Assembly (NCBI GenBank): GCA_028736075.1
Contig: CP117875.1
Location: forward strand, 3,100,001-3,164,000
DNA length: 64,000 nucleotides
Reading direction: 5' to 3'
DNA from: Chryseobacterium sp. KACC 21268
GTDB lineage: Bacteria; Bacteroidota; Bacteroidia; Flavobacteriales; Weeksellaceae
The translations under genes and the position numbers were made by a program. The notes below the pieces were generated by a model. The model was not told the DNA's origin and did no database searches. It worked only from the letters and a program-made list of their open reading frames with translations. Positions 1 through 64,000 of this stretch are shown here, piece after piece (position 1 is the stretch's first letter; each line of letters opens with the position of its first letter).

Positions 1-330
1 AATCTGAACTTCTAAAATCAGAACGACTTATCCATGATTCTGCTTTTATAAACAAGACTGATAACTAGTTAATTAGATTAATAAAATCTTCGAGCTTTTA
101 ACCCGCATTTTTTTCCAATGCACAAATCTTAGAAATTTTAAATAATATCATTCAGTTTAAAATTATATCAACCGAATCTTATCGTCTAATCAAATCAGCA
201 TTTAATTATTTCTCATTTCACCTTTTAAGATATACTTGAAAACTGAAATTTCGTGAATTAAGTTTGTTCAAATAAGTTTTAATCAATTATCTATGACATC
301 GCAAGATTATTTTTTTCTAAAATAATTGTT
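1..330. other. Non-coding left edge
   Basis: AT-rich sequence with no open frame, tRNA or repeat that I can support. Its right end carries the promoter of the first secreted gene. Confidence 0.5.
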
Positions 331-338
331 TACTTTTG
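331..338 (+). promoter_or_regulatory. -7 promoter box (TAnnTTTG) of first secreted gene
   Basis: The sequence TACTTTTG fits the Bacteroidota -7 consensus TAnnTTTG. It lies inside a possible longer reading frame that opens at 326, so transcription would begin near 343 and the real start codon must be downstream (365 or 389). Confidence 0.5.
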
Positions 339-388
339 TCAAATTAAATATTTTGTCAAAGATAATGTCGTTAATATATATAAAATTA

Positions 389-1732
389 ATGCGAGGAAAA
401 ATAATAACTTGTTCATTCCTTTTATTTACAATGCTTTTTTGTTGTGAATCAAATGCGCAAACCCCAGCTACTGAAGCATATGGTTTCTGTCCAAAGTGTA
501 CTACAAATATGGATGACGCTCCTCCTATTTACCTAACGGACGGATATTGGTTCTCCAATAATAATACCAATAACTCCAGAATCGCAAATGCAACCAATCA
601 GCTAATTGGATTTAAGACAAATACTACAGTATATTCTACGGGTGTTAATGATGCTCTGCTTACTTCCAAGAGTGTTTCCTATTCTGCTCAGAACTATAAA
701 GCTTTTCCGATACGAGTAAACACAACGACATCTAGTAATCATTTCATAGGTCTTCCGAAATGGGATGAAAACGGAGTATATCGGACCAGCTATAATGTCG
801 GTGGTGTAAATACAACTTTTGGGTCCTCCCCACCTTGCAATGTTCCAAGAGAGAATTATATGAGGGATGGAACAAACGGTTTGGATATAAGTACATTGCT
901 CTTTAATATTCCTTCTCAGGAGATGACCTTCAACGTTGACGTCCTTGCTGACATCAATCCTTCCTGCATCAGCGATGACATACCAGATATCGTTGTAACA
1001 CAAATGGGAGCACCACCTACTGGCACTGGTCAGGATAAGTTTAAATTCACAGATGCCTTAGGAAATTTAGTTGGCACAGAGATAACAGTCACTCTTAGCG
1101 GTGTATTCCAAGTAGGAAGAGGGCGATATGCACTCTACAACACGGATGGGTTATGTAGCTCTCCAACAGGAAATTATTCATTCAATACAGGTTATGAACC
1201 GTGGACAGAGAGACCTGCACCTAACAATACACAGAGAAACAGTACTGCATCCTCGGGTAATGGTGATGTCCGCGATACTAGAATTTTAACCTTTAAGCTC
1301 AGTGATTTTGGAATAAACGTTATACCCTCATCTTCTGGTTATTATGCAAAAGCAGTAAAATTTGTACATGTCTTGTCGGGTGACAGCGATCCTGCTTTTA
1401 CCGCATATAATACAGGATCGCTCAACGTCTATTGCTATGAGGACCCTACCACATTAGGAATTGAATTGGATACCAATATGGGAATTAGTGCGATGGGACG
1501 AGCTGGAAATGCAGATGCTGACAACTGGCCAATGGAAAGAAAAGGTGGTTGGATAGCATTGGAATCAAATAAAAAACCGATGGTCATAACACGGGCTACG
1601 ACCACTGAGATCAACAACATCACTAATCCCGTAGAAGGAATGCTAATATTTGACACTGTAGAACACTGCTTAAAAATGTATGTGAATTCGACAACGGGAT
1701 GGCGTTGCTTTAATCGAAAAACCTGCCCTTAA
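389..1732 (+). CDS. Large secreted surface protein, first copy
   Basis: Function not recognised. From the ATG at 389 the protein begins with a clean signal peptide (MRGK, hydrophobic core, cut near SNAQ); an in-frame ATG at 365 is the alternative. The middle is a Thr/Asn/Ser-rich beta-type region with scattered cysteines. The last 90 residues hold the pattern DNWPMxRK, then LESN, then NPVEGM, then CLKMY, and end in CFNRKTCP. The same C-terminal module ends the 1-kb-larger protein at 6363-9317 and, as a stub, 16738-16893. It is not a normal T9SS sorting domain (no terminal Lys-rich strand). The stop codon overlaps the start of the next gene (TAATG), so the two are probably translated together. 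Likely exported to the cell surface (inference). Confidence 0.75.
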   Translation: MRGKIITCSFLLFTMLFCCESNAQTPATEAYGFCPKCTTNMDDAPPIYLTDGYWFSNNNTNNSRIANATNQLIGFKTNTTVYSTGVNDALLTSKSVSYSAQNYKAFPIRVNTTTSSNHFIGLPKWDENGVYRTSYNVGGVNTTFGSSPPCNVPRENYMRDGTNGLDISTLLFNIPSQEMTFNVDVLADINPSCISDDIPDIVVTQMGAPPTGTGQDKFKFTDALGNLVGTEITVTLSGVFQVGRGRYALYNTDGLCSSPTGNYSFNTGYEPWTERPAPNNTQRNSTASSGNGDVRDTRILTFKLSDFGINVIPSSSGYYAKAVKFVHVLSGDSDPAFTAYNTGSLNVYCYEDPTTLGIELDTNMGISAMGRAGNADADNWPMERKGGWIALESNKKPMVITRATTTEINNITNPVEGMLIFDTVEHCLKMYVNSTTGWRCFNRKTCP

Positions 1733-2280
1733 TGAAAAATATAATTTTATGCCTATTCACAGCTGTTTCAAATGTATTATTTTCTCAAGTTATCATAGGC
1801 GATAATGTAGGAACAGCGACAAACAAAACATCCGTATTAATGGAATTTTCATCAACCCAGAGAAAAGGTATTATCTTACCTTATCTTACAGATATAAGTG
1901 ATGTAAATACTCCAGGTAGCATATTTTTGAGAATATCAAATCCTACTACCGCGCCAATAGCAAAAATCGTATACTACGATTATGATGGTACGTTCAAAGA
2001 TTTGTCTCCAGAAGCAAGTGGCATCGGTGCGAAGCTGAAACTAAACATTCAGCCTATTCTTAAAGAAAATAGTAACTCCAAAGTGATTATAGGGGATGAA
2101 TCATCTACAGCCAACGGTATATTGGTACTAGAATCTAAAACCAAAGCGATGGTTTTGCCAACGGTTTCATCTTACAAAGAAATTGTCAATCCTGCTCCCG
2201 GAATGATGGTATTGACAGGGGTTGGAGAGAAAACATTAGCGTTTTTCAATGGATCAAAGTGGAGCTTTTGGTCTTATTGA
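1732..2280 (+). CDS. Small secreted partner protein, first copy (two-module)
   Basis: A 182-residue exported protein of unknown function. It has a short signal peptide (MKNIILCLFTAVSNVLFSQ) and then VIIGDNVGTA, a start shared with the proteins at 9345-9929 and 16200-16736. It holds two copies of one module: an LEF/LES strand, K-(G/A)-x-(I/V)-LP, then (N/T)PG-x-(I/M) and a hydrophobic end with a Tyr or Trp; the second ends KWSFWSY. The same module forms the C-terminus of the large protein encoded just upstream. The start overlaps the upstream stop by one base, which suggests coupled translation and a joint role. A structural surface or fibre component is possible but unproven. Confidence 0.75.
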   Translation: MKNIILCLFTAVSNVLFSQVIIGDNVGTATNKTSVLMEFSSTQRKGIILPYLTDISDVNTPGSIFLRISNPTTAPIAKIVYYDYDGTFKDLSPEASGIGAKLKLNIQPILKENSNSKVIIGDESSTANGILVLESKTKAMVLPTVSSYKEIVNPAPGMMVLTGVGEKTLAFFNGSKWSFWSY

Positions 2281-2295
2281 AATATGCTTTTATAT

Positions 2296-2325
2296 AAAAA
2301 GAGATTAGATGAGATATCTCTTTTT
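2296..2325 (+). terminator. Rho-independent terminator after the first secreted pair
   Basis: A 10-bp perfect stem (AAAAAGAGAT / ATCTCTTTTT) with an 8-10 base loop, 16 bp after the small gene, ending in a T run. Confidence 0.75.
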
Positions 2326-2329
2326 GAAA

Positions 2330-2960
2330 ATCTCTCAGCCGATTGGTAAAATAATCTTCCATTGTCATAAAATTTTTTCTAGAAACGGTAACAGTAATGA
2401 ATGTGAGATTTCTTTTGGAGAGATACAGCCCAGCCAGTAAGTGGGAGATAATTATTGCTAATAAGTTTTTAGGACTGTTATCTCATATAACATTATCCCG
2501 TAAATAATTTAGATTTATAAGTGTAATATTTAATTCTCCCAAAACTTCAGTTTTGTAGCCTTTAAAAAGAGATTTTATTGCCTCATTTTCTTTTATTGCA
2601 AGATGACTTTTTTTCTTGACACAATCTTTGTGCTCTTCACATATTTGTAGCTTTTAATTCTTTTGGTTCTATAAAATTTACTCTGACTTTATCTTCGGTA
2701 TTTCCGCACGCTTTGCTTAATAATGCAATATTTTGAATTGTCAGAGAAATGTCGCTATTATTATATACTGTTTTCCTATTTTAAAAAATAAAATTTTACT
2801 GCCAACAGAATGTTCTAAAAATTTTCAATCAGATCAAGCTCCTCAATCGCACATTCTTCCTCTGCATAAACAGAGTGCTCTACAAATCTAAAAAAACAAT
2901 TAATTCCAGATTTTTTTCCAAATCACATTTTTTGACGGTGATTTTTATTCTCGTTTTCTG
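2330..2960 (-). pseudogene. Decayed gene of unknown origin
   Basis: No intact frame exists, but the minus strand carries stretches of protein-like sequence that join across frame changes. From 2960 downward one frame reads ITVKKCDLEKKSG, then RFVEHSVYAEEECAIEELDL; after a shift near 2815 it goes on through SLTIQNIALLSKACG and VRVNFIEPKELKAT to a stop near 2640; another shift continues EEHKDCVKKKSHLAIKE to about 2480, and protein-like sequence may run on to 2330. Codon-like continuity over about 200 residues with at least two frameshifts and stops is what a dead gene looks like. I do not recognise the family. It may be the tail of a lost accessory gene. Confidence 0.45.
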
Positions 2961-4208
2961 TTATATGAATCGACAAATTAAGGTTTTCCACTGCCTTCTC
3001 TTTTTAAATTTGGTTGGATAAGAATGTAGATTGCGTCTAAATATATAGCCACCATAAACTGCGATCGGAGGCTCTTTCCAAAATTTGGTTTAGGGAATCT
3101 AGACTTCCTTTTTATATCATTTAGTATCCTATCTTTTATGGACAGGAGCCAGTCATAGATTTACTGATTGTTTTGCGAGAATACATTTTTGCAACACAGT
3201 AGCAAAATGTTCATTAGATAAAAATTGATAGTTTTCATGTGTTGTATTTTTTGTTAAATTTAAATATTTAAATTTAAGCCATTCATTTTCAACATTTGAT
3301 AAGCGTACACTAAAGAATAATTTGACCTCATAACATCCCCACTAAGGGTATATTATAATCCATATTTTTTTAATTGACCATATAATTCGATGGAAACAAT
3401 TTTATCCTTACGGGCGGACTTTCTTGCTGATTTGGATAATTTTGGTGAAATCTTCAATCCAAATATGTTCAAACTGTCAAATGGACGACTTAATCACGAT
3501 GGTGGATTTATATTCTATAAATCCGTGATTTTTTTTAAGAACAAATAACTGCATAACAAATTATGGCCGATGATAATTGAGCTGGAAAGCTTTTATTTCG
3601 CCTACTTTAAAAATTCAGTATTTTTACTTAATCACGGCTTAGTACACAATTATAAATTTGGTTAAAAATCAATGTTATGTTTTTATCAAGTTTTATGGGA
3701 TTTGAATTCATTATTATATGCTTATTTTCGCTGTTGCTAGCATTTTTAATAGCACACGGGAGAAAAAAATAATTTTCCTATCATTTTATCTCCTAATTAG
3801 AGTATATGATTAAAATTGTACAACGGCATACTGAACTGTTGAATTTTTGATAGGACAAATAAGCCCTGCAGAGCAAATATGAATTACATATGGAAAACAT
3901 ATATGTCAATTAAAACTTTGTATATCTTCGGTGAGTCTTTTACCCAAATATTTGATTTAATCTTTCTGAATAACTATCCTTTGAATTAACAATTTGATGT
4001 CCTTTTTTTATTTGCTACACAAAACTTCCGGTATTTAATTTCAGCGGCTACACTTGGTATGTAAAAGATTGCTTGATCATATTTACATTTTATTATAATG
4101 TTTATATGAGCCATTTTCGGGAAAATGGACTGTATCATTTGCCCAAATTATGACACTCAAACCTAAACGTGTATTTAATCTATTAACTTTGAATCATAAT
4201 TAAAGCCT
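2961..4208. other. Long gene-poor stretch
   Basis: About 1.2 kb without a credible gene of normal length. The part up to about 3540 has short protein-like minus-strand fragments broken by stops (for example one ending VSIELYGQLKKYGL at about 3360), consistent with further decay. The part from 3541 to 4208 looks non-coding except for the 31-codon frame listed separately, and contains the promoter of the regulator that starts at 4209. Confidence 0.4.
3677..3772 (+). CDS. Possible 31-residue membrane peptide
   Basis: An ATG frame encodes a peptide with one hydrophobic segment (FIIICLFSLLLAFLIA) and a basic end (HGRKK), the layout of a single-pass small membrane protein. It ends inside a run of seven A, so a longer ancestral frame could have been cut by a slip in that run. 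There is no neighbour link and no clear ribosome site; it could be chance. Confidence 0.25.
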   Translation: MFLSSFMGFEFIIICLFSLLLAFLIAHGRKK

Positions 4209-5834
4209 ATGATTTTTAAATTGATAAAAACGTATAATTTATTGCTTCTTATTACACTTTTAGCATTGATTTTATCGTCAGAAAATCTTTTAGCACAAAG
4301 TCCGGAAGCATATAATAAGATTTATACAAAAGCTTATCTGGAGATTTCTCAGAAAGATTTTCCAAGAGCTATCCAAATTGCAGATTCTCTTTATAATATT
4401 TCCGAATCTCCGCGTTACAAAGCAAAGAGCCTAATGCTATCAGCGACCCTTATGCAGCAGTCCGGAGAAATAAAGAATGCCGTGGAATATGCTTTGAATG
4501 CAGACCAGATACTTTTAGGAAGTGATGAATATATATGGAAAGCAAAAATTTCCGGCTTTTTAGCTTCCCAATACAGAAATCTTCAACTTTATAATGAATC
4601 CAAAAAATATATTGATCAAACTATAGAGACTGTTTCTCAGATTAATGATCCCAGAATGGTTAACCAAACGATGGGTTTTATTATGCAGGAAAAAGCTTAT
4701 TACGAAATTGACCAGAAGAATTATAATCAGTCTGTCATCAATATCGCCGAATCTGAAAACTATTTTAAACTCAGTGGACAAACTAATGACTTTCTTACCG
4801 CTAACAATGAACAGCTGTTAGGATTAAGTTATTTTCATCTGAAGGATTACAGTAAAGCACTTTTTTACTATCAGCATTCTCTGGATAAATTAGGGAAAAT
4901 GTCAGATAATTTTCTCAAGGCACTTGTGCTGAATGGACTGGCAAAAACATACTTGGCTAAAAAAGATCCGTCCAATGCAAAAATATTTATAGAAGAAGCT
5001 CAGAAATTAGCTGATGAATCAAATTATCTTAATCTCAAAAATGAAATATACCAAACTTCTCAAAAATACTTTGCTCTAATAAAAGATCTTGATAATTTGG
5101 AATTAAACAAAGCCAAACAGGATTCTGTTCAGGAAAAGATTTCAGTAAAGTCCTCTGCCTTTATCAATGACTCCTACTCAGGTCTTAAAAAAAAGAATGA
5201 TGAGCTGGCAAGAGATTCAAACGCAAAAAATATGTTACTACTTACTACAATTCTGGTACTGTTATCTGGCTGTGCTTATTTTATATTTTACAAGCAACGC
5301 CAAAAAAGAAGCCTTAATAAGGTAAAGCAAATTCTTAAAGATTTTGAACAGATAAAAAAAGACACAGTTGAGGATGTTACTACAGATATAGTAGGCTCTG
5401 AAAAGGATGCCGTTAGTCCTGAAAATATCGGGTTACCAATATCAGAACCATCCACCTTGATGACGGATATTACAGAGAAAAAAATACTTTATAATTTAGA
5501 AAAGTTTGAAGAATCTTTGCTGTTCACCCAGAATACCATTTCCCTACCGTATGTAGCAGCATACTGTGGCACTAACACCAAATATCTGTCTTACGTAGTC
5601 AATACGCATAAAAAGAAAGACTTTAAAAATTACATTAATGAATTACGTGTACGGTACATCATCCTAAAATTGAAAAATAACAGCAATTACCAGAAATACA
5701 AAATTTCAACATTGGCAGAGGAAGCAGGCTTCTCTTCCCAAAGCAAATTTGCAGCAGCATTTAAAAAAATAACCAGTGTAAACCCGTCTGAATTTCTGGA
5801 TCACTTAAAATCTCAGCAGCTAAATTCACTATAA
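4209..5834 (+). CDS. TPR membrane regulator with AraC-type DNA-binding domain
   Basis: A 541-residue one-piece sensor-regulator. A signal peptide (cut near NLLAQ, residue 30) leads into TPR-like helical repeats (about 35-290), which would lie in the periplasm. A single membrane span (about 344-362, LLLTTILVLLSGCAYFIFY) is followed by a Lys-rich cytoplasmic linker and a C-terminal AraC-family double helix-turn-helix (about 425-535) with LPYVAAYCGTNTKYLS and ISTLAEEAGFSSQSKFAAAFKK. Such proteins are common in Flavobacteriia and are thought to couple an envelope signal to transcription. It sits between two copies of the large/small secreted pair, so these are its most likely targets (inference from position). 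Confidence 0.85.
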   Translation: MIFKLIKTYNLLLLITLLALILSSENLLAQSPEAYNKIYTKAYLEISQKDFPRAIQIADSLYNISESPRYKAKSLMLSATLMQQSGEIKNAVEYALNADQILLGSDEYIWKAKISGFLASQYRNLQLYNESKKYIDQTIETVSQINDPRMVNQTMGFIMQEKAYYEIDQKNYNQSVINIAESENYFKLSGQTNDFLTANNEQLLGLSYFHLKDYSKALFYYQHSLDKLGKMSDNFLKALVLNGLAKTYLAKKDPSNAKIFIEEAQKLADESNYLNLKNEIYQTSQKYFALIKDLDNLELNKAKQDSVQEKISVKSSAFINDSYSGLKKKNDELARDSNAKNMLLLTTILVLLSGCAYFIFYKQRQKRSLNKVKQILKDFEQIKKDTVEDVTTDIVGSEKDAVSPENIGLPISEPSTLMTDITEKKILYNLEKFEESLLFTQNTISLPYVAAYCGTNTKYLSYVVNTHKKKDFKNYINELRVRYIILKLKNNSNYQKYKISTLAEEAGFSSQSKFAAAFKKITSVNPSEFLDHLKSQQLNSL

Positions 5835-6362
5835 TCATCCGGGGCTGATTATCCAATCCTATCTGATCAACTCATTCATTTCGAAATTTCTTGTCTTTCA
5901 AATTAAACTGCTTTCTCATCACAAAAATGCCATCCGCATCATCTAATATTCTTAATAGATGAGATCGTCCGTTTAATAATTTCTAATTAGCTAGATAACA
6001 AAACCCATTGAATATCAGTACGCTAAATCAACTGTATAAATAAAATCATAGTTCATTTTCCCGAATTCGAACCTTCATCTTCTTGTGAAACTGTTTTAAG
6101 AGCAGGTATTTTGCACAAAATTAAAACGATAGAAAATAAGTACAAATGATGAAAATGGGATGCTTTTCCCGTGTAATTATCGGGAGAAGTATTTTTTGGA
6201 TCCAGTCCATAATGTAGTTTAGATAGAGAAAAGCAAAATGTAATTTTTTTCGGAACATTAAGATTACGTTGAAACCTTCTCCCCCATTTATGACACTTGT
6301 TCTGTTCTGTGCCTTTGATTTATAAATCAGTTAATAATCCTGATATATTTATACGACACAAG
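5835..6362. other. Intergenic region before the second large secreted gene
   Basis: About 530 bp without a supported gene. It contains one GC-richer hairpin at 6162-6197 (GCTTTTCCCG paired imperfectly with CGGGAGAAGT, then a T-rich run), which could end transcription from upstream or shape the leader of the next gene. A TTG at 6297 opens the frame of the next gene earlier but lacks a signal-peptide context. Confidence 0.4.
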
Positions 6363-9317
6363 ATGATACAAAAATTTCTTAACTTTCTAAATGATGGAAA
6401 GCTTTTAATTAGCTTATTCTGTCTTCTTAACAGCACACCTCTTTTAGCCGACGGATCAAGAAATCTATACCCTGCCGGCACATTAGGTGGCCGTGCATTT
6501 TTGTACAGTAACTCCTACAGTGGAAGCAATGGGGTTACATTGGCTTCCTGGCCATTTAAGTCGCGAGGTACCCACTATGCGTACCTGAAAGCAGGGGAAA
6601 TCTTACACACCGCCTCAAGCGCACAAGGGATTGGTAATGGGAGAATTGTTATGACAGCGCCTGATGGAAGCATCTATACCTCTGGCAATAATACCACAGG
6701 ACAGATTAGCAGCCGAACAGCTGAAAATGCAGGACCTAGGTTTTTGTCACAAGCGGCAGGCTCCAACCGTTACATTACATTCAACCGCACCGCTTCTTTA
6801 AATCAGGCAGGAATATGGAAGATTGAATTCTTACCCACAGGGGATATCAATTCTTCAAGCACACCAACAGTAACCAATATTGCAGCGGATTCGAATTGGA
6901 CCCAGCCAACGGATTCTGAATTGATAGCAGCCTGGGATGTGGCTGTAGAATCATCCGGCTCTTGGATTCAGGGACGTGTTTATTCGACCGTCTTTAATCT
7001 GCACCTCAGCAGCAGTCAGACTGCTGGTTTTAACGGACAGGTGTATGCATTGACTAAGGATGGCTACATTTACAGGGTTAATAACAATGGTAATAATGGC
7101 GTAGGTTTTACTTTTTTTGTGAATAATCGAGGATTTATTACAAATAATGAGTCTACTTATAAAAGCATTAACTATTCTAGCGGCATCTCTTCTTCTGTTC
7201 ACTCACCCTTATTAGCAGACACGTCTCAAGATATTACCCATAAAATCTTCTATGCTACTCCTGCCACTGACATGCCCGCCAATGCTAATGGCAGTGTTCC
7301 CGGGAATAATACGTGGTTACGTAACAATGTGATAACGCCTAATGTACTCAATGTAAATCTGGTGGGAGCAGAAACTACGCCTTCTCAGGTCAGTACATTA
7401 AAAGGTGGATACGTAAAGTTTAATGCAGCCGTACAAGGTGCGTACACAATAACAATAGAAAGTGCCTCGAATCCTGCAACTTTTGTTACCAGGGTACTGA
7501 CAGGAATAGCCAGTGCTGGAGACAACAGTGTTTTTTGGAACGGTAAAGATGGAAACGGCAATAATTTACCAGAGGGTAATCAGCCTATAAGGCTGAAAGT
7601 GCAGCTTCGCGGGGCTGAAGTGCATTTTCCTTTTATTGATATGGAAATTAATCCTAATGGGATGATACTAGAACTTTTAAATGGTGCTGATACCAGCATA
7701 GAACGCTATAGGGTTTATTGGGATGATACAGATATCACAAGAACAGCCACCAATAATCAAGGTAAGGCCTCCACACCAGCTAACGCCAGTATTTCTGGAT
7801 CATTAAGTGGACCTAGTGGAACAGGCGGCCACATGTGGGGGCAGCAGAATAATAATTCCAGCCCATTATCAAGTACAAATCTTGCAAGTGGCTTTGCAAA
7901 TGAAAAGTCGATTGACACCTGGTCTTATATCAAAGGACCTGAAGCACAATCACAAACCTCAATAGTTGTAAAAACTGCGGACTTACAAGTGACTTCCATT
8001 ACAGCAGATAAAAACAGTTTGTCCATTGCTGAACAGATCACTTATACCGTTAAAGTTAGGAATAACGGTCCAAGCAGTGCTGAAAATGCCCCCTTCCGTT
8101 TTCTTGTTCCAGCAGGATTTGATTCAGTCTCGATTAGTTTCTCAGGTAACAGCTGTGGGAGCCAATCCACTCCTGTAACCTACGATCCTGTAAATCACGT
8201 TTATGTATCAAAGATTGACATTCCGGCTGGCTGTGAAATTACGTACATATTTACAATGCTGGTTACAAGCGCTGCCAATGCAGGAAATATTCAGGTCGAA
8301 GCCAGCATTCTGCGCCCAAATGATGTAACAGATCCTGACGCTACAAATACAACACCAGGAGTTCCTCCGACTGATGCTCATTATGAGTGTACTAACAATG
8401 GGTCTGGCGGAAACTGCAACAATATTTTAACCTACAGCAATGTGACATTTACACCTGTTGAAATCTGTACAGAACCTGTGGACGGTAATGCCTTCCAATG
8501 GAGCATTGAGAATTCTTCAAGTCCTGTAGTCACTCAAAATATAACGCAACCATCATCTAATTACGGATTTGTCTTTGACATCTATGAGCTGGATAACTCA
8601 TTCAACCTAAACATCAACGGAACTCTGATAGCCGCTCAAGAACTTCAGTTTCAGTCGTCGGGAACTTCAGGCATTAATGTGAGATTTGCCGATGGTTCCC
8701 AATACGAAACTGATACAACACATAACGGAACTAGAGCTGACATCTGGCAGATGAGAGGTAATGCTGCCAATCCGCTGATTCGTATTTCAATAAGTCCCTC
8801 AGGCGTTATCTCACTGTTTGGAAGCAAGGCATCATATGGTCCTCTGCAACCTCTAGTTCTGATGAATGGCAATACGCTGAACTCCATCTCTTGGAACCAC
8901 ACTTCCACAAATAATATAACAGTGACACAAAATGTCGTGGGCTTAACTATAATGAATGGCTATGGCTATGGTCTTAATATCACACAGTGTGCCTGCTATA
9001 GACCGGCTATGTTAACGGGTACTGGACTGGATACAAAAATGGGAATCACACTCTTACAAAGAGCAGGCAGTCAGACTGCGGATAATTGGCCAATGGGAAG
9101 AAAATCAGGGCATTTGGCACTTGAATCTAATACAAAAGGTTTTGTAATAACGCGTATGTCGACTGTTGAAATACAGGGTCAGATGACTCCTTTAGTTATT
9201 GCACCTAAAATTACAAGTCCCCAGGAAGGAATGATGATCTATGACACGACAGCCAGATGTTTAAAAATCTACCATGATGCGGTCTGGAGCTGCTTTAACA
9301 AACAAGCCTGTCCTTAA
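6363..9317 (+). CDS. Large secreted surface protein with DUF11-like domain, second copy
   Basis: A 984-residue exported protein; an adhesin-type role is likely but not shown. I start at the ATG at 6363 because it gives a proper signal peptide (LLISLFCLLNSTPLLA); the frame opens earlier only with a TTG. The first 550 residues are Asn/Ser/Gly-rich beta sequence. About 570-690 resembles a DUF11/CARDB-type domain (LQVTSITADKNSLSIAEQ, YTVKVRNNGPSSAENAPF, VPAGFDS). The last 90 residues match the C-terminal module of the protein at 389-1732 (DTKMGI, DNWPMGRK, LALESN, PQEGMMIYDT, CLKIY) and end CFNKQACP. The small partner follows after 27 bp. Confidence 0.75.
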   Translation: MIQKFLNFLNDGKLLISLFCLLNSTPLLADGSRNLYPAGTLGGRAFLYSNSYSGSNGVTLASWPFKSRGTHYAYLKAGEILHTASSAQGIGNGRIVMTAPDGSIYTSGNNTTGQISSRTAENAGPRFLSQAAGSNRYITFNRTASLNQAGIWKIEFLPTGDINSSSTPTVTNIAADSNWTQPTDSELIAAWDVAVESSGSWIQGRVYSTVFNLHLSSSQTAGFNGQVYALTKDGYIYRVNNNGNNGVGFTFFVNNRGFITNNESTYKSINYSSGISSSVHSPLLADTSQDITHKIFYATPATDMPANANGSVPGNNTWLRNNVITPNVLNVNLVGAETTPSQVSTLKGGYVKFNAAVQGAYTITIESASNPATFVTRVLTGIASAGDNSVFWNGKDGNGNNLPEGNQPIRLKVQLRGAEVHFPFIDMEINPNGMILELLNGADTSIERYRVYWDDTDITRTATNNQGKASTPANASISGSLSGPSGTGGHMWGQQNNNSSPLSSTNLASGFANEKSIDTWSYIKGPEAQSQTSIVVKTADLQVTSITADKNSLSIAEQITYTVKVRNNGPSSAENAPFRFLVPAGFDSVSISFSGNSCGSQSTPVTYDPVNHVYVSKIDIPAGCEITYIFTMLVTSAANAGNIQVEASILRPNDVTDPDATNTTPGVPPTDAHYECTNNGSGGNCNNILTYSNVTFTPVEICTEPVDGNAFQWSIENSSSPVVTQNITQPSSNYGFVFDIYELDNSFNLNINGTLIAAQELQFQSSGTSGINVRFADGSQYETDTTHNGTRADIWQMRGNAANPLIRISISPSGVISLFGSKASYGPLQPLVLMNGNTLNSISWNHTSTNNITVTQNVVGLTIMNGYGYGLNITQCACYRPAMLTGTGLDTKMGITLLQRAGSQTADNWPMGRKSGHLALESNTKGFVITRMSTVEIQGQMTPLVIAPKITSPQEGMMIYDTTARCLKIYHDAVWSCFNKQACP

Positions 9318-9344
9318 TACATTATAATCAATTTTAAACTTTTT

Positions 9345-9929
9345 ATGAAAAACATAATTTGTACGCTAAGTCTTCTGATTTTCAACCCAGTTTTTGCTCA
9401 GGTGATTATTGGTAATACAATTGGTACGGTACCGTCCGGACAAAAAGAATCAGTGCTTCTCGAATTTGCATCTGGACAAAATAAAGGGATTATACTTCCG
9501 TATGTTAGAATAGTACCCTCAGGAAGCAGGTTGTCTGAAGGGACAATGGTGCTGGATGCCACAGATCCTCAAAGGGCTAAAATCATATATTATAATGGTG
9601 TGATTGATATGAATTCATCTGATGGCTGGTTCGATCTCAGTAACGGAGACACTGCAGATCTTACTTCAATAATGGGAACACAGCCAAGTCCAGCAGCTGT
9701 CACTGAATTTTCAGAATCTAAAATGATCATCGGTTCAAACAGTTCTTCATCTGATGGTGTTTTAGTTTTGGAATCACAGAGCAAAGCAATGGTTTTACCA
9801 ATGGTTACTAATACAGACGATATCCCTGATCCAGCTCCCGGAATGTTGGTGTACATTAACAAAGAGGGGGCAAAAAGGCTTGCGGTTTATAATGGGAATG
9901 CATGGACATATTGGAAACCTAACGATTAA
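9345..9929 (+). CDS. Small secreted partner protein, second copy (two-module)
   Basis: A 194-residue exported protein, paralogue of the genes at 1732-2280 and 16200-16736. Signal peptide MKNIICTLSLLIFNPVFAQ, then VIIGNTIGTVPSG. Two copies of the LEF/LES-KG-LP module follow, the second reading VLVLESQSKAMVLPMV, then PAPGMLVY, ending WTYWKPND. It follows the second large secreted gene by 27 bp and probably shares its transcript. Function unknown; the repeated pairing with a large surface protein suggests the two act together. Confidence 0.75.
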   Translation: MKNIICTLSLLIFNPVFAQVIIGNTIGTVPSGQKESVLLEFASGQNKGIILPYVRIVPSGSRLSEGTMVLDATDPQRAKIIYYNGVIDMNSSDGWFDLSNGDTADLTSIMGTQPSPAAVTEFSESKMIIGSNSSSSDGVLVLESQSKAMVLPMVTNTDDIPDPAPGMLVYINKEGAKRLAVYNGNAWTYWKPND

Positions 9930-9973
9930 TAATTGAGCTCCCAACATCAAGCACTAAACTTAATCATATTTAT

Positions 9974-10031
9974 GTCGGGCAGTTGTTTTAGTTAAGTTCA
10001 ATGACCAAAATTTGTGTTTTTTCTGCCCGGC
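9974..10031 (+). terminator. Possible terminator with long loop
   Basis: GTCGGGCAG at 9974-9982 can pair with CTGCCCGGC at 10023-10031 (one G-U pair), in a gap between convergent genes. The loop is about 40 bases and the T run lies inside it, so this is a weak call. Confidence 0.3.
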
Positions 10032-10150
10032 TTTAATAAAAACCATGATAGTAAGTAATCAAAAGCAGTATTCGAAAAATAACAATTCAAAGAAATCTTT
10101 GGAAACTATTATTTATCTTAATAACATCTAGTAATTGTATATTATATATA

Positions 10151-10753
10151 TCAATAATTAATTATACCCAATTTTATAGCAACAGAAACTACCTGTGCTG
10201 TTGTTGTCACATTAAGTTTAAAAAAAATGTTTTTGCGATGTGTTTCGACAGTATTGATACTTATATGCAGTAACTTTGAGATTTCAGAACTTGAGTAGCC
10301 CTTACCAATTGCACTTACAATTTCTTTTTCTCTTGTACTTAAAATGTTCTTTTTGACAATGATATCCTGGAATTCAATAGTATCTGAATAATAGTATTTT
10401 TCATTTTTGTAGTGAAGATCATTAATAACTTTTATCAGCTTTTCTTTAGATGTATTCTTAAGCAAATAAGCATCAATGGTATGCCTGTTTCCCATATCAC
10501 GAAAACTGCTCATTACTATTATTTTAATTTTCGGCACGTCCTGCTTTACTCGCTGTATCAACTCCAAACCATTCATTTCAGGCATTGAAATATCTGTGAT
10601 GAGAATATCTACGGATTGATTTTGAAGGTAATGCAAAGCACTTTTAGCATTATCTGCAATGAAAACCACATTAAGATTTTCTTGTAGAGATAAAATTGAA
10701 TTAATACCATCAAGAAATAATTGATGATCATCTACAATCCCTATATTTATCAT
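10151..10753 (-). CDS. LuxR-family response regulator
   Basis: A 200-residue two-domain regulator. Residues 1-120 form a receiver domain with the acidic pair DD (8-9) and the phospho-acceptor Asp54 in ILITDISMPEMNG. Residues 135-195 form a LuxR/NarL-type helix-turn-helix (LSTREKEIVSAIGKG, then ISINTVETHRKNIFFKL). Its start overlaps the end of the upstream kinase gene by four bases (ATGA type), so the two are one operon and cognate partners. It binds DNA once phosphorylated; the targets are probably neighbouring surface genes (inference). Confidence 0.93.
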   Translation of the reverse strand: MINIGIVDDHQLFLDGINSILSLQENLNVVFIADNAKSALHYLQNQSVDILITDISMPEMNGLELIQRVKQDVPKIKIIVMSSFRDMGNRHTIDAYLLKNTSKEKLIKVINDLHYKNEKYYYSDTIEFQDIIVKKNILSTREKEIVSAIGKGYSSSEISKLLHISINTVETHRKNIFFKLNVTTTAQVVSVAIKLGIINY

Positions 10754-12615
10754 AATGTGAAAGTTATAGTTATTGTAGTTCCGTTATTTGGATATGAATC
10801 TATTTCCATATTGGCATCAAATATTTTTAATCTTTCGCGAATATTTTTCAGTCCAATTCCTGCCTGGTTATTTAAACAAAAGCCCTTTCCGTCGTCTTCA
10901 ATCATTATACATACTGATTTTTCTTGATGTGTAACGCTTATCTCTACTGTATTAGCATTAGCATGTTTACGGATATTGTTAACCAGCTCTTGTACAATTC
11001 TGTAAAGGTTAGTTTTCAATTCCCCCTCAATTTTTTCCAAAGCATTTTGAGGAAAAAATATTATTTCCGTAGAGAAGATACCTTTTTCTTCGTTTTGCTC
11101 GGCAAGATGCTGCACGAGTTGATAAAATGTTTTTTCTTCCAGAAAACGGCTACTAAGATTGTGGGAAATTTCGCGTATTTCCTCCTGTACAGTACTGATC
11201 TGTTCCTGAATCCTAAATATGCCACTGCTATTAAAATTGACATTCTCTTTGTCAAGCATAAAATTAATACCTGCTAAACTCCCTGAAACGCCATCATGAA
11301 GTTCTTTCGCTAAACGATTTCGCTCTAAAGTCTGTCCATCAAGACTAGCCTTTGCTTTGTTTAGTTCCTGCTGTTTAATATTTAGTCTTTCTTGAGATTT
11401 TAATTTATTTTGATAAAATAGAAAGCCCAGAATCAATAAGAAAAATACAAATACCAAAACATAGTACATTCTTGCCTTTTTTACTTTCTGCAACTGATTT
11501 TCTTTGCCAAGCAACTGTATTTGGCTATTTTTCTTCTCTACCTCAAATTTAGCCAATAGTCTGCTATAATTATTTTCCTTCTCAATGGTAAAAAGACTGT
11601 CTTTAAGTTTATAAAACAGATTTTGATACTCAAAAGTCTTCTTGTAATCCTGTGTTTTTTTGTAAATGCCACTTAGATTTTTCAGAATATCTAACTTTTG
11701 TTTTATTGGTACCGTATTTTGATCATAAAATTTGTAAGCTAGTTCATAATATTTAATAGCATTTTGATCATCATTTATATTCATACAATAAGCCCCATAA
11801 TTGAAGTTAATATAGAAATATAAACTTTTATCGCCCAGCTGCTTAGCTATATCTTCTGCTTTTTGTAAATAACCTAAAGCCTTTTTATTGCTTAATGCGT
11901 TTTTAGAGTCTAAAAAATTGCCACTTTGATTAATCCGAATATTAAATTGTTCCCGTTTATCATGGGTCAATTTGGCTAGATTAAACGCCTTCTCATAATA
12001 ACGATGTGCTTTTTTTATATTCTTTTTTTTAAATGTATTGGCTATAAGAAAATATGCAGCCATCTGTCTAGCAGTATCTTTTGCCAACATTGAATATCTG
12101 GGAATAAGTTCGTAGTTTTTTACTGCCGAAACAGTGTCGCCTTTGGCTATTAACAGATTTCCTAAATTTAAATGTATAATGCCAAAATATTTATTATCAG
12201 GTTTTTTCTCTAGATATTGCTTTGTTTTCTGATATTCATTGAAAGCTTTATCATATTCATTAGCTTCAAAAAAGATGACACCCCGTAAGTTGTAAATGCG
12301 ATATAACGCATCTACGTTGTTGGTTCTTTTTGCTAATAAAAGTGCCTTGTCATTATATTCTCCAGATTTCAAATTATTATTAATATTATAATAATAAAGC
12401 GCGTATAAAAAAAAACATCGCGACTTATAAAAGTCATTACCAATTTTTTCGTTAAGCTGCTCAGCTTGTCTGCAGTAGTAGTAGGCTGAATCGGTATCTT
12501 TATAAATAACAGATGTGAATTTATCAAAAAGCTGTTCTAATTTTTCTATTCTATTTTGAGAATAGAAAAATGAGCAATTAAAGATAATTAGGCAGATTAA
12601 AAGTATTTTTCTCAT
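10750..12615 (-). CDS. TPR-containing sensor histidine kinase
   Basis: A 621-residue membrane kinase. A signal peptide (cut near FFYSQ, about 20) is followed by TPR repeats over about 25-370, a membrane span near 380-400 (MYYVLVFVFFLLILGFLFYQ), a coiled stretch, then a HisKA_3 dimerisation domain with the phospho-acceptor His440 in LAKELHDGVSG and a C-terminal HATPase with NNIRKHA and DDGKGF boxes and GIGLKNIRERL. This is the NarX/DesK-like class common in Flavobacteriia. It phosphorylates the LuxR regulator whose gene overlaps its 3' end. It is divergent from the three-gene secreted operon at 12691, with only about 75 bp between them, so both may be controlled from one region. Confidence 0.93.
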   Translation of the reverse strand: MRKILLICLIIFNCSFFYSQNRIEKLEQLFDKFTSVIYKDTDSAYYYCRQAEQLNEKIGNDFYKSRCFFLYALYYYNINNNLKSGEYNDKALLLAKRTNNVDALYRIYNLRGVIFFEANEYDKAFNEYQKTKQYLEKKPDNKYFGIIHLNLGNLLIAKGDTVSAVKNYELIPRYSMLAKDTARQMAAYFLIANTFKKKNIKKAHRYYEKAFNLAKLTHDKREQFNIRINQSGNFLDSKNALSNKKALGYLQKAEDIAKQLGDKSLYFYINFNYGAYCMNINDDQNAIKYYELAYKFYDQNTVPIKQKLDILKNLSGIYKKTQDYKKTFEYQNLFYKLKDSLFTIEKENNYSRLLAKFEVEKKNSQIQLLGKENQLQKVKKARMYYVLVFVFFLLILGFLFYQNKLKSQERLNIKQQELNKAKASLDGQTLERNRLAKELHDGVSGSLAGINFMLDKENVNFNSSGIFRIQEQISTVQEEIREISHNLSSRFLEEKTFYQLVQHLAEQNEEKGIFSTEIIFFPQNALEKIEGELKTNLYRIVQELVNNIRKHANANTVEISVTHQEKSVCIMIEDDGKGFCLNNQAGIGLKNIRERLKIFDANMEIDSYPNNGTTITITFTL

Positions 12616-12661
12616 TTAAAAAATCACGGCATTATGTGATAAATTTTTTTCATTGCTCCAA

Positions 12662-12669
12662 TATCTTTG
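12662..12669 (+). promoter_or_regulatory. -7 promoter box (TAnnTTTG) of the secreted three-gene operon
   Basis: TATCTTTG matches the Bacteroidota -7 consensus. It lies 22 bp before the ATG at 12691 and covers a TTG that would otherwise open the frame at 12667, supporting the later start. Confidence 0.6.
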
Positions 12670-12690
12670 CTAAAGATAATAAAAGCTTTT

Positions 12691-13263
12691 ATGAAAACAA
12701 ATTTCTCTGTTGTGATGTTAATATTGTTTCCTCTATTGAAAGCGCAGTCAAATTGTAATTATTCAGAAAGCAACCCTATCTCACACGGTTACAACTGCGA
12801 AGAAAGTATCTTGATTTTCACTAGTTCAGTAGATACAATTGTAAAAGGTAGCATATCTGCAGCAGACCAAATTTTCATAATTCCGACACAAAATTACAGC
12901 ATTTTAATATTGCCTTCAGACCCCTGTTTCAGTTGTACCGAACCTGATAATACCACTACGGTGGGTACAAAAAAAGGAGGTGGAAGAATTTATAACAGAC
13001 AGAGAGAAACTCCAAAAGCAGATCAAGGGAATGAGATTGTTATTAGAAGAAATCCAGTAGGTAATATCTTGGAGCTTTCTTTGAAAGACGGAAGCTTGAA
13101 AAAAATAATGATTTTTAATGCTATGGGGGAAGAAATTGTAAATACAGATTACGTTGGAAAAACAACAGAGCTGAACGTTTCTAATTTTACAAAAGGTATT
13201 TACTGGGTAAAAGCTATAACCAATGAAAACAAGATAATTACAAAAGAATTTATAAAAAAATAA
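12691..13263 (+). CDS. Secreted T9SS sorting-domain protein
   Basis: A 190-residue exported protein with no recognised catalytic domain. Signal peptide MKTNFSVVMLILFPLLKAQ; a central region with several Cys (CNYSES, NCEES, CFSCTEPD) and a Gly/Arg-rich turn; the last 70 residues are a type A T9SS sorting domain (IRRNPVGNILELS, IMIFNAMGEEI, FTKGIYWVKA, ending EFIKK). It is therefore likely passed to the cell surface by the Por/gliding secretion machine. First gene of a tight operon (17-bp gap to the next). Confidence 0.8.
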   Translation: MKTNFSVVMLILFPLLKAQSNCNYSESNPISHGYNCEESILIFTSSVDTIVKGSISAADQIFIIPTQNYSILILPSDPCFSCTEPDNTTTVGTKKGGGRIYNRQRETPKADQGNEIVIRRNPVGNILELSLKDGSLKKIMIFNAMGEEIVNTDYVGKTTELNVSNFTKGIYWVKAITNENKIITKEFIKK

Positions 13264-13280
13264 CAACAAAAATTTAAACT

Positions 13281-14450
13281 ATGAAAAAAGTATTTTTACT
13301 CAGCTTTCTAGCACTTGCAGGTATTGCTAATGCACAGAATTGGTCATTAACAGGAAATTCAGGAACTACCGAAGGTGTAAATTTCCTAGGCACAACTGAT
13401 AACAAAAGCCTTGTATTTAAAACAAATAATATCGAATGGCTAAAACTAACTCCAAAAGGACGATTGGTATTTCAAAATATTGATAATGGTTTAGGGTGGT
13501 CTAATAATTTATTCATTGCAGGTGGGAACGATACTGGAAGTGGAATTGGAAATACTTCTGTGGGATTGGGATCTTTGGTATCAATTACAACAGGAGCTTC
13601 TAATATTGCGTTGGGTTCAAATTCATTAAGAAGTAATACAACCGGTACTAATAATACAGCTATAGGAGCTAATGCTATAATGGGCAATACTGTTGGCGGC
13701 GGAAATACTGCGATCGGTGTCAATTCTTTAGCTGGGTTAGGAACACTGAACGAAAATACAGCTGTTGGGACTAATTCTATGTCAAGAGGGAATGCTACAG
13801 CGAGCGATGTTGCCAATTATAATTCAGCCTTTGGCCTAGCCTCTTTAGGAAATATAAATAGTGGTAATTACAATACGGCTTTAGGTAGAAGAGCTTTAAG
13901 AGCATTACTCAACGGATCTAATAATATTGGAATTGGAGAAAATGCAGCGGCCAATCTTATTACAGGAAATAATAATATAATTATTGGTAACGAGCTCACT
14001 ACAAGCTCTTCAAGCGCAAGCAATCAATTAAATATTGGAAATTGGATCAGAGGGAATAACGGAACCATAGGAATAGGACAATTTACAAGTGTTTTACCGT
14101 CAGATGGAATAGCTTCCGATGGAAAAAAATATAAGTTATTCGTTAAAGACGGAATTAAAACAGAAAAAATAAAGGTCGATATCTCAACTGAAAATGGTTG
14201 GGCAGATTACGTGTTTAAAAAAGATTACAAATTAATGTCCCTAAAAGATGTTGAAATGTATATCAGTATAAATGGACATCTGCCAGAAGTACCATCTACC
14301 AAACAAGCGATAAGTAATGGAATAGAACTGAAGGAAATGAATATTCTGCTTCTTAAAAAAGTGGAGGAACTTACCTTACATCTTATTGATCTTAGCAAAA
14401 AGCTGGAAAAGCAAAATGAGCAAATAAAAATATTAGAATCTTCTAAATAG
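13281..14450 (+). CDS. Secreted YadA-head-like repeat protein with Bacteroidota tail domain
   Basis: A 389-residue exported protein. Signal peptide to about residue 18 (IANAQ). Residues 90-260 hold repeats of the form NxAxG/NTAIGxNS (NTAIGANAIMGN, NTAIGVNSLAG, NTALGRRALRAL, NNIGIGENAAANL), the beta-roll type of trimeric autotransporter heads such as YadA. The C-terminus (WADYVFKKDYKLMSL, HLPEVPSTKQA, then a coiled coil LKKVEELTLHLIDLSKKLEK) is a tail found on many secreted Bacteroidota proteins, and would allow trimer formation. No outer-membrane anchor is present, so the attachment is unknown. Middle gene of the operon; the next gene starts 7 bp later. Confidence 0.8.
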   Translation: MKKVFLLSFLALAGIANAQNWSLTGNSGTTEGVNFLGTTDNKSLVFKTNNIEWLKLTPKGRLVFQNIDNGLGWSNNLFIAGGNDTGSGIGNTSVGLGSLVSITTGASNIALGSNSLRSNTTGTNNTAIGANAIMGNTVGGGNTAIGVNSLAGLGTLNENTAVGTNSMSRGNATASDVANYNSAFGLASLGNINSGNYNTALGRRALRALLNGSNNIGIGENAAANLITGNNNIIIGNELTTSSSSASNQLNIGNWIRGNNGTIGIGQFTSVLPSDGIASDGKKYKLFVKDGIKTEKIKVDISTENGWADYVFKKDYKLMSLKDVEMYISINGHLPEVPSTKQAISNGIELKEMNILLLKKVEELTLHLIDLSKKLEKQNEQIKILESSK

Positions 14451-14457
14451 AAATATT

Positions 14458-16062
14458 ATGAAAAGATTTATTAATGTTTTTATTATGCTCTGTATAACAG
14501 TATTATACAAGGCGCAAAATAATCCTTTTCCAATAGTTTGCTTGCATGAGGATATTTCTGCTCACGGAGATAATCACAATAATAATATTGCTGCAGGCAC
14601 CAATTGTGGAAATACATCTCCATACTTCAACAACAACAGTTTATATCTGCCTAAAATTTCTGATGATGTAATTTATATTAAGCTAAATTTTATTTTTCTG
14701 ACAAAACCAGATGGAACAGGTAATTATGAACAAAATAATTTGGAACACACTCAGTTTTTGGATGATATAATAAGTGGAATAAATTATAGATTAGCCAATT
14801 TAGGTAGTCCAACGTCAGAGTGTGAAGGCTATGGAAATGTCAACTTGACAGATACCAGGGTGAGAGTACTTGTAAACAAAATATGGAAAGTAGATCCAGC
14901 CTGGGATTTACTACAAACCGGTTACAATCCCAACAATGGGCCTTTAGGTGGAACAATGCCTCTATATCCTCCATCTCAAAATTATTATTATACTTATCTT
15001 GATAATGATGCTTCAATTCCTGAAGGTATAAATATAGTATTTTCAAATAATGGGGAGACATATAATGACTTTATGAATGGACTATATAGCAATTACCCAA
15101 CCGGACCAAAAGATCAGTGGGCGGCCTCAGAATCTCCTAATAACTACAATTTGAGTAGTAAACTTAGACAATATTTTCCTGACTTTTATAATAAATATTT
15201 GTGGATGAAACATTTTGTTGTGGGAAATCCAACTTGGGGAAGTCCAACTTGGGAAACAGTAAGATCTTGGGGACTTGGTTCCAGTGGCGGATTCTTGCAT
15301 GAATTAGGTCATAATTTTGATTTGCCTGCACATTATGGTGTATGTGGCTCTAATATTATGAGCTACTATCAGGGAACTCGTGATTATCTTAGCAATTCAA
15401 ATATCTCGCAGCTTTATAGAATGGCTTCGATCTCCAATGTAAGACAGTATTTTACTAAAGATTCCTTTAAAAATACGAGTATTGCTGTAACAAATAATCA
15501 GACATGGGATTTGAACTTCAGATTGTATTCAAATGTTCAGATTGACAGTAATTCGAGCTTAAGAGCGACCTGCAAAATTATAATGGCTCCAGAAAGCAGA
15601 TTTGTTGTAAGAAATGGCAGCAACTTTATAATTGAAGCGGCAGAAATTGCATCAGCAAACAATTTATCGTGGAACGGGATAAAGCTGGAAGGAAGTGGCT
15701 ATCTTCTAATAAATCCAAATACACTAATTGATACCAATAATTTTTATGCCTATGCAGATAATAGTTTTTTCCAAACCGGAGAAATAGCCGATCTTCAGTC
15801 GGGAAGATCAGAAAAAGTATTAACTGAAAATGCCATCGTGGACAAAAATTATAAAATTTACCCTAATCCAACAGGGGATTTTATCAACATTGAGACGCAA
15901 AGCAAAATATCAAAAGTTGAGGTCTATAATTTATTAAACAGAGTGTTTTATCCTAGTTACAATGGTAATAAAGTAGATGTAAGGAGCTTGCCAGCAGGTA
16001 ACTATGTCCTTAGAATATATACTGGTTCAGAGGTGAAAACCGTAAATTTTATTAAAAAATAA
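14458..16062 (+). CDS. Secreted zinc metalloprotease with T9SS sorting domain
   Basis: A 534-residue exported peptidase. Signal peptide (to about 20, LYKAQ), a catalytic domain with the zinc motif HELGHNFDLPAH beginning at His281 and a Met-turn-like SNIMSYY about 25 residues on, and a C-terminal T9SS sorting domain (KIYPNPTGDFINIE, LPAGNYVLRIYTG, ending FIKK). The motif differs from the usual metzincin HExxHxxGxxH: the third His is one position later and the Gly is absent. The protease probably acts outside the cell or on its surface. It is last in a three-gene operon and a terminator follows. Confidence 0.85.
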   Translation: MKRFINVFIMLCITVLYKAQNNPFPIVCLHEDISAHGDNHNNNIAAGTNCGNTSPYFNNNSLYLPKISDDVIYIKLNFIFLTKPDGTGNYEQNNLEHTQFLDDIISGINYRLANLGSPTSECEGYGNVNLTDTRVRVLVNKIWKVDPAWDLLQTGYNPNNGPLGGTMPLYPPSQNYYYTYLDNDASIPEGINIVFSNNGETYNDFMNGLYSNYPTGPKDQWAASESPNNYNLSSKLRQYFPDFYNKYLWMKHFVVGNPTWGSPTWETVRSWGLGSSGGFLHELGHNFDLPAHYGVCGSNIMSYYQGTRDYLSNSNISQLYRMASISNVRQYFTKDSFKNTSIAVTNNQTWDLNFRLYSNVQIDSNSSLRATCKIIMAPESRFVVRNGSNFIIEAAEIASANNLSWNGIKLEGSGYLLINPNTLIDTNNFYAYADNSFFQTGEIADLQSGRSEKVLTENAIVDKNYKIYPNPTGDFINIETQSKISKVEVYNLLNRVFYPSYNGNKVDVRSLPAGNYVLRIYTGSEVKTVNFIKK

Positions 16063-16097
16063 TTAAACTAAAAAACTAATCACTTCTATATATATTT

Positions 16098-16124
16098 AAA
16101 CCACCGATTTCTCGGTGGTTTTTA
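16098..16124 (+). terminator. Rho-independent terminator of the secreted operon
   Basis: Ten-base perfect stem AAACCACCGA / TCGGTGGTTT with a four-base loop, followed by a T-rich run, 35 bp after the protease gene. Confidence 0.85.
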
Positions 16125-16199
16125 TTTTTAGCTGATCATAATATGCTTCCCTACAAAAAATCAAAGAGACTATGATAGGAGTCTAATAATGCATGAGAC

Positions 16200-16736
16200 T
16201 TAATAATTCCAAAAACTCCACTGGTTGCCATTATAAACAGCAAGTGTCTTAATACCCCCGTTATTAATCAATACCATCATTCCCGGAGCAGGATTGACAA
16301 TATCCTGATAAGATGATACTATGGGTAAAACCATAGCCTTGGTTGAGGACTCAAGAACGAGAATCCCATCTGCTGGAGAGCTTGGGCTTCCTATGACTAC
16401 TTTTGCGTTGGCATTTTCTTTGGCAATGAGTTGTAATGCAAGGTATGACGATACATCGGCTGTCTGAACACTTAGGTCAACCCAAGCACTTCCATTGTAA
16501 TATTCTATTTTTGCAGCGGTCGGTACTGTTGCATTCAGTATGAGGCTACCAGGCGTTGTCAGTCCTGTTTTGTCTGTGATGTAAGGCAGAATCAAGCCTT
16601 TGTTTCCTGCATTCGCAAACTCCATCAGTACAGAGGTTTTATCTGTTGCGGTTCCCACATTATCGCCGAAAATAACCTGACCGTTAATGGAATTACCTAA
16701 TAATAGATATAGGGGTAGTAATAAGAATTTTCTCAT
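16200..16736 (-). CDS. Small secreted partner protein, third copy (two-module)
   Basis: A 178-residue exported paralogue of 1732-2280 and 9345-9929. I start at the ATG at 16736, which gives the signal peptide MRKFLLLPLYLLLGNSINGQ followed by VIFGDNVGTATDKTSVLMEF, nearly as in the first copy. A longer frame opens at 16790, but those 18 extra codons lie over the end of a dead large gene in another frame. Two LEF/LES-KG-LP modules are present, the second ending QWSFWNY. Its large partner upstream survives only as a 3' stub, and the stub's stop is one base before this start, as in the intact first pair. Expression may depend on a promoter inside the stub. Confidence 0.75.
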   Translation of the reverse strand: MRKFLLLPLYLLLGNSINGQVIFGDNVGTATDKTSVLMEFANAGNKGLILPYITDKTGLTTPGSLILNATVPTAAKIEYYNGSAWVDLSVQTADVSSYLALQLIAKENANAKVVIGSPSSPADGILVLESSTKAMVLPIVSSYQDIVNPAPGMMVLINNGGIKTLAVYNGNQWSFWNY

Positions 16737-16737
16737 T

Positions 16738-16893
16738 TTAAGGACATGATTTTTTATTGTAACATCTCCACCCAATGCTGGCATTGACAAAGATTTTTAA
16801 ACAGTTTTCGGTTGTGTCATAAACCATCATCCCTTCTACAGGATTGGTGATATTAACAAGAAAAGTATTTTTGGAACATACTTTTATTCTAAA
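16738..16893 (-). pseudogene. 3' stub of a third large secreted gene
   Basis: On the minus strand a frame open from an in-frame TGA at 16894-16896 reads NITNPVEGMMVYDTTENCLK, then IFVNASIGWRCYNKKSCP and a TAA at 16740-16738. This matches the last 40 residues of the large secreted proteins at 389-1732 (NITNPVEGM, CLKMY, GWRCFN, CP end) and 6363-9317. No start codon or signal peptide exists upstream, so the rest of the gene has been lost. The stop is one base before the start of the small partner, showing that the tight large-small order was once present here too. Confidence 0.8.
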
Positions 16894-16948
16894 TCAATTG
16901 AATGCATTAAATGACTATATCTAATCAAGTACCATGGCGAATTATAAC

Positions 16949-17149
16949 TCAGACAATAAGATAGTACAGATCCATATGCTCACCGGAGCTTACTCTTATT
17001 TTATTCTCATTTATCAATTCCTGAAGTATAGGTCTTAAGATCGGTCCTTTTATTTTAGTGCCATAAATGATGTCAGATACTGTTGCACCAGTTCCTAACC
17101 CATAATATTCAAAATGAATCTTCATAAAATTAAGCACTTTTTCCTTCAT
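16949..17149 (-). CDS. Small hypothetical protein, winged-helix-like
   Basis: A 66-residue protein I do not recognise. Its layout (helix VLNFMKIHFEYY, short helix VSDIIYGTKIKGP, helix ILRPILQELINENKI, then a beta hairpin with SSGEHMDLYYLIV) is like a single winged helix-turn-helix fold, so DNA binding is possible. It stands alone, just upstream (on the same strand) of the decayed third large secreted gene. Confidence 0.45.
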   Translation of the reverse strand: MKEKVLNFMKIHFEYYGLGTGATVSDIIYGTKIKGPILRPILQELINENKIRVSSGEHMDLYYLIV

Positions 17150-17301
17150 TCATCGCTACTGTTGAAAGCTAATTTATCATATTTTTACAATTTTATCAAA
17201 CGATTTTAATCGATTGACAAAACGGTATTGCACTCACGTGATCTTTCTAGTCTGCAGTGTGAATCCATGACTAGATCATTTTCAAATTATAATTATAAAA
17301 A

Positions 17302-17610
17302 ATGTCAAAAAAACCTCACTTCAAAGCTATAATCACTTACCTCGCAACACAGGAAGGAATTAAAACGCCAGTATCATCCGGCTTTAGAACGGTGATCAGA
17401 TTCCCGTATGACGAACGGGATTTTATTGCCGAACAAAATTTTTTGGAATCAGAAATTGTTTTTCCCGGCGACACTGCCAATGTCGATATTATACTATTAA
17501 AATCGGAAGACAAGGTAGAACAAATATACAAAGGATTGGGCTTTGATCTTCTGATTAATGAAATGATCATTGGCAGTGGATCAATAACTGATGTTTACAA
17601 TGACAAGTAG
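17302..17610 (+). CDS. Stand-alone EF-Tu domain-3-like protein
   Basis: A 102-residue protein that aligns by eye with the C-terminal beta-barrel (domain 3) of elongation factor Tu: FKAIITYLATQEGIKTPVSS matches the FxAxIxxLxxxEGGRxTPVxSGY pattern, then a V(I)RF strand, EIVFPGDTANVDIILL matches the VxPGDxVxxxxxL strand, and FDLLINEMIIGSGSITDVY matches the FxIREGxxxxGxGxVxxI end. There is no GTPase domain. Small proteins of this kind occur in Flavobacteriia, but their role is not known to me. It has its own promoter region and no functional neighbour. Confidence 0.65.
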   Translation: MSKKPHFKAIITYLATQEGIKTPVSSGFRTVIRFPYDERDFIAEQNFLESEIVFPGDTANVDIILLKSEDKVEQIYKGLGFDLLINEMIIGSGSITDVYNDK

Positions 17611-17665
17611 ATTGGTCCCAAATCATTAACATCTGGATTTACACTTGTACAGATTGGCACTGGTT

Positions 17666-17845
17666 ATGAATTACATACCAAAATATGAGCTCATTAACAT
17701 TAAACTTAGATATTATGGGAATCAAACCTGGACCAAAAAAACTGCAGAATCCACAGGTAAGCTAGACAAACGGCAACACGACAATAAGGAGACGTCAAAG
17801 AATAAGTCTTCTCTTAAAAAACACAATCATAAAAAGGGTGACTGA
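17666..17845 (+). CDS. Doubtful small basic ORF
   Basis: About 59 codons from an ATG at 17666, with no recognisable domain and a Lys/Asn/His-rich C-terminus. A terminator lies 18 bp downstream, which gives slight support that something is transcribed here. It might also be the non-coding tail of the gene before it. Confidence 0.25.
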   Translation: MNYIPKYELINIKLRYYGNQTWTKKTAESTGKLDKRQHDNKETSKNKSSLKKHNHKKGD

Positions 17846-17863
17846 AAATATGATTGCCAGTAA

Positions 17864-17887
17864 AAAATCCCGAGAGATTGGGATTTT
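17864..17887 (+). terminator. Rho-independent terminator
   Basis: Eight-base stem AAAATCCC / GGGATTTT with an eight-base loop, at the end of the EF-Tu-like gene region. Confidence 0.65.
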
Positions 17888-18055
17888 AAATTGATTTAGT
17901 CGCGATACTTTACTTGATCTATTTCTACTTATAACTCGTCAACCTTATTAAATTTTTAGACAGTAAGAATTATCACATCTTGAAGGATCCTCTTATTGAA
18001 ACTGATTTTGTACGGTATTTGATAGGTTTCTTACTTAACCAAATACATTATTTAT

Positions 18056-18277
18056 ATGCAGTTTATAGATTTTAAGAAGGAGCACTTTTCAAAAAGTGAA
18101 GTAAATGGAGATTACTATATTGAAATTCCCAAAGAAGAATTAGGATTCGGCGATATAGAAGTCCACGAAAAGAAGGACGGTGGTCACTATTCGAAAGCTG
18201 ACTACAGTTTAGATGAAGATATCAATAAGGTGACCGTTAAAATGAAACAGCCTAATGATATCAGGGTGAATTTTTAA
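18056..18277 (+). CDS. Small hypothetical protein
   Basis: A 73-residue acidic protein of unknown function, without signal peptide or membrane span; predicted alpha/beta with charged repeats (FKKEHFSKSEVNGDYY, KEELGFGDIEVHEKKDGG). It stands alone and is followed by a strong terminator 48 bp downstream, which supports real expression. Confidence 0.5.
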   Translation: MQFIDFKKEHFSKSEVNGDYYIEIPKEELGFGDIEVHEKKDGGHYSKADYSLDEDINKVTVKMKQPNDIRVNF

Positions 18278-18324
18278 TCTTTAAAAGGTTATATTTTCCA
18301 CATCATAAGATGCATTGCATTATC

Positions 18325-18360
18325 AAACTATCTAAACGCATCCGCTTAGATAGTTTTTTT
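18325..18360 (+). terminator. Rho-independent terminator
   Basis: Stem AAACTATCTAA / TTAGATAGTTT (11 bp) with a ten-base loop and a run of T. Confidence 0.85.
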
Positions 18361-18455
18361 TAATTTTTCAATTACAGCATTGACGATGCTTCAAGATGAT
18401 TAAGTAGGTTTATTTATATTTAGCCATATTACAGATAGACCTGCTGAAATCTTTT

Positions 18456-19429
18456 TTATATTCCGTTTCTGGTCAGTAGTGAGATCTTATATGCTTCATC
18501 CCGCAATTTTTGAATTCTTCCTACAGGTTTTAGAGCGGAAATACTTTCAAATGGATTAAAGGACATCTGCTCCACTACCCTATCATCTTTATCAATTAAG
18601 TCGTTTATTTTAATTCGTCCAATGGAGATAAAATCAGAATCTTTCCACATCTTATTTAAGCGATTGACAGGCTGGTCATTTAAGTTGTAACAATACTGAC
18701 CATCAGTTCGAGTTCGTAATTATGATTGGATAAATAATCTTCTATGGACTGATCTATAGTATTCTCTGTTGATTGCGAAGGTACTGATAAAGGAACCAGT
18801 TTATATTTCACAATGTGCTCACCTAGTCTATAAGCACCAATACTGTGATAATTGAATGAAAGAATGAAACGTTTCCACTGTATGATAAATCTGATCGCCT
18901 CTGTTATAAATGAGGGATGGAAAAAACCTGGTCTTACTGCAATTGTGTTTTTTAGAATTTTTACAGATTGCCAAAATTTCTGTAGAAAACCACCTGAAAA
19001 AAAATGATTGAGCGCTGTAAATATTTTTAGAAATCGCGAAATATTAACGATTGGGAACAATGGGAAATTGACCATAGGCAAATTTAGAATCGTCTCTTGA
19101 TTATTGAAAATCTTAAGTGAAAATCCGTAAGTAGGGATTGTTCTTTTTTGCGACACCAGCTTCATATGGGGATTGGAAATCCTTATGATGCAGTCTGTTG
19201 ACCCGATTGGAAAAAGATTATGTTCCTCAAAATTATTATATACTGAAAAGGTTCCAAGCAAAGAACAGTAAGGTGTTGCATGTGCATCTCTGGTTCGATA
19301 ATTCGTGTGATTGATAATGGTCGATTTTTCTACAAATGTTTTTATAGAATTACTTGCGCGTTCAAGAAGCTTTATTTCATCGGAGCTTAGTTTATCCATA
19401 CTAGGATCGTAGTTGAGTTTTCTTTTCAT
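18456..19429 (-). pseudogene. Catalase-family (y4iL-like) gene with frameshift
   Basis: Two minus-strand frames form one gene. The first (from the ATG at 19429) carries RDAHATPYCSLLGTFSVYNN, matching the distal-His region RDAHAxxHGxLxGxxxxY of the intact relative at 40621-41745, and later YELELMV. After the bases near 18696-18704 the frame shifts by one: reading on gives QYCYNLNDQPVNRLNKMW, ISIGRIKINDL, then FNPFESISALKPVGRIQKLR and DEAYK, matching the FNPF...RPLGNIMRVRKLAY end of the family. The first frame itself runs into a stop at 18680. The joined product would be about 323 residues. In this family the protein binds haem and may degrade peroxide. A single-base sequencing error is the alternative to true decay. 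Confidence 0.75.
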
Positions 19430-19778
19430 ACCCACTACCAAATCCAAAAGCAAGCCACCCGTGATCAATCATTGTTCAACTACAATGAAAGTTTAATGCC
19501 GATAGTTTTTAAATAGATCTGACTATTAATTATATAGTGATAATGCGATAGTAAGCGCAGAACTAGCTATGATATAGCTCCTTTTCTTGTCGGATATTAA
19601 TCAACAGAATGACGCCTTCTTAAAAACAAAAGACCACCAAATATTATCGTGCGCTTCACCGCCTCAATATAATTATCTTCATTTAATATAGAGTAAAAAC
19701 AGAAAGTACTGTCAATAAATTTTACTGTCCAAGGATCCAAAATAAATGACTAGGCACCTCATTTGTTTATCTATTTTA
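19430..19778. other. Intergenic region
   Basis: About 350 bp between the catalase-like pseudogene and the DUF4385 gene (divergent). Apart from the start regions of both genes I see no gene or repeat in it. Confidence 0.4.
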
Positions 19779-20264
19779 ATGAGTAATGACAAACCAAATT
19801 ATCTGGATTTTAAATCTGAAGATTATTTCTGGAAGCCCGGTATTGATTACCGCAAGTATCCGGAAAAATACAGGGTTGGCAAAGGAGAACAGGGGGTCTT
19901 GATCTGCGAACCTTATAAATCGGAAATGGGTAAATACTGGCGTTTTAAGAATTCAGAGATCGCTGCAGAAAGTTCTGAGAAAATTTTTGATCAATTTCTA
20001 ACATACCTTGAACAGAACGATTTTGTAGGAGCTGATATGGCTAGAAAATATCTTCAAATGGGCTTTACAAGAGCAAGACGTTATTTCAATTACAAAGGCG
20101 GTAAAAAGTATGATGCCGACAATGATTACAAACTTAAAGAACGAGGTACCGGAGATCCTGAAAAAGCCAAAGCTGCTGAGATATTTTATAAAAAGTGGAA
20201 AGAGGCAGAAGAAAATCCAGTTTACGCAGAGATGAAGGTCCAGTGGAAAAAAGATCTGGGATGA
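19779..20264 (+). CDS. DUF4385 family protein
   Basis: A 161-residue protein that fits DUF4385: YRVGKGEQGVLICEPYKSE, WRFKNSEIAAESSEKIFDQF, then FVGADMARKYLQMGFTRARR and YFNYKGGKKYD, ending in a Glu/Lys-rich helix. Function unknown; it is soluble and probably cytoplasmic. I choose the ATG at 19779 because the family begins just before the DYRKYPEKYRVG region and the 11 upstream codons have no family character. It has no obvious partner gene. Confidence 0.85.
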   Translation: MSNDKPNYLDFKSEDYFWKPGIDYRKYPEKYRVGKGEQGVLICEPYKSEMGKYWRFKNSEIAAESSEKIFDQFLTYLEQNDFVGADMARKYLQMGFTRARRYFNYKGGKKYDADNDYKLKERGTGDPEKAKAAEIFYKKWKEAEENPVYAEMKVQWKKDLG

Positions 20265-20371
20265 AATTAAAATTTACTACGACTGCTGTATAAATCATCT
20301 GGAACAGTTTTGGTAAATCTACGATTTACAAATACTTAATAGCCGTAAACAAATAACTATATACTGAACCT

Positions 20372-21892
20372 ATGAAAAGAGATGGACTAAATAAAAGCTT
20401 CTGGGAAATATCTTCGGAAACTGAAATACAACCAACGGTTAACAGAACAGATTACGACACCGTTATTGTCGGCGCCGGAATTACCGGAATTACTTTAGCT
20501 AAAGAATTGCAAAACCGTGGACGCAGCTGTCTTCTAATAGAAAAGGAAAACCCAGGTTTTGGAACTACTGGCGGCACCACTGCACACATCAACAATTTTT
20601 TTGACGCATCCTATGATGAGATCATTTCAGATTTCGGTAAGGAATCTGCCATACTTTTGGCAGACGCTGCTAAGGAATCTATGCTGCATATTAAGCAAAA
20701 CATCATCAGATACCATATCTCATGTGAATACAACGATTGCAGTTCATTTTTGTTCAGCGCCGAGGACAATCAAATGGAAAAGCTGGAAAAGATATTGGAG
20801 TCACATCAACAGGTAGGGATTGAAACAACACAGACTTATTCCATTCCCTTCGGACTGGAATTCAAAAAAGCGATTGAAATAAAAGGTCAGGCACAATTCC
20901 ATCCTTTGCGATATATCAATAAACTGTTAAAAGAATATGTTAAACGTGGCGGTGCTGTTGCAACTGGCAGTCAGGTGACGGATCACCAGAACAAAGATGG
21001 TGTAATAACCATCAGAACAGATAATCATTCCACATATACTGCTAAAAATCTGGTGTGGGCAACACATATTCCACCAGGAAACAACCGTTTTAGTGTGATG
21101 CTGGCTCCCTACCGCAGCTATGTCGTTACTGTTAAACTTTCCAATCCGGTCCATTCTATGGCGCAGGCAGCCGACCTTTATGATCCCTATCATTATATGA
21201 GATACCACAAATCAAATGATGATCATTATCTGATTGTCGGGGGCTTTGACCACAAGACAGGCGATGAAGATGACACCGAAAAACCTTTCCAAGACCTGAT
21301 GGCTTACGTAAATGATAACTTTACATACCAGGAAGTTGCCGCAAAATGGTCTTCGCAATTTTATCAGCCCGCCGACGGATTGCCATACATCGGCAGAATG
21401 CCCGGAGAAGACAATATTTACATAGCAACCGGCTTTACGGGTAACGGGATGACATTTGGCACGATGACATCACTGATCATTCCGGACCTGCTTGATGATA
21501 AGGAATCGGAACTTGCGAAGCTTTTATCTCCAGCACGTATCAAACCGTTAGCAAGCGCAGCCGGTTTATTTGATGAAGTTTTCAATGCCTCGGTACATTT
21601 TATCAAAGATAAATTCTCAGCTGATAAAATAGAGGAACTTAAAGAAATCAAAGCAGGGACTGGCAGAATCGTCAAGTTTGAAGGCAAAACTTATGCAGCT
21701 TACCGGGATCAAAAAGCAGCAATACACCTTCTAAGCCCCATATGTCCCCATACTGGCTGTACAGTTAAGTGGAATCCCTCTGAGGTATCGTGGGACTGCC
21801 CTTGCCATGGGTCACGATTCGATATCAATGGTAAACTGCTGAATGGTCCAGCACTTAAAGGTCTTACACCACTAACTGATCAGAGAGAGTGA
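20372..21892 (+). CDS. FAD-dependent oxidoreductase with C-terminal Rieske domain
   Basis: A 506-residue two-domain enzyme. Residues 28-390 form a DAO-type FAD domain: dinucleotide motif VIVGAGITGITLAKELQNRG, and a second FAD contact near YIATGFTGNGMTFG. Residues 425-500 form a Rieske [2Fe-2S] domain with ligands in CPHTGC and CPCHGSRF. This YhfW-like class is known in many bacteria but its substrate is not settled; an amine or amino-acid-type oxidation with electrons passed through the Fe-S centre is likely. It has no signal peptide. It ends head-to-head with a DUF4142 gene across a shared hairpin. Confidence 0.9.
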   Translation: MKRDGLNKSFWEISSETEIQPTVNRTDYDTVIVGAGITGITLAKELQNRGRSCLLIEKENPGFGTTGGTTAHINNFFDASYDEIISDFGKESAILLADAAKESMLHIKQNIIRYHISCEYNDCSSFLFSAEDNQMEKLEKILESHQQVGIETTQTYSIPFGLEFKKAIEIKGQAQFHPLRYINKLLKEYVKRGGAVATGSQVTDHQNKDGVITIRTDNHSTYTAKNLVWATHIPPGNNRFSVMLAPYRSYVVTVKLSNPVHSMAQAADLYDPYHYMRYHKSNDDHYLIVGGFDHKTGDEDDTEKPFQDLMAYVNDNFTYQEVAAKWSSQFYQPADGLPYIGRMPGEDNIYIATGFTGNGMTFGTMTSLIIPDLLDDKESELAKLLSPARIKPLASAAGLFDEVFNASVHFIKDKFSADKIEELKEIKAGTGRIVKFEGKTYAAYRDQKAAIHLLSPICPHTGCTVKWNPSEVSWDCPCHGSRFDINGKLLNGPALKGLTPLTDQRE

Positions 21893-21961
21893 TGTGAAAC
21901 ACTTACGTATCCGCTTTGATTAGATTGAAAAAAAATGAAAATAATATTCAAGTAAATTCAA

Positions 21962-22005
21962 TAAATAAAAGGAGAGGCCAGATATCTGGTCTCTCCTTTT
22001 ATTTA
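21962..22005 (+). terminator. Two-way terminator hairpin
   Basis: A long, nearly perfect hairpin: 15-bp outer stem (TAAATAAAAGGAGAG / CTCTCCTTTTATTTA) closed by the palindrome CCAGATATCTGG. It has A/T runs on both sides and lies between convergent genes, so it can stop transcription from both. Confidence 0.85.
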
Positions 22006-22129
22006 TTGGGAATCTTTCTGCGTAAAAAAAAGACATTGCCGCCCAACGAAAATCTAAAAATAAGAAAATGTATTCCTTAATTATAGTATAATATAAATCA
22101 TTTCCATTGACCACTGTGGTCTAATCAGC

Positions 22130-22738
22130 TTATTTGACAGCCGATTTTGTTTTTTCGGACTCCATTAAATGGTGTTCCAAAGCGGGAACAGTCTTTGTAG
22201 CAAATGATTTTAGGGATGCTTCACTACCCTCCGTAGATTCTTTCTTAAATGCTGCTAAAACTTTTTTGTGATCGTTAACCATTACATCCGCGAACATACG
22301 GTCAAACTCAGCGCCTTTTTTAGTTTTTAGCTCATCATAGGTCTTCTGTTGTTCAGCATTGACTGAGCTTGGTAATGTATATCCTGTTGCCGAAGCCCAG
22401 CTTTTGAGTTCCTCATTAGCTTTGCCGTGGTCCTTTGCCATCATAGCACCTAAAGATTTTACCGAAGCGTGGGTTCCACTTGATGAGGAAAGCTCCCCAA
22501 GCATCACTTCTGCCATCCCACCCTGTGCAGCTGCATCAGCAAATTTTTTGTCCTGAGCTGTTAAGTTAGAACTGCTCTGGTTAGTTGTGGGAGGTACCGC
22601 TGTGGAATCGGTCATCGTAACGGTGGTATCAGCAGTTACCGCTGAACTGTCAACTGAACTGTTTGCATTTGTTGTTTCTTTCTTTTCGCAAGATATAATT
22701 GCGATCAGTGCCATAAAAGTTAAAATTGATTTTTTCAT
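22130..22738 (-). CDS. DUF4142 lipoprotein
   Basis: A 202-residue exported lipoprotein: signal peptide with Cys17 (LIAIISC), then a 45-residue Ser/Thr/Ala linker, then a DUF4142 four-helix domain (DKKFADAAAQGGMAEVMLGE, MAKDHGKANEEL, FADVMVNDHKKVLAAFKKE, VPALEHHL). The paired His and Asp/Glu residues in its helices recall ferritin-like folds, but metal binding is unproven. DUF4142 proteins are often found with stress genes, in line with the catalases nearby. Confidence 0.9.
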   Translation of the reverse strand: MKKSILTFMALIAIISCEKKETTNANSSVDSSAVTADTTVTMTDSTAVPPTTNQSSSNLTAQDKKFADAAAQGGMAEVMLGELSSSSGTHASVKSLGAMMAKDHGKANEELKSWASATGYTLPSSVNAEQQKTYDELKTKKGAEFDRMFADVMVNDHKKVLAAFKKESTEGSEASLKSFATKTVPALEHHLMESEKTKSAVK

Positions 22739-23182
22739 AATAATAATATTTTTTGATTGGTTAGTGATTGATATTGTTCTCTTTACAAAAATTAAGCCTA
22801 GAAATAATTATGAGTGAGCGCGCCATCAGAAAATGTGTTTTTCCATCTCTAAAAAAAATATCAGAATGATTTATTACTAAATCCATCTTAATTCTTTTAA
22901 TTATGGTTTAAAAAAAATGAGATGGTAAGTTAAAAAAATAGGGAGAAACAAATTGAAATGCTACTCCCTATGGTATATGAATGAAACATGGTTTTTCAAA
23001 ACGGGGACAGAATTGGCCATCATCCAAAGATCTGTTAAACTATGAAATTGATCTTTCTTAAAAGGTCGATATCAAATTTTTCGCCAGTAATAATTATTAT
23101 CACTGTTATAATCTGCCGGGCACGCGGCACAGGCTTTGAATAACTAGACCCAATATGATTGCATCAAAATATTGACAATAGT
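22739..23182. other. Intergenic region
   Basis: About 440 bp between the divergent DUF4142 and hydrolase genes. No open frame, hairpin or repeat that I can support, except that promoters of both sides must lie here. Confidence 0.4.
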
Positions 23183-23317
23183 ATGAATAATAAGGTAATC
23201 CTAAACAAAGCCAGTAAGGCTATTTCTGAAGGTGACTATGACATATTCATTAATTTTTTAACAGACAATTTCACGTTGAATTTTGTAGGTGAATACTTTA
23301 TCACATTATCTTTATGA
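23183..23317 (+). pseudogene. N-terminal remnant of a SnoaL/NTF2-like protein
   Basis: A 44-codon frame reading VILNKASKAISEGDYDIFIN then FLTDNFTLNFVGEY. It looks like the first helix and strand of SnoaL-like (NTF2-fold) proteins, which normally run to about 120-140 residues. The frame then ends in ATGA shared with the start of the next gene. This suggests a deletion that joined the head of one gene to another. It may now act only as a short leader that couples translation. Confidence 0.45.
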
Positions 23318-24444
23318 ACAAAAAATGGGCGTATTTTACCGCAACCTTCGCAGCAACGGTTTCTCTGATTTATATTTCAGGATACGGTTATATTTTTAAA
23401 GCGATCATTACCAACTTTAAGCGGGGATCTCTAACTCCTTCCAATGATGATGGTGAAAAGTTCCCTGCTCACCCTGTTACAAATCAGCAAGCCCAAGCTT
23501 TTGCAAAGGATGATAGTTATAATTCCACTGTGCTCTCAGAAAATCTGCTGAAGGATCTGAGAAAAACAGGAACATCTTCACTGGTTATGATCCGGAATAA
23601 CAAAATTGTTATTGAACGGTACTGGAAAGATCATCAGGCATTCTGTCCTCAAAATTCTTTTTCAATGGCTAAAGGTATTCTTGCAATGCTTGTAGGCTGT
23701 GCAATTGATGATGGATATATTACATCTGAGAATCAGCTTATATCTGAATTTCTTCCAAACTATAAGCACAGTACTTATGGGAAATATCTGACAATCAAGC
23801 ACCTTTTGACGATGCAGGCTGGGATGGACTGGGATGAGGAGTACCACCACCCTTTTGCGCCCAACTCCAAACAGTATTTTGTTGACGATCTTTCAGAGCA
23901 GACTTTAAGTGTAAAAGTTAAAGAGATGCCTGGAAAAAAATATGATTATCAAAGTGTTTCTGCACAATTATTAGGGCTGGCTTTGAAAAAAGCTATAGGA
24001 CAAGAGCTGGCAGATTACCTCTCCAAAAAAATATGGCAGCCGCTAGGAATGGAATTTCCCGCAAAATGGAGTATAGACGAGAAAGGTCTCGAAAAAGCGT
24101 TTTGTTGCATCCATGCTTCTCCTGTGGATTTTGCAAAGATAGGTCAATTGGTATTGCAGGATGGAAATTGGAAGGGCATACAGATCATTAGCAAAAGTTA
24201 TCTTCAAAGGATGCTCACACCTACAAACGAAAATGACGCTTTTTGTTATTCTGTCTGGGCAGATGATGACCACAAATTAAAACACCGTTTCTTTTATGGA
24301 TTCCTGGGTCAATTCATTATTATAGTCCCCGAAACGAAGATGGTCATTGTGAAAACCGGTCTGTCTAATCAGTTAAAATTTGATCAGAAGCTGCGACCCT
24401 GTCAGGTGCGTCTATTGATTGATGAACTGAAGGATGTGATATAG
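23314..24444 (+). CDS. Serine hydrolase, class C beta-lactamase fold
   Basis: A 376-residue membrane-anchored protein. The N-terminus has one hydrophobic segment (8-30) that acts as anchor or signal. The catalytic Ser117 and Lys120 lie in NSFSMAKGIL (SxxK), the second motif is YDYQS near 210 (YxN/S class), and the third region is YGFLGQFIIIVPE near the end in place of HxG. Family members are esterases, D-peptidases or amidases; true beta-lactamase action is not indicated. Its start overlaps the SnoaL-like remnant by four bases. Confidence 0.87.
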   Translation: MNKKWAYFTATFAATVSLIYISGYGYIFKAIITNFKRGSLTPSNDDGEKFPAHPVTNQQAQAFAKDDSYNSTVLSENLLKDLRKTGTSSLVMIRNNKIVIERYWKDHQAFCPQNSFSMAKGILAMLVGCAIDDGYITSENQLISEFLPNYKHSTYGKYLTIKHLLTMQAGMDWDEEYHHPFAPNSKQYFVDDLSEQTLSVKVKEMPGKKYDYQSVSAQLLGLALKKAIGQELADYLSKKIWQPLGMEFPAKWSIDEKGLEKAFCCIHASPVDFAKIGQLVLQDGNWKGIQIISKSYLQRMLTPTNENDAFCYSVWADDDHKLKHRFFYGFLGQFIIIVPETKMVIVKTGLSNQLKFDQKLRPCQVRLLIDELKDVI

Positions 24445-24618
24445 TCACTTAAATAAATAATTATAACAGGTACTACTGAAAGGCAGACTGTTTATAGTTG
24501 ATCAAAGATTAACACAACGGCTTATTCGATAGCAATTCTTTTGATTAAATTAATTTCATTAGCACTAAAAGGTCGCATAATCCAAAAGTCATACTTAGAG
24601 TAACCACTGTATCAAAAT

Positions 24619-24640
24619 GATCCCTGTGAAGACAGGGATC
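24619..24640 (-). terminator. Hairpin terminator after the lipoprotein gene
   Basis: Perfect nine-base stem GATCCCTGT / ACAGGGATC with a four-base loop, followed on the minus strand by ATTTTG. It lies 31 bp after the stop of the gene ending at 24671. Confidence 0.65.
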
Positions 24641-24670
24641 TGTAAAATAAAATCTGATACTATTTTGGAA

Positions 24671-25636
24671 TTATTTTGGAAGAGGCATTAGTCTCGCATG
24701 CTGTATTGCGAATTTTTTAGAGGGAACGTTTGTGCTGTCCGTGAGCTCGGAAAACTTGGCATTCATTATCCAAACCTTATCTCTTGCTTTTGTAGCAGTG
24801 GATGGATATGTAAATCGGTCTGCTCCTAATGTCGAAGCTGACACCTTTGCAGATGACCAGTTGTCCGTCGAACTCAGTTCATAGATCTTATCACTACCTC
24901 CATTTTGTACCACCACAAGTTTGTCATCAGCAGTAAGCAATAATCCATCACCATTCATAAAAAATTGGTCAGTGCTCACCTTTGTAATATTTTTCGGCTT
25001 ACTGAGGTCAATCTTGTATATGTTTCCTGTGCCACCACTAATAACTAGTAAATAACCGGAAGGATGATAGACAATACCATTCAAACCCACACCTTCTGTT
25101 TTGAACATCGGACTTTCTGCAAAGACGGACGCTTTTCCAGCCGGGGTTACCTTATAAATCACATTGGCAAAGCTATCAGTGATGTAGGCATTTTGCTGAC
25201 CGTCAAAAGTCAGGTCATTGGGAAAGTGATTTCCGGGAACTAAATTTGCCAGATTTACATCATCTGTTTTCTTCCCTGTTGACATATCTATACCGACCAG
25301 ACGGGCCATTTTTTTCTTGGTTTCAGGCGTGCTGAATTTGCTGTAATTGGCATCACCAATACATGCGAATACACGCTTTCCGTCTGGATGTACTTTAACG
25401 CCGTAGCTCGATTTAAATGTCGGATCTGTTATGACGGTACTGTATAAGCCTGCAGGCGTAACTTTACCAATGTTTCCCAGCCTAGCTGAAGAAACGAAAT
25501 ACACATCAGAAATACTGTCGTAAGCAATACCTTCAGGATATGTTTCGGGTGCATTGAATTCTATTCTGGCAGTCGGCTGATCCGGTATGGCAACTGTACA
25601 GCCAGCCAAAAGGATGCATGATACTATTTTTTTCAT
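24671..25636 (-). CDS. SMP-30/gluconolactonase-like (NHL/beta-propeller) lipoprotein
   Basis: A 321-residue exported protein. I start at the ATG at 25636, which gives a lipoprotein signal (MKKIVSCILLAGC) right before the mature protein; the frame opens earlier but inside the upstream gene. The rest is a six-bladed beta-propeller of the SMP-30/LRE type: YPEGIAYDSISDVYFVSS, GVKVHPDGKRVFACIGD, HFPNDLTFDGQQNAYITDSF, GLNGIVYHPSGYLLVISGG. Such proteins hydrolyse lactones or bind sugars, the exact substrate being open. Four bases separate it from the upstream sorbosone-dehydrogenase-like gene, so the two probably act in the periplasm on related compounds. Confidence 0.85.
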   Translation of the reverse strand: MKKIVSCILLAGCTVAIPDQPTARIEFNAPETYPEGIAYDSISDVYFVSSARLGNIGKVTPAGLYSTVITDPTFKSSYGVKVHPDGKRVFACIGDANYSKFSTPETKKKMARLVGIDMSTGKKTDDVNLANLVPGNHFPNDLTFDGQQNAYITDSFANVIYKVTPAGKASVFAESPMFKTEGVGLNGIVYHPSGYLLVISGGTGNIYKIDLSKPKNITKVSTDQFFMNGDGLLLTADDKLVVVQNGGSDKIYELSSTDNWSSAKVSASTLGADRFTYPSTATKARDKVWIMNAKFSELTDSTNVPSKKFAIQHARLMPLPK

Positions 25637-25640
25637 AATG

Positions 25641-26819
25641 TTATTTTTGTTTGATACTATACAAAACGCCATTGGCGTCATCCGAAATAAACACTGTTCC
25701 TGTCTGCGTTATGGCAAGACCAGCAGGTCTTCCAAATCTCGTTTTTCCTTGAAGAAAACCAGTAAGAAAATCTTCTGCCGCCACTGGCTGACCATTCGAA
25801 AATTTTATCTTCTGTACTTTAAAGCCGACCGATTTACTTCTGTTCCACGATCCATGCCAATTGACAAGCGCATAACCACTATATGACGAACCGGCAGGAA
25901 AAAACTGAAATCCGAGTGGTGCCATATGGGCTTGAAATTCCATAACTGATGACTCGGTTGTTTCCACCCACTTTTCCTTGCTGTTACCAGCCGGATCTTC
26001 TCGGGACTTATCGACTTCTTTTTTGGCGTAGGCAAAGGGATAGCCATAATTTTTACCTTCTTTGATGTTGTTAAGCTCTTCAGGCGGCCAGTCGTCTCCC
26101 TTCGCATCACCGCCGTTGTCCACGCCCCACAATTCGTTGTTTGCTGGACTCCAGTCAAAACCAATTGTATTTCTGAGACCTGATGCAAAAATGCTGCGTT
26201 TCCACGTTAAAGGATCGACCTGTATCATAGTTGCTGCCTCTTTATCGGATTCTTTACAATCATTACATAGCGATCCGATTGAAATATAAAGTTTACCATC
26301 CGGTCCAAAATCCATCGTTCTGTTAGGATGCTGTCCTGCACTTGGCATATCTTTAAAGAGCATCTGGCTCAAACCTAATGTTCCATCAGCATTCATTTGA
26401 TACCGTCGTAATTCATTATTATTGCATAGATAGAGCCAACCATCTTTCATCGTAATACCATGAACACCTTTGAATTCTGCTACAACAGTTTTTATCTCTT
26501 CGAACTGGCCATCCCCGTTGGGATCCTTTAAAAGAAGGACATCACCTGTATCACGTCTTGTAATATAAAGATCACCATTAGGTGTGTAATAAAGCATTCG
26601 CGGCTTGCCGAGACCTGATGCTGCAATTGAAACTTTCCAGCCACTAGGTACTTTTAAAAGGCTGACCATTTCCGGAAGAAAATCCAAATGCTCCGCATAG
26701 TTTGTAGAGTGCGTAATTGTTGTCACTTCTTTTGGGGGAACGCCGCGCTGGGCTGATATATTCGAAAATACAAAAGCACCAACAAAGGGCATCATTTTTA
26801 AAATAGTTTTATTTTTCAT
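25641..26819 (-). CDS. PQQ-type sugar dehydrogenase (sorbosone dehydrogenase-like)
   Basis: A 392-residue exported beta-propeller. The ATG at 26819 gives a signal peptide (KTILKMMPFVGAFVFSNISAQ). Family marks include GLGKPRMLYYTPNGDLYITR, GVHGITMKDGWLYLCNN, HPNRTMDFGPDGKLYISIGS with CNDC, SGLRNTIGFDWSP, DNGGDAKGDDWPPEELN, NYGYPF and WHGSWNRS. These belong to the soluble aldose/sorbosone dehydrogenase group, which uses PQQ; no PQQ synthesis genes are in the window. It likely oxidises a sugar or aldehyde in the periplasm, together with the lactonase-like lipoprotein downstream. Confidence 0.87.
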   Translation of the reverse strand: MKNKTILKMMPFVGAFVFSNISAQRGVPPKEVTTITHSTNYAEHLDFLPEMVSLLKVPSGWKVSIAASGLGKPRMLYYTPNGDLYITRRDTGDVLLLKDPNGDGQFEEIKTVVAEFKGVHGITMKDGWLYLCNNNELRRYQMNADGTLGLSQMLFKDMPSAGQHPNRTMDFGPDGKLYISIGSLCNDCKESDKEAATMIQVDPLTWKRSIFASGLRNTIGFDWSPANNELWGVDNGGDAKGDDWPPEELNNIKEGKNYGYPFAYAKKEVDKSREDPAGNSKEKWVETTESSVMEFQAHMAPLGFQFFPAGSSYSGYALVNWHGSWNRSKSVGFKVQKIKFSNGQPVAAEDFLTGFLQGKTRFGRPAGLAITQTGTVFISDDANGVLYSIKQK

Positions 26820-27251
26820 ACTTTCTGATTTATTTATTTTCAACTTTACAAATATCAGACCCGAATTGACAAATTGATAAAATTTTAAGTAAATAATAGT
26901 AATAATCTAAATAAAATCGATTTCCATTGATACATTTAAAAAATATAACAGCAATTTAATAACATTATGATCTTAATCATAACTCTATTAAAATAATATT
27001 GTTTATTACGGCTTTAAAAACAACGCCTTATCTCCAAAATTCGTTGTACATATAATACTTAAAACCTATGCGTTGTGGTATAACTCGTCGCCATGCCTAT
27101 TTAATACATTCAGATTTAAAATAATAAAGACTGAATTCAATTATAATTCTTTGCACAGCGAACTCTCATTGAATTAACTTTTGAAAAATGAATATTGCCT
27201 AAAATGTGGGTAACTGCTATAATAAATATTGAAATCGATCGGAATATTTCA
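26820..27251. other. Intergenic region
   Basis: About 430 bp, AT-rich, with no supported gene. It contains the promoter of the dehydrogenase gene on the minus strand. Confidence 0.4.
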
Positions 27252-27284
27252 AAAAAAAAGACCGTAAAAAACGGTCCTTTTTTT
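27252..27284 (-). terminator. Rho-independent terminator of the catalase gene
   Basis: Stem AGGACCGT / ACGGTCTT type hairpin (core GACCGT / ACGGTC) in runs of A and T on both sides, 28 bp after the catalase stop. Confidence 0.75.
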
Positions 27285-27312
27285 CTGATAATTCAAAAAT
27301 TATTATCCTAAT

Positions 27313-29454
27313 CTATGATGGATTATTCCTTTCCATTTCCAATTCCCAAACTCTATGATTTGCTACAGCATTTATAAAAGTTTCATCAGAACTTTTACTG
27401 CCGGAAATGATGATGGCCGGATCTTCGTGAGTTTTTTTGCTTACCTGGCTTGCTTTATATATTTCGTCTGTGTCCGTTCCAAAATAAATAGCCTTACAAT
27501 GCTTGTATGCTTCATTTACAAATAGAATCGTTCCTGGTTTATTATCTTCATTCAATAAATTTTCAGCAGATTTTTTACCGCTGCAAACATATAGCGCATC
27601 AAAACAAACGCTTGCAGTGCTTGTCAAAGAATGTTTTGGGGTGAAACTACTGCCATCATCTCCTGTAACCGGTGATAAACTTCCAGCTATAACCTGGATC
27701 ATAGCACCTTTCGATTCTAATTTCGATTTTAAAGAGTTGACTTCCGCAGCACTGACACCATCTTCCATAATGAAACCAATCACTCTGCTTTTTATTGAGT
27801 CCTTAACCGTATTTTTCATACTTAAAGCATCAGAGCTCTTTGTTAACGGTTCTTTCTCGGCGCTTTGAAGCGTTTTTGGATCTGCATCTGCTGGAATACT
27901 TCCATTAGGCTGTTTTAGTTTTGTAACTCCAACACCTACTTTTTTGGCTACCAAAGCTGCTAAATCTTTATTAATAAAAGCTAATTGCCCGACTACTCTT
28001 TCACGGATTGCAGGAATGGTCACTTTTGACAATTCAAATATCAGGGCATTTTGAAGGTGCTTTTTTTCCGGAGCAGACTGGCTGTTATAAAATAATTTTG
28101 CTTGAGAGTAATGATCTACAAAACTCTCGCTTCTTGCCCTTACCTTATGTCCGTCTACTCTTTCTTCCTGAGATGCAAACCCGCCGTCTTTCCACATCGC
28201 TTGAAATGGACAGCCGCCTCCTATTGAGTTCGGTTCATAGCTTACTTTACCCTTCGAAATCTGCTGACGCATATGGCCATCGCGTTGATTGTTGTGAACT
28301 GTATTGATTGATCTGTTGATCGGAATCTCGTGGAAATTTGGCGATCCCAATCTAGACAGCTGTGTATCGGTATAAGAAAATAATCTGCCCTGCAACAATG
28401 GATCATTACTGAAATCAATCCCTGGAACCAAATGTCCCGGATGGAAAGCGATCTGCTCAGTTTCTGCAAAAAAATTATCCGGATTTCTATTCAACGTGAG
28501 TGTTCCCACCAGCTCAACCGGTACCTCCTCTTCAGGAATCAGTTTGGTTGGATCCAGAAGATCAAAATCAAATTTGTGTTCATCTTCTTCTGGAATGATC
28601 TGCACGCCAAAGTCCCATTCCGGAAAAGCACCATTTTCAATCGCATCCCAAAGATCTCTTCTATGGAAATCCGGATCTTTTCCAGAAATCTTCGTTGCTT
28701 CATCCCAAGCCACAGAGTGAACACCTAATTTTGGTTTAAAATGGAATTTCACAAAGTGCATCTTGCCTGCTTCGTTGATAAATTTAAAAGTATGGACTCC
28801 AAAACCTTCCATCATCCTGTAGCTTCTCGGAATTGCCCTGTCACTCATCGCCCACATAATCATATGCATACTTTCCGGCATCAATGAAATAAAATCCCAA
28901 AACGTATCGTGAGCTGATGCGGCCTGTGGAATAGCATTATCTGGTTCAGGTTTTACAGCATGAACCAAGTCGGGAAATTTCATTGCATCCTGTATGAAAA
29001 ATACAGGAATATTATTTCCGACGAGATCATAATTACCTTCTTCCGTATAAAATTTTATAGCAAAACCCCTCACGTCTCTAGCAAGATCTGTACTCCCTGC
29101 ACTTCCTGCAACGGTAGAAAAACGGACAAAAACCGGTGTTTCTTTCCCTTCTTCTGACAAGAATTTAGCTTTCGTATATTTTGCAAGACTTTTATTAAGT
29201 TTAAAAGTTCCGTGCGCTCCTGAACCTCTTGCGTGAACAATTCTTTCAGGAATTCTTTCGTGGTCAAAATGGGTAATTTTTTCTCTTAGGATAAAATCTT
29301 CCAACAGACTTGGACCTCTTTCTCCAGACTTTAAAGAGTCTTGATTATTGCTAATCTTTAGACCTTGATTGGTGGTCAGCGCCTGATCAGAATTATCTGT
29401 CGTATGATTCTCGAGCTGATGTAACTTTTCATCGGAAAAATCCTTTTTTTTCAT
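27313..29454 (-). CDS. katE: Large-subunit catalase, HPII type
   Basis: A 713-residue haem catalase that splits hydrogen peroxide into water and oxygen. Visible marks: the distal His in RIVHARGSGAHGTFKL, the Asn region FFIQDAMKFPDLVHAVKPEP, and the proximal haem Tyr in GRLFSYTDTQLSRLG. The last 150 residues form the DJ-1/PfpI-like domain typical of large-subunit clade 2 catalases (KSRVIGFIMEDGVSAAEVNS, DALYVCSG). I start at the ATG at 29454 (MKKKDFSDEK); the longer frame adds 12 residues without support. It is not in an operon. A stress-related helix-bundle gene lies divergently upstream. Confidence 0.95.
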   Translation of the reverse strand: MKKKDFSDEKLHQLENHTTDNSDQALTTNQGLKISNNQDSLKSGERGPSLLEDFILREKITHFDHERIPERIVHARGSGAHGTFKLNKSLAKYTKAKFLSEEGKETPVFVRFSTVAGSAGSTDLARDVRGFAIKFYTEEGNYDLVGNNIPVFFIQDAMKFPDLVHAVKPEPDNAIPQAASAHDTFWDFISLMPESMHMIMWAMSDRAIPRSYRMMEGFGVHTFKFINEAGKMHFVKFHFKPKLGVHSVAWDEATKISGKDPDFHRRDLWDAIENGAFPEWDFGVQIIPEEDEHKFDFDLLDPTKLIPEEEVPVELVGTLTLNRNPDNFFAETEQIAFHPGHLVPGIDFSNDPLLQGRLFSYTDTQLSRLGSPNFHEIPINRSINTVHNNQRDGHMRQQISKGKVSYEPNSIGGGCPFQAMWKDGGFASQEERVDGHKVRARSESFVDHYSQAKLFYNSQSAPEKKHLQNALIFELSKVTIPAIRERVVGQLAFINKDLAALVAKKVGVGVTKLKQPNGSIPADADPKTLQSAEKEPLTKSSDALSMKNTVKDSIKSRVIGFIMEDGVSAAEVNSLKSKLESKGAMIQVIAGSLSPVTGDDGSSFTPKHSLTSTASVCFDALYVCSGKKSAENLLNEDNKPGTILFVNEAYKHCKAIYFGTDTDEIYKASQVSKKTHEDPAIIISGSKSSDETFINAVANHRVWELEMERNNPS

Positions 29455-29895
29455 AATATTAATATTTGGGTGTTTGCTAAATTTAATCATGATTTAACAA
29501 ATACTGTACCTGTGATAAACTATAAATACTATCAATAATGGGTATAAATAATCAAAACAGATTGGATGATATAATGTACTATAGTAGATGAGCTTATAAC
29601 CGCTTATCTAGTGGAAGGCTCAATTTAACTTATATTTGATGAAGGAGGACAATTAAATAAAATTCTTCTTTATATGTTTGTACTAATGCTAGGATTATTC
29701 TGCGTCTTTTTAGATAGCACAAAAATTTTTAGCAAAAAATATTAAGTAAAAAAAGGTAACAGAATATAAATATTACCATATTAGATCAAATACACAAATA
29801 AATCAACTGCAAAGCATAATGTTTTCACAAAATATCTAAACCACTTTATGAGGCACCATTCTTGTAAAACTATTGATACACTAAATAAAAATATT
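29455..29895. other. Intergenic region between catalase and helix-bundle genes
   Basis: About 440 bp between two divergent genes. It must hold both promoters. No open frame or repeat that I can support. Confidence 0.4.
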
Positions 29896-30366
29896 ATGAA
29901 CAATGACAAAACAATTTCAGTACTCAACGATTTACTGAATATTACGAATGACAGAATTGCAGGCTTTTCAAAAGTAGAAGATAAAGTTTGGGAAACACAC
30001 TCTGATTTAAAATCAGCTTACGATGATTTAAAATCAGCTTACGATGATATGGTTTCAAGATCTACAGATATGAAAAACGATCTAATCAACCTTATCAATA
30101 CAAAAGGTGGAGAAGCTGATAACTCAACAAGTGTGTCTGGGGCTTTTCACAGAGCTTGGATCGATGTTAAAAATACCTTTGCAACCGATAAAGATGAATC
30201 AACACTTGAGAATGTAGTATTTGGAGAAAAAGCAGCAATAGATGCTTACCAGGACGCGTTGGACAGTGGAGACCTATGCCCTGAAAGTACCACACTAATC
30301 TTAGACCAGCTCCATCACCTTAAGGCTTCCTATGCTAAATTTGAAACTTTGGAAAGCATCAGCTAA
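29896..30366 (+). CDS. PA2169-family four-helix-bundle protein (DUF2383)
   Basis: A 156-residue soluble helical protein. It begins SVLNDLLNITNDRIAGFSKV, as DUF2383/PA2169 proteins do, and has the later helices FHRAWIDVKN, GEKAAIDAYQDAL and LDQLHHLKASYAKFE. The fold is ferritin-like with Glu/His pairs, but the role is unknown; it is usually induced in stress. The second helix holds a 7-residue exact duplication (DLKSAYD twice). The ATG at 29896 is preferred over one at 29848 because the family begins there. Divergent from the catalase gene. Confidence 0.87.
   Translation: MNNDKTISVLNDLLNITNDRIAGFSKVEDKVWETHSDLKSAYDDLKSAYDDMVSRSTDMKNDLINLINTKGGEADNSTSVSGAFHRAWIDVKNTFATDKDESTLENVVFGEKAAIDAYQDALDSGDLCPESTTLILDQLHHLKASYAKFETLESIS
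30004..30045 (+). repeat. Perfect 21-bp tandem duplication in helix-bundle gene
   Basis: Two identical 21-base units (30004-30024 and 30025-30045) encode DLKSAYD twice. Seven residues is one heptad, so the helix is lengthened by two turns in phase. Confidence 0.9.
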
Positions 30367-30404
30367 AGTTTTGTGAATACTGATTTTATTGATTAGTATC
30401 AAAC

Positions 30405-30447
30405 AAAAGGAGATAAAAATAATTTAACTTATTTTTATCTCCTTTTT
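30405..30447 (+). terminator. Two-way terminator hairpin
   Basis: A perfect 18-bp stem (AAAAGGAGATAAAAATAA with its complement) with a six-base loop, between convergent genes and bounded by T and A runs. Confidence 0.85.
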
Positions 30448-30489
30448 AGTTTGAACTTACAGGTAAATAATTATTGTGAGAGTAATAAT

Positions 30490-30705
30490 TTATTCACTAC
30501 CAATTTTTTTCTGAAATGCACTGATACCAGCAAGCTTATCAGTGCTTATCTGATAAACAACTTCGACACAAAAGGATGACATTTCGTACAATACGAATTT
30601 CAACATATCTGTACTGGTTTCACTGATGACTTTTCCTTGAATTATTACCAGCTCATATTGAGACTGATTGGTAAGATTCTTAAAATCATAATATGAAATA
30701 GCCAT
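30490..30705 (-). CDS. Small hypothetical protein
   Basis: A 71-residue protein with no signal peptide or membrane span. It starts MAISYYDFKNLTNQSQYELV, with VIIQGKVISETS and FCVEVVYQISTDKLAGISAF. Alternating hydrophobic residues suggest a small beta-sheet fold. It lies 35 bp downstream of the alkB remnant on the same strand, and so may be in the same transcript. Function unknown. Confidence 0.5.
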   Translation of the reverse strand: MAISYYDFKNLTNQSQYELVIIQGKVISETSTDMLKFVLYEMSSFCVEVVYQISTDKLAGISAFQKKIGSE

Positions 30706-30740
30706 AATATTAAGTGTTATTTTTTTGTTTACTTGTAGAT

Positions 30741-31351
30741 TTACAGATCACGGATCAAACGAAATGTCAGATTAATTCTCTCTTTCATAAGTATTGTAGA
30801 TTTAGCGATCCGATGTTCCCAATGTTCCTGCAGATCACCTTTCATAATGAGAAGGGATCCGTTTGTAAGTGGCAGGCTGTATTTGCTCTGATGATGTTCC
30901 TTTTTTCTGAAATCAAAGTTTCTTGTTTCGCCTAAACTGATAGAGGCGATCACTGGGCGCTTTCCATACCTGCTCTCTTTATCCCGGTGCCAGGCAACTG
31001 AATCATTGTTGTCACGATAAAGATTTAATAGAACACCATTAAACCGGTAACCGAATTCTTTTTCTATTCTTTCTTTTAAAGTTATCAACTCCGGGGTCCA
31101 GGAGTTGGTGTTTGATGTATTATTATCTGCTGACTCGTTGTCTTTTGAATCCCCGTACCAAGCTGTTAACCTTGGCGTTATAACCATCTTATCATACATT
31201 TTCTGAATACGTTGTTCCCAGGGCACGGTCTGAAGCAGATGGTCTTTTAATCCATCAGCCTCTTCCCGCTCAGGAAATTCTCTTTGTATTCCAAAAGGTC
31301 TTTTGGAAATTCGTAGAATTCTGCGGGATCAAATAAACTCAATTGTCCCAT
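30741..31351 (-). pseudogene. alkB: AlkB-like DNA dioxygenase gene with frameshift
   Basis: The C-terminal 160 residues are an AlkB-type iron/2-oxoglutarate dioxygenase, which repairs alkylated bases: PRLTAWYGD, NGVLLNLYRDNNDSVAWHRD (the HxD iron site), SISLGETRNFDFR, and EHWEHRIAK with RINLTFR (second His and 2-oxoglutarate Arg). That frame opens only at a GTG at 31226. Upstream, an ATG at 31351 begins MGQLSLFDPAEFYEFPKDLL then EYKENF, a family-type N-terminus, but it runs into a stop. Moving by one base near 31273-31280 joins them (EREEADGLKDHLLQTVPWEQ). So a single missing base seems to have broken a gene of about 203 codons. A sequencing error would make it intact. Confidence 0.75.
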
Positions 31352-31381
31352 TGTGATTTTAAATAAAATATTTATTTTTGT

Positions 31382-31412
31382 TTAATCCCGTTCAATGGGA
31401 TTAATTTTTTTT
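31382..31412 (+). terminator. Plus-strand hairpin with T run, upstream of alkB
   Basis: Stem TTAATCCC / GGGATTAA with a seven-base loop and eight T on the plus strand. No plus-strand gene lies upstream to use it; on the minus strand it would be in the alkB leader. Confidence 0.55.
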
Positions 31413-31430
31413 CATCATTTGTGTTTTTAG

Positions 31431-31453
31431 CTTCCCTTCGGGGAAGTTTTCTG
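31431..31453 (+). terminator. Second plus-strand hairpin (UUCG tetraloop)
   Basis: Stem CTTCCC / GGGAAG closed by the stable TTCG tetraloop, then TTTTCT, on the plus strand. It lies between the repressor gene and alkB, again without a plus-strand gene before it. Confidence 0.5.
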
Positions 31454-31495
31454 AATAACTAAGTTCTAAATAAGCTTTTCGAAATAGATTTAACC

Positions 31496-32266
31496 CTAAT
31501 CTACAATTTTTGATTTGATTTGCTTTATATCGGTTTTGATCTCTTTGATAAAATTTTGAATATGATGTTCTGAGAATTCATCAGGCTCATATTCTTTTGT
31601 ATTGATACTGCATGCAAATTCCCAGATCTCTTTGATCTCAGGCAATGGAATTTTGTACGGCTCATAAAATTGATTGTCAGCCTTAACCCAAATACCATCT
31701 GCTTCGTGAAACTGAAATCTTTTGTAACTGATACCATCATTGGTTGTGATGAAAACATAAGTTCTGTCTGTTTTCAGATCCGAAAGATTTTCGACATACT
31801 TCCCTACGATGTAGGTTCCATTCTTATAGGGTGGCATTGAATCTCCGTCAGCGGGGAATGCCCTGAACTTACCACCTTTCAAGAATGGTAACGATATGGT
31901 CTCCAGACTTTCTATGTATTCCGGATCTCCATAGCCGTTTAAGTAACCCATAGAAGCTTTTTGTGGAATAATCTCAATCTGATCATTTCCATCCTGATCA
32001 ACTCTAATAGGAAGAACGATTCTATTATCGGGAAGTTCTATAATTTCGTCTATAGAAAATTTTCTGACATCTACCGTTAACAAAAGGTCGATGCTGATAT
32101 TATAGAATTTTGAAATTCTAATCAATATTTCACTCGGAGGTTCTGATCTTCCATATTCATACGCGACATATCTGGATCGGGTTAGAATTAACAGATCCGC
32201 CAGCTCTTGCTGCGTCATATTTTTCTTACCTCTCAAAAACGTGATATTATCAGAGAATTTCGACAT
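31496..32266 (-). CDS. XRE/S24 LexA-like repressor
   Basis: A 256-residue repressor. Residues 5-62 form an XRE helix-turn-helix (NMTQQELADLLILTRSRYVA). Residues 90-220 form an S24 (LexA/UmuD-type) autoproteolysis domain: the catalytic Ser143 in ADGDSMPP and Lys182 in SYKRF. The expected Ala-Gly cut site appears as Met106-Gly107 in KASMGYLNGYGDPEYI. I start at the ATG at 32266, since a -7 box at 32285-32292 covers the earlier TTG. Relatives in Flavobacteriia control a divergent dinB-type polymerase and alkB after DNA damage. Here it lies between the remains of both, so it may now have no intact target beside itself. Confidence 0.87.
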   Translation of the reverse strand: MSKFSDNITFLRGKKNMTQQELADLLILTRSRYVAYEYGRSEPPSEILIRISKFYNISIDLLLTVDVRKFSIDEIIELPDNRIVLPIRVDQDGNDQIEIIPQKASMGYLNGYGDPEYIESLETISLPFLKGGKFRAFPADGDSMPPYKNGTYIVGKYVENLSDLKTDRTYVFITTNDGISYKRFQFHEADGIWVKADNQFYEPYKIPLPEIKEIWEFACSINTKEYEPDEFSEHHIQNFIKEIKTDIKQIKSKIVD

Positions 32267-32327
32267 TGTTACAATTTTAGACAACAAAAATACAAAATTT
32301 GTTTCAAAACGTAACTAAGCTTGTACA
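32267..32327. promoter_or_regulatory. Divergent promoter/operator of the repressor and dinB
   Basis: A 61-bp gap. On the minus strand it has a -7 box TATTTTTG (32285-32292). GTTAC near its left end and GTAAC near 32311-32315 form a wide inverted repeat that could be the repressor site. The assignment is by position. Confidence 0.45.
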
Positions 32328-32906
32328 ATGAAAAGAGCAATTGCAAATATGGACCTAGATACTTTCTTTGTCTCCTGTGAACCGCTGAGAAACTCCGAAT
32401 TGGAGAAAAAGCATGTGATCATAGGAGGTAGAGACCGTGGTGTGGTGGCATCATGCTCATATGAGGTCAGGAAATTCGGAGTACGGTTTGCGATGCCTAT
32501 CAAGATGGCACTGCGATTATGTCCGGAAGCAAAAGTGATCAAGGTTAATATTTACGTATTTGCAAACCTCTTGCAGGATCTAATAGTTGAAAATCCTGGG
32601 CTTAATTATTTGCGCGAAGTTATATACGCAATTTTAGTTAGGCGTGATTTCAACATATTTGCAATATTTGATTTCATAAGGGGGGCTGTAATATTAGATA
32701 AGCTATTTTCAGGAGCAGAACTATTACAGTTAGCAACTAGTTTTACTGTATTTGGTTATCGTCTATCTGAAAACATCGATTTGGCAAGCAATCAAGAAGG
32801 AGTAAAGACTGAAGTAAAAAGTCAGGTACAGGCAATGGATAAACAGCTTTTAAAATATCAGAACGAACTCAACAAAATACTATCAAAGCGAAAGAAACGA
32901 TGCTAA
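32328..32906 (+). pseudogene. Truncated dinB fused to foreign sequence
   Basis: The first 72 residues are the start of a Y-family DNA polymerase (DinB/Pol IV): RAIANMDLDTFFVSCEPL, VVASCSYEVRKFGVRFAMP, ALRLCPEAKVIK. From about base 32544 the likeness stops and another 120 codons follow (NIYVFANLLQDLIVENPG ... FGYRLSENIDLASNQ, ending NKILSKRKKRC) that belong to no Pol IV. The palm's second acidic pair, the fingers and the little-finger domain are missing, so it cannot be a polymerase. A 24-codon frame (32899-32973, MLKSVDAYLKINNANKHLDS) overlaps its end and may be part of the foreign piece. A deletion or insertion of accessory DNA made the join. Confidence 0.75.
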
Positions 32907-33104
32907 AATCAGTAGATGCTTATCTCAAAATAAATAATGCTAATAAGCATTTAGATAGTTTTGTGAGATTTTAAAAGTAATTATTAACTCTTTGGGTATT
33001 GCCGAAGTGGGGCATTTGAAACCGTCAGTAAAAATATAGTGCAAAGGCTGATATAAGTAACAATTGTTGATGAGCTCCGTCAGCCCCCATTATGGAAATA
33101 CCTT

Positions 33105-33119
33105 GTTACAGGCAGTGTT
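33105..33119 (+). repeat. Left 15-bp inverted repeat
   Basis: GTTACAGGCAGTGTT; it matches the reverse complement of 34625-34639 at 14 of 15 positions. Confidence 0.6.
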
Positions 33120-33146
33120 TTTAGTTTCCTTAGTATTCACCGTCTT

Positions 33147-33887
33147 TTACCAAGGACAACTTGCAGGTTCTGGAAAGTATTCTTCGCTAATAAACTTTCC
33201 TGTTGGTCCCTTTTCGTCAATCATAGCATATTTAGCAATTCGTTTTCCTGCTAGTTCAGGAGTACTTGTACCTTGATGTCCTGTAAAATCAGTTTGGGTA
33301 TAACCTGGGCAAACCATATTTATTTTAAATTTACTACTGTCACGAAGTTCATACGCAAGATTTACAGTGTACATATTTAATGCTGCTTTACTTGATTGAT
33401 ATACCGATGTTTTAAATTCATTTGTGGGACTTTCTGGATTAGAAGCAATTGTAATTGAAGCCATAGCAGTACTTACATTTACAATTCGAGGTTGTTCTGA
33501 TTTTTTTAGTAACTCAACAAATATTTGCGTTACACTTACTACTCCAAATAGATTAGTTGCAAATACTGAATAGAATTGTTCCAATGTGGCAGTAAGTGCT
33601 GATTGTGGAAAACCACCAGAAATTCCTGCATTATTTATCAAAACATCTAATTTACCTTGTTCCTTTTCAATGATGTTTTTAGCTGATAAAATAGATTTTG
33701 AATTGGTAACATCTAATTCAATAGCTTTTATATTTCCAAACCCACTTGCTAATAGATCATTTACTGCTACTTCTCCTTTCTGAATATCTCTACAACCAAT
33801 GTAAACAAAATATTCATTTTGTAATAACTCTCTTGCTGTGGCTAAACCAATACCTTTATTAGCCCCTGTGATTAATGCTGATTTCAT
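33147..33887 (-). CDS. Short-chain dehydrogenase (SDR, carbonyl-reductase-like)
   Basis: A 246-residue NAD(P)-dependent oxidoreductase. Residues 6-12 hold the cofactor motif TGANKGIG; then NNAG at about 89-92, an active-site Ser region (VNVSTAMAS) and the catalytic YxxSK form in SVYQSSKAALNMY. The tail with VCPGYTQTDFTGHQGT is as in classical carbonyl-reductase-type SDRs. Full length. A perfect 16-bp palindrome, also present before the Crp-type gene, lies 57 bp upstream, so it is probably controlled by that neighbour. Confidence 0.9.
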   Translation of the reverse strand: MKSALITGANKGIGLATARELLQNEYFVYIGCRDIQKGEVAVNDLLASGFGNIKAIELDVTNSKSILSAKNIIEKEQGKLDVLINNAGISGGFPQSALTATLEQFYSVFATNLFGVVSVTQIFVELLKKSEQPRIVNVSTAMASITIASNPESPTNEFKTSVYQSSKAALNMYTVNLAYELRDSSKFKINMVCPGYTQTDFTGHQGTSTPELAGKRIAKYAMIDEKGPTGKFISEEYFPEPASCPW

Positions 33888-33943
33888 TTTTTATTCTTTT
33901 TTAAATTAATAATGCAAAATTGCAATGAATAAAAATGAGCTGA

Positions 33944-33959
33944 TTTACCATTTGGTAAA
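33944..33959. promoter_or_regulatory. 16-bp operator palindrome before the SDR gene
   Basis: TTTACCATTTGGTAAA is a perfect dyad (7+2+7). The same 7-base arms occur before the Crp-type gene at 34564-34579. It lies 57 bp upstream of the SDR start. Confidence 0.75.
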
Positions 33960-33963
33960 AAAT

Positions 33964-34530
33964 CTAACGTATATTTTTTCTAATTCTGCTTAATGATTGT
34001 TGAGTAACTCCTAAATAAGATGCAATATAAGTTAAAGGTATTCTATTGATAAGGGATGGATGATTATTCATAAATTCAAGATACCGAGTAGTAGCATCTT
34101 CTGAAATTACAGGACTTTTTCTCGATTTTTGATAAAGGCATTTTTGAACCATTTTGTTTTTGATATTATCCCAACCCACAATGGTATGAGTAAGCTCATC
34201 CCAATCATCGTTTGAAAATAAGATCAGTTTACAATCAGTACAAGCCTGCAAATATTCAGTAGATACTGTATTAGCTTTAAAATTAATATAGTCAGCTATA
34301 AGGCTATTTTCAGTTATGAAACATCGGGTAATTTCTTCACCTTTGTTATTGTAATAACAACCACGAACAACGCCGTCCACAAGGAAACCGACTTGTCGGG
34401 GAATTTTTCCCGCTTCGGAAAAATAGTTTTCTTTCGAAAGTTTTAACTCTTTAGCTTTGCCTGCAATAAGGTCAATTTGCTGTTTGTTCAAGTTGCCAAA
34501 TTGCAAAATATATTCTATCAATTCTTCCAT
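33964..34530 (-). CDS. Crp/Fnr-family transcriptional regulator
   Basis: A 188-residue regulator with an N-terminal cyclic-nucleotide-binding-like beta-roll (about 20-115; GFLVDGVVRGCYYNNKGEEI, FITENSLIAD) and a C-terminal helix-turn-helix (IPLTYIASYLGVTQQSLSRIRKNIR). It lacks the Cys cluster of Fnr and the usual cAMP-binding Arg-Ala pair is not evident, so the ligand is unknown. Its own promoter has a -7 box (TAACTTTG, 34536-34543) only five bases before the ATG, so the mRNA may have almost no leader. A 16-bp palindrome sits at about the -33 region, which points to self-control and joint control of the SDR gene. Confidence 0.88.
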   Translation of the reverse strand: MEELIEYILQFGNLNKQQIDLIAGKAKELKLSKENYFSEAGKIPRQVGFLVDGVVRGCYYNNKGEEITRCFITENSLIADYINFKANTVSTEYLQACTDCKLILFSNDDWDELTHTIVGWDNIKNKMVQKCLYQKSRKSPVISEDATTRYLEFMNNHPSLINRIPLTYIASYLGVTQQSLSRIRKNIR

Positions 34531-34535
34531 TGTCG

Positions 34536-34543
34536 CAAAGTTA
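34536..34543 (-). promoter_or_regulatory. -7 box of the Crp-type gene
   Basis: TAACTTTG on the minus strand fits TAnnTTTG; five bases separate it from the ATG. Confidence 0.6.
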
Positions 34544-34563
34544 GCAAATAGCTACGTCTGTCA

Positions 34564-34579
34564 TTTACCAATTGGTAAA
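34564..34579. promoter_or_regulatory. 16-bp operator palindrome before the Crp-type gene
   Basis: TTTACCAATTGGTAAA, a perfect dyad that differs from the site before the SDR gene only in the two central bases. It overlaps the expected -33 element of the Crp-type promoter. Confidence 0.75.
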
Positions 34580-34624
34580 AAGCAGGTTGTGATGTCAAAT
34601 TATTTTAATTGGCTTGGGTGTCCT

Positions 34625-34639
34625 AACATTGCCTGTAAC
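34625..34639 (+). repeat. Right 15-bp inverted repeat
   Basis: AACATTGCCTGTAAC; inverted copy of 33105-33119 with one mismatch. Confidence 0.6.
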
Positions 34640-34650
34640 TTTTATATAAC

Positions 34651-34666
34651 CGCTGTATTTACAGCG
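34651..34666. repeat. Perfect hairpin CGCTGTA-TT-TACAGCG
   Basis: A 7-bp perfect dyad with a two-base centre, just outside the right inverted repeat. It has no T run of its own. It may be a recombination or protein-binding site. Confidence 0.5.
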
Positions 34667-34744
34667 CGTATCTATCCATATTCGACTGAATATGCGATAA
34701 AATACACGCTTTTATCTTTTTTCAGTTTATTATTACCTAACAAA

Positions 34745-34778
34745 AAAAAGAGCCATTACATTTGCAATGGCTCTTTTT
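34745..34778 (-). terminator. Terminator of the large T9SS adhesin gene
   Basis: Thirteen-base perfect stem AAAAAGAGCCATT / AATGGCTCTTTTT with an eight-base loop and A/T runs on both sides, 21 bp beyond the adhesin stop. Confidence 0.85.
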
Positions 34779-34798
34779 AGAATAATTTTATTAAATTA

Positions 34799-37700
34799 TT
34801 ATTTCTTAACAAACTTGATTGTTTGTACACCCTTATCTGTAAAGATGTTAATCAGATAAGTTCCTTGAATCAATGTGTGGACGTTTAGTTTCCTTTCGTT
34901 CGACATTGTTCTCTCAGAGATTTTCTTACCATCAATAGACATAATCACAATCTTAGTAATTTTATCTTCACCACTGAAATGTAATATATCATTAACTGGG
35001 TTTGGATAAATTTGAAGCTTGATATTACTGCTCGGATTATTCACTCCTAAAGTATCATTATAAGCCAAAACAGCTAGCGACGTTTTAGACTCGCATCCAC
35101 CAATTGTCTGAGTAGCGTAATAAGATTTATTATTTACTATTAAAGTAGTCATCGGTAAAGCATTGATGTGATCTGTCGCATCAGTAGCTGTTGCATACCA
35201 TTTAATTCCCTGACCATTAACAATCAGTACACTCAGTGTATCTCCCGAATTGAAAGTTTGTGTTGTAATACCAGTCGGCGCATTCACCACATCTGCTTGG
35301 GTGATTGTAAATGATTGAGTTGTCTGACAACCATTGGCATCTGTTACAGTGACTAGGTATGGTCCTGCTGCAAGGCCGTTTGCGGTAGCTGCTGTTCCTC
35401 CACTTGGTGACCAACTGTAAGAGTATAATCCAGTTCCGCCAGTAACATTCACTGTTGCGGAACCAGTTGCACTACCATTACAAGACACATTGGTTTGTGA
35501 TCCTGCTGTTGCTACCAATGCTGTTGGTTCTGTTATTGTTACAGATACATTTCCTGTACATCCATTGGCATCTTTTACAGTTACAGTATAAGTTCCCGCT
35601 GTTAATCCCGCTCTGTCCTTTGTAAGGATACCACCGCCCCAGTTATATGTGTACGGCGCAGTTCCGCCAGATGGAGTGAGTGTAATTGATCCATTGGATC
35701 CGCCATTACAGCTTACATTATTTTTAGTTGCAGATGCACTAACTGATGATACTGTCAAAGCTACACTGTTGGATGTTGCTGTAGGTGCACAAACCCCTGA
35801 TGCAACAACTCTATATAAGTAACCATTTAATCCCGCTGTTGCTCCTGTTATTGTTAATGTAGAGGATGTAGCTCCTGAATATGGTGCTCCATTGCTGATA
35901 TTGATAAAACCCGCTCCCTGATCTACTTGCCATTGGTAACCTGTAGCATTGCTTGCTGTTGCTGTAAAAGTAGTTGTTGCTCCTGCGCAGATGGTACCTG
36001 CACTTGGCTGGGATGTTATCGCAGGTGCTGAATTTACTGTCAGTGTTGCACTGTTGGATGTTGCCGCAGGCGAACAAGCTCCAGTAGCTACAACTCTGTA
36101 AGCATAACCATTTAATCCCGCTGTTGCTTCTGTTATAGTCAATGTTCCTGTGGTAGCTCCTGAATATAGTGTTCCATTGCTGATATTGATAAATCCTGCT
36201 CCCTGATCAACTTGCCATTGGTAACCCGTAGCATTGCTAAATACTGCCGAGAAAGTTGTGTTAGATCCCGCACAAACAGTTCTTGCACTTGGCTGGGATG
36301 TTATCGCAGGTGCTGAATTTACTGTCAGTGTTGCACTGTTGGATGTTGCCGCAGGCGAACAAGATCCAGTAGCTACAACTCTGTAAGCGTAACCATTCAA
36401 AGCAGATGTTGCTCCTGTTATCGTTAATGTAGAGGATGTAGCTCCAGAATATGGTGCTACATTGCTGATATTGATAAAACCCGCTCCCTGATCAACTTGC
36501 CATTGATAACCTGTAGCATTGTTAAATACTGCAGAGAAAGTTGTGTTAGATCCCGCACAAATAGTTCTTGCACTTGGCTGAGAAGCTATCGCAGGTACTG
36601 AATTTACTGTCAATGTTGCACTGTTGGATGTTGCCGCAGGCGAACAAGCTCCAGTAGCTACAACTCTGTAAGCGTAACCATTCAAAGCAGATGTTGCTCC
36701 TGTTATAGTTAATGTTCCTGTGGTGGCTCCTGAATATGGTGCTCCATTGCTGATATTGATAAATCCTGCTCCCTGATCAACTTGCCATTGGTAACCTGTA
36801 GCATTGCTAAATACTGCCGAGAAAGTTGTGTTAGATCCCGCACAAACAGTTCTTGCACTTGGCTGGGATGTTATCGCAGGTGCTGAATTTACTGTCAGTG
36901 TTGCACTGTTGGATGTTGCCGCAGGCGAACAAGATCCAGTAGCTACAACTCTGTAAGCGTAACCATTCAAAGCAGATGTTGCTCCTGTTATTGTTAATGT
37001 AGAGGATGTAGCTCCTGAATATGGTGCTCCATTGCTGATATTGATAAAACCCGCTCCCTGATCTACTTGCCATTGGTAACCTGTAGCATTGCTTGCTGTT
37101 GCTGTAAAAGTAGTTGTTGCTCCTGCGCAGATGGTACCTGCACTTGGCTGGGATGTTATCGCAGGTGCTGAATTTACTGTCAGTGTTGCACTGTTGGATG
37201 TTGCCGCAGGCGAACAAGATCCAGTAGCTACAACTCTGTATGCATAACCATTCAAAGCAGCTGTTGCTCCTGTTATAGTCAATGTTGCTGTGGTGGCTCC
37301 TGAATATGGTGTTTCATTACTGATATTGATAAATCCTGCTCCCTGATCTACTTGCCATTGATAACCTGTAGCATTGCTAAATACTGCAGAGAAAGTTGTG
37401 TTAGATCCTGCACAAATAGTTTTTGAACTTGGCTGCGAATTAACAGATGGCGAAGAATTAACCGTCAAAGTCGCTCCATTGGATACAGCTACCGGTGCAC
37501 AAGTGCCTGTTGCTATTAATCTATATATATAACCATTAAAAGCAGCTGTTGCTCCTGTTATAGTTAATGTAGCTGTTGTAGTTCCTGAATATTGTGAATT
37601 ATTACTGATATTGATAAATCCTGCTCCCTGGTCAACTTGCCATTGGTAACCAGTAGCATTATTTGCAGCAACAGTAAAAGTAGTAGTTACTCCTGCGCAA

Positions 37701-38671
37701 ATTGTACTTGCGCTTGGCTGGGATGTTATCGCAGGTGCTGTACAAGCAGAATAAAAAGAATATCCCGTAGGTACATTAACAACTGTAGGATCATCATATT
37801 TCAAAGCAGTCCAATTGTTTCTATTTAATATAGCTGCCTTTAAAGCTGCCAGAGAAGAAAATGGAGCTCCAGCACCATTGAACTGTCCTTTCGTATAATT
37901 CTGAATATTGGTAGCAGGTGGTGTTGGCTTAAAGAAGCCCACCCAAAATGCACTGCTGGCATTTAAGCCAGGCGGCATATTGGAAGAACTTGGTCCTGCA
38001 GAACAAGCTGAATTAATCCCTATTGTATCCCATGAAGTATCAGTTGTATGTACTGAATAATAATCAATTGGGCAGTAATTCCAATGAAAACCCCCAATCA
38101 TAGTTACTCCACTTGCTGCCGGGTTTCCTGCGCCACCCTGAAACGCTATAATTTGATCTCCAGATGGTGATGATAATGACAGACCATTGGCATTACTTCC
38201 CGCAATGGAAGCTACTGTGCCTTTTGCAACATTATTGACTTTGGCACTTAAACTTTGAATAACCACCTCTGTACCAGCTGTCACATTATCACTTCCCAAA
38301 GACCAGGAAATTGAGCCTTCAGTTCCGCCATTAGCGGACTGCCAAGTATTATTTCCGAAATACCCTCTGTCGGTAAAATAAATAACTGTATTAGGTTGAA
38401 GATCTTTTAAAGCTACAAAGGAAAACTTATCGTCAGTAACTGTTTTAGTTGCATCAAAGGAAGTGATTAAAATATCTCCAGCTGATAGCGTTGTCTGAGA
38501 TTTTACAATGCCGGTTCCACTAAGCACCATTATAAAAATCATTAAATAGAAAGATTGTACTTTCTGCGATTTAATTTTTATAAGTTCAGGACCTGAAAAA
38601 AGATGACAGATAAGTCGCCGTAGTCCTGAAAAAATAAAATCCATTTTTAGTGTAGGATAAAATTTTCTCAT
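34799..38671 (-). CDS. Large T9SS adhesin with Ig-like and SprB repeats
   Basis: A 1290-residue cell-surface protein. The N-terminus is long (signal core FYLMIFIMVLSGTGIVKSQ ends near residue 59). About 60-310 is a lamin-tail/nuclease-adjacent-like domain (GDILITSFDATKTVTDDKFS, VIYFTDRGYFGNNTW). About 315-980 holds seven 95-residue repeats (TICAG...TFxAxxxNATGYQWQVDQG...LTITGA...VATGxCxPAAxSNSATLTV), Ig-like units found in gliding and attachment proteins. Two SprB-like repeats follow (NNVSCNGGSNGSITLTPSGG, NVSCNGSATGSATVNVTGG), and the end is a type A T9SS sorting domain (LQIYPNPVNDILHFSG ... QTIKFVKK). Probably an adhesin. Single gene with its own terminator. Confidence 0.9.
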   Translation of the reverse strand: MRKFYPTLKMDFIFSGLRRLICHLFSGPELIKIKSQKVQSFYLMIFIMVLSGTGIVKSQTTLSAGDILITSFDATKTVTDDKFSFVALKDLQPNTVIYFTDRGYFGNNTWQSANGGTEGSISWSLGSDNVTAGTEVVIQSLSAKVNNVAKGTVASIAGSNANGLSLSSPSGDQIIAFQGGAGNPAASGVTMIGGFHWNYCPIDYYSVHTTDTSWDTIGINSACSAGPSSSNMPPGLNASSAFWVGFFKPTPPATNIQNYTKGQFNGAGAPFSSLAALKAAILNRNNWTALKYDDPTVVNVPTGYSFYSACTAPAITSQPSASTICAGVTTTFTVAANNATGYQWQVDQGAGFINISNNSQYSGTTTATLTITGATAAFNGYIYRLIATGTCAPVAVSNGATLTVNSSPSVNSQPSSKTICAGSNTTFSAVFSNATGYQWQVDQGAGFINISNETPYSGATTATLTITGATAALNGYAYRVVATGSCSPAATSNSATLTVNSAPAITSQPSAGTICAGATTTFTATASNATGYQWQVDQGAGFINISNGAPYSGATSSTLTITGATSALNGYAYRVVATGSCSPAATSNSATLTVNSAPAITSQPSARTVCAGSNTTFSAVFSNATGYQWQVDQGAGFINISNGAPYSGATTGTLTITGATSALNGYAYRVVATGACSPAATSNSATLTVNSVPAIASQPSARTICAGSNTTFSAVFNNATGYQWQVDQGAGFINISNVAPYSGATSSTLTITGATSALNGYAYRVVATGSCSPAATSNSATLTVNSAPAITSQPSARTVCAGSNTTFSAVFSNATGYQWQVDQGAGFINISNGTLYSGATTGTLTITEATAGLNGYAYRVVATGACSPAATSNSATLTVNSAPAITSQPSAGTICAGATTTFTATASNATGYQWQVDQGAGFINISNGAPYSGATSSTLTITGATAGLNGYLYRVVASGVCAPTATSNSVALTVSSVSASATKNNVSCNGGSNGSITLTPSGGTAPYTYNWGGGILTKDRAGLTAGTYTVTVKDANGCTGNVSVTITEPTALVATAGSQTNVSCNGSATGSATVNVTGGTGLYSYSWSPSGGTAATANGLAAGPYLVTVTDANGCQTTQSFTITQADVVNAPTGITTQTFNSGDTLSVLIVNGQGIKWYATATDATDHINALPMTTLIVNNKSYYATQTIGGCESKTSLAVLAYNDTLGVNNPSSNIKLQIYPNPVNDILHFSGEDKITKIVIMSIDGKKISERTMSNERKLNVHTLIQGTYLINIFTDKGVQTIKFVKK
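35745..37739 (-). repeat. Seven tandem 285-bp repeats inside the adhesin gene
   Basis: Units of 285 bp (95 codons) run for about 2 kb. Some are almost identical at DNA level: a stretch of about 230 bp near 35845-36072 recurs at 36985-37212, exactly four units away, while neighbours differ more. Confidence 0.88.
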
Positions 38672-39401
38672 GTTTATTTATTTTTTGTTTGTTCATGGTA
38701 GTTTTAGAAAAATCACAATTATAATTAATTATTAATCAATGATTTTCACAAAACTAATTATTTTTTTACAATTTCAAAATTAAATTATCGTTTTTACATA
38801 CAATTGCGTATAAATACCTAATCGATCATTTGGCTCGATCCTTATTAATATAGTTTCTTCAAAGAACGCATCGATAAGACTTGATTAAATGATTGCAGTG
38901 GTTTTTCAATCGAAATGAAAATAATTTGAAAATTCTGAAATTTGAAATCTGCAGGAGAAATAATTGAAATAGATCAAAATTAGCAGTTATCATTGACCTA
39001 TGATATTCGATGGATAAGGATAAATCCCCTGAGATCAAGAGGCATTCGGGAGATTGTAAGTATAACTTCCCGTGATCCATATCCGTAATAACATGAAATT
39101 GGAATATTTAAAAAAAATGATATAATTGACTTTGCATTTTTTCCATGGCAACAAATCAAAAATAATTGATAGTCATAATTTGCGATCTATTATGTGATCA
39201 ATCTAAAAAGAACATCTAAAATAAGCTATCACCTTTAAAAATTCGCTGACCATATTTGCCTCGTCATTATTATATTACATCAACCTAAAAGCTCCTATAT
39301 TACATCATTTACTGAAATTATGAATTATTATTGATCATTGAGCAACTATAACTATATTAATGGCACATTATTGGTTATTTTCCGAGCATAAAATTTAAAA
39401 T
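38672..39401. other. Long intergenic region
   Basis: About 730 bp between the divergent adhesin and esterase genes. Very AT-rich. A 73-codon minus-strand frame at 38859-39080 has no domain or start context and I do not call it. No repeat or RNA gene seen. Confidence 0.45.
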
Positions 39402-40514
39402 ATGAAAAACAACATTACAAATTGGTCATTGGCAATATTTTCATTAACAATGACAATATCCTGCTCAAAAAATGAATCTTCAAAATCTGTTGATTCCAAA
39501 TCCGGAGATACACTAAATATCTCTACTCTAAAACCATCCGGACCAGCACCGGAATGGGGAAAAACGATCAAACCTGAAATGCAGGCTGTCATCGAAAAGC
39601 TAGCCAGCTATGGCGACAAACCCATTGAAACTCTTACTCCTGAAGAAGCTCGAAAAAACCATACGCCCACAAATGCTGTTATGGATCTTGTAAAAGAAAA
39701 TAATATTGCCGTTCCAGCACCTAAGGTTGATACAACAGGAGTTAATATAAAAATTGCAGGCGGTAAAATTCACGCAAGAGTTTATACACCGAAAACCGGC
39801 AGAGAATCATACCCAATTATCGTTTACTATCATGGTGGAGGCTTCGTCATTGCGGATCTTGATGTTTACAATGCATCAGCTCAGGGATTAGCAGAGCAGA
39901 CTGAATCAGTAGTGGTATCTGTTGCTTATCGTTTAGCTCCGGAAAATAAATTTCCAACAGCACATAATGATGCTTTTGCAGCCTACGAATGGGTAATTAA
40001 AAATGCCGCAACAATTAAAGGTGATCCTAAAAAAATTGCGGTGGTTGGTGAAAGTGCAGGAGGAAATCTTGCCACTAATGTATCAATTATGGCAAGAGAC
40101 AAAAAAATTATGACTCCACTACATCAGGTTCTTATCTATCCGATTGCACAATCTGACATGAATACTACATCATATACCAAATACGCTGGTGCAAAACCTC
40201 TGAACAAACCGATGATGGAATGGTTTACAAAACATTACCTCAATAATATGAATGAAGCGAAAGACCCGAGGATTTCCCTAATTAATGCAAATCTAAAAGG
40301 TCTTCCCCCAACAACGATTATTACCGCGGAGATCGACCCGCTACATGATGACGGAACGATGTTGGCTGACAAGCTTTCTGCTGCAGGAGTAAAGGTGAAC
40401 AGCAAAAACTACGAAGGTGTCACTCACGAATTTTACGGAATGGCGATCGTGGTACCACAGGCAAAAGAAGCTCAGGCTTATGCTGCTGAACAACTGAAAG
40501 CTGCTCTTAAATAA
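39402..40514 (+). CDS. Alpha/beta hydrolase (HSL-type esterase), likely lipoprotein
   Basis: A 370-residue exported esterase. The N-terminus ends in a lipobox-like MTISC (Cys21), so it is probably membrane-anchored in the periplasm or outer membrane. The hormone-sensitive-lipase marks are the oxyanion loop HGGGF (His144), the nucleophile Ser218 in GESAGG, the acid in EIDPLHDDG and the His in VTHEFYGM. It probably splits short-chain esters; the substrate is unknown. A terminator follows, so it is a single-gene unit. Confidence 0.9.
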   Translation: MKNNITNWSLAIFSLTMTISCSKNESSKSVDSKSGDTLNISTLKPSGPAPEWGKTIKPEMQAVIEKLASYGDKPIETLTPEEARKNHTPTNAVMDLVKENNIAVPAPKVDTTGVNIKIAGGKIHARVYTPKTGRESYPIIVYYHGGGFVIADLDVYNASAQGLAEQTESVVVSVAYRLAPENKFPTAHNDAFAAYEWVIKNAATIKGDPKKIAVVGESAGGNLATNVSIMARDKKIMTPLHQVLIYPIAQSDMNTTSYTKYAGAKPLNKPMMEWFTKHYLNNMNEAKDPRISLINANLKGLPPTTIITAEIDPLHDDGTMLADKLSAAGVKVNSKNYEGVTHEFYGMAIVVPQAKEAQAYAAEQLKAALK

Positions 40515-40546
40515 TATCGCAACTTTATTTAAAATTTGAAACTATA

Positions 40547-40579
40547 AAATCCCCATTATAAGACTGGGGATTTATTTTT
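40547..40579 (+). terminator. Terminator of the esterase gene
   Basis: Stem AAATCCCCA / TGGGGATTT with a loop of about nine bases, then TATTTTTA, 33 bp after the stop. Confidence 0.8.
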
Positions 40580-40620
40580 AGGATAATAAAAAATTTAATA
40601 ATACCAAATCAATCCACAAT

Positions 40621-41745
40621 ATGAATCAGCAAGAAAAAGATAACATTAAAAATTATGTTAGATATTCAGACGAGATCGAAGTTAAGCAACCCAACGAAGA
40701 TGAAGACAGTCGCGCAGTGGTAGAATCAATGGCGAGAGTCAATAAAATCATGTTTGAGAGGTATCGCCACGCCGTGCGTGATGCCCACGCCAAAAATCAT
40801 GGAATTCTTCGCGGAGAATTAGAAATCTATGACAATCTGCCTGAACATCTGGCTCAAGGTCTTTTTAAAAAACCGTGGAAGTACCCAGTGATCATCCGTT
40901 TTTCTACAGCATCTGGAATGATAGAACCCGATAAAAAATCTTCTCAGCGGGGAATGGCCATTAAAGTGATCGGTGTTGAAGGCGAAAAGTTTTTAGCCGA
41001 AGATAAAGATGCTCTGACCCAGGATTTTCTTTTAGTCAATTACCCGATCATCCCAACAGGAACAGTCAAAGATTATCTTGATCAACAGAAAAAAGTCGAG
41101 GAATATATTAACACACCCGAACTTTTTCAGAGTGTTCAGGGAGCGATGCTCGTTGCGGGAAGAAAAATTAAAAATTTAATTGGAAAAGAAGAAGACCCCA
41201 ATCATTTCAGTATACCCGGATCACATATTTTAGGTGACCGTTACTTCAGTATGGCAGCAATACGATACGGAGATTATGTTGCTAAAATTTCCATTGCTCC
41301 GAAATCAGAAAATGTCGCTAGCCTCCACGGGAAAGATATGGATGAAAATTTAATTAAGAATGAACCTGAAAGTTTTCTGACCACCATCGTAAAAAACTTT
41401 TTTGAAAATCAGACTGCTGTCTACGAACTCTCTGCACAGTTGTGTACTGATCTTGAAAAAATGCCGGTTGAAGATGGTTCCGTTCAATGGATGGAAGATG
41501 TCAGTCCGTTTCAGACAATAGCAAGTTTGACTATCAGTCCGCAAAACACGTTCAGCCCGGAACGAAGAGTGTATGGTGATGATGTTCTGAGTTTCAACCC
41601 TTTCCATTGTCTTTTAGAACACAGACCACTCGGTAACATCATGCGTGTAAGAAAACTCGCCTATGAAACCTCATCCAAATATCGTCATCATATGAATGCT
41701 GCACCACGCGTGGAGCCTAAAAGTATTGATGAATTGCCCGATTAA
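40621..41745 (+). CDS. Catalase-family haem protein (y4iL-like)
   Basis: A 374-residue protein of the short catalase-like group. The N-terminal part has the distal-His region RHAVRDAHAKNHGILRGELE (His56), then VIIRFSTASGM and SQRGMAIKVIGV, as in catalases; the end has SFNPFHCLLEHRPLGNIMRV and RKLAYETSSKYRHHMN, the region that supplies the haem-side Arg and Tyr. It lacks the large C-terminal domains of KatE. The biochemical role in this subgroup is not settled (peroxidase or hydroperoxide processing). It is an intact relative of the frameshifted gene at 18456-19429. No signal peptide. Confidence 0.87.
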   Translation: MNQQEKDNIKNYVRYSDEIEVKQPNEDEDSRAVVESMARVNKIMFERYRHAVRDAHAKNHGILRGELEIYDNLPEHLAQGLFKKPWKYPVIIRFSTASGMIEPDKKSSQRGMAIKVIGVEGEKFLAEDKDALTQDFLLVNYPIIPTGTVKDYLDQQKKVEEYINTPELFQSVQGAMLVAGRKIKNLIGKEEDPNHFSIPGSHILGDRYFSMAAIRYGDYVAKISIAPKSENVASLHGKDMDENLIKNEPESFLTTIVKNFFENQTAVYELSAQLCTDLEKMPVEDGSVQWMEDVSPFQTIASLTISPQNTFSPERRVYGDDVLSFNPFHCLLEHRPLGNIMRVRKLAYETSSKYRHHMNAAPRVEPKSIDELPD

Positions 41746-41763
41746 CTATCTGAGCAATGTATA

Positions 41764-41803
41764 AAAAAAAGAAATCCTAATTCGATCAGGATTTCTTTTT
41801 TGA
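41764..41803 (+). terminator. Terminator of the catalase-like gene
   Basis: Stem AAAAAGAAATCCT / AGGATTTCTTTTT with a nine-base loop, 19 bp after the stop. Confidence 0.85.
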
Positions 41804-41943
41804 TTAAAAATAATGTATATCTGTTTTTTTGTTAATCGATTTTTTTAAGTCGTATTTGACTGCAAGACATCACTCAAATTTAATTTAAAGTCCACTTTCA
41901 TTACACAGTATAGATCACTTCAAAAATCTTAAAAACACATTAT

Positions 41944-43038
41944 TTATTTCGCCATATCAATGACATAACGAAAACGTACATCTTCATTTTTTATCTTATC
42001 AAAAGCATCGTTGATCTCTTCGATTTTAATCAATTCTACTTCCGGCGCAATACCATTTTCTGCACAAAAATCCAAAACTTCCTGCGTCTCTTTAATGCCG
42101 CCGATCAATGATCCTCCGACAGATCTACCAAATTTAGAGACTTCCATATTATTGATTGGCTTATCATATTCTCCCAAAAGTCCTACCGTTACAAGTGAAC
42201 CTTTTACACCCAAAAGTGGAACATAGAGATTAATATCAAAACCATAAGGAATTGTGATCAGGATAAAATCAAAAGCTAATTCATGAGCTTCCATATCTTT
42301 TTTGTCTTCTGAAATAATGACTTGATCAGCACCCAACTTCATTGCCTCTTCACGCTTTTCTTCCTTGGTGGTAATGGCAGTTACATTCGCACCCATAGCT
42401 TTTGCAATCTGCACAGCCATGTGACCCAAACCACCAATTCCTACAATTGCCACTTTAGAGCCATCTTTAATATCCGCTTTTTTAAGAGGACTGTAAGTAG
42501 TTATGCCTGCGCATAGGATAGGGGCTGCATTGGAAAGTTCAAGTTTATCGGAGATTGTCAACAAAAATCCTTTGTTAACAACAATATGGCTGGAATAACC
42601 TCCAAATGTGTTATAATCAGATTCAGGATCGTTAAAGTAACCGTTGTAAGTCATTGTAGCGCCATGCTCCCCCAGACAAAACTGCTCTTCTCCATTTTTA
42701 CACGATTCGCAACTCTGGCAACTATCGATCATACAGCCAACACCTACGATCTGACCTTCGTAAAAGTCTGAGACTTCTGATCCTTTTTCAATAATTTTTC
42801 CGATCACCTCGTGACCCGGAACGCTAGGATATCTAGTATTTTTCCAATCGTTGTTTACCTGATGGATATCACTGTGACAAACTCCGCAATAAAGAACTTC
42901 GATAAGCACCTCATCCGTCTTAGGCTTATCGCGGACAACTTCCATTTCTTTTAGTGTTTTACCGTTGATCAGATCTCCGGACGCACCATAACCCTTTACA
43001 ATAAACTGGTAGTCATTATTTACAATACTTTTTTCCAT
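41944..43038 (-). CDS. Zinc-dependent alcohol dehydrogenase (MDR, YahK/cinnamyl type)
   Basis: A 364-residue NAD(P)-dependent alcohol/aldehyde oxidoreductase. Catalytic zinc ligands in YCGVCHSDIH and PGHEVIG; structural zinc Cys cluster CQSCESCKNGEEQFC; cofactor fold with VGIGGLGHMAVQIAKAMG. It fits the cinnamyl-alcohol/YahK-like branch that reduces many aldehydes. I use the ATG at 43038; the longer frame starts with GTG. A single-gene unit, possibly part of aldehyde detoxification like the block at 46.8-49.9 kb. Confidence 0.92.
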   Translation of the reverse strand: MEKSIVNNDYQFIVKGYGASGDLINGKTLKEMEVVRDKPKTDEVLIEVLYCGVCHSDIHQVNNDWKNTRYPSVPGHEVIGKIIEKGSEVSDFYEGQIVGVGCMIDSCQSCESCKNGEEQFCLGEHGATMTYNGYFNDPESDYNTFGGYSSHIVVNKGFLLTISDKLELSNAAPILCAGITTYSPLKKADIKDGSKVAIVGIGGLGHMAVQIAKAMGANVTAITTKEEKREEAMKLGADQVIISEDKKDMEAHELAFDFILITIPYGFDINLYVPLLGVKGSLVTVGLLGEYDKPINNMEVSKFGRSVGGSLIGGIKETQEVLDFCAENGIAPEVELIKIEEINDAFDKIKNEDVRFRYVIDMAK

Positions 43039-43298
43039 AATTGATAATATTTTGATTGGTTCCACATCTGAAATTAGTATCGTAAGCCAACCTTCAGATA
43101 TTCTGACATCACAATTTTCAGACCAACTGCTCTTATTACGGTATTCTTATAATTTTATCGTTGCTTAAAAAGTTTTTTTTACTTTAATATAAGGTTGACT
43201 AATGTGGTTAAAAGATTTTGTTTATTTCTGCCAATATTTTTCAGTACGATATAAACAAAGTAAATAATAGGCATAAAAGAATTATACACTTCTCTGTA

Positions 43299-44087
43299 TT
43301 AAAAGTTTTTCACAAAGCCAACCCCTACACTTTTATTCTGATAAAAAGGCATAATGATAGTCGCTGACTTTTGATTTTTCCCTCCTATCAAATGATTGAT
43401 TTTAGGATATAACCAATAGGCTAATTCTGTCGAAAGGATACCAAAACCTGCTCCCCCGACAACATCGCCGAACCAATGTTTGTCATTCAGCATTCTGTAG
43501 ACTCCTGTGAAAACAGCTAAAGAATATCCCGAAATTCCCAAGAAGAAATTGGTGTCCTTGTATTCCCTGAACATAAACTGGGCAGATGCAAATGCGATCG
43601 CAGTATGCCCTGAAGGAAACGAAAGATTGTGGGACTGATCCGGCCTCTCTTCTTTCACGATATGTTTTAAAGGCACTACAATAGCTGATGTTATCAACAT
43701 AGAAGTTCCGTAAATAATGCTTCTATCTCTAAAATTATGCTTTCCCTGCACTCCAAAAGCATTTAAACCGTACACCAAAGCAGCAGGGGCAAACTGGGTA
43801 TAATTATCCAGTCTGATATGATCCGGTTTGTGCTCGTTGATCTCATCTCTGGTAGAGAAATTCAGTTGTTTAAGACCATTCACACTTATACTCGCAACAC
43901 CATAACCAATCAATGCAGTGGGAATGATCAGTTTTTTATAATTTAAAGTATTCTTTTCGGTATTTAAAACTACTGTACTGTCTATTTTTATTTCCTGAGC
44001 CTTGATTGTATCATTATTTTGAGCTTTTCCGAAGACCGATACTAATATGAAAAGGCAGCCTGCAGTTTTATGAAGATAATTGGACAT
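43299..44087 (-). CDS. PAP2-superfamily phosphatase, exported
   Basis: A 262-residue membrane protein with a signal peptide (to about 22, VFGKAQ) and several hydrophobic segments. The three PAP2 motifs are present: KHIVKEERPD, FPSGHTAIAF and RMLNDKHWFGDVVGG. Such enzymes remove phosphate from lipid phosphates such as undecaprenyl pyrophosphate or phosphatidic acid on the outer face of the inner membrane. It ends a likely operon after the HD-hydrolase gene (15-bp gap) and a TonB receptor fragment. Confidence 0.92.
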   Translation of the reverse strand: MSNYLHKTAGCLFILVSVFGKAQNNDTIKAQEIKIDSTVVLNTEKNTLNYKKLIIPTALIGYGVASISVNGLKQLNFSTRDEINEHKPDHIRLDNYTQFAPAALVYGLNAFGVQGKHNFRDRSIIYGTSMLITSAIVVPLKHIVKEERPDQSHNLSFPSGHTAIAFASAQFMFREYKDTNFFLGISGYSLAVFTGVYRMLNDKHWFGDVVGGAGFGILSTELAYWLYPKINHLIGGKNQKSATIIMPFYQNKSVGVGFVKNF

Positions 44088-44102
44088 TTCTTTTTTTGTG
44101 TA

Positions 44103-44699
44103 TTAAAATTTGTTAGGATAATTACTGAACCGGACATTCACCTCTTTAAATTTCGAAAGGATATTTTGTCCGTATGGTGTAAAATATTGATGATTTGAAA
44201 AGAAATCATTGTTCTTCCTCACCCATTCTTCATCGGTAAAAATGAGCCAAAGGTATTTTTCGAACTCCAGTCTTAAAGCTTTTTCATATTGATAATAGAT
44301 GGTTTTTGTTAAATGGACCATATCTGCATCACACATCACCTGATCAGTTAAGAATGTCGGATGCTGGGGGTATTTTGTGGAATCAATGCATTGCAAAACT
44401 TGATTGACAAAACTATTTTCACAACCGAAGTTTTCTAAAAATGTTTTAGCAATTCTCATGCTCTCCTCCTCATGACCTTTGTAACAGGAAGCATACCCGC
44501 AATCGTGAAACCAAGCTGCAACTTGTACAATGCACATCTCATAGTCAGAAAGATGGGTTTGTAAACCAATCTCCCGCACCGCATCAACAACATCACATGT
44601 ATGTTTTATATTGTGAAATGTAAGCTGGTCCGAAAGATTTTCCGACAAAAATAATTTCACATAATTGCTTACAGCTTCAACTAAATTATTCATATCCAT
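44103..44699 (-). CDS. HD-domain hydrolase
   Basis: A 198-residue soluble metal-dependent phosphohydrolase. The His of TFHNIKHTCDVVDAV, the HD pair in AAWFHDCGYA and the Asp in VMCDADMVHL mark an HD domain. These proteins split nucleotides or phosphodiesters; the substrate is unknown. It sits 15 bp before the PAP2 gene and 14 bp after the TonB receptor fragment. Confidence 0.85.
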   Translation of the reverse strand: MDMNNLVEAVSNYVKLFLSENLSDQLTFHNIKHTCDVVDAVREIGLQTHLSDYEMCIVQVAAWFHDCGYASCYKGHEEESMRIAKTFLENFGCENSFVNQVLQCIDSTKYPQHPTFLTDQVMCDADMVHLTKTIYYQYEKALRLEFEKYLWLIFTDEEWVRKNNDFFSNHQYFTPYGQNILSKFKEVNVRFSNYPNKF

Positions 44700-44713
44700 T
44701 CTTAAGTTCTCAA

Positions 44714-46609
44714 TTAAAATTTGTAACTATAGCCTAGTCTCAACACTTGTGTTTCGTAATAATCATCGCTTGAGTAAGCAAATCCATTTCCCTGGATATT
44801 TTTCTTAATGGCCATTGTATTCAGCAGATCGCCGGCATTAAGGAATATTTCTCCTTTTCCGTTTTGGATTGATATTTTTATGCCCAGGTCAATTGATAAT
44901 CTCGACCCGATCTTTCCCTGCGGAATAATATCCGGAGCCAGATAAACGGCGGTTAACTGGACATCAAAACCTTTGGAGATCTTAAAAACATTGTTCAATT
45001 TTACATTTCCGGAAATGGCTGTTTCGCGATTGGCAGAAAATATATTGGGTTGCGGATAAAGGTTCTCTACCGAAAATGCATCGATCTGATTCCTGTAAAT
45101 ATTTCCATTGATATTAAAAGAATAGGCCTTTGAAACCTTCTGATTCAGGATCATTTCAAGCCCTGAATTATAACTTTTTCCCGCATTTTGAAATACAGCA
45201 TAGATCAATGTGCTTCCAGGAACAATACTGGAGATCCTTGTAATCGTTCCGTTTGCAAAACGGTGATATAATGCTGAATATAAATAACCACTATCCCAAT
45301 TATATTTATGCCCCATCTCGACGGAATTGGTAAATTTCGGTCTTAGCTGTGGATTTCCTACCTTTATAATTTCAGCGTCATCGTATTTTGGAAATACTCG
45401 AATATCAACTTCATTCGGCCGGTCTACTCTCCTATTGTAAAATATTGATATCTTGTTATGGTCGTTTAATTTATAAGCCAATCTCAGGTTTGGAAAAGGC
45501 TGCGTATAATGATAGCTGTCACTTTTATAAGTCGGATGATCGGAGTTGACATCATACTGAATTTTTACATATTCCAGTCTTACTCCCAATTCGGCTTCCC
45601 ATTTTTCATTTTCAAAAATGTAATTCCCGTAAACCGCAGGAATTAGTTCTTTATAAGTCGCCCAACCTCCCGCGTTGACATCTAATACCGAATTTACACC
45701 CGGAATAAAATTCATATCCGTAGGAATGCTTCTGTTTCTCAGCTTGATCCCTGTTTCAAATCGTCCGTATTTCAGAGATTTTACATAATCAATATTAAGA
45801 TCATAAACCTGCTCATCCGACAATAATTTAAAAGCATCCGTCCCGGTCGAAAACGGCAAATAATTATCATAGAAATATTTTTCGTCTTCTCTGTGGAAAG
45901 TATAATTGAATCCAACATTCAGTAAATGCCCGGCATCTTTGAATTTATGCTGATAAGAAGCCGTTCCCATAATTGTGGTTTTCAGCTCATCCTCCAAAAA
46001 CTGCCAAAGACGAAGACGCTGAGAAAAATCTGCGTTAAAAAATGGCTGATCCCCGCGATCAATGATCTTTTCACTTCCATACAATCCTGAAATGGTCAAT
46101 GTATTTTGAGCATCGATATTCCAGTCGATTCCTGCTTTTGAGGTGAGATAATTTGTATTTCTATTTCTTTTTAATTGTGAATTAATGATCGCCCCGTTGT
46201 CGTATGTTCGGGTTACAAATTCATTTTTATTCAATGTCTCCGTATATAAATTATCTGCCTGAAGGAAAATATTGACCTTATCCTTTCTGTAGTTAAGAAA
46301 AACCGAAGGATTGATTTTTGGCGTGATCGTACATTGAGGTCTGATCGTAGGAAGATTTTCTTTTCTCACCCAATATGAGCCTGTTCCATACGTGAAATCA
46401 ACTTTGCCGTTCCAGCCGTTTTTATTATTTTTCTTCATAATAATATTGATGATTCCGGCATTTCCGTTGGCATCATATTTTGAAGACGGATTGTTGATGA
46501 TTTCAATTTTATGAATCGCAGAAGCAGGGATATTATCCAGTCCACTTTGACTTCCGAAACCTGTAAGAGCGGTCTGTTTACCGTCAATAAGAACTGTTAC
46601 TTTATTAGA
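44714..46609 (-). pseudogene. TonB-dependent receptor lacking its N-terminus
   Basis: The sequence is the back half of the plug and all of the beta-barrel of an outer-membrane receptor (OMP_b-brl_3 type). An in-frame ATG at 46438 opens a 574-residue protein. Upstream of it the same frame still reads VTVLIDGKQTALTGFGSQSG and LDNIPASAIHKIEIINNPSS then KYDANGNAGIINIIMKK, the plug domain, up to an in-frame TAA at 46610-46612. The signal peptide, the carboxypeptidase-like domain, the TonB box and the first plug strands are gone, so it cannot be exported as a receptor. It ends in a normal Phe (LGYSYKF). It heads the operon with the HD and PAP2 genes. Confidence 0.85.
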
Positions 46610-46666
46610 TTAACAAAAAATAAATATGTACCTATTCCCTTAGAAATAAATATTATTAAGTTTGGC

Positions 46667-46721
46667 AAAAAGGTATTAAAAAGATCAAAATGTTAATTTT
46701 CGATCTTTTCAATACCTTTTT
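46667..46721 (-). terminator. Long hairpin terminator after the SDR gene
   Basis: Stem of about 20 bp (AAAAAGGTATT and AAAAAGATC with their complements, one mismatch) and a loop of about 15 bases. It lies 40 bp past the SDR stop and 55 bp before the break point of the receptor. Confidence 0.75.
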
Positions 46722-46760
46722 ATATAAATTAAACTGCTGTACTTATATTACAGTTTTTAA

Positions 46761-47495
46761 TCAGTTCCTAACCTGTCCCCCATCTGCCGCAATGGTCTGA
46801 CCAGTCACAAACGATGAGTCTTTGGAAACCAGAAATGACACAACACCAACCAGATCTTCCGGCTCGATTACTTTTGGGATGGCCTGCATTTTCGGCAGAT
46901 AATCAAATATTTCTGAGTTTTCACTCTTCATAGATTTGGTATTGGTAAGTCCGGGAGCGATCACGTTAACAGTAATCCCATCAGCTCCCACTTCACTCGC
47001 CAATGCTCTGGTGAAACCGATAACCCCACCTTTGCTGGCAATATACGCCGTCATTTGTGGTGCGTTGAGAAAGAAAGTTGTACTTGCAACATTGACGATA
47101 CGACCATACTTATTTTCTCTCATATAAGGTACAAATGCTTTGCTCATAAGGAAAGGACCATCCAAATTAACGCTGATCACCTTGCGCCATGTCTCATAGT
47201 CTGTATCCTCAAAACTTTTCCAAGGATAGATCCCGGCATTGTTGACCAATGCCGTAATCGTACCCAACTTTGCCTGGACCTGTGCGGCAAAAGCTAAAGT
47301 TGCTTCAGGAGAAGTTACATCTACGACCGCTGAAAAGAATTTTGCACCTTCTGCTTCTACCAGTTCTTTTGTTTGTACCGCTTCTACTACATCTGCTACC
47401 GCAATATCGAAACCGTCTTTTGCAAGTCTTACGGCGTAAGCCTGCCCTATTCCGTTAGCTGCACCAGTGATGACAGCTGTTCCTTTGTTTGACAT
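46761..47495 (-). CDS. Short-chain dehydrogenase (SDR)
   Basis: A 244-residue NAD(P)-dependent oxidoreductase: cofactor motif TGAANGIGQAYA, NNAG at about 87, active-site Ser and YIASKGG (Tyr-x-x-x-Lys), then APGLTNTKSMKSE and the C-terminal TIAADGGQ. It resembles 3-oxoacyl-ACP-reductase/glucose-dehydrogenase-like SDRs, whose substrates vary. Last gene of the operon with the Old Yellow Enzyme (31-bp gap), so its role is probably carbonyl detoxification. Confidence 0.92.
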   Translation of the reverse strand: MSNKGTAVITGAANGIGQAYAVRLAKDGFDIAVADVVEAVQTKELVEAEGAKFFSAVVDVTSPEATLAFAAQVQAKLGTITALVNNAGIYPWKSFEDTDYETWRKVISVNLDGPFLMSKAFVPYMRENKYGRIVNVASTTFFLNAPQMTAYIASKGGVIGFTRALASEVGADGITVNVIAPGLTNTKSMKSENSEIFDYLPKMQAIPKVIEPEDLVGVVSFLVSKDSSFVTGQTIAADGGQVRN

Positions 47496-47526
47496 AATTC
47501 TGTTTTTTAATATTTATATATTGATG

Positions 47527-48609
47527 TTAAGCTTCAGCTAGTGAAGGATAATCCACATATCCTTCTGCACCGCCGCCGTACATTGTTGATTGGTCTGGTT
47601 GATTAAGTTCTGCATTCAATTCAAAGCGCTTTGGAAGATCCGGATTCGCCAGAAAAAGCCCACCATATGAGATCACTTTTGCAATTCCTTTTTCAAGTTC
47701 TGCTTCGCCGGTCTCTCTGTTGTAGCCACCGTTGGCAATGACTGTGTTATTAGACAATCTGCCGAAGGTCTCCATAACATTGTTCGGGTAATGTGGTAAT
47801 TTATCCAAAGGGAAAAGACCGTTCATAAGATGAACATAAGATAATGAAAATGAATTCAGACCTTCGATCAAAGCGGTAAACTGTGTTTTTGGATCGTCAT
47901 TAAGAATGCTGTTGTAAGGAATTGTTGGTGATAGTTTGATTCCTACTTTTTCTCCACCTACTGCATTTACCATTTCTGTCATTACTTCAAGTACGAAACG
48001 GTTACGGTTTTCTGTACTTCCTCCATATTCGTCTGTTCTTTGGTTAGAGCTTTCTGCAAGAAATTGGTTTGGAAGATATCCAAAAGCAGCGTGCAGTTCT
48101 ACCCCATCAAAACCAGCCTCTAATGCATTAATCGCAGCCTGTATGTAATCTTGTACGATTTGTTTTACTTCTTCATTGCTTAACTCTTTTGGCGTTTCAT
48201 AATCTGCCATTCCCTGACCTGTAAAGTGTTGTTGCCCAACAATTGGTAATGCTGATGGAGCCACCGGCAACTCACCATTTTTAACGGTGGAATGCCCCAC
48301 ACGTCCTGTATGCCAAAGCTGAGCATAAATAACACCACCTTCGTCGTGAACTGCTTTTGTCACATTTTTCCAGGCATCGATCTGTTCCTGTGTAAACAAT
48401 CCCGGCGTGTATGGACTTCCTTTAGCCTGCTCAGAGATGTTAATCCCCTCTGCAATGATCAAACCCGCACTGGCTCTCTGTTTGTAATATAGAACCGTAA
48501 GATCGCCCACCACTCCATTCTCATCTGCACGGCTTCTTGTCATTGGTGCCATTGCTATTGAATTTTTCAACGTTTGATTCCCTACCGTAACTTCTTGTAA
48601 TAATTTCAT
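47527..48609 (-). CDS. Old Yellow Enzyme family alkene reductase
   Basis: A 360-residue FMN enzyme that reduces activated C=C bonds (enones, maleimides, nitro compounds) with NAD(P)H. Family marks: NSIAMAPMTRSRADENG, LYYKQRASAGLIIAEG, YAQLWHTGRVGHS, GFDGVELHAAFGYLPNQFL, SNQRTDEYGGSTENRNRF. The substrate-binding pair is usually His-Asn or His-His (HxxN/H); here His173 is followed by Phe176 (HAAF), so substrate binding may differ. Middle gene of the block controlled by the HxlR regulator. Confidence 0.92.
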   Translation of the reverse strand: MKLLQEVTVGNQTLKNSIAMAPMTRSRADENGVVGDLTVLYYKQRASAGLIIAEGINISEQAKGSPYTPGLFTQEQIDAWKNVTKAVHDEGGVIYAQLWHTGRVGHSTVKNGELPVAPSALPIVGQQHFTGQGMADYETPKELSNEEVKQIVQDYIQAAINALEAGFDGVELHAAFGYLPNQFLAESSNQRTDEYGGSTENRNRFVLEVMTEMVNAVGGEKVGIKLSPTIPYNSILNDDPKTQFTALIEGLNSFSLSYVHLMNGLFPLDKLPHYPNNVMETFGRLSNNTVIANGGYNRETGEAELEKGIAKVISYGGLFLANPDLPKRFELNAELNQPDQSTMYGGGAEGYVDYPSLAEA

Positions 48610-48689
48610 TTTTTTTTATATTATTTATTAATATTTAAACCATTGTATTTCATTTTTCTAATGGCTGAATCTGTTTATTTTAAATTGAT

Positions 48690-49433
48690 CTACGAGAAAT
48701 ATTGTTGATTTCCACTGTACATCCCACCTTTATAAGATTCTGCATTCTCATCGGTAATGAAAAGCACCAGTTCTGAATCTACATCTGCCTTTATGACGAT
48801 CGTTTCATCCTTGATGATCAGACCCTCTTTCTTTTTCAAGACGATATCTTCACTGACCTTCACAATCCCTTTAAAAACATAAAGAAGACAGGTTAGTCCT
48901 TCTCTGTCCAGTTTCGGAAGTTCGATGTTCGCATCCTGTAAAAGTTTGGTATCGTACAGCCAGGTCTGACTGCTGAACTGGAAATTGGTCTCATCCGTCG
49001 GAGAACCTAATAATCTCCATTTGTTCTCGCTATGGATCTCCTCCAGTTCACGGAAAATCACTTCCGGATCCAGATCTTTTTTCCCAGGACGGATAAAGAT
49101 CTGCAATCCTTCCATCGGTTCTCCTTCGCCTATGATCTGTTCTTCGTGGTGAAACATTTTTCCTGCTTTCATCAGCATCAACGTATTTTTGCCGATGGTC
49201 TTTTCAAAGCCTTCGGAATCCTTATGTTCTGCTTTACCCGTTCTGAAATAAGACAAGATCTCATCATTAACGTGCGGATGCATCTTGATGATAGTATTTC
49301 CGTGGATCTCGGGATGGTCTATTCTACCAATACTTCCAATTCCAGTGTCCATTTTTGAAATGGCTAATCCGGGATATAAGATCTTGATCGGACCGTGGCC
49401 TCTGAACAATGTTTCATTTATTTTGGTAAGCAT
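48690..49433 (-). CDS. Pirin-family cupin protein
   Basis: A 247-residue two-cupin protein. The N-terminal cupin has KMHPHVNDEILSYFRTGKAE and MLMKAGKMFHHEEQ (metal-binding His and Glu), then GLQIFIRPGKKDLDPEV, as in pirins. Pirins bind iron or other metals, and some oxidise quercetin or act in stress. First gene of the operon with the Old Yellow Enzyme and SDR, transcribed away from the HxlR gene. Confidence 0.88.
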   Translation of the reverse strand: MLTKINETLFRGHGPIKILYPGLAISKMDTGIGSIGRIDHPEIHGNTIIKMHPHVNDEILSYFRTGKAEHKDSEGFEKTIGKNTLMLMKAGKMFHHEEQIIGEGEPMEGLQIFIRPGKKDLDPEVIFRELEEIHSENKWRLLGSPTDETNFQFSSQTWLYDTKLLQDANIELPKLDREGLTCLLYVFKGIVKVSEDIVLKKKEGLIIKDETIVIKADVDSELVLFITDENAESYKGGMYSGNQQYFS

Positions 49434-49476
49434 ATTTAATTTTTTTTAAGAATTTATACTACAAATTTAAATCCTT

Positions 49477-49519
49477 TACTGTACTTTTGCAAGTAGTTAC
49501 ACAAATGTACAGTAGTAAC
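49477..49519. promoter_or_regulatory. HxlR operator between pirin and regulator genes
   Basis: TACTGTAC (49477-49484) and GTACAGTA (49507-49514) form a perfect wide inverted repeat, and AGTAGTTAC (49492-49500) and AGTAGTAAC (49511-49519) are direct repeats. The site lies in the 119-bp gap between the two divergent transcripts, as for HxlR regulators. Confidence 0.65.
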
Positions 49520-49552
49520 ATATTGTAAAGCATTTAATATAATAGGGTATTA

Positions 49553-49891
49553 ATGGAAGCAAGAAAATTGAAAAAAGTTGAAAAGGTTGAACATAAATGT
49601 ACTTTAAAAGATGTTTTAGATATTGTTGGCGGTAAATGGTCGATCCCAATTATCTATACTTTGGCCGATGGAACAATGAGATTTAAAGAATTGGAACGCG
49701 CAGTTCATAACATCAATACCCGAATGCTGGTCAAGGAACTTAAGAGTCTTGAAGAAAACCGTATAATCACTAGAAAAGCATATGCAACCGTTCCGCCTAC
49801 AGTTGAATACACATTAACTTTAAAGGGAGAGAAACTGCGTCCTATAATTGATGACCTCCACAAATGGGGAGAAGAATACGTCGATCTGTAA
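49553..49891 (+). CDS. HxlR-family redox/electrophile-sensing regulator
   Basis: A 112-residue winged helix-turn-helix protein: CTLKDVLDIVGGKWSIPIIY, then TMRFKELERAVHNINTRMLV, LKSLEENRIITRKAYATVPP and VEYTLTLKGEKL. It has just one Cys (Cys16), at the N-terminal site that senses electrophiles or oxidants in YodB/HypR-type HxlR proteins. It is divergent from a pirin-OYE-SDR operon, a common target set, with a dyad in the gap. It probably represses that operon until the Cys is modified (inference). Confidence 0.9.
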   Translation: MEARKLKKVEKVEHKCTLKDVLDIVGGKWSIPIIYTLADGTMRFKELERAVHNINTRMLVKELKSLEENRIITRKAYATVPPTVEYTLTLKGEKLRPIIDDLHKWGEEYVDL

Positions 49892-50515
49892 AGTTAGTTC
49901 TATACTATTTTTGCACTTATTTTAAATCATTTTATAAACTACCAGTCCCAAACTGGATCACATATATTTAGATTAGCACAAATCGGTATTTATTTACTTT
50001 TTTTAATTGTACGGTAACAAAAGATCGGATTACCAAGACTTAAAAACAAGCTAAATCACAGATATTAGAATATATTATTTTTTTATCTAAATGAAATAAT
50101 TAGATTTCAATCGCCGGCTTCTGCCTATGGTGCAGAATTGTTAAGATATGCTCGTCGTTGCCAGCGACAAGATTATTTTTTTTCTAAAATTTCAGAAATT
50201 CTCGTTAAATCTTCTATCAAATAGTTCGATATTTCTTCGGTTATGGGTCCAAGACCGGAGTTATATTTATATAAAAATTATAATTATTTAAGTCCATTGA
50301 TTAAATAATTAGATGCCAAAACTTTGTTGAAATCACATTCCCCTTTTCAACCCAACGCCTGTACTAATTAATGCTAATTCTTATGGTGTGTATCAAGTTC
50401 CAACCTTCACATACTATAATACCTGTATACTTTTCTATCAAAAATAATGATTTTTAAAGTTAAAAATAGAATTCTACTATAGCCATTTAACAGTCAGAAA
50501 TTTTTTATTCTTGCA
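49892..50515. other. Gene-free region left of the integrase module
   Basis: About 620 bp of AT-rich sequence with no supported gene. A small hairpin at 50153-50185 (GTCGTTGCCAGCGAC then a T run) may be a terminator for the HxlR gene, though 260 bp away. The left end of the integrase-bearing element probably lies in here, but I could not find a matching direct repeat. Confidence 0.4.
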
Positions 50516-50854
50516 TTACTTTTGTTTACTCATACGATTTACAATCGCAGTTGCAGAAATATCAATATCATTTAAAGTTTTTTTTCTACCATCTTTTATC
50601 CAATCCAATAATTCATTTCTAGAAAAATAAAGACGATTTCCTTGTTTGTAAAACGGAATCTCTCGTTTACAGACCTTTGAATAGACTGTTGATAAGGTAA
50701 ATTTTAACAAGGCCGATGCAGCTTTTGCACTTATATAATCTTCGTCAGAAATTTCAGGTCGAAATGTTTTATTAAGCAGTTCCTCCATCCTCTCTAATCT
50801 TTCATCAATGTTTTTCATAAAAGCGGGGAGCTGATCAAAAGTGTAATTTTTCAT
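50516..50854 (-). CDS. Excisionase-type helix-turn-helix protein
   Basis: A 112-residue protein with an N-terminal coiled helix (FMKNIDERLERMEELL) and a MerR/excisionase-like HTH_17 domain: ISAKAASALLKFTLSTVYSK, then PFYKQGNRLYFSRNELLDWI. Such proteins are found beside integrases in Bacteroidota mobile elements, where they act as recombination directionality factors or small regulators. It lies 82 bp downstream of the integrase on the same strand. Confidence 0.82.
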   Translation of the reverse strand: MKNYTFDQLPAFMKNIDERLERMEELLNKTFRPEISDEDYISAKAASALLKFTLSTVYSKVCKREIPFYKQGNRLYFSRNELLDWIKDGRKKTLNDIDISATAIVNRMSKQK

Positions 50855-50935
50855 AATATTTTTTACAATGATATTGAGTAGAAGTCAAGCCTTTGCAAGA
50901 TGGCGAAGTGCGGAACTCTTTGACCATTTTTGACC

Positions 50936-52114
50936 TCAAGAAACAAAATTTTCTACTTCTATATTGCATGTACTGTGTAGATCAGAATTTAAATTTTCAC
51001 CTATATTAAATATGCTAAGTTTAATTTTTTCAGAAGCTTCCTTTTTAAGGCTGTCTACAATTTTGGCGTAGATCTCTGTGGTTGAAATATTTTTATGTCC
51101 AAGCAATTTTGAGACTGTGTAAATCGAAGTTCCTGCAGCAAGTTGCAATGTTGCGAACGTATGCCGAAAACCATGAAAAGTAAAATGTTTTTGTACTCCT
51201 GCATTTACAAGCCATTTTTTTAATTCTATCACAACATGTCCATATTTTAAACCTTCGAAAACGCGAGAATCTGGATCGCCGGCCTGGCCTAACAATTGAA
51301 CAATTTGATCAGATACTGGAAAATATTCTGCACTGTCCGTTTTTTCCTGACTGTACAAGATGTAATAATTTCCCTCATTACCCTGGAGTTCTTTCCAGAG
51401 AAGTGTTACAACATCAGAATAACGAAATCCGGTCATTGCGGAAAAGAGTCCTGCTTTTTTTACTATTTCAGAATCACAATGTGCAGAAGCCATTTTTTCC
51501 AGCTCGTGCATAAATAAGAATTCACGATGCGTATCTTCAGGTGTAATACTATCTACAATATGACCCAGGTCGATTGGTAAATATCTTTTTTTAAAGGCTT
51601 CTTTTAGAGTTTTTTTAAATTTAGCGAAATAGCTTACTGCGGTATTCGTTTTTATTTTTCTTTTGGCACGTCCTATTCCTGGTGAGGAGAGAAGAAAATC
51701 AGCATACTCTTCACAAAAGCTTTCATTTAAATGTGTGAATGGCAAAAATTCTCCTGCAAAAGCTTTGAAGTAATTAATAGACATTCGCCAGTTATGACTA
51801 CCCTCTCTTTTAGAAGCCTCCTCTTCAAAAAAATCGATGAAGTTTGATCTCAATTTAGAATCTGATAGAAAATCAAAACGTCTGTTTTGAACATCCAATT
51901 GGCGTTTTGCTCTTATATACTCTCCTAGACTTAACGTTTCTTTGTTATGGTCCTTTTCTAAATTATTTTTGGGACGTGTATAGATGTAAATTTTTAAATA
52001 ATATTTTCTCTGTAGTTTGCCTGTTTCCAAATTTGGAATAGGTGGATATATATCTAAAAACAAACTATGTTTTCCCCCAGCAATTGGTTTTTTCCTTAAA
52101 GTAACTTTTGACAT
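50936..52114 (-). CDS. Tyrosine recombinase (integrase)
   Basis: A 392-residue site-specific recombinase of the type found in Bacteroidota conjugative elements. It has an N-terminal arm-binding region, a SAM-like core-binding domain (about 90-180) and a catalytic domain with the full set: Arg231 (TGFRYSD), Lys258 (EKTDSAEY), His314 and Arg317 (HGFRHTFA), His340 (LLGHKNIS) and the nucleophile Tyr349 (TTEIYAKI). It appears functional. It probably integrates and excises the small element around it. Confidence 0.93.
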   Translation of the reverse strand: MSKVTLRKKPIAGGKHSLFLDIYPPIPNLETGKLQRKYYLKIYIYTRPKNNLEKDHNKETLSLGEYIRAKRQLDVQNRRFDFLSDSKLRSNFIDFFEEEASKREGSHNWRMSINYFKAFAGEFLPFTHLNESFCEEYADFLLSSPGIGRAKRKIKTNTAVSYFAKFKKTLKEAFKKRYLPIDLGHIVDSITPEDTHREFLFMHELEKMASAHCDSEIVKKAGLFSAMTGFRYSDVVTLLWKELQGNEGNYYILYSQEKTDSAEYFPVSDQIVQLLGQAGDPDSRVFEGLKYGHVVIELKKWLVNAGVQKHFTFHGFRHTFATLQLAAGTSIYTVSKLLGHKNISTTEIYAKIVDSLKKEASEKIKLSIFNIGENLNSDLHSTCNIEVENFVS

Positions 52115-52222
52115 GACACTAACTTTTAATTAATATAGAAATTTGATTGGCACAGTGTTACAGGATTGGTCGCTATTGGCGTCCTATTTCATTAGCTAGC
52201 GTAACACAATGAATTATTTCAG

Positions 52223-52807
52223 TTAGTATCTGATATGAAATCTTTTAAGTATTGGATCAATTGCCTGCTTTTTAATATACACAAACTTGCCCTCTCTATA
52301 TTTAGGGATATTGTTTCTGCATATAATTTTTCTTAATGTTACCTCAGCAAGGCTGTACTTTGCCAAGATCTGTCCGACTGTGTAGCAGTCTTTGATTGGT
52401 GGGCGTTTGTCTTCAACTTGCACTTCATTGTGAATGTCAACTTCCTGAATTTGATTACTGAACATCCCGTCAAGATCTTTTTTGAGAATTCTGGTTTTTC
52501 TAATTGATAAATTGATGGCATTGAGTCTTCCTGATTTTATCATGTGGTGAACTGTTCTGCGATCACATTTCAGCATTGAGGCAACATCATTAACGGTCAA
52601 ATACTCTAATGTTTTTGCAGCAATAGAAGGAAGTTGCCTTCTATTTTGCGTTTCAACCTCGCTTGCCTCGATCTTTTGTTTTTTAATTCTTGCTTTATAT
52701 GCCCTTTTAGCACAGTTGTCTCCACAGTACCTCGTAACGGTAGTTTGTGCTATAAATTCCTGCCCGCAATGTTGACAAATCCGAGCAATTTTAATGTTTG
52801 AACTCAT
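52223..52807 (-). CDS. Zinc-ribbon and double HTH_17 protein of an integrase module
   Basis: A 194-residue DNA-binding protein. It starts with a Cys cluster (CQHCGQEF, RYCGDNC), a probable zinc ribbon, followed by a basic helix, then an HTH_17 domain (LTVNDVASMLKCDRRTVHHM, RLNAINLSIRKTRILKKDLD) and a second one (YTVGQILAKYSLAEVTLRKI, YREGKFVYIKKQAIDPI). Such genes commonly lie upstream of integrases in Bacteroidota elements. It is 108 bp upstream of the recombinase gene. A 10-bp repeat array lies 28 bp before its start, where it could bind itself. Confidence 0.85.
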   Translation of the reverse strand: MSSNIKIARICQHCGQEFIAQTTVTRYCGDNCAKRAYKARIKKQKIEASEVETQNRRQLPSIAAKTLEYLTVNDVASMLKCDRRTVHHMIKSGRLNAINLSIRKTRILKKDLDGMFSNQIQEVDIHNEVQVEDKRPPIKDCYTVGQILAKYSLAEVTLRKIICRNNIPKYREGKFVYIKKQAIDPILKRFHIRY

Positions 52808-52834
52808 AAAATTAATTTTATGGGTTATTAAAAC

Positions 52835-52884
52835 ACATTAAGGTACTTTAAGATACAATAAGGTTCATTAAGGTACATTAAGCG
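52835..52884. repeat. Array of 10-bp repeats (consensus AGGTACATTA)
   Basis: Four full units in exact 10-base register (52841, 52851, 52861, 52871), AGGTACTTTA, AGATACAATA, AGGTTCATTA, AGGTACATTA, with half units on both sides. The period equals about one DNA turn, so all copies face the same side. They lie just upstream of the HTH gene and beside the integrase module. Confidence 0.85.
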
Positions 52885-52931
52885 AAGTAATCTCTCCCTT
52901 GTTAGTAAAAAATTAATTATTATGGGTTTGA

Positions 52932-52988
52932 GGGACAAATGGGGGACAAATTTTGCAAAAACGGATCAAAATATGACAGATCAAAATA
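52932..52988. repeat. Two short direct-repeat pairs at the element's right edge
   Basis: GGGACAAAT occurs at 52932-52940 and 52943-52951 (11-base period) and GATCAAAATA at 52964-52973 and 52979-52988 (15-base period). They may be integrase arm or core sites. Confidence 0.5.
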
Positions 52989-53057
52989 AAATGAATTTTG
53001 ACTAATCATTTAATAATCAGCTATTTAATTTGTTTTAGTTTGATTGAATTTGTGCGT

Positions 53058-54443
53058 CTATTTGCCGATACAAAACTTCGAAAAAATATTCCCCAACACC
53101 TCGTCATTGCTAAACTCCCCAGAAATCTCACCCAGATGTTCCAGTGCATTTCGCAACTCATAAGCCAAAAGCTCGGTTGTGATTTTAGAACTCACGGCCT
53201 CCTCCACTTTTTCTACCGAATCCAGCGACTTCTTCAAAGCTTCAAAGTGGCGTTGGTTGGTAATGATAACATTCCCTTCTTCGGATTTCAATTGCTCTAC
53301 AAAAGAAGACAACTCGTTTTTAAGGTCCTGAATATTCTGATTCTCAACCGCCGAAATCTTTATAAAATCAAAATCAGTCTCAATCTCTTTTCGGAAAGCT
53401 TCTTCCACAAGTTCATACTTCGTAGGAAGCACTTCATCGATTTTTGTAGCACAGATGATTAGTTTCAAATCCTCTCGCAACAAAGGTTTCAAAATTTCAA
53501 AATCCTCAGAAAAATCCTCTGTTGACGCATCGGCCAAATACACCAAAACATCCGCAGAATCCACTTTTTCCTTGGCCTTCTTCACGCCAATTGCCTCAAT
53601 CTCATCCACAGTTTCACGAAGTCCAGCCGTATCAATTAATCTAAAAGCATTGCCTTTGATGTGCAAAATCTCCTCAATTGTATCGCGCGTCGTCCCAGCA
53701 ATATTACTCACAATCGCTCTTTCTTCTTTCAGCAAAGCGTTTAGCAAGGTAGATTTTCCTGCATTTGGTTTCCCGATAATCGCAACCGCAGTTCCATTTT
53801 TGATCGCATTTCCATACTGGAAACTGTCAATCAAAGAACTCAATTTAACTTCAATCCTATTAAGCAATTGATTAAGAGCCGATCTGTCCGCAAATTCCAC
53901 ATCTTCCTCTGCAAAATCAAGTTCCAGTTCTATCAGTGATGTGAAATTCAAAAGATCTCCTCTAAGAATCGAAATCTCCTGAGAAATCCCACCTTTCAGT
54001 TGATTCAGAGCTACTTTTCGGGACGCTTCGTTGTCAGACGCAATCAGGTCGGCGATAGATTCTGCCTGGGAAAGATCGATCCTTCCATTCATAAAAGCAC
54101 GCATCGTAAACTCCCCAGCCTTGGCCATTCTTGCGCCATTTTGAATCAAAACTTCCAGAATTCTTTTGGCAATATAGGGTGAACCGTGAAAAGAAATTTC
54201 CACAGAGTCCTCCGTCGTAAACGTCTTTGGAGCGCGGAAAACCGAGATCATCACCTCATCTATCACTTCATCTACTTCTTTTATAAAACCGTAATGCACA
54301 GTATGAGAATCCGCTTTTTCCAGATTTTTACCTTCAAATATTTTATTCACGATTTCAAAAGATTGCTCTCCAGAAACCCGTATAATTCCAATTGCCCCAA
54401 TTCCGTTGGCAGTTGCCAGTGCGCAGATAGTATCCTGATTCAT
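53058..54443 (-). CDS. mnmE: tRNA modification GTPase MnmE
   Basis: A 461-residue protein that, with MnmG, adds the carboxymethylaminomethyl group to U34 of some tRNAs. N-terminal folate-binding domain (DTICALATANGIGAIGIIRV), central helices, a GTPase domain with G1 GKPNAGKST (from residue 224), DTAG, and the C-terminal CIGK that takes part in catalysis. Full length. The integrase module ends downstream of it but has not changed its 3' end. Confidence 0.97.
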   Translation of the reverse strand: MNQDTICALATANGIGAIGIIRVSGEQSFEIVNKIFEGKNLEKADSHTVHYGFIKEVDEVIDEVMISVFRAPKTFTTEDSVEISFHGSPYIAKRILEVLIQNGARMAKAGEFTMRAFMNGRIDLSQAESIADLIASDNEASRKVALNQLKGGISQEISILRGDLLNFTSLIELELDFAEEDVEFADRSALNQLLNRIEVKLSSLIDSFQYGNAIKNGTAVAIIGKPNAGKSTLLNALLKEERAIVSNIAGTTRDTIEEILHIKGNAFRLIDTAGLRETVDEIEAIGVKKAKEKVDSADVLVYLADASTEDFSEDFEILKPLLREDLKLIICATKIDEVLPTKYELVEEAFRKEIETDFDFIKISAVENQNIQDLKNELSSFVEQLKSEEGNVIITNQRHFEALKKSLDSVEKVEEAVSSKITTELLAYELRNALEHLGEISGEFSNDEVLGNIFSKFCIGK

Positions 54444-54723
54444 ACTGCAAAGTTACGTGTTTTTGATCATATTTTTAGGAGCCGGGAACCTGCTGTCCGC
54501 TATATCTTTTTTATTTTTTTCAGCATTTTACGTTTAGATCAGCAGAACATCAAAAAATAAAAAAGGATGCCGCTACCATCAGGGCTAGGGCATTGGTCTG
54601 TCAATCAAATTTCCACAAAGAATTCAGCACTTTATCGACCTGCATTAATCAAAAAAAATCCGCCTCAAAAAGAAACGGACTTAAGATAAAGTGGTTAGTT
54701 AGTAAGTTTTATTCTGTAAAAGA

Positions 54724-55164
54724 CTATAATTTTCGGAACCGCTCTCCGACTACAATAGCGTAACCTTGGTCAAAGGCCATCGTCACATCTATTCTGTCAT
54801 ATTTGCCTGTATTTGCGCCTTTCCATCCACTTTCGCCATTACTGCCATATTTCAGGATCAAGACCACTTGATAATTGCTGTTCGTTTCACTTTTTCTTTT
54901 CTGAATATTTCCTTCAGCGTCCGTTTCTATCCAATACTCTACAGGATAAGCCTTCACATCGTGCACCTGAAAATAGCCTGTTCCATCAGCATTGATTTCC
55001 ACAATCGGCTCTTTCGTTTTTTCATACAGATATTTCCCTGTAATTTCTGCCGGTATGGCTTTAGTCCCATAATAGATATGATTCGCAACAGTAAATTTTT
55101 CTACCTGTGCAGACAGAAAATTTGTAAAGAGTAGTAGAACTAGGAAAGTAATAGTTGATCTCAT
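54724..55164 (-). CDS. Small exported protein of unknown function
   Basis: A 146-residue secreted protein. I start at the ATG at 55164, which gives the signal peptide STITFLVLLLFTNFLSAQ; the longer frame overlaps the tyrS leader. The mature part has a beta pattern (ITGKYLYEKTKEPIVEINAD, GTGYFQVHDVKAYPVEYWIE, YDRIDVTMAFDQGYAIVVGE) and no Cys. It is divergent from tyrS and has no partner gene. Family not recognised. Confidence 0.65.
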   Translation of the reverse strand: MRSTITFLVLLLFTNFLSAQVEKFTVANHIYYGTKAIPAEITGKYLYEKTKEPIVEINADGTGYFQVHDVKAYPVEYWIETDAEGNIQKRKSETNSNYQVVLILKYGSNGESGWKGANTGKYDRIDVTMAFDQGYAIVVGERFRKL

Positions 55165-55268
55165 AACAGCATCATTTATTTTACCCAAAGTTAAACCAGT
55201 TGGACAACCGAAACAATACGCCAAAAGGAGTATTTTTCAATCGACAGCAACATTACACTTCAAATCCT

Positions 55269-55276
55269 TATCTTTG
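55269..55276 (+). promoter_or_regulatory. -7 box of tyrS
   Basis: TATCTTTG fits TAnnTTTG and lies 20 bp before the tyrS ATG at 55296. It excludes the longer frame that opens at 55200. Confidence 0.65.
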
Positions 55277-55295
55277 CACGAAATTTTTTAAGACA

Positions 55296-56591
55296 ATGAA
55301 CGCATTTATAGAAGAACTGAAATGGCGCGGACTTTTTTCCGATATGACGCCGGGAACGGAAGAACAACTGGATAAGGAACTCACGAAAGCCTATATCGGA
55401 TTTGACCCGACCGCAGATTCTTTGCATATCGGAAGTCTTATTCAAATTAAAATCTTAGCACATTTCCAACAGCACGGTCATCAGCCTATTGCTTTGGTTG
55501 GTGGCGCAACAGGAATGATTGGTGATCCTTCGGGAAAATCTGCCGAGCGTAACCTTTTGAGCGAAGAGACACTACTCCACTATGTAGATTGTCTTAAAAA
55601 TCAACTGTCAAGATTCCTGGAATTTGATGGCGATGGTGACAACAAGGCGATTCTTGTCAACAATTACGATTGGATGAAGAATTTCACGTTTTTGGATTTT
55701 GCTAAGAATATCGGAAAACACATCACTGTGAACTATATGATGGCCAAGGATTCTGTGAAAAAACGTTTTTCTGGCGATTCTGGTGTGGACGGAATGAGTT
55801 TTACGGAATTTACTTACCAACTTTTGCAAGGTTACGATTACCTTCACCTGTTTCAAAATGAAGGTGTTAAGCTTCAAATGGGCGGATCTGACCAGTGGGG
55901 AAACATCACGACCGGAACAGAACTCATTAGAAGAAAAGCGCGTGGTGAAGCATTTGCCTTGACTGTTCCATTGATCACAAAAGCAGACGGATCCAAATTC
56001 GGCAAGTCAGAAAGTGGAGAAAATTATTGGTTGGATGCAAAAAAAACTTCGCCTTACAAATTCTACCAATTCTGGTTAAATGCGACCGATACGGACGCTG
56101 AAAGATTCATCAAGTTCTACACTTTCCTACCAAAAGAAGAAATCGAAGCGCTGATCGAAGAACATAAAACGGCGCCTCACGAAAGAAAACTTCAAAGAAA
56201 ATTGGCAGAAGAAGTAACAATTTGGGTGCACGGAAACGAAGAATACGAAAAAGCCTTGAAAGCTTCCAACATTCTTTTCGGACAATCCACTGCAGAGGAT
56301 CTTGTGAGCTTGAATGAGGAGCTTTTCCTTCAGGTTTTTGATGGCGTTCCTCAAAAAGAATTGTCAAAATCAGAAGTGATCGGCACCAATATCATTGATT
56401 TAATTTCTGAAAAAACAGGTTTCCTCAAATCCAAAGGTGAGGCTAAAAGAGAATTGGCAGGAAACTCGATCTCAATCAATAAAACCAAGGTTGGTGAAGA
56501 TTATTCCGTTTCAGAAAATGACCTTATTGATGGAAAATTCCTGTTGATCCAAAAAGGGAAAAAGAATTATTTCATTGTAAAAGCAGTTTAG
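55296..56591 (+). CDS. tyrS: Tyrosyl-tRNA synthetase
   Basis: A 431-residue class I synthetase that charges tRNA-Tyr. HIGH-type motif HIGS at residue 44 ([15 protein letters not shown]), tyrosine-site region [23 protein letters not shown]-type motif KFGKSES, and a C-terminal S4 RNA-binding domain ([20 protein letters not shown]). The start at 55296 follows from the -7 box and from the family start ([20 protein letters not shown]). Core gene; a terminator follows. Confidence 0.97.
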
Positions 56592-56616
56592 GAATTCGAC
56601 AAATTATACTTAACAT

Positions 56617-56640
56617 AAACCACTTTCGAGTGGTTTTTTT
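56617..56640 (+). terminator. Terminator of tyrS
   Basis: Eight-base stem AAACCACT / AGTGGTTT with a TTCG tetraloop and a T run, 26 bp after the stop. Confidence 0.88.
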
Positions 56641-56700
56641 GTGGTCAAATTTCAGCTATCATTGAGAATTAATGTTATCTTAGTTTTTAAAAGACAAAGG

Positions 56701-57543
56701 ATGCATCCATTTTCTGTAACATTTCAAACCAGTGAACATTTAGTATTTAAAATAATTTCTGGGTTATTAGCTTTATTCATTGTTGGAACGTGGCTTTACA
56801 ATTCTAAAGATGTCAAATTACTTTTACGCTTACTTGGCGCTGTAATTGGTGGTTTTGTAAGTTATTATATCGCCGTGCTTTTCTTTGGGATTTTACAATT
56901 TTCTTTTATCACGGTGAAAGACAATTTCAATCCAAATAAACAATTCGCAACGATAATAAGATACGAAAAGCATATTAGCAAAATCACCAGGAATAGAAAT
57001 GCTTCTAGCAGACGGACACAAAATACTTTTTACAAACCACTACTGGAATATAAAGATGACGACGGCAATATCAAAAACACATTCGGCGATGTCTCATTCA
57101 GCGAAAATAATAAGAAAGCGATTGGCGATCAAATCGATGTGATCGTAGAAACTGGACAGGTAAGAATGATTACGCCAATAAAGAATTTTACTTTTGTAGT
57201 GAACATTCTGTCGGTTTGCTTTCTCCTGATCTTCTATTGTATTTTTTATAATTATGCCAGAAAACAATCCTTTGAGAACGTTGGAACATTCGCACTTTCG
57301 ATATTTGGTTTTGTAATTTTCCCGATTGCTTTTGGCTTGTTGATCTATCTTTTCTTAAATATCGGCTACGAATATTTTTTCCAGAATAAGAGATTCGTGA
57401 GCAAAAACGTGGCTATTCTATTATCTGGTTTAGGGATTTTTCTGGCGTTATGCTTCATTGGCTATATCAGAATTCTCATTGAAAATGTCTTTCTTAAAAA
57501 AGGAAGGAAGAAGAAAAAAAGGAAAAGAAAAATTCTGAGTTAA
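56701..57543 (+). CDS. Membrane protein of unknown function (DUF3592-like)
   Basis: A 280-residue protein with about five to six hydrophobic segments (near 18-35, 45-70, 160-185, 195-225, 240-265), a soluble loop in between with HISKITRNRNASSRRTQNTF and LLEYKDDDGNIKNTFGDVSF and KKAIGDQIDVIVETG, and a very basic tail (KKGRKKKKRKRK). The loop layout (YxPxxxYxxxxG, then GxxxxVxxxP) resembles DUF3592 proteins, whose role is unknown. The ATG at 56701 fits the family better than a GTG at 56641. Confidence 0.6.
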   Translation: MHPFSVTFQTSEHLVFKIISGLLALFIVGTWLYNSKDVKLLLRLLGAVIGGFVSYYIAVLFFGILQFSFITVKDNFNPNKQFATIIRYEKHISKITRNRNASSRRTQNTFYKPLLEYKDDDGNIKNTFGDVSFSENNKKAIGDQIDVIVETGQVRMITPIKNFTFVVNILSVCFLLIFYCIFYNYARKQSFENVGTFALSIFGFVIFPIAFGLLIYLFLNIGYEYFFQNKRFVSKNVAILLSGLGIFLALCFIGYIRILIENVFLKKGRKKKKRKRKILS

Positions 57544-57610
57544 TGGTAGAATCATAGACTTTTGAACTCAGATTTTATTTCAAAAATTTCGAACTATTTC
57601 CGAGATTGGT

Positions 57611-57618
57611 TATCTTTG
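57611..57618 (+). promoter_or_regulatory. -7 box of the esterase gene; mRNA may be leaderless
   Basis: TATCTTTG fits TAnnTTTG. Only four bases separate it from the ATG at 57623, so the transcript would begin at or just before the start codon. Confidence 0.5.
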
Positions 57619-57622
57619 TTTT

Positions 57623-58261
57623 ATGGATTTACAATACCTCGTAAGAGAACCTCAAAATATCACTTCAGAAACACCAATTTTATTTTTAATTCACGGCTAT
57701 GGAAGCAACGAACAAGACCTTTTCAGCTTCGTTCCGACTTTGCCGGAAGATTGGTTGGTCGTAAGTTTCCGCGCTCCAAGAGATGCTAACAATGGCGGCT
57801 ACGCCTGGTTTGACATCGACTTTATGAGTGAGGAGAATTTCTTAGATGTGCCTCAAGCCGAAGACGCTGTAAAACAAGTCTTGGAAAGCATTCTGAAAGT
57901 CTCTAACCATTATGGATTGACTAACAACAAAACTCATCTTTGCGGTTTCAGTCAAGGCGGAATGATCGTTTATTCTTTGGCGTTGCATTATCCGGAATTG
58001 TTCTCAAAAATAGCATTGCTAAGCACTTTCCCAGAAGATAGATTGTTGAAAGATATCGTGAAGGACAAAAAGAAATTGGAACACTTGAGATTCTTCGTTT
58101 CTCACGGTACAGACGACGCTGCAATCCCGCTGGAATGGGCAAAGAAAGGTGCAGAATTACTGTACGACCTCAGCGCCTATTTCTCTTTCCGAGAATATAT
58201 GGCTGGACACGGCGTGAATCAGAAAAATTACATCGACCTGATGGATTTCTTCAAGAAATAA
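57623..58261 (+). CDS. Serine esterase (phospholipase/carboxylesterase family)
   Basis: A 212-residue cytoplasmic alpha/beta hydrolase: FLIHGYGSNEQDLFSF, the nucleophile in CGFSQGGMIVYSLAL, the acid in HGTDDAAIPLEWA and the His in MAGHGVN. This family (YpfH/acyl-protein thioesterase-like) splits carboxyl or thio esters. The fold is complete from the first residue. It ends convergent with the aminopeptidase gene. Confidence 0.9.
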   Translation: MDLQYLVREPQNITSETPILFLIHGYGSNEQDLFSFVPTLPEDWLVVSFRAPRDANNGGYAWFDIDFMSEENFLDVPQAEDAVKQVLESILKVSNHYGLTNNKTHLCGFSQGGMIVYSLALHYPELFSKIALLSTFPEDRLLKDIVKDKKKLEHLRFFVSHGTDDAAIPLEWAKKGAELLYDLSAYFSFREYMAGHGVNQKNYIDLMDFFKK

Positions 58262-58303
58262 ATTGCTTGTTACATTTAGCTTATGATATTTAGCTTATAA
58301 ATA

Positions 58304-58340
58304 AAAATCCCGATCAAGTAACAATGATCGGGATTTTTTA
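58304..58340 (+). terminator. Two-way terminator hairpin
   Basis: Perfect stem AAAATCCCGATCA / TGATCGGGATTTT (13 bp) with an eight-base loop and A and T runs, between convergent genes. Confidence 0.9.
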
Positions 58341-58375
58341 TTTTAAAGTTGAATTTTGAAATTCTAATTTTTCGC

Positions 58376-59674
58376 TTAAGAATTCATCAAGTCTTCGATC
58401 TCCTCAACGGTGATTGGAATATTTGCCATCAAGTTGAAAGGCTTTCCAGACGCTTGAATCACATAATCATCCTCGATTCTCACACCGAATCCTTCAGCCG
58501 GAATGTAGAATCCGGGCTCATTGGTGAAAACCATATTTTCCACAAAATCATCGGTCAAGATGCCGTAATCGTGCGTGTCCAATCCCATATGGTGAGAGGT
58601 TCCGTGCATCATAAACTTCTTGTAAGCCGGCCACTTTGGATCCTCGTTTTGAACATCAGCTTTGTCGATCAAACCTAACTGCAGTAATTCCGCAGTGTAA
58701 ACTTCGCCCATTTCTTTGTGGAATCTGTACCAATTATTTCCTGCAACCAAGCGTTGTTCTGCTTCTACTTTACATCTTAGAACAGAATTATAAACTTCTT
58801 TTTGCCTGTCAGAATATCTTCCGTTTACAGGAATCGTTCTTGTTAAATCGCTGGAGTAATTTCCATATTCTGCACCAACATCCAAAAGGATCACATCACC
58901 ATCTTTGCACTGCATATTGTTTGCGATGTAGTGAAGGACATTCGCATTGTTTCCGCTGGCGATGATTGGAGTGTAGGCAAATCCTTTACTTCTGTTTCTT
59001 ATAAATTCGTGGATCAATTCTGCTTCAATTTCGTATTCCCAAACATTTGGTTTTATGAAACTTAACAATCTTCTGATTCCTTTCTCCGTAATATTACAAG
59101 CATTTTGAATTAATGCTAATTCTTCTGGTTCCTTGATGCTTCTCAATCGCTGGAGAATCGGATTGCTTCTTTTGTAGTTGTGCATCGGAAAATCAGTTTT
59201 TACTTTTTTAATAAAACGATCTTCGCGGATTTCGGTCTCTACAGAGCTTCTGTAATGTTCATTTTTATTAAGATAAACATTCTCAGCTTCGTACATCAAC
59301 GTCTTGAAAACCTTATCAAAATCACTCAACCAATAAACAGTTTTGATTCCCGAAGTTTCAAAAGCTTGATCTTTATCCAACTTCTCACCTTCCCAAACGG
59401 CGATATGTTCGTTGGTCTCTCTTAAGAACAAAATTTCACGATTCTCCTCCAGATAAGCGTCCGGGAAGATCACCAAAATACTTTCTTCCTGATCCACACC
59501 ACTCAGATAAAAAATATCGCGATGCTGCTGAAAGGGCATTGTAGAATCGGCGCTGATAGGATAAATGTCGTTTGAATTGAAAACTGCCAAAGATTTTGGT
59601 AATAATAATTCAGCAAATTTCTTTCTGTTTTTTACGAATAATGAGCTTGGAATCTTTTCGTATTTTGTAGTCAT
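58376..59674 (-). CDS. pepP: Xaa-Pro aminopeptidase (aminopeptidase P)
   Basis: A 432-residue M24 metallopeptidase that removes N-terminal residues before proline. The N-terminal domain is complete (FPDAYLEENREILFLRETNE). Metal ligands: two Asp in LLDVGAEYGNYSSDLTRTI, His in HGTSHHMGLDTHDYG, Glu in FTNEPGFYIP and Glu in GVRIEDDYVI. Cytoplasmic, no signal peptide. Single-gene unit. Confidence 0.93.
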   Translation of the reverse strand: MTTKYEKIPSSLFVKNRKKFAELLLPKSLAVFNSNDIYPISADSTMPFQQHRDIFYLSGVDQEESILVIFPDAYLEENREILFLRETNEHIAVWEGEKLDKDQAFETSGIKTVYWLSDFDKVFKTLMYEAENVYLNKNEHYRSSVETEIREDRFIKKVKTDFPMHNYKRSNPILQRLRSIKEPEELALIQNACNITEKGIRRLLSFIKPNVWEYEIEAELIHEFIRNRSKGFAYTPIIASGNNANVLHYIANNMQCKDGDVILLDVGAEYGNYSSDLTRTIPVNGRYSDRQKEVYNSVLRCKVEAEQRLVAGNNWYRFHKEMGEVYTAELLQLGLIDKADVQNEDPKWPAYKKFMMHGTSHHMGLDTHDYGILTDDFVENMVFTNEPGFYIPAEGFGVRIEDDYVIQASGKPFNLMANIPITVEEIEDLMNS

Positions 59675-59830
59675 TTTTAAATTTTATTTAATTAAGTATT
59701 TCCGCTTGCGAAAAGAGGAAATGCTAAAAAAGAGTTCCAAATTTACAAAACCTAAAAGGATTACATTTAAAAGCAGAACTTAAATTTTTCATAAATTACG
59801 ATTTAACATAATATTGAACTTTTATTTATT

Positions 59831-59838
59831 TATATTTG
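59831..59838 (+). promoter_or_regulatory. -7 box of the hydrolase pair
   Basis: TATATTTG fits TAnnTTTG, 19 bp before the ATG at 59858. Confidence 0.55.
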
Positions 59839-59857
59839 AGATTCCATAAGCCTTTAG

Positions 59858-60847
59858 ATGAAGACTACCTACAAAATCGTACTTGTTTTTTCTCTGATTT
59901 TCCTGAGTATCCTAAGCTACAAACTCAGTTCAAAAAAGATTAAATCTGATATTAATTTACCGGAGCCAAAGCTAGAATTCAACTTCCACAACGATATTGA
60001 GTACAAAAACAACTCTTTGAAACTCGATATTTATCAGCCAAAGATAATTAGCAAAGTAAAATCCCCCGTTGTAGTTTACGTTCACGGTGGCGCATGGAAC
60101 AAAGGCGACAAAACGATGATTAGAAAAAACTTCAGAGAATACATCTTGGAAGAACTTCTAAACAATAATTATACAGTCATCAGCATAGACTACACGCTTC
60201 TTGATAAAAACACGCATCTGGAAAAGCCTTTGCAGGACACAAAAGATGCTTTGAAATGGATCCAGGAAAACGCAGAAAAGTACAACCTGGACACGAAAAA
60301 TATGGGAATCTGGGGCGGTTCTGCAGGTGCACATATTGCTTTGCTAACGGCTTACAATCAGGATATTAAGAAAAATAATTCAGATCTAATCTACCCAAAT
60401 TTGAAATATGTTGTAGATTTTTATGGTCCAACAGATCTTAATGAATTGTTCAAGACTGAAGCCAATGGAGTTTCACTTAGTTTTTTCAAACTTTACGCAC
60501 CGGAACGCTTCAAAATTAGACACGAAAAAATAACACAGCTGACAGGTTTTGACATTAATACTAATCTACAAGAAGTCGTTAAAAAATCGACAGAATATTC
60601 TCCAGTAAAATACGTTTCCACATCTACCGTTCCCACTTTGATTTTCCACGGAACCGAAGACACAATTGTGAATTTTGCGCAGTCGCAACAATTGGAAGAG
60701 GCACTGAAGAAAAACAAAATCCCACATCAGTTACACACTGTGGAAAATGCCAAACATACTTTTGGAAACATCTCTTTGAATGAAGCCAAAGATGTGTCTA
60801 GAAAAACAGTAGATTTCATCAAATCTCATACAACCTATGAAAACTAA
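59858..60847 (+). CDS. Membrane-anchored alpha/beta hydrolase
   Basis: A 329-residue hydrolase of the BD-FAE/carboxylesterase type. N-terminal hydrophobic segment (IVLVFSLIFLSILSY) as signal or anchor. Oxyanion loop VVYVHGGAWNKGDK, nucleophile in WGGSAGAHIAL, acid in IFHGTEDTIVNF and His in NAKHTFGN. Probably an esterase acting in the periplasm. It overlaps the next gene by 11 bases, so the two are one operon and may act on the same compound. Confidence 0.9.
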   Translation: MKTTYKIVLVFSLIFLSILSYKLSSKKIKSDINLPEPKLEFNFHNDIEYKNNSLKLDIYQPKIISKVKSPVVVYVHGGAWNKGDKTMIRKNFREYILEELLNNNYTVISIDYTLLDKNTHLEKPLQDTKDALKWIQENAEKYNLDTKNMGIWGGSAGAHIALLTAYNQDIKKNNSDLIYPNLKYVVDFYGPTDLNELFKTEANGVSLSFFKLYAPERFKIRHEKITQLTGFDINTNLQEVVKKSTEYSPVKYVSTSTVPTLIFHGTEDTIVNFAQSQQLEEALKKNKIPHQLHTVENAKHTFGNISLNEAKDVSRKTVDFIKSHTTYEN

Positions 60848-61991
60848 TCACTTTATTTTCGGAAGATTATCACTAATAGTTTCGGTTTTGATATTTTCAT
60901 TAATGAGTTCGCAGATTACTTTTAAAATCATTGAAAGTCCTGTTGAAAATAAGAAAGATCAAAAGATTTTCCTTGCATCAAATCTTAATAATTGGAATCC
61001 AAATGATAGTCAATTTGAATTCAAACAAAACGATCAAGGTTTTTATATCCTTACCATCCCTTCCAACACTCAAAAAATTGAATATAAAATAACACAGGGA
61101 AGCTGGGATTTTGCCGAGACCGATAAAGATGGCAATGGAATTCCCAACAGAATCTTAGAAAATCCTGACAAAGCTCAAACTGTTGAATTACAGATTGCAG
61201 GTTGGAGTTCACCGAAAGAGAAAAAACATACAACCGTTTTCAACGTCAAGGTATTGAGTGAGAATTTCAATATTCCTCAACTCAATACGACAAGAAAAAT
61301 CTGGATCTATCTCCCACCCGATTATGGAACTTCGAAAAGGGAATATCCTGTCATTTATATGCACGACGGCCAAAATCTCTTTGATGATTTTACGAGTTTT
61401 TCTGGAGAATGGAGTGTAGATGAAACATTGAATCAGATTTTTAAAGAAACCGGAAAATCTGCCATCGTCATCGGAATTGACAATGGCGGCGACAAGCGAT
61501 TGTCCGAATATTCGCCGTGGAATAATGAAAAATATAAAACAACTGGCGAAGGAGACCTTTACGTAGAATTTCTAGCGAAAACGTTAAAACCATATATCGA
61601 TAAAACCTACAGAACCGAGAAACAAGCTTCCAAAACTTTGATCGTGGGAAGCTCGATGGGTGGACTGATCTCGCTGTATGCTTCTGCAAAATATCCGACT
61701 GTTTTTGGAAAAGCTGGAATTTTCAGTCCTGCGTTTTGGTTTGTTTCTGAAGATTTGAAGAAATATTTGAATATTAATAAAAACAATCTGAAGAATTCCA
61801 AATTCTATTTTGTGGCCGGAAAAAACGAGGATGAGACGATGGCGCCAGAAATCGAAAATGTTGAAAAATTATTATTAAAAAAATCTATTCCGGCTAAGAA
61901 TATCGTAGTGAAAATAGATGACGACGGCACACATTCTGAGAGCTACTGGAAACGAGAATTGAAAGCTAGTTTGATTTGGTTGTTGAATTAA
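60837..61991 (+). CDS. Secreted esterase with CBM-like N-terminal domain
   Basis: A 384-residue exported protein. Signal peptide to about 28 (SLMSSQ). Residues 30-125 are a starch-binding/CBM48-like beta domain (KIFLASNLNNWNPNDSQFEF, WDFAETDKDGNGIPNR). Residues 130-384 are an esterase-D/Fes-type alpha/beta hydrolase (IYLPPDYGTSKREYPVIYMH, DGQNLFDD; nucleophile GSSMGG; His in DDGTHSESYW). It probably removes acyl groups from a saccharide or a siderophore. It begins within the end of the preceding hydrolase gene. Confidence 0.9.
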   Translation: MKTNHFIFGRLSLIVSVLIFSLMSSQITFKIIESPVENKKDQKIFLASNLNNWNPNDSQFEFKQNDQGFYILTIPSNTQKIEYKITQGSWDFAETDKDGNGIPNRILENPDKAQTVELQIAGWSSPKEKKHTTVFNVKVLSENFNIPQLNTTRKIWIYLPPDYGTSKREYPVIYMHDGQNLFDDFTSFSGEWSVDETLNQIFKETGKSAIVIGIDNGGDKRLSEYSPWNNEKYKTTGEGDLYVEFLAKTLKPYIDKTYRTEKQASKTLIVGSSMGGLISLYASAKYPTVFGKAGIFSPAFWFVSEDLKKYLNINKNNLKNSKFYFVAGKNEDETMAPEIENVEKLLLKKSIPAKNIVVKIDDDGTHSESYWKRELKASLIWLLN

Positions 61992-62240
61992 ATGATCATT
62001 AATTATGAGTCTAATGTAATTTCACGTTTGCTTTAGAATGACAAAATTTAATTCTGATAACAAATCGTGTTTTGTGTAGAATCTGCAGCCCGACTTGAGT
62101 GGAAATCCTTTTTTGTGGGTGGAAAAGCTAAGGCAAAAAGATTGGGAACGGAAGGCGGATAAAGCTGCCCTAATAAATATTAATCTTCAAAGCTTACTTG
62201 CAACGCCAAAATTGCTTCCCAAAAATCCAAACAAAAACAC

Positions 62241-62248
62241 TAAATTTG
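62241..62248 (+). promoter_or_regulatory. -7 box of rbfA
   Basis: TAAATTTG fits TAnnTTTG, eight bases before the ATG at 62257. It excludes the longer frame that opens at 62095. Confidence 0.55.
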
Positions 62249-62256
62249 CAGCATTT

Positions 62257-62616
62257 ATGGAAAGTAACAGACAACGCAAAGTAGCACAGATCATTCAGGA
62301 AGATATGGCGGAGATCTTCCGCAAGCAGGCATCAGAAAGCAAACAGAGCTTTTTGGTTTCGGTTTCTGACGTGAAAGTGACAGCCGATCTCAGCATCGCA
62401 AAAATATACCTCAGCATTTTCCCTGCAGAATTGAGACAGCCAATTATGAAGGAGATCAATACGAACAACGCTTACTACAGGAATTACATCGGGCAAAAGA
62501 TGGCCAAGCAAGTGCGTATCATTCCGCAATTGGCATTCTACATCGATACAAGTCTTGATGATGTTGAACGCATCGAAAAAGAGTTGAAAGGCGAAGGTGA
62601 TAATCCAATTCTTTAA
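62257..62616 (+). CDS. rbfA: Ribosome-binding factor A
   Basis: A 119-residue KH-fold protein that matures the 30S subunit by helping process the 5' end of 16S rRNA. Family marks: RQRKVAQIIQEDMAEIFRKQ, VSVSDVKVTADLSIAKIYLS, FYIDTSLDDVERIEKEL. The ATG at 62257 gives the normal length of about 120; the frame upstream to 62095 has no rbfA character. The permease gene starts 12 bp later, and is probably on the same transcript. Confidence 0.95.
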   Translation: MESNRQRKVAQIIQEDMAEIFRKQASESKQSFLVSVSDVKVTADLSIAKIYLSIFPAELRQPIMKEINTNNAYYRNYIGQKMAKQVRIIPQLAFYIDTSLDDVERIEKELKGEGDNPIL

Positions 62617-62628
62617 TTTTTCAGACGA

Positions 62629-63831
62629 TTGAAAAATGCTTTTTACATAGCATCACGCTACCTTATTTCTAAAAAAGGAAGTACGGCGGTCACGTTTATC
62701 ACGTGGCTCGCGGCATTTGCTATGGTGGCTGCAGTGGCTGCGATGTTTATCATCATTTCGGTTTTTTCTGGTTTGGAGGAACTGAATAAAGATATGATCG
62801 CCAATCTGCACGCAGACCTCACCATAAAAAGCAGATCGGGAAAAGTCCTTCCTGACATCGATAAATTGGAAAGATCACTCAGAAGTAATTCTGATGTTGC
62901 CAATTTCTCCAAAGTGATCGAGGAAAAAGTTTATCTAGGCTATAAGGACAACGGCGAAATTGCTTATCTGCGAGGTGTGGATTCTGCTTACATCCACGTG
63001 AACCCTATCAATGAAAGTATTTTTTACGGGAAATATCCGGACTTCAAATATAACAATGAAGTCATTATGGAAAATGGTCTGGACAACAGACTTTCGCTTC
63101 CTGTGAACTCCAGTCAGGATTTTGCGACAATACTGATGCCGAAACCCGGGAAAGGAATCATCCAACAGGAAAATGATATCTTCAACAAAAAAGACATCTA
63201 CGTCAGCGGTATTTTCCCTGGAAATGACCAACTTGATAACTACATCATAGCGCCTATCGAACTTGCTCAGGAACTTCTCGGGCTTCCAAAGTCGGCTTGT
63301 TATCAGATTGTCATCAAACTAAAAAAATCTGTCAATCCGGAATTGGTAAAGGCCGACCTCATTAAAGCATTTGGTGATAAGATTGTTGTCAATACCAAAT
63401 CTGAAGAAAATGCGGCATTTTGGAAAATGATCAACACCGAAAAACTGATGATCTATTTGATCTTTGGATTAGTGATCTTTATTACAACCTTCAACTTGGC
63501 TGGCGCGATCACGATCCTTCAGCTTGATAAGAAAGAACAGGCAAAAGCCTTGATCGCTTTGGGATTCAATAAGACAGACCTTAGATTGACCTATTTCTTC
63601 ACCGGATTATTGATTGTGTTTTTCGGTGTGGTTTGTGGATTGCTGATTGGCTCCGCTATCTGTTTTACACAGATCCAGACAGGTTTCTTCAAAGCGAGTG
63701 AGAATTTAGCTTTCCCAGTGAGGATTGAAATGTTCAATTATATTGTGGTTTCAGCGGTTGCTTTATTTTTCGGCCTTATTATTTCTTTGTTATTTTCTAA
63801 AGTCAACAAGCGTTACCTTATTGAAAAATAG
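62629..63831 (+). CDS. LolE/FtsX-type ABC transporter permease
   Basis: A 400-residue inner-membrane permease with one membrane span near 20-48 (FITWLAAFAMVAAVAAMFII), a large periplasmic MacB-type domain, and three spans near 270-395. The pattern is that of LolC/E-like proteins that extract lipoproteins or act in outer-membrane building. The gene begins with TTG at 62629 (KNAFYIASRYLISKKGSTAV follows, as in relatives), with no ATG near. No ATPase partner lies in the window. Confidence 0.88.
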   Translation: MKNAFYIASRYLISKKGSTAVTFITWLAAFAMVAAVAAMFIIISVFSGLEELNKDMIANLHADLTIKSRSGKVLPDIDKLERSLRSNSDVANFSKVIEEKVYLGYKDNGEIAYLRGVDSAYIHVNPINESIFYGKYPDFKYNNEVIMENGLDNRLSLPVNSSQDFATILMPKPGKGIIQQENDIFNKKDIYVSGIFPGNDQLDNYIIAPIELAQELLGLPKSACYQIVIKLKKSVNPELVKADLIKAFGDKIVVNTKSEENAAFWKMINTEKLMIYLIFGLVIFITTFNLAGAITILQLDKKEQAKALIALGFNKTDLRLTYFFTGLLIVFFGVVCGLLIGSAICFTQIQTGFFKASENLAFPVRIEMFNYIVVSAVALFFGLIISLLFSKVNKRYLIEK

Positions 63832-64000
63832 TGAGATCTTTATTACATTCAGTCTTCTGTATCCAGCTGTGAAATACGATTTGAAGCATCTTACACTTTT
63901 GTCGATTATTCCTACTAAGTCCATAATTTAATTGACAAAAATTTGCTTAATCTTAAATTTTACTTAAAATTTAAATAAAGGATTACAAATCAAAAAAAAT
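63832..64000. other. Non-coding right edge
   Basis: About 170 bp after the permease gene with no supported feature. Confidence 0.4.

Follow-up and report, generated by a model that had tools for sequence, protein, structure and literature searches.

A probable integron-type gene cassette in a Chryseobacterium genome and the candidate integrases of its flavobacterial relatives

Integrons, whether of classes 1-3 or chromosomal, feature the integrase IntI and the sites attI and attC; in known integrons, attC-like hairpins with a G^TT crossover are the substrates of the tyrosine integrase, and the insert specific to IntI is thought to be essential for attC recombination. Integrons have already been listed for Bacteroidota (PMC8618304, PMC9024848), so that the system described here is a variant rather than a new category; a large IntegronFinder 2.0 survey recovered from Bacteroidetes a single complete integron and otherwise only integrases lacking arrays (PMC9024848). 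Loss by deletion and off-target insertion have been proposed as the routes by which solitary attC sites (CALIN) originate (PMC8618304). In Riemerella anatipestifer, aph(3')-IVb is reported to integrate with exactly 27 bp of 5' and 140 bp of 3' flank, an attC-like fold and no flanking homology, and lnu(H) and blaRATA likewise integrate free of homology by a mechanism that is unexplained (PMC13148043). The spread of the tpnF-tet(X3) module, in which tpnF is called a recombinase gene, has been ascribed to ISCR2, with integrons unmentioned (PMC7722449). In a literature search outside most subscription journals and bioRxiv preprints, we found no published description of flavobacterial integrons of the type considered below.

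We analyzed a window of 64,000 nucleotides from Chryseobacterium sp. KACC 21268 (genome G000), in which a first-pass annotation had pointed to a two-gene unit that behaves like a gene cassette without its own recombinase, of a type that it could not name. This was right, and the type can now be named as the integron-type (attC) gene cassette: the best reading, in which we have high confidence from sequence comparisons, is that the two genes of the window unit form a cassette belonging to a flavobacterial integron. Like known integrons, the system displays a G^TT crossover, attC sites at the 3' ends of genes with conserved R'/R'' arms, cassette arrays and an attI beside the integrase gene, with divergent integrases in the sister genome G008 and in further relatives. 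Unlike them, its integrases are without the IntI insert and score under the cut-off of the TIGR02249 profile, the complementarity of the arms covers the first 12-15 nt of the cassette, position 11 being a fixed mismatch, and the integrase of the P0001 type points towards the array. As in CALIN, both the window cassette and an array elsewhere in G000 have attC sites and no intact integrase; unlike CALIN, the window cassette lies at an attI-like site and not in an attC cluster.

Anatomy of the predicted cassette and its sites

The unit, formed by a short-chain dehydrogenase/reductase (SDR) gene and a Crp-like gene, is very probably a single integron-type cassette of 1,651 bp on the minus strand, with the following features (window coordinates):

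34639..34740, minus strand: attI-like imperfect palindrome ending ...TATATAAAAGTT, a putative cassette docking site, including the CGCTGTATTTACAGCG hairpin at 34651-34666
32988..34639, minus strand: predicted integron-type gene cassette, 1,651 bp, with the crossover G^TT at both ends (G 34639, G 32988), delimited by the attI-like site, the attC model and family comparison
34625..34639, minus strand: cassette start, the R'' arm GTTACAGGCAATGTT
34564..34579, no strand: operator-like palindrome TTTACCAATTGGTAAA before the Crp gene
33964..34530, minus strand: cargo gene 1, a Crp/Fnr-like regulator of 188 aa (cNMP-binding domain at 24.7 bits, under the Pfam cut-off of 27.5)
33944..33959, no strand: operator-like palindrome TTTACCATTTGGTAAA before the SDR gene
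33147..33887, minus strand: cargo gene 2, a short-chain dehydrogenase/reductase of 246 aa (adh_short, 131 bits)
33105..33119, minus strand: attC R' arm AACACTGCCTGTAAC, which is the complement of the cassette start with one mismatch, A against G, at position 11
32986..33107, minus strand: attC stem (R', L', terminal loop, L'', R''), matching the covariance model at 81.5 bits (E 1.7e-15), with the window row being one of the 16 rows that built this model
32958..32988, minus strand: post-cassette remnant GTTAATAATTACTTTTAAAATCTCACAAAAC, resembling the array-end sequence GTTATTAATTGCTATTAAAATCTCAAAAAACGAT; the homology with G008 stops at 32958

The cargo is compact, with two genes in one orientation, 109 bp before the Crp start and 159 bp after the SDR stop. 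Both operator-like palindromes fit TTTACC(A/T)(A/T)TGGTAAA, and the domains suggest that the cargo specifies a regulated SDR enzyme. The attC of the window cassette spans 33119-32988 and forms an imperfect palindrome 3' of the gene with R'/R'' (AAC...GTT) and L'/L'' arms. Directly after the arm comes a conserved second palindrome, AAC-A-RGGGTTTTGC-AATAG-YGSGGC ... GCCSCR-CCATC-GCAAAGCCCC-AAAAC-GTT; arm and second palindrome together have the architecture of an integron attC site. In the attC alignment, 90.4% of the cells are paired, 14 pairs show double changes and 58 cells are changed on both sides, a covariation that was reached in none of 500 shuffles and has no comparable counterpart when the stem is slid. 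The predicted single-strand fold of the circle junction has a z of -3.1 against shuffles on the bottom strand, which at -21.7 kcal/mol folds more stably than the top strand at -18.7 kcal/mol. Rfam 15 returned nothing at gathering scores, either on the array or on the window, where there were only two weak, unrelated matches.

The opposite end of the cassette adjoins a site that belongs to a wider family. Window 34600-34744, mostly just outside the right arm of the repeat, matches intergenic DNA of other family genomes, where it lies beside other genes; the aligned relatives are alike through ...ACAAGTT and divergent beyond. A covariance model of this site (R1) recovered 30 attI-like sites from 316 family genomes. 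The cargo behind these sites varies, and their conservation ends at the GTT, with neighbors that differ between genomes, as expected of a G^TT crossover. The second perfect hairpin of the first-pass annotation (CGCTGTA-TT-TACAGCG) is indeed present at 34651-34666, outside the right arm, where it is the tip of the attI-like imperfect palindrome and hence part of the neighboring site. In G008, behind the same cassette, there is a second attI-like site (E 2e-5) together with a GNAT gene. The right-hand neighbor of the window cassette is common to G000 and G008 and different in G096, which has the Crp-SDR unit and the right arm. The R1 model and the R3 model of the 3' sites were built partly from the loci described here, the window included; the second site of G008, the array sites and most genus sites lie outside their training sets. 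A search for an empty attI-like site by means of the array-end sequence gave four matches, all of them the ends of occupied arrays.

At many attI-like sites, the cargo opens with nucleotides (GTT and about 10 more) that recur inverted near its 3' end. Start and arm agree at 10/11 positions or better in 21 of 39 testable cassettes, versus 60 of about 1,530 pairings with the starts of other cassettes, the arm being chosen as the best match and the controls being handled alike. The same level is reached in the chromosomal arrays by 24/40 own pairs, versus 0/46 pairings with the next start and 36/1,554 other pairs; here, the arms at six array loci were placed by the model alone and not by match. 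Position 11 is an A in the start and a G in the arm in 23 of the 27 well-paired array cassettes, and the single mismatch of the window repeat is this same fixed one. Thirteen of the 40 cassettes fall under 9/11, a shortfall due in part to missed or decayed array members. We read cassette-specific pairing of start and arm, as it emerges from these comparisons, as the rule in the family.

Arrays and candidate recombinases

All 23 genomes of the genus display attC-like sites by the R3 model, with a best match per genome of E 0.05 or better and below 1e-9 in all but one. The window genome has ten, about eight of which form one array (C1:3,181,060-3,188,762) that starts 17 kb past the window end, behind an attI site (whole locus G000:C1:3,179,990-3,188,770; L367:5994-14763). 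Its integrase is a remnant of about 70 codons after an 832-bp deletion, leaving attC sites with no intact integrase. The orthologous place in G008 (L368) holds about 14 attC sites and a divergent tyrosine recombinase of 356 aa, i.e., a complete integron. The resemblance of the two genomes reaches as far as the GTT of attI, where different first cassettes begin. An attI beside an integrase gene together with an attC array is a property of the relatives' system and not of the window locus, where the attC is solitary and there is no integrase beside the cassette or its attI-like site.

R1-family sites in three genomes (G018, G004 and G240) start about 10 bp past the stop of a 347-aa XerC/XerD/IntI-like recombinase (P0001 in G018). 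Behind the P0001-family integrase genes that we examined (homologues of at least ~60% identity), mostly at about 95-105 bp, comes an attI-like site that closes with GTT, and then the cassette start; two such loci (L281 and L282) have identical attI sites and diverge exactly at the GTT. The integrases of the system retain the catalytic residues of tyrosine recombinases and, in an alignment with IntI1, IntI2 and a Vibrio IntI, are without the IntI-specific insert of ~30-50 residues, i.e., the additional domain of the IntI family. This insert is also absent from TnpF and from the genome's own Xer proteins. Against TIGR02249, the intact enzymes tested (four or more) scored about 180-207 bits versus a cut-off of 265, and in a tree with IntI the branches are too long to place these enzymes relative to it. 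The window genome has no intact homologue of the attI-associated integrases, its best tyrosine recombinase being 37% identical.

We infer that a tyrosine recombinase, related to IntI but distinct from it, would act on a cassette in circular form and connect its G^TT with that of an attC or attI-like site. The attC would be recognized as a folded single strand, with the opening GTT arm base-paired to the AAC arm close to the cassette's 3' end and the conserved L'/L'' stem lying within the fold. The R' and R'' arms would pair only in the circular cassette, and integration would put them at opposite cassette ends, which would give rise to the inverted repeat seen in the window. There, the cassette with the Crp regulator and the SDR gene would have docked at the attI-like site, in the neighborhood of which there is no integrase. 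Its probable route was off-target insertion, or else arrival in a broken array on the segment shared by G000 and G008.

It is also conceivable, though we consider it improbable, that a serine resolvase rather than a tyrosine integrase moves these cassettes. The closest relatives of the window attI-like site lie 3' of a PF00239 serine resolvase gene in G053, G147 and G143, and of a broken form in G092; in several genomes of a different genus, the resolvase gene precedes the site by about 215 bp (L220, L222, L223 and L224, that of L222 being in pieces). Against this, diverged members of the site family adjoin a tyrosine integrase at a fixed spacing, the genus arrays adjoin the divergent tyrosine integrase, and G^TT hairpins of this kind are tyrosine-integrase substrates in known integrons. 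We do not regard the resolvase as the platform enzyme; it is treated as a passenger and retained solely as a rival reading.

Two further loci with recombinases were recorded. In G086, three tandem 867-bp repeats of a 203-aa gene lie near a serine resolvase (L225:8233-10578); first taken for cassettes, they have no attC. Window 50936-54443 holds a tyrosine recombinase and small helix-turn-helix genes just past the mnmE 3' end, a classic place for island insertion, with no clear second copy of the mnmE end in the window.

The inverted repeat and its surroundings

The 15-bp inverted repeat described by the first-pass annotation is present (GTTACAGGCAGTGTT at 33105-33119, plus strand, versus GTTACAGGCAATGTT at 34625-34639, minus strand), with a match of 14/15 and a spacing of 1,505 nt, and the coordinates confirm that the SDR gene (33147-33887), the Crp-like gene (33964-34530), both on the minus strand, and the two operator-like palindromes lie between its arms. 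Contrary to what had been proposed, the unit does not end at the arms. The right arm forms the first 15 nt of the cassette, and the left arm is the R' half of attC; on the left, the unit continues for 117 bp past this arm, to 32988. Window 32958-35376 recurs in G008 at 97% identity within a different chromosomal context, and since this block exceeds the repeats, they are not the borders of what moved. The same 15-mer with other cargo, which the annotation had suggested searching for, was not recovered: with up to two mismatches, there are 10+11 genome-wide occurrences versus 11+9 for the reversed 15-mer, i.e., background, and among the 23 genus genomes, the exact pair recurs only in G008. A scan of the GTDB genome collection gave scattered single matches in unrelated phyla, and the one Chryseobacterium match examined lies inside an ordinary open frame. 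Absence of the pair elsewhere, with the genes fixed in place, had been offered as a refutation, for which it is unsuitable because each cassette carries its own version of the repeat.

The break in dinB (32328 to ~32545), at about 32545, lies 440 bp from the cassette and not at the repeat; the cassette therefore does not explain it and another event is responsible. Between the broken dinB and the cassette end lie ~410 bp of unidentified sequence (window 32546-32957). On the other side is a neighborhood with an SprB/Ig-repeat adhesin and a catalase (window 34799-38671 and 39402-41745; L052:7060-8315), of which window 35377-41063 is absent from G008: the greater part of the adhesin, half of the catalase and a hydrolase are gone, and the fragments are fused directly.

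A transposon or MITE-like unit, with the 15-bp repeats as terminal inverted repeats and a transposase acting in trans, would fit short imperfect inverted repeats flanking a compact two-gene unit. It is rejected here as highly improbable, given that neither the genome nor the genus holds a second copy of the repeat with other cargo, that the left border of the unit is 117 bp past the repeat, that no target duplication was noticed at the unit borders, and that the related cassettes each carry a repeat of their own with a single systematic mismatch. That two ordinary genes were shared horizontally and are flanked by an inverted repeat through chance is scarcely credible either: on its own, the repeat is weak and within chance, as dinucleotide shuffling of the same 2.6 kb yields at least one 14/15 inverted pair in 9 of 30 cases, and it gains meaning only within the start/arm rule, but its arms coincide to the base with the ends that the attC model and the attI-like site predict, and that rule is valid in dozens of cassettes.

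Resistance-gene cassettes and a possible flavobacterial integron lineage

The gene cassette reading extends to resistance genes. On Empedobacter plasmids, attC sites of the present type close lnu(H), arr and an aminoglycoside phosphotransferase gene; on a Riemerella plasmid, the type lies beside blaOXA. The Empedobacter lnu(H) cassettes have the same anatomy, and a change of the start from GTTA to GTTG between plasmids is matched by a change of the arm from CTAAC to CCAAC. Like the Riemerella units, in which a fixed 5' flank and a 3' flank of ~140 bp travel with the gene, the cassettes described here have an attC-like 3' flank, and the attC of lnu(H) is of the present type; unlike those units, for which the recombinase is unknown, a candidate integrase family and a site anatomy can now be given. 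This anatomy fits the homology-free integration in Riemerella, to which we tentatively link it.

A comparable arrangement is seen in the tpnF-tet(X3) module of Acinetobacter plasmids: TnpF, 46% identical to P0001, is encoded upstream of tet(X3), and an attC-like sequence starts ~20 bp after the latter. Unlike the present attC, that of the module is cut short, with unrelated sequence past the first half (plasmid pHH1107, L325:6199-8220). On a Klebsiella plasmid (L324:6154-7775), a recombinase 51% identical to P0001 lies 74 bp before the GTT that opens blaVEB-3. Overall, the findings suggest a flavobacterial cassette origin for several resistance genes that Gram-negative pathogens carry.

Compared with the published survey (PMC9024848), every one of the 23 genomes of one flavobacterial genus holds attC-like sites, many of them in arrays beside an IntI-like integrase. 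This makes testable both the recombination of folded attC sites without the IntI insert and the uptake of lnu(H) and aph(3')-IVb by Riemerella without homology. On balance, we lean slightly towards the view that flavobacteria in the family Weeksellaceae, and probably further Bacteroidota, possess a separate integron lineage. Its integrase would either never have acquired the insert or have lost it, and its cassette arms would be long and self-complementary; the lineage would have been overlooked because detection relies on IntI features, and it may be the source of clinically important resistance cassettes such as lnu(H), arr, tet(X3) and blaVEB.
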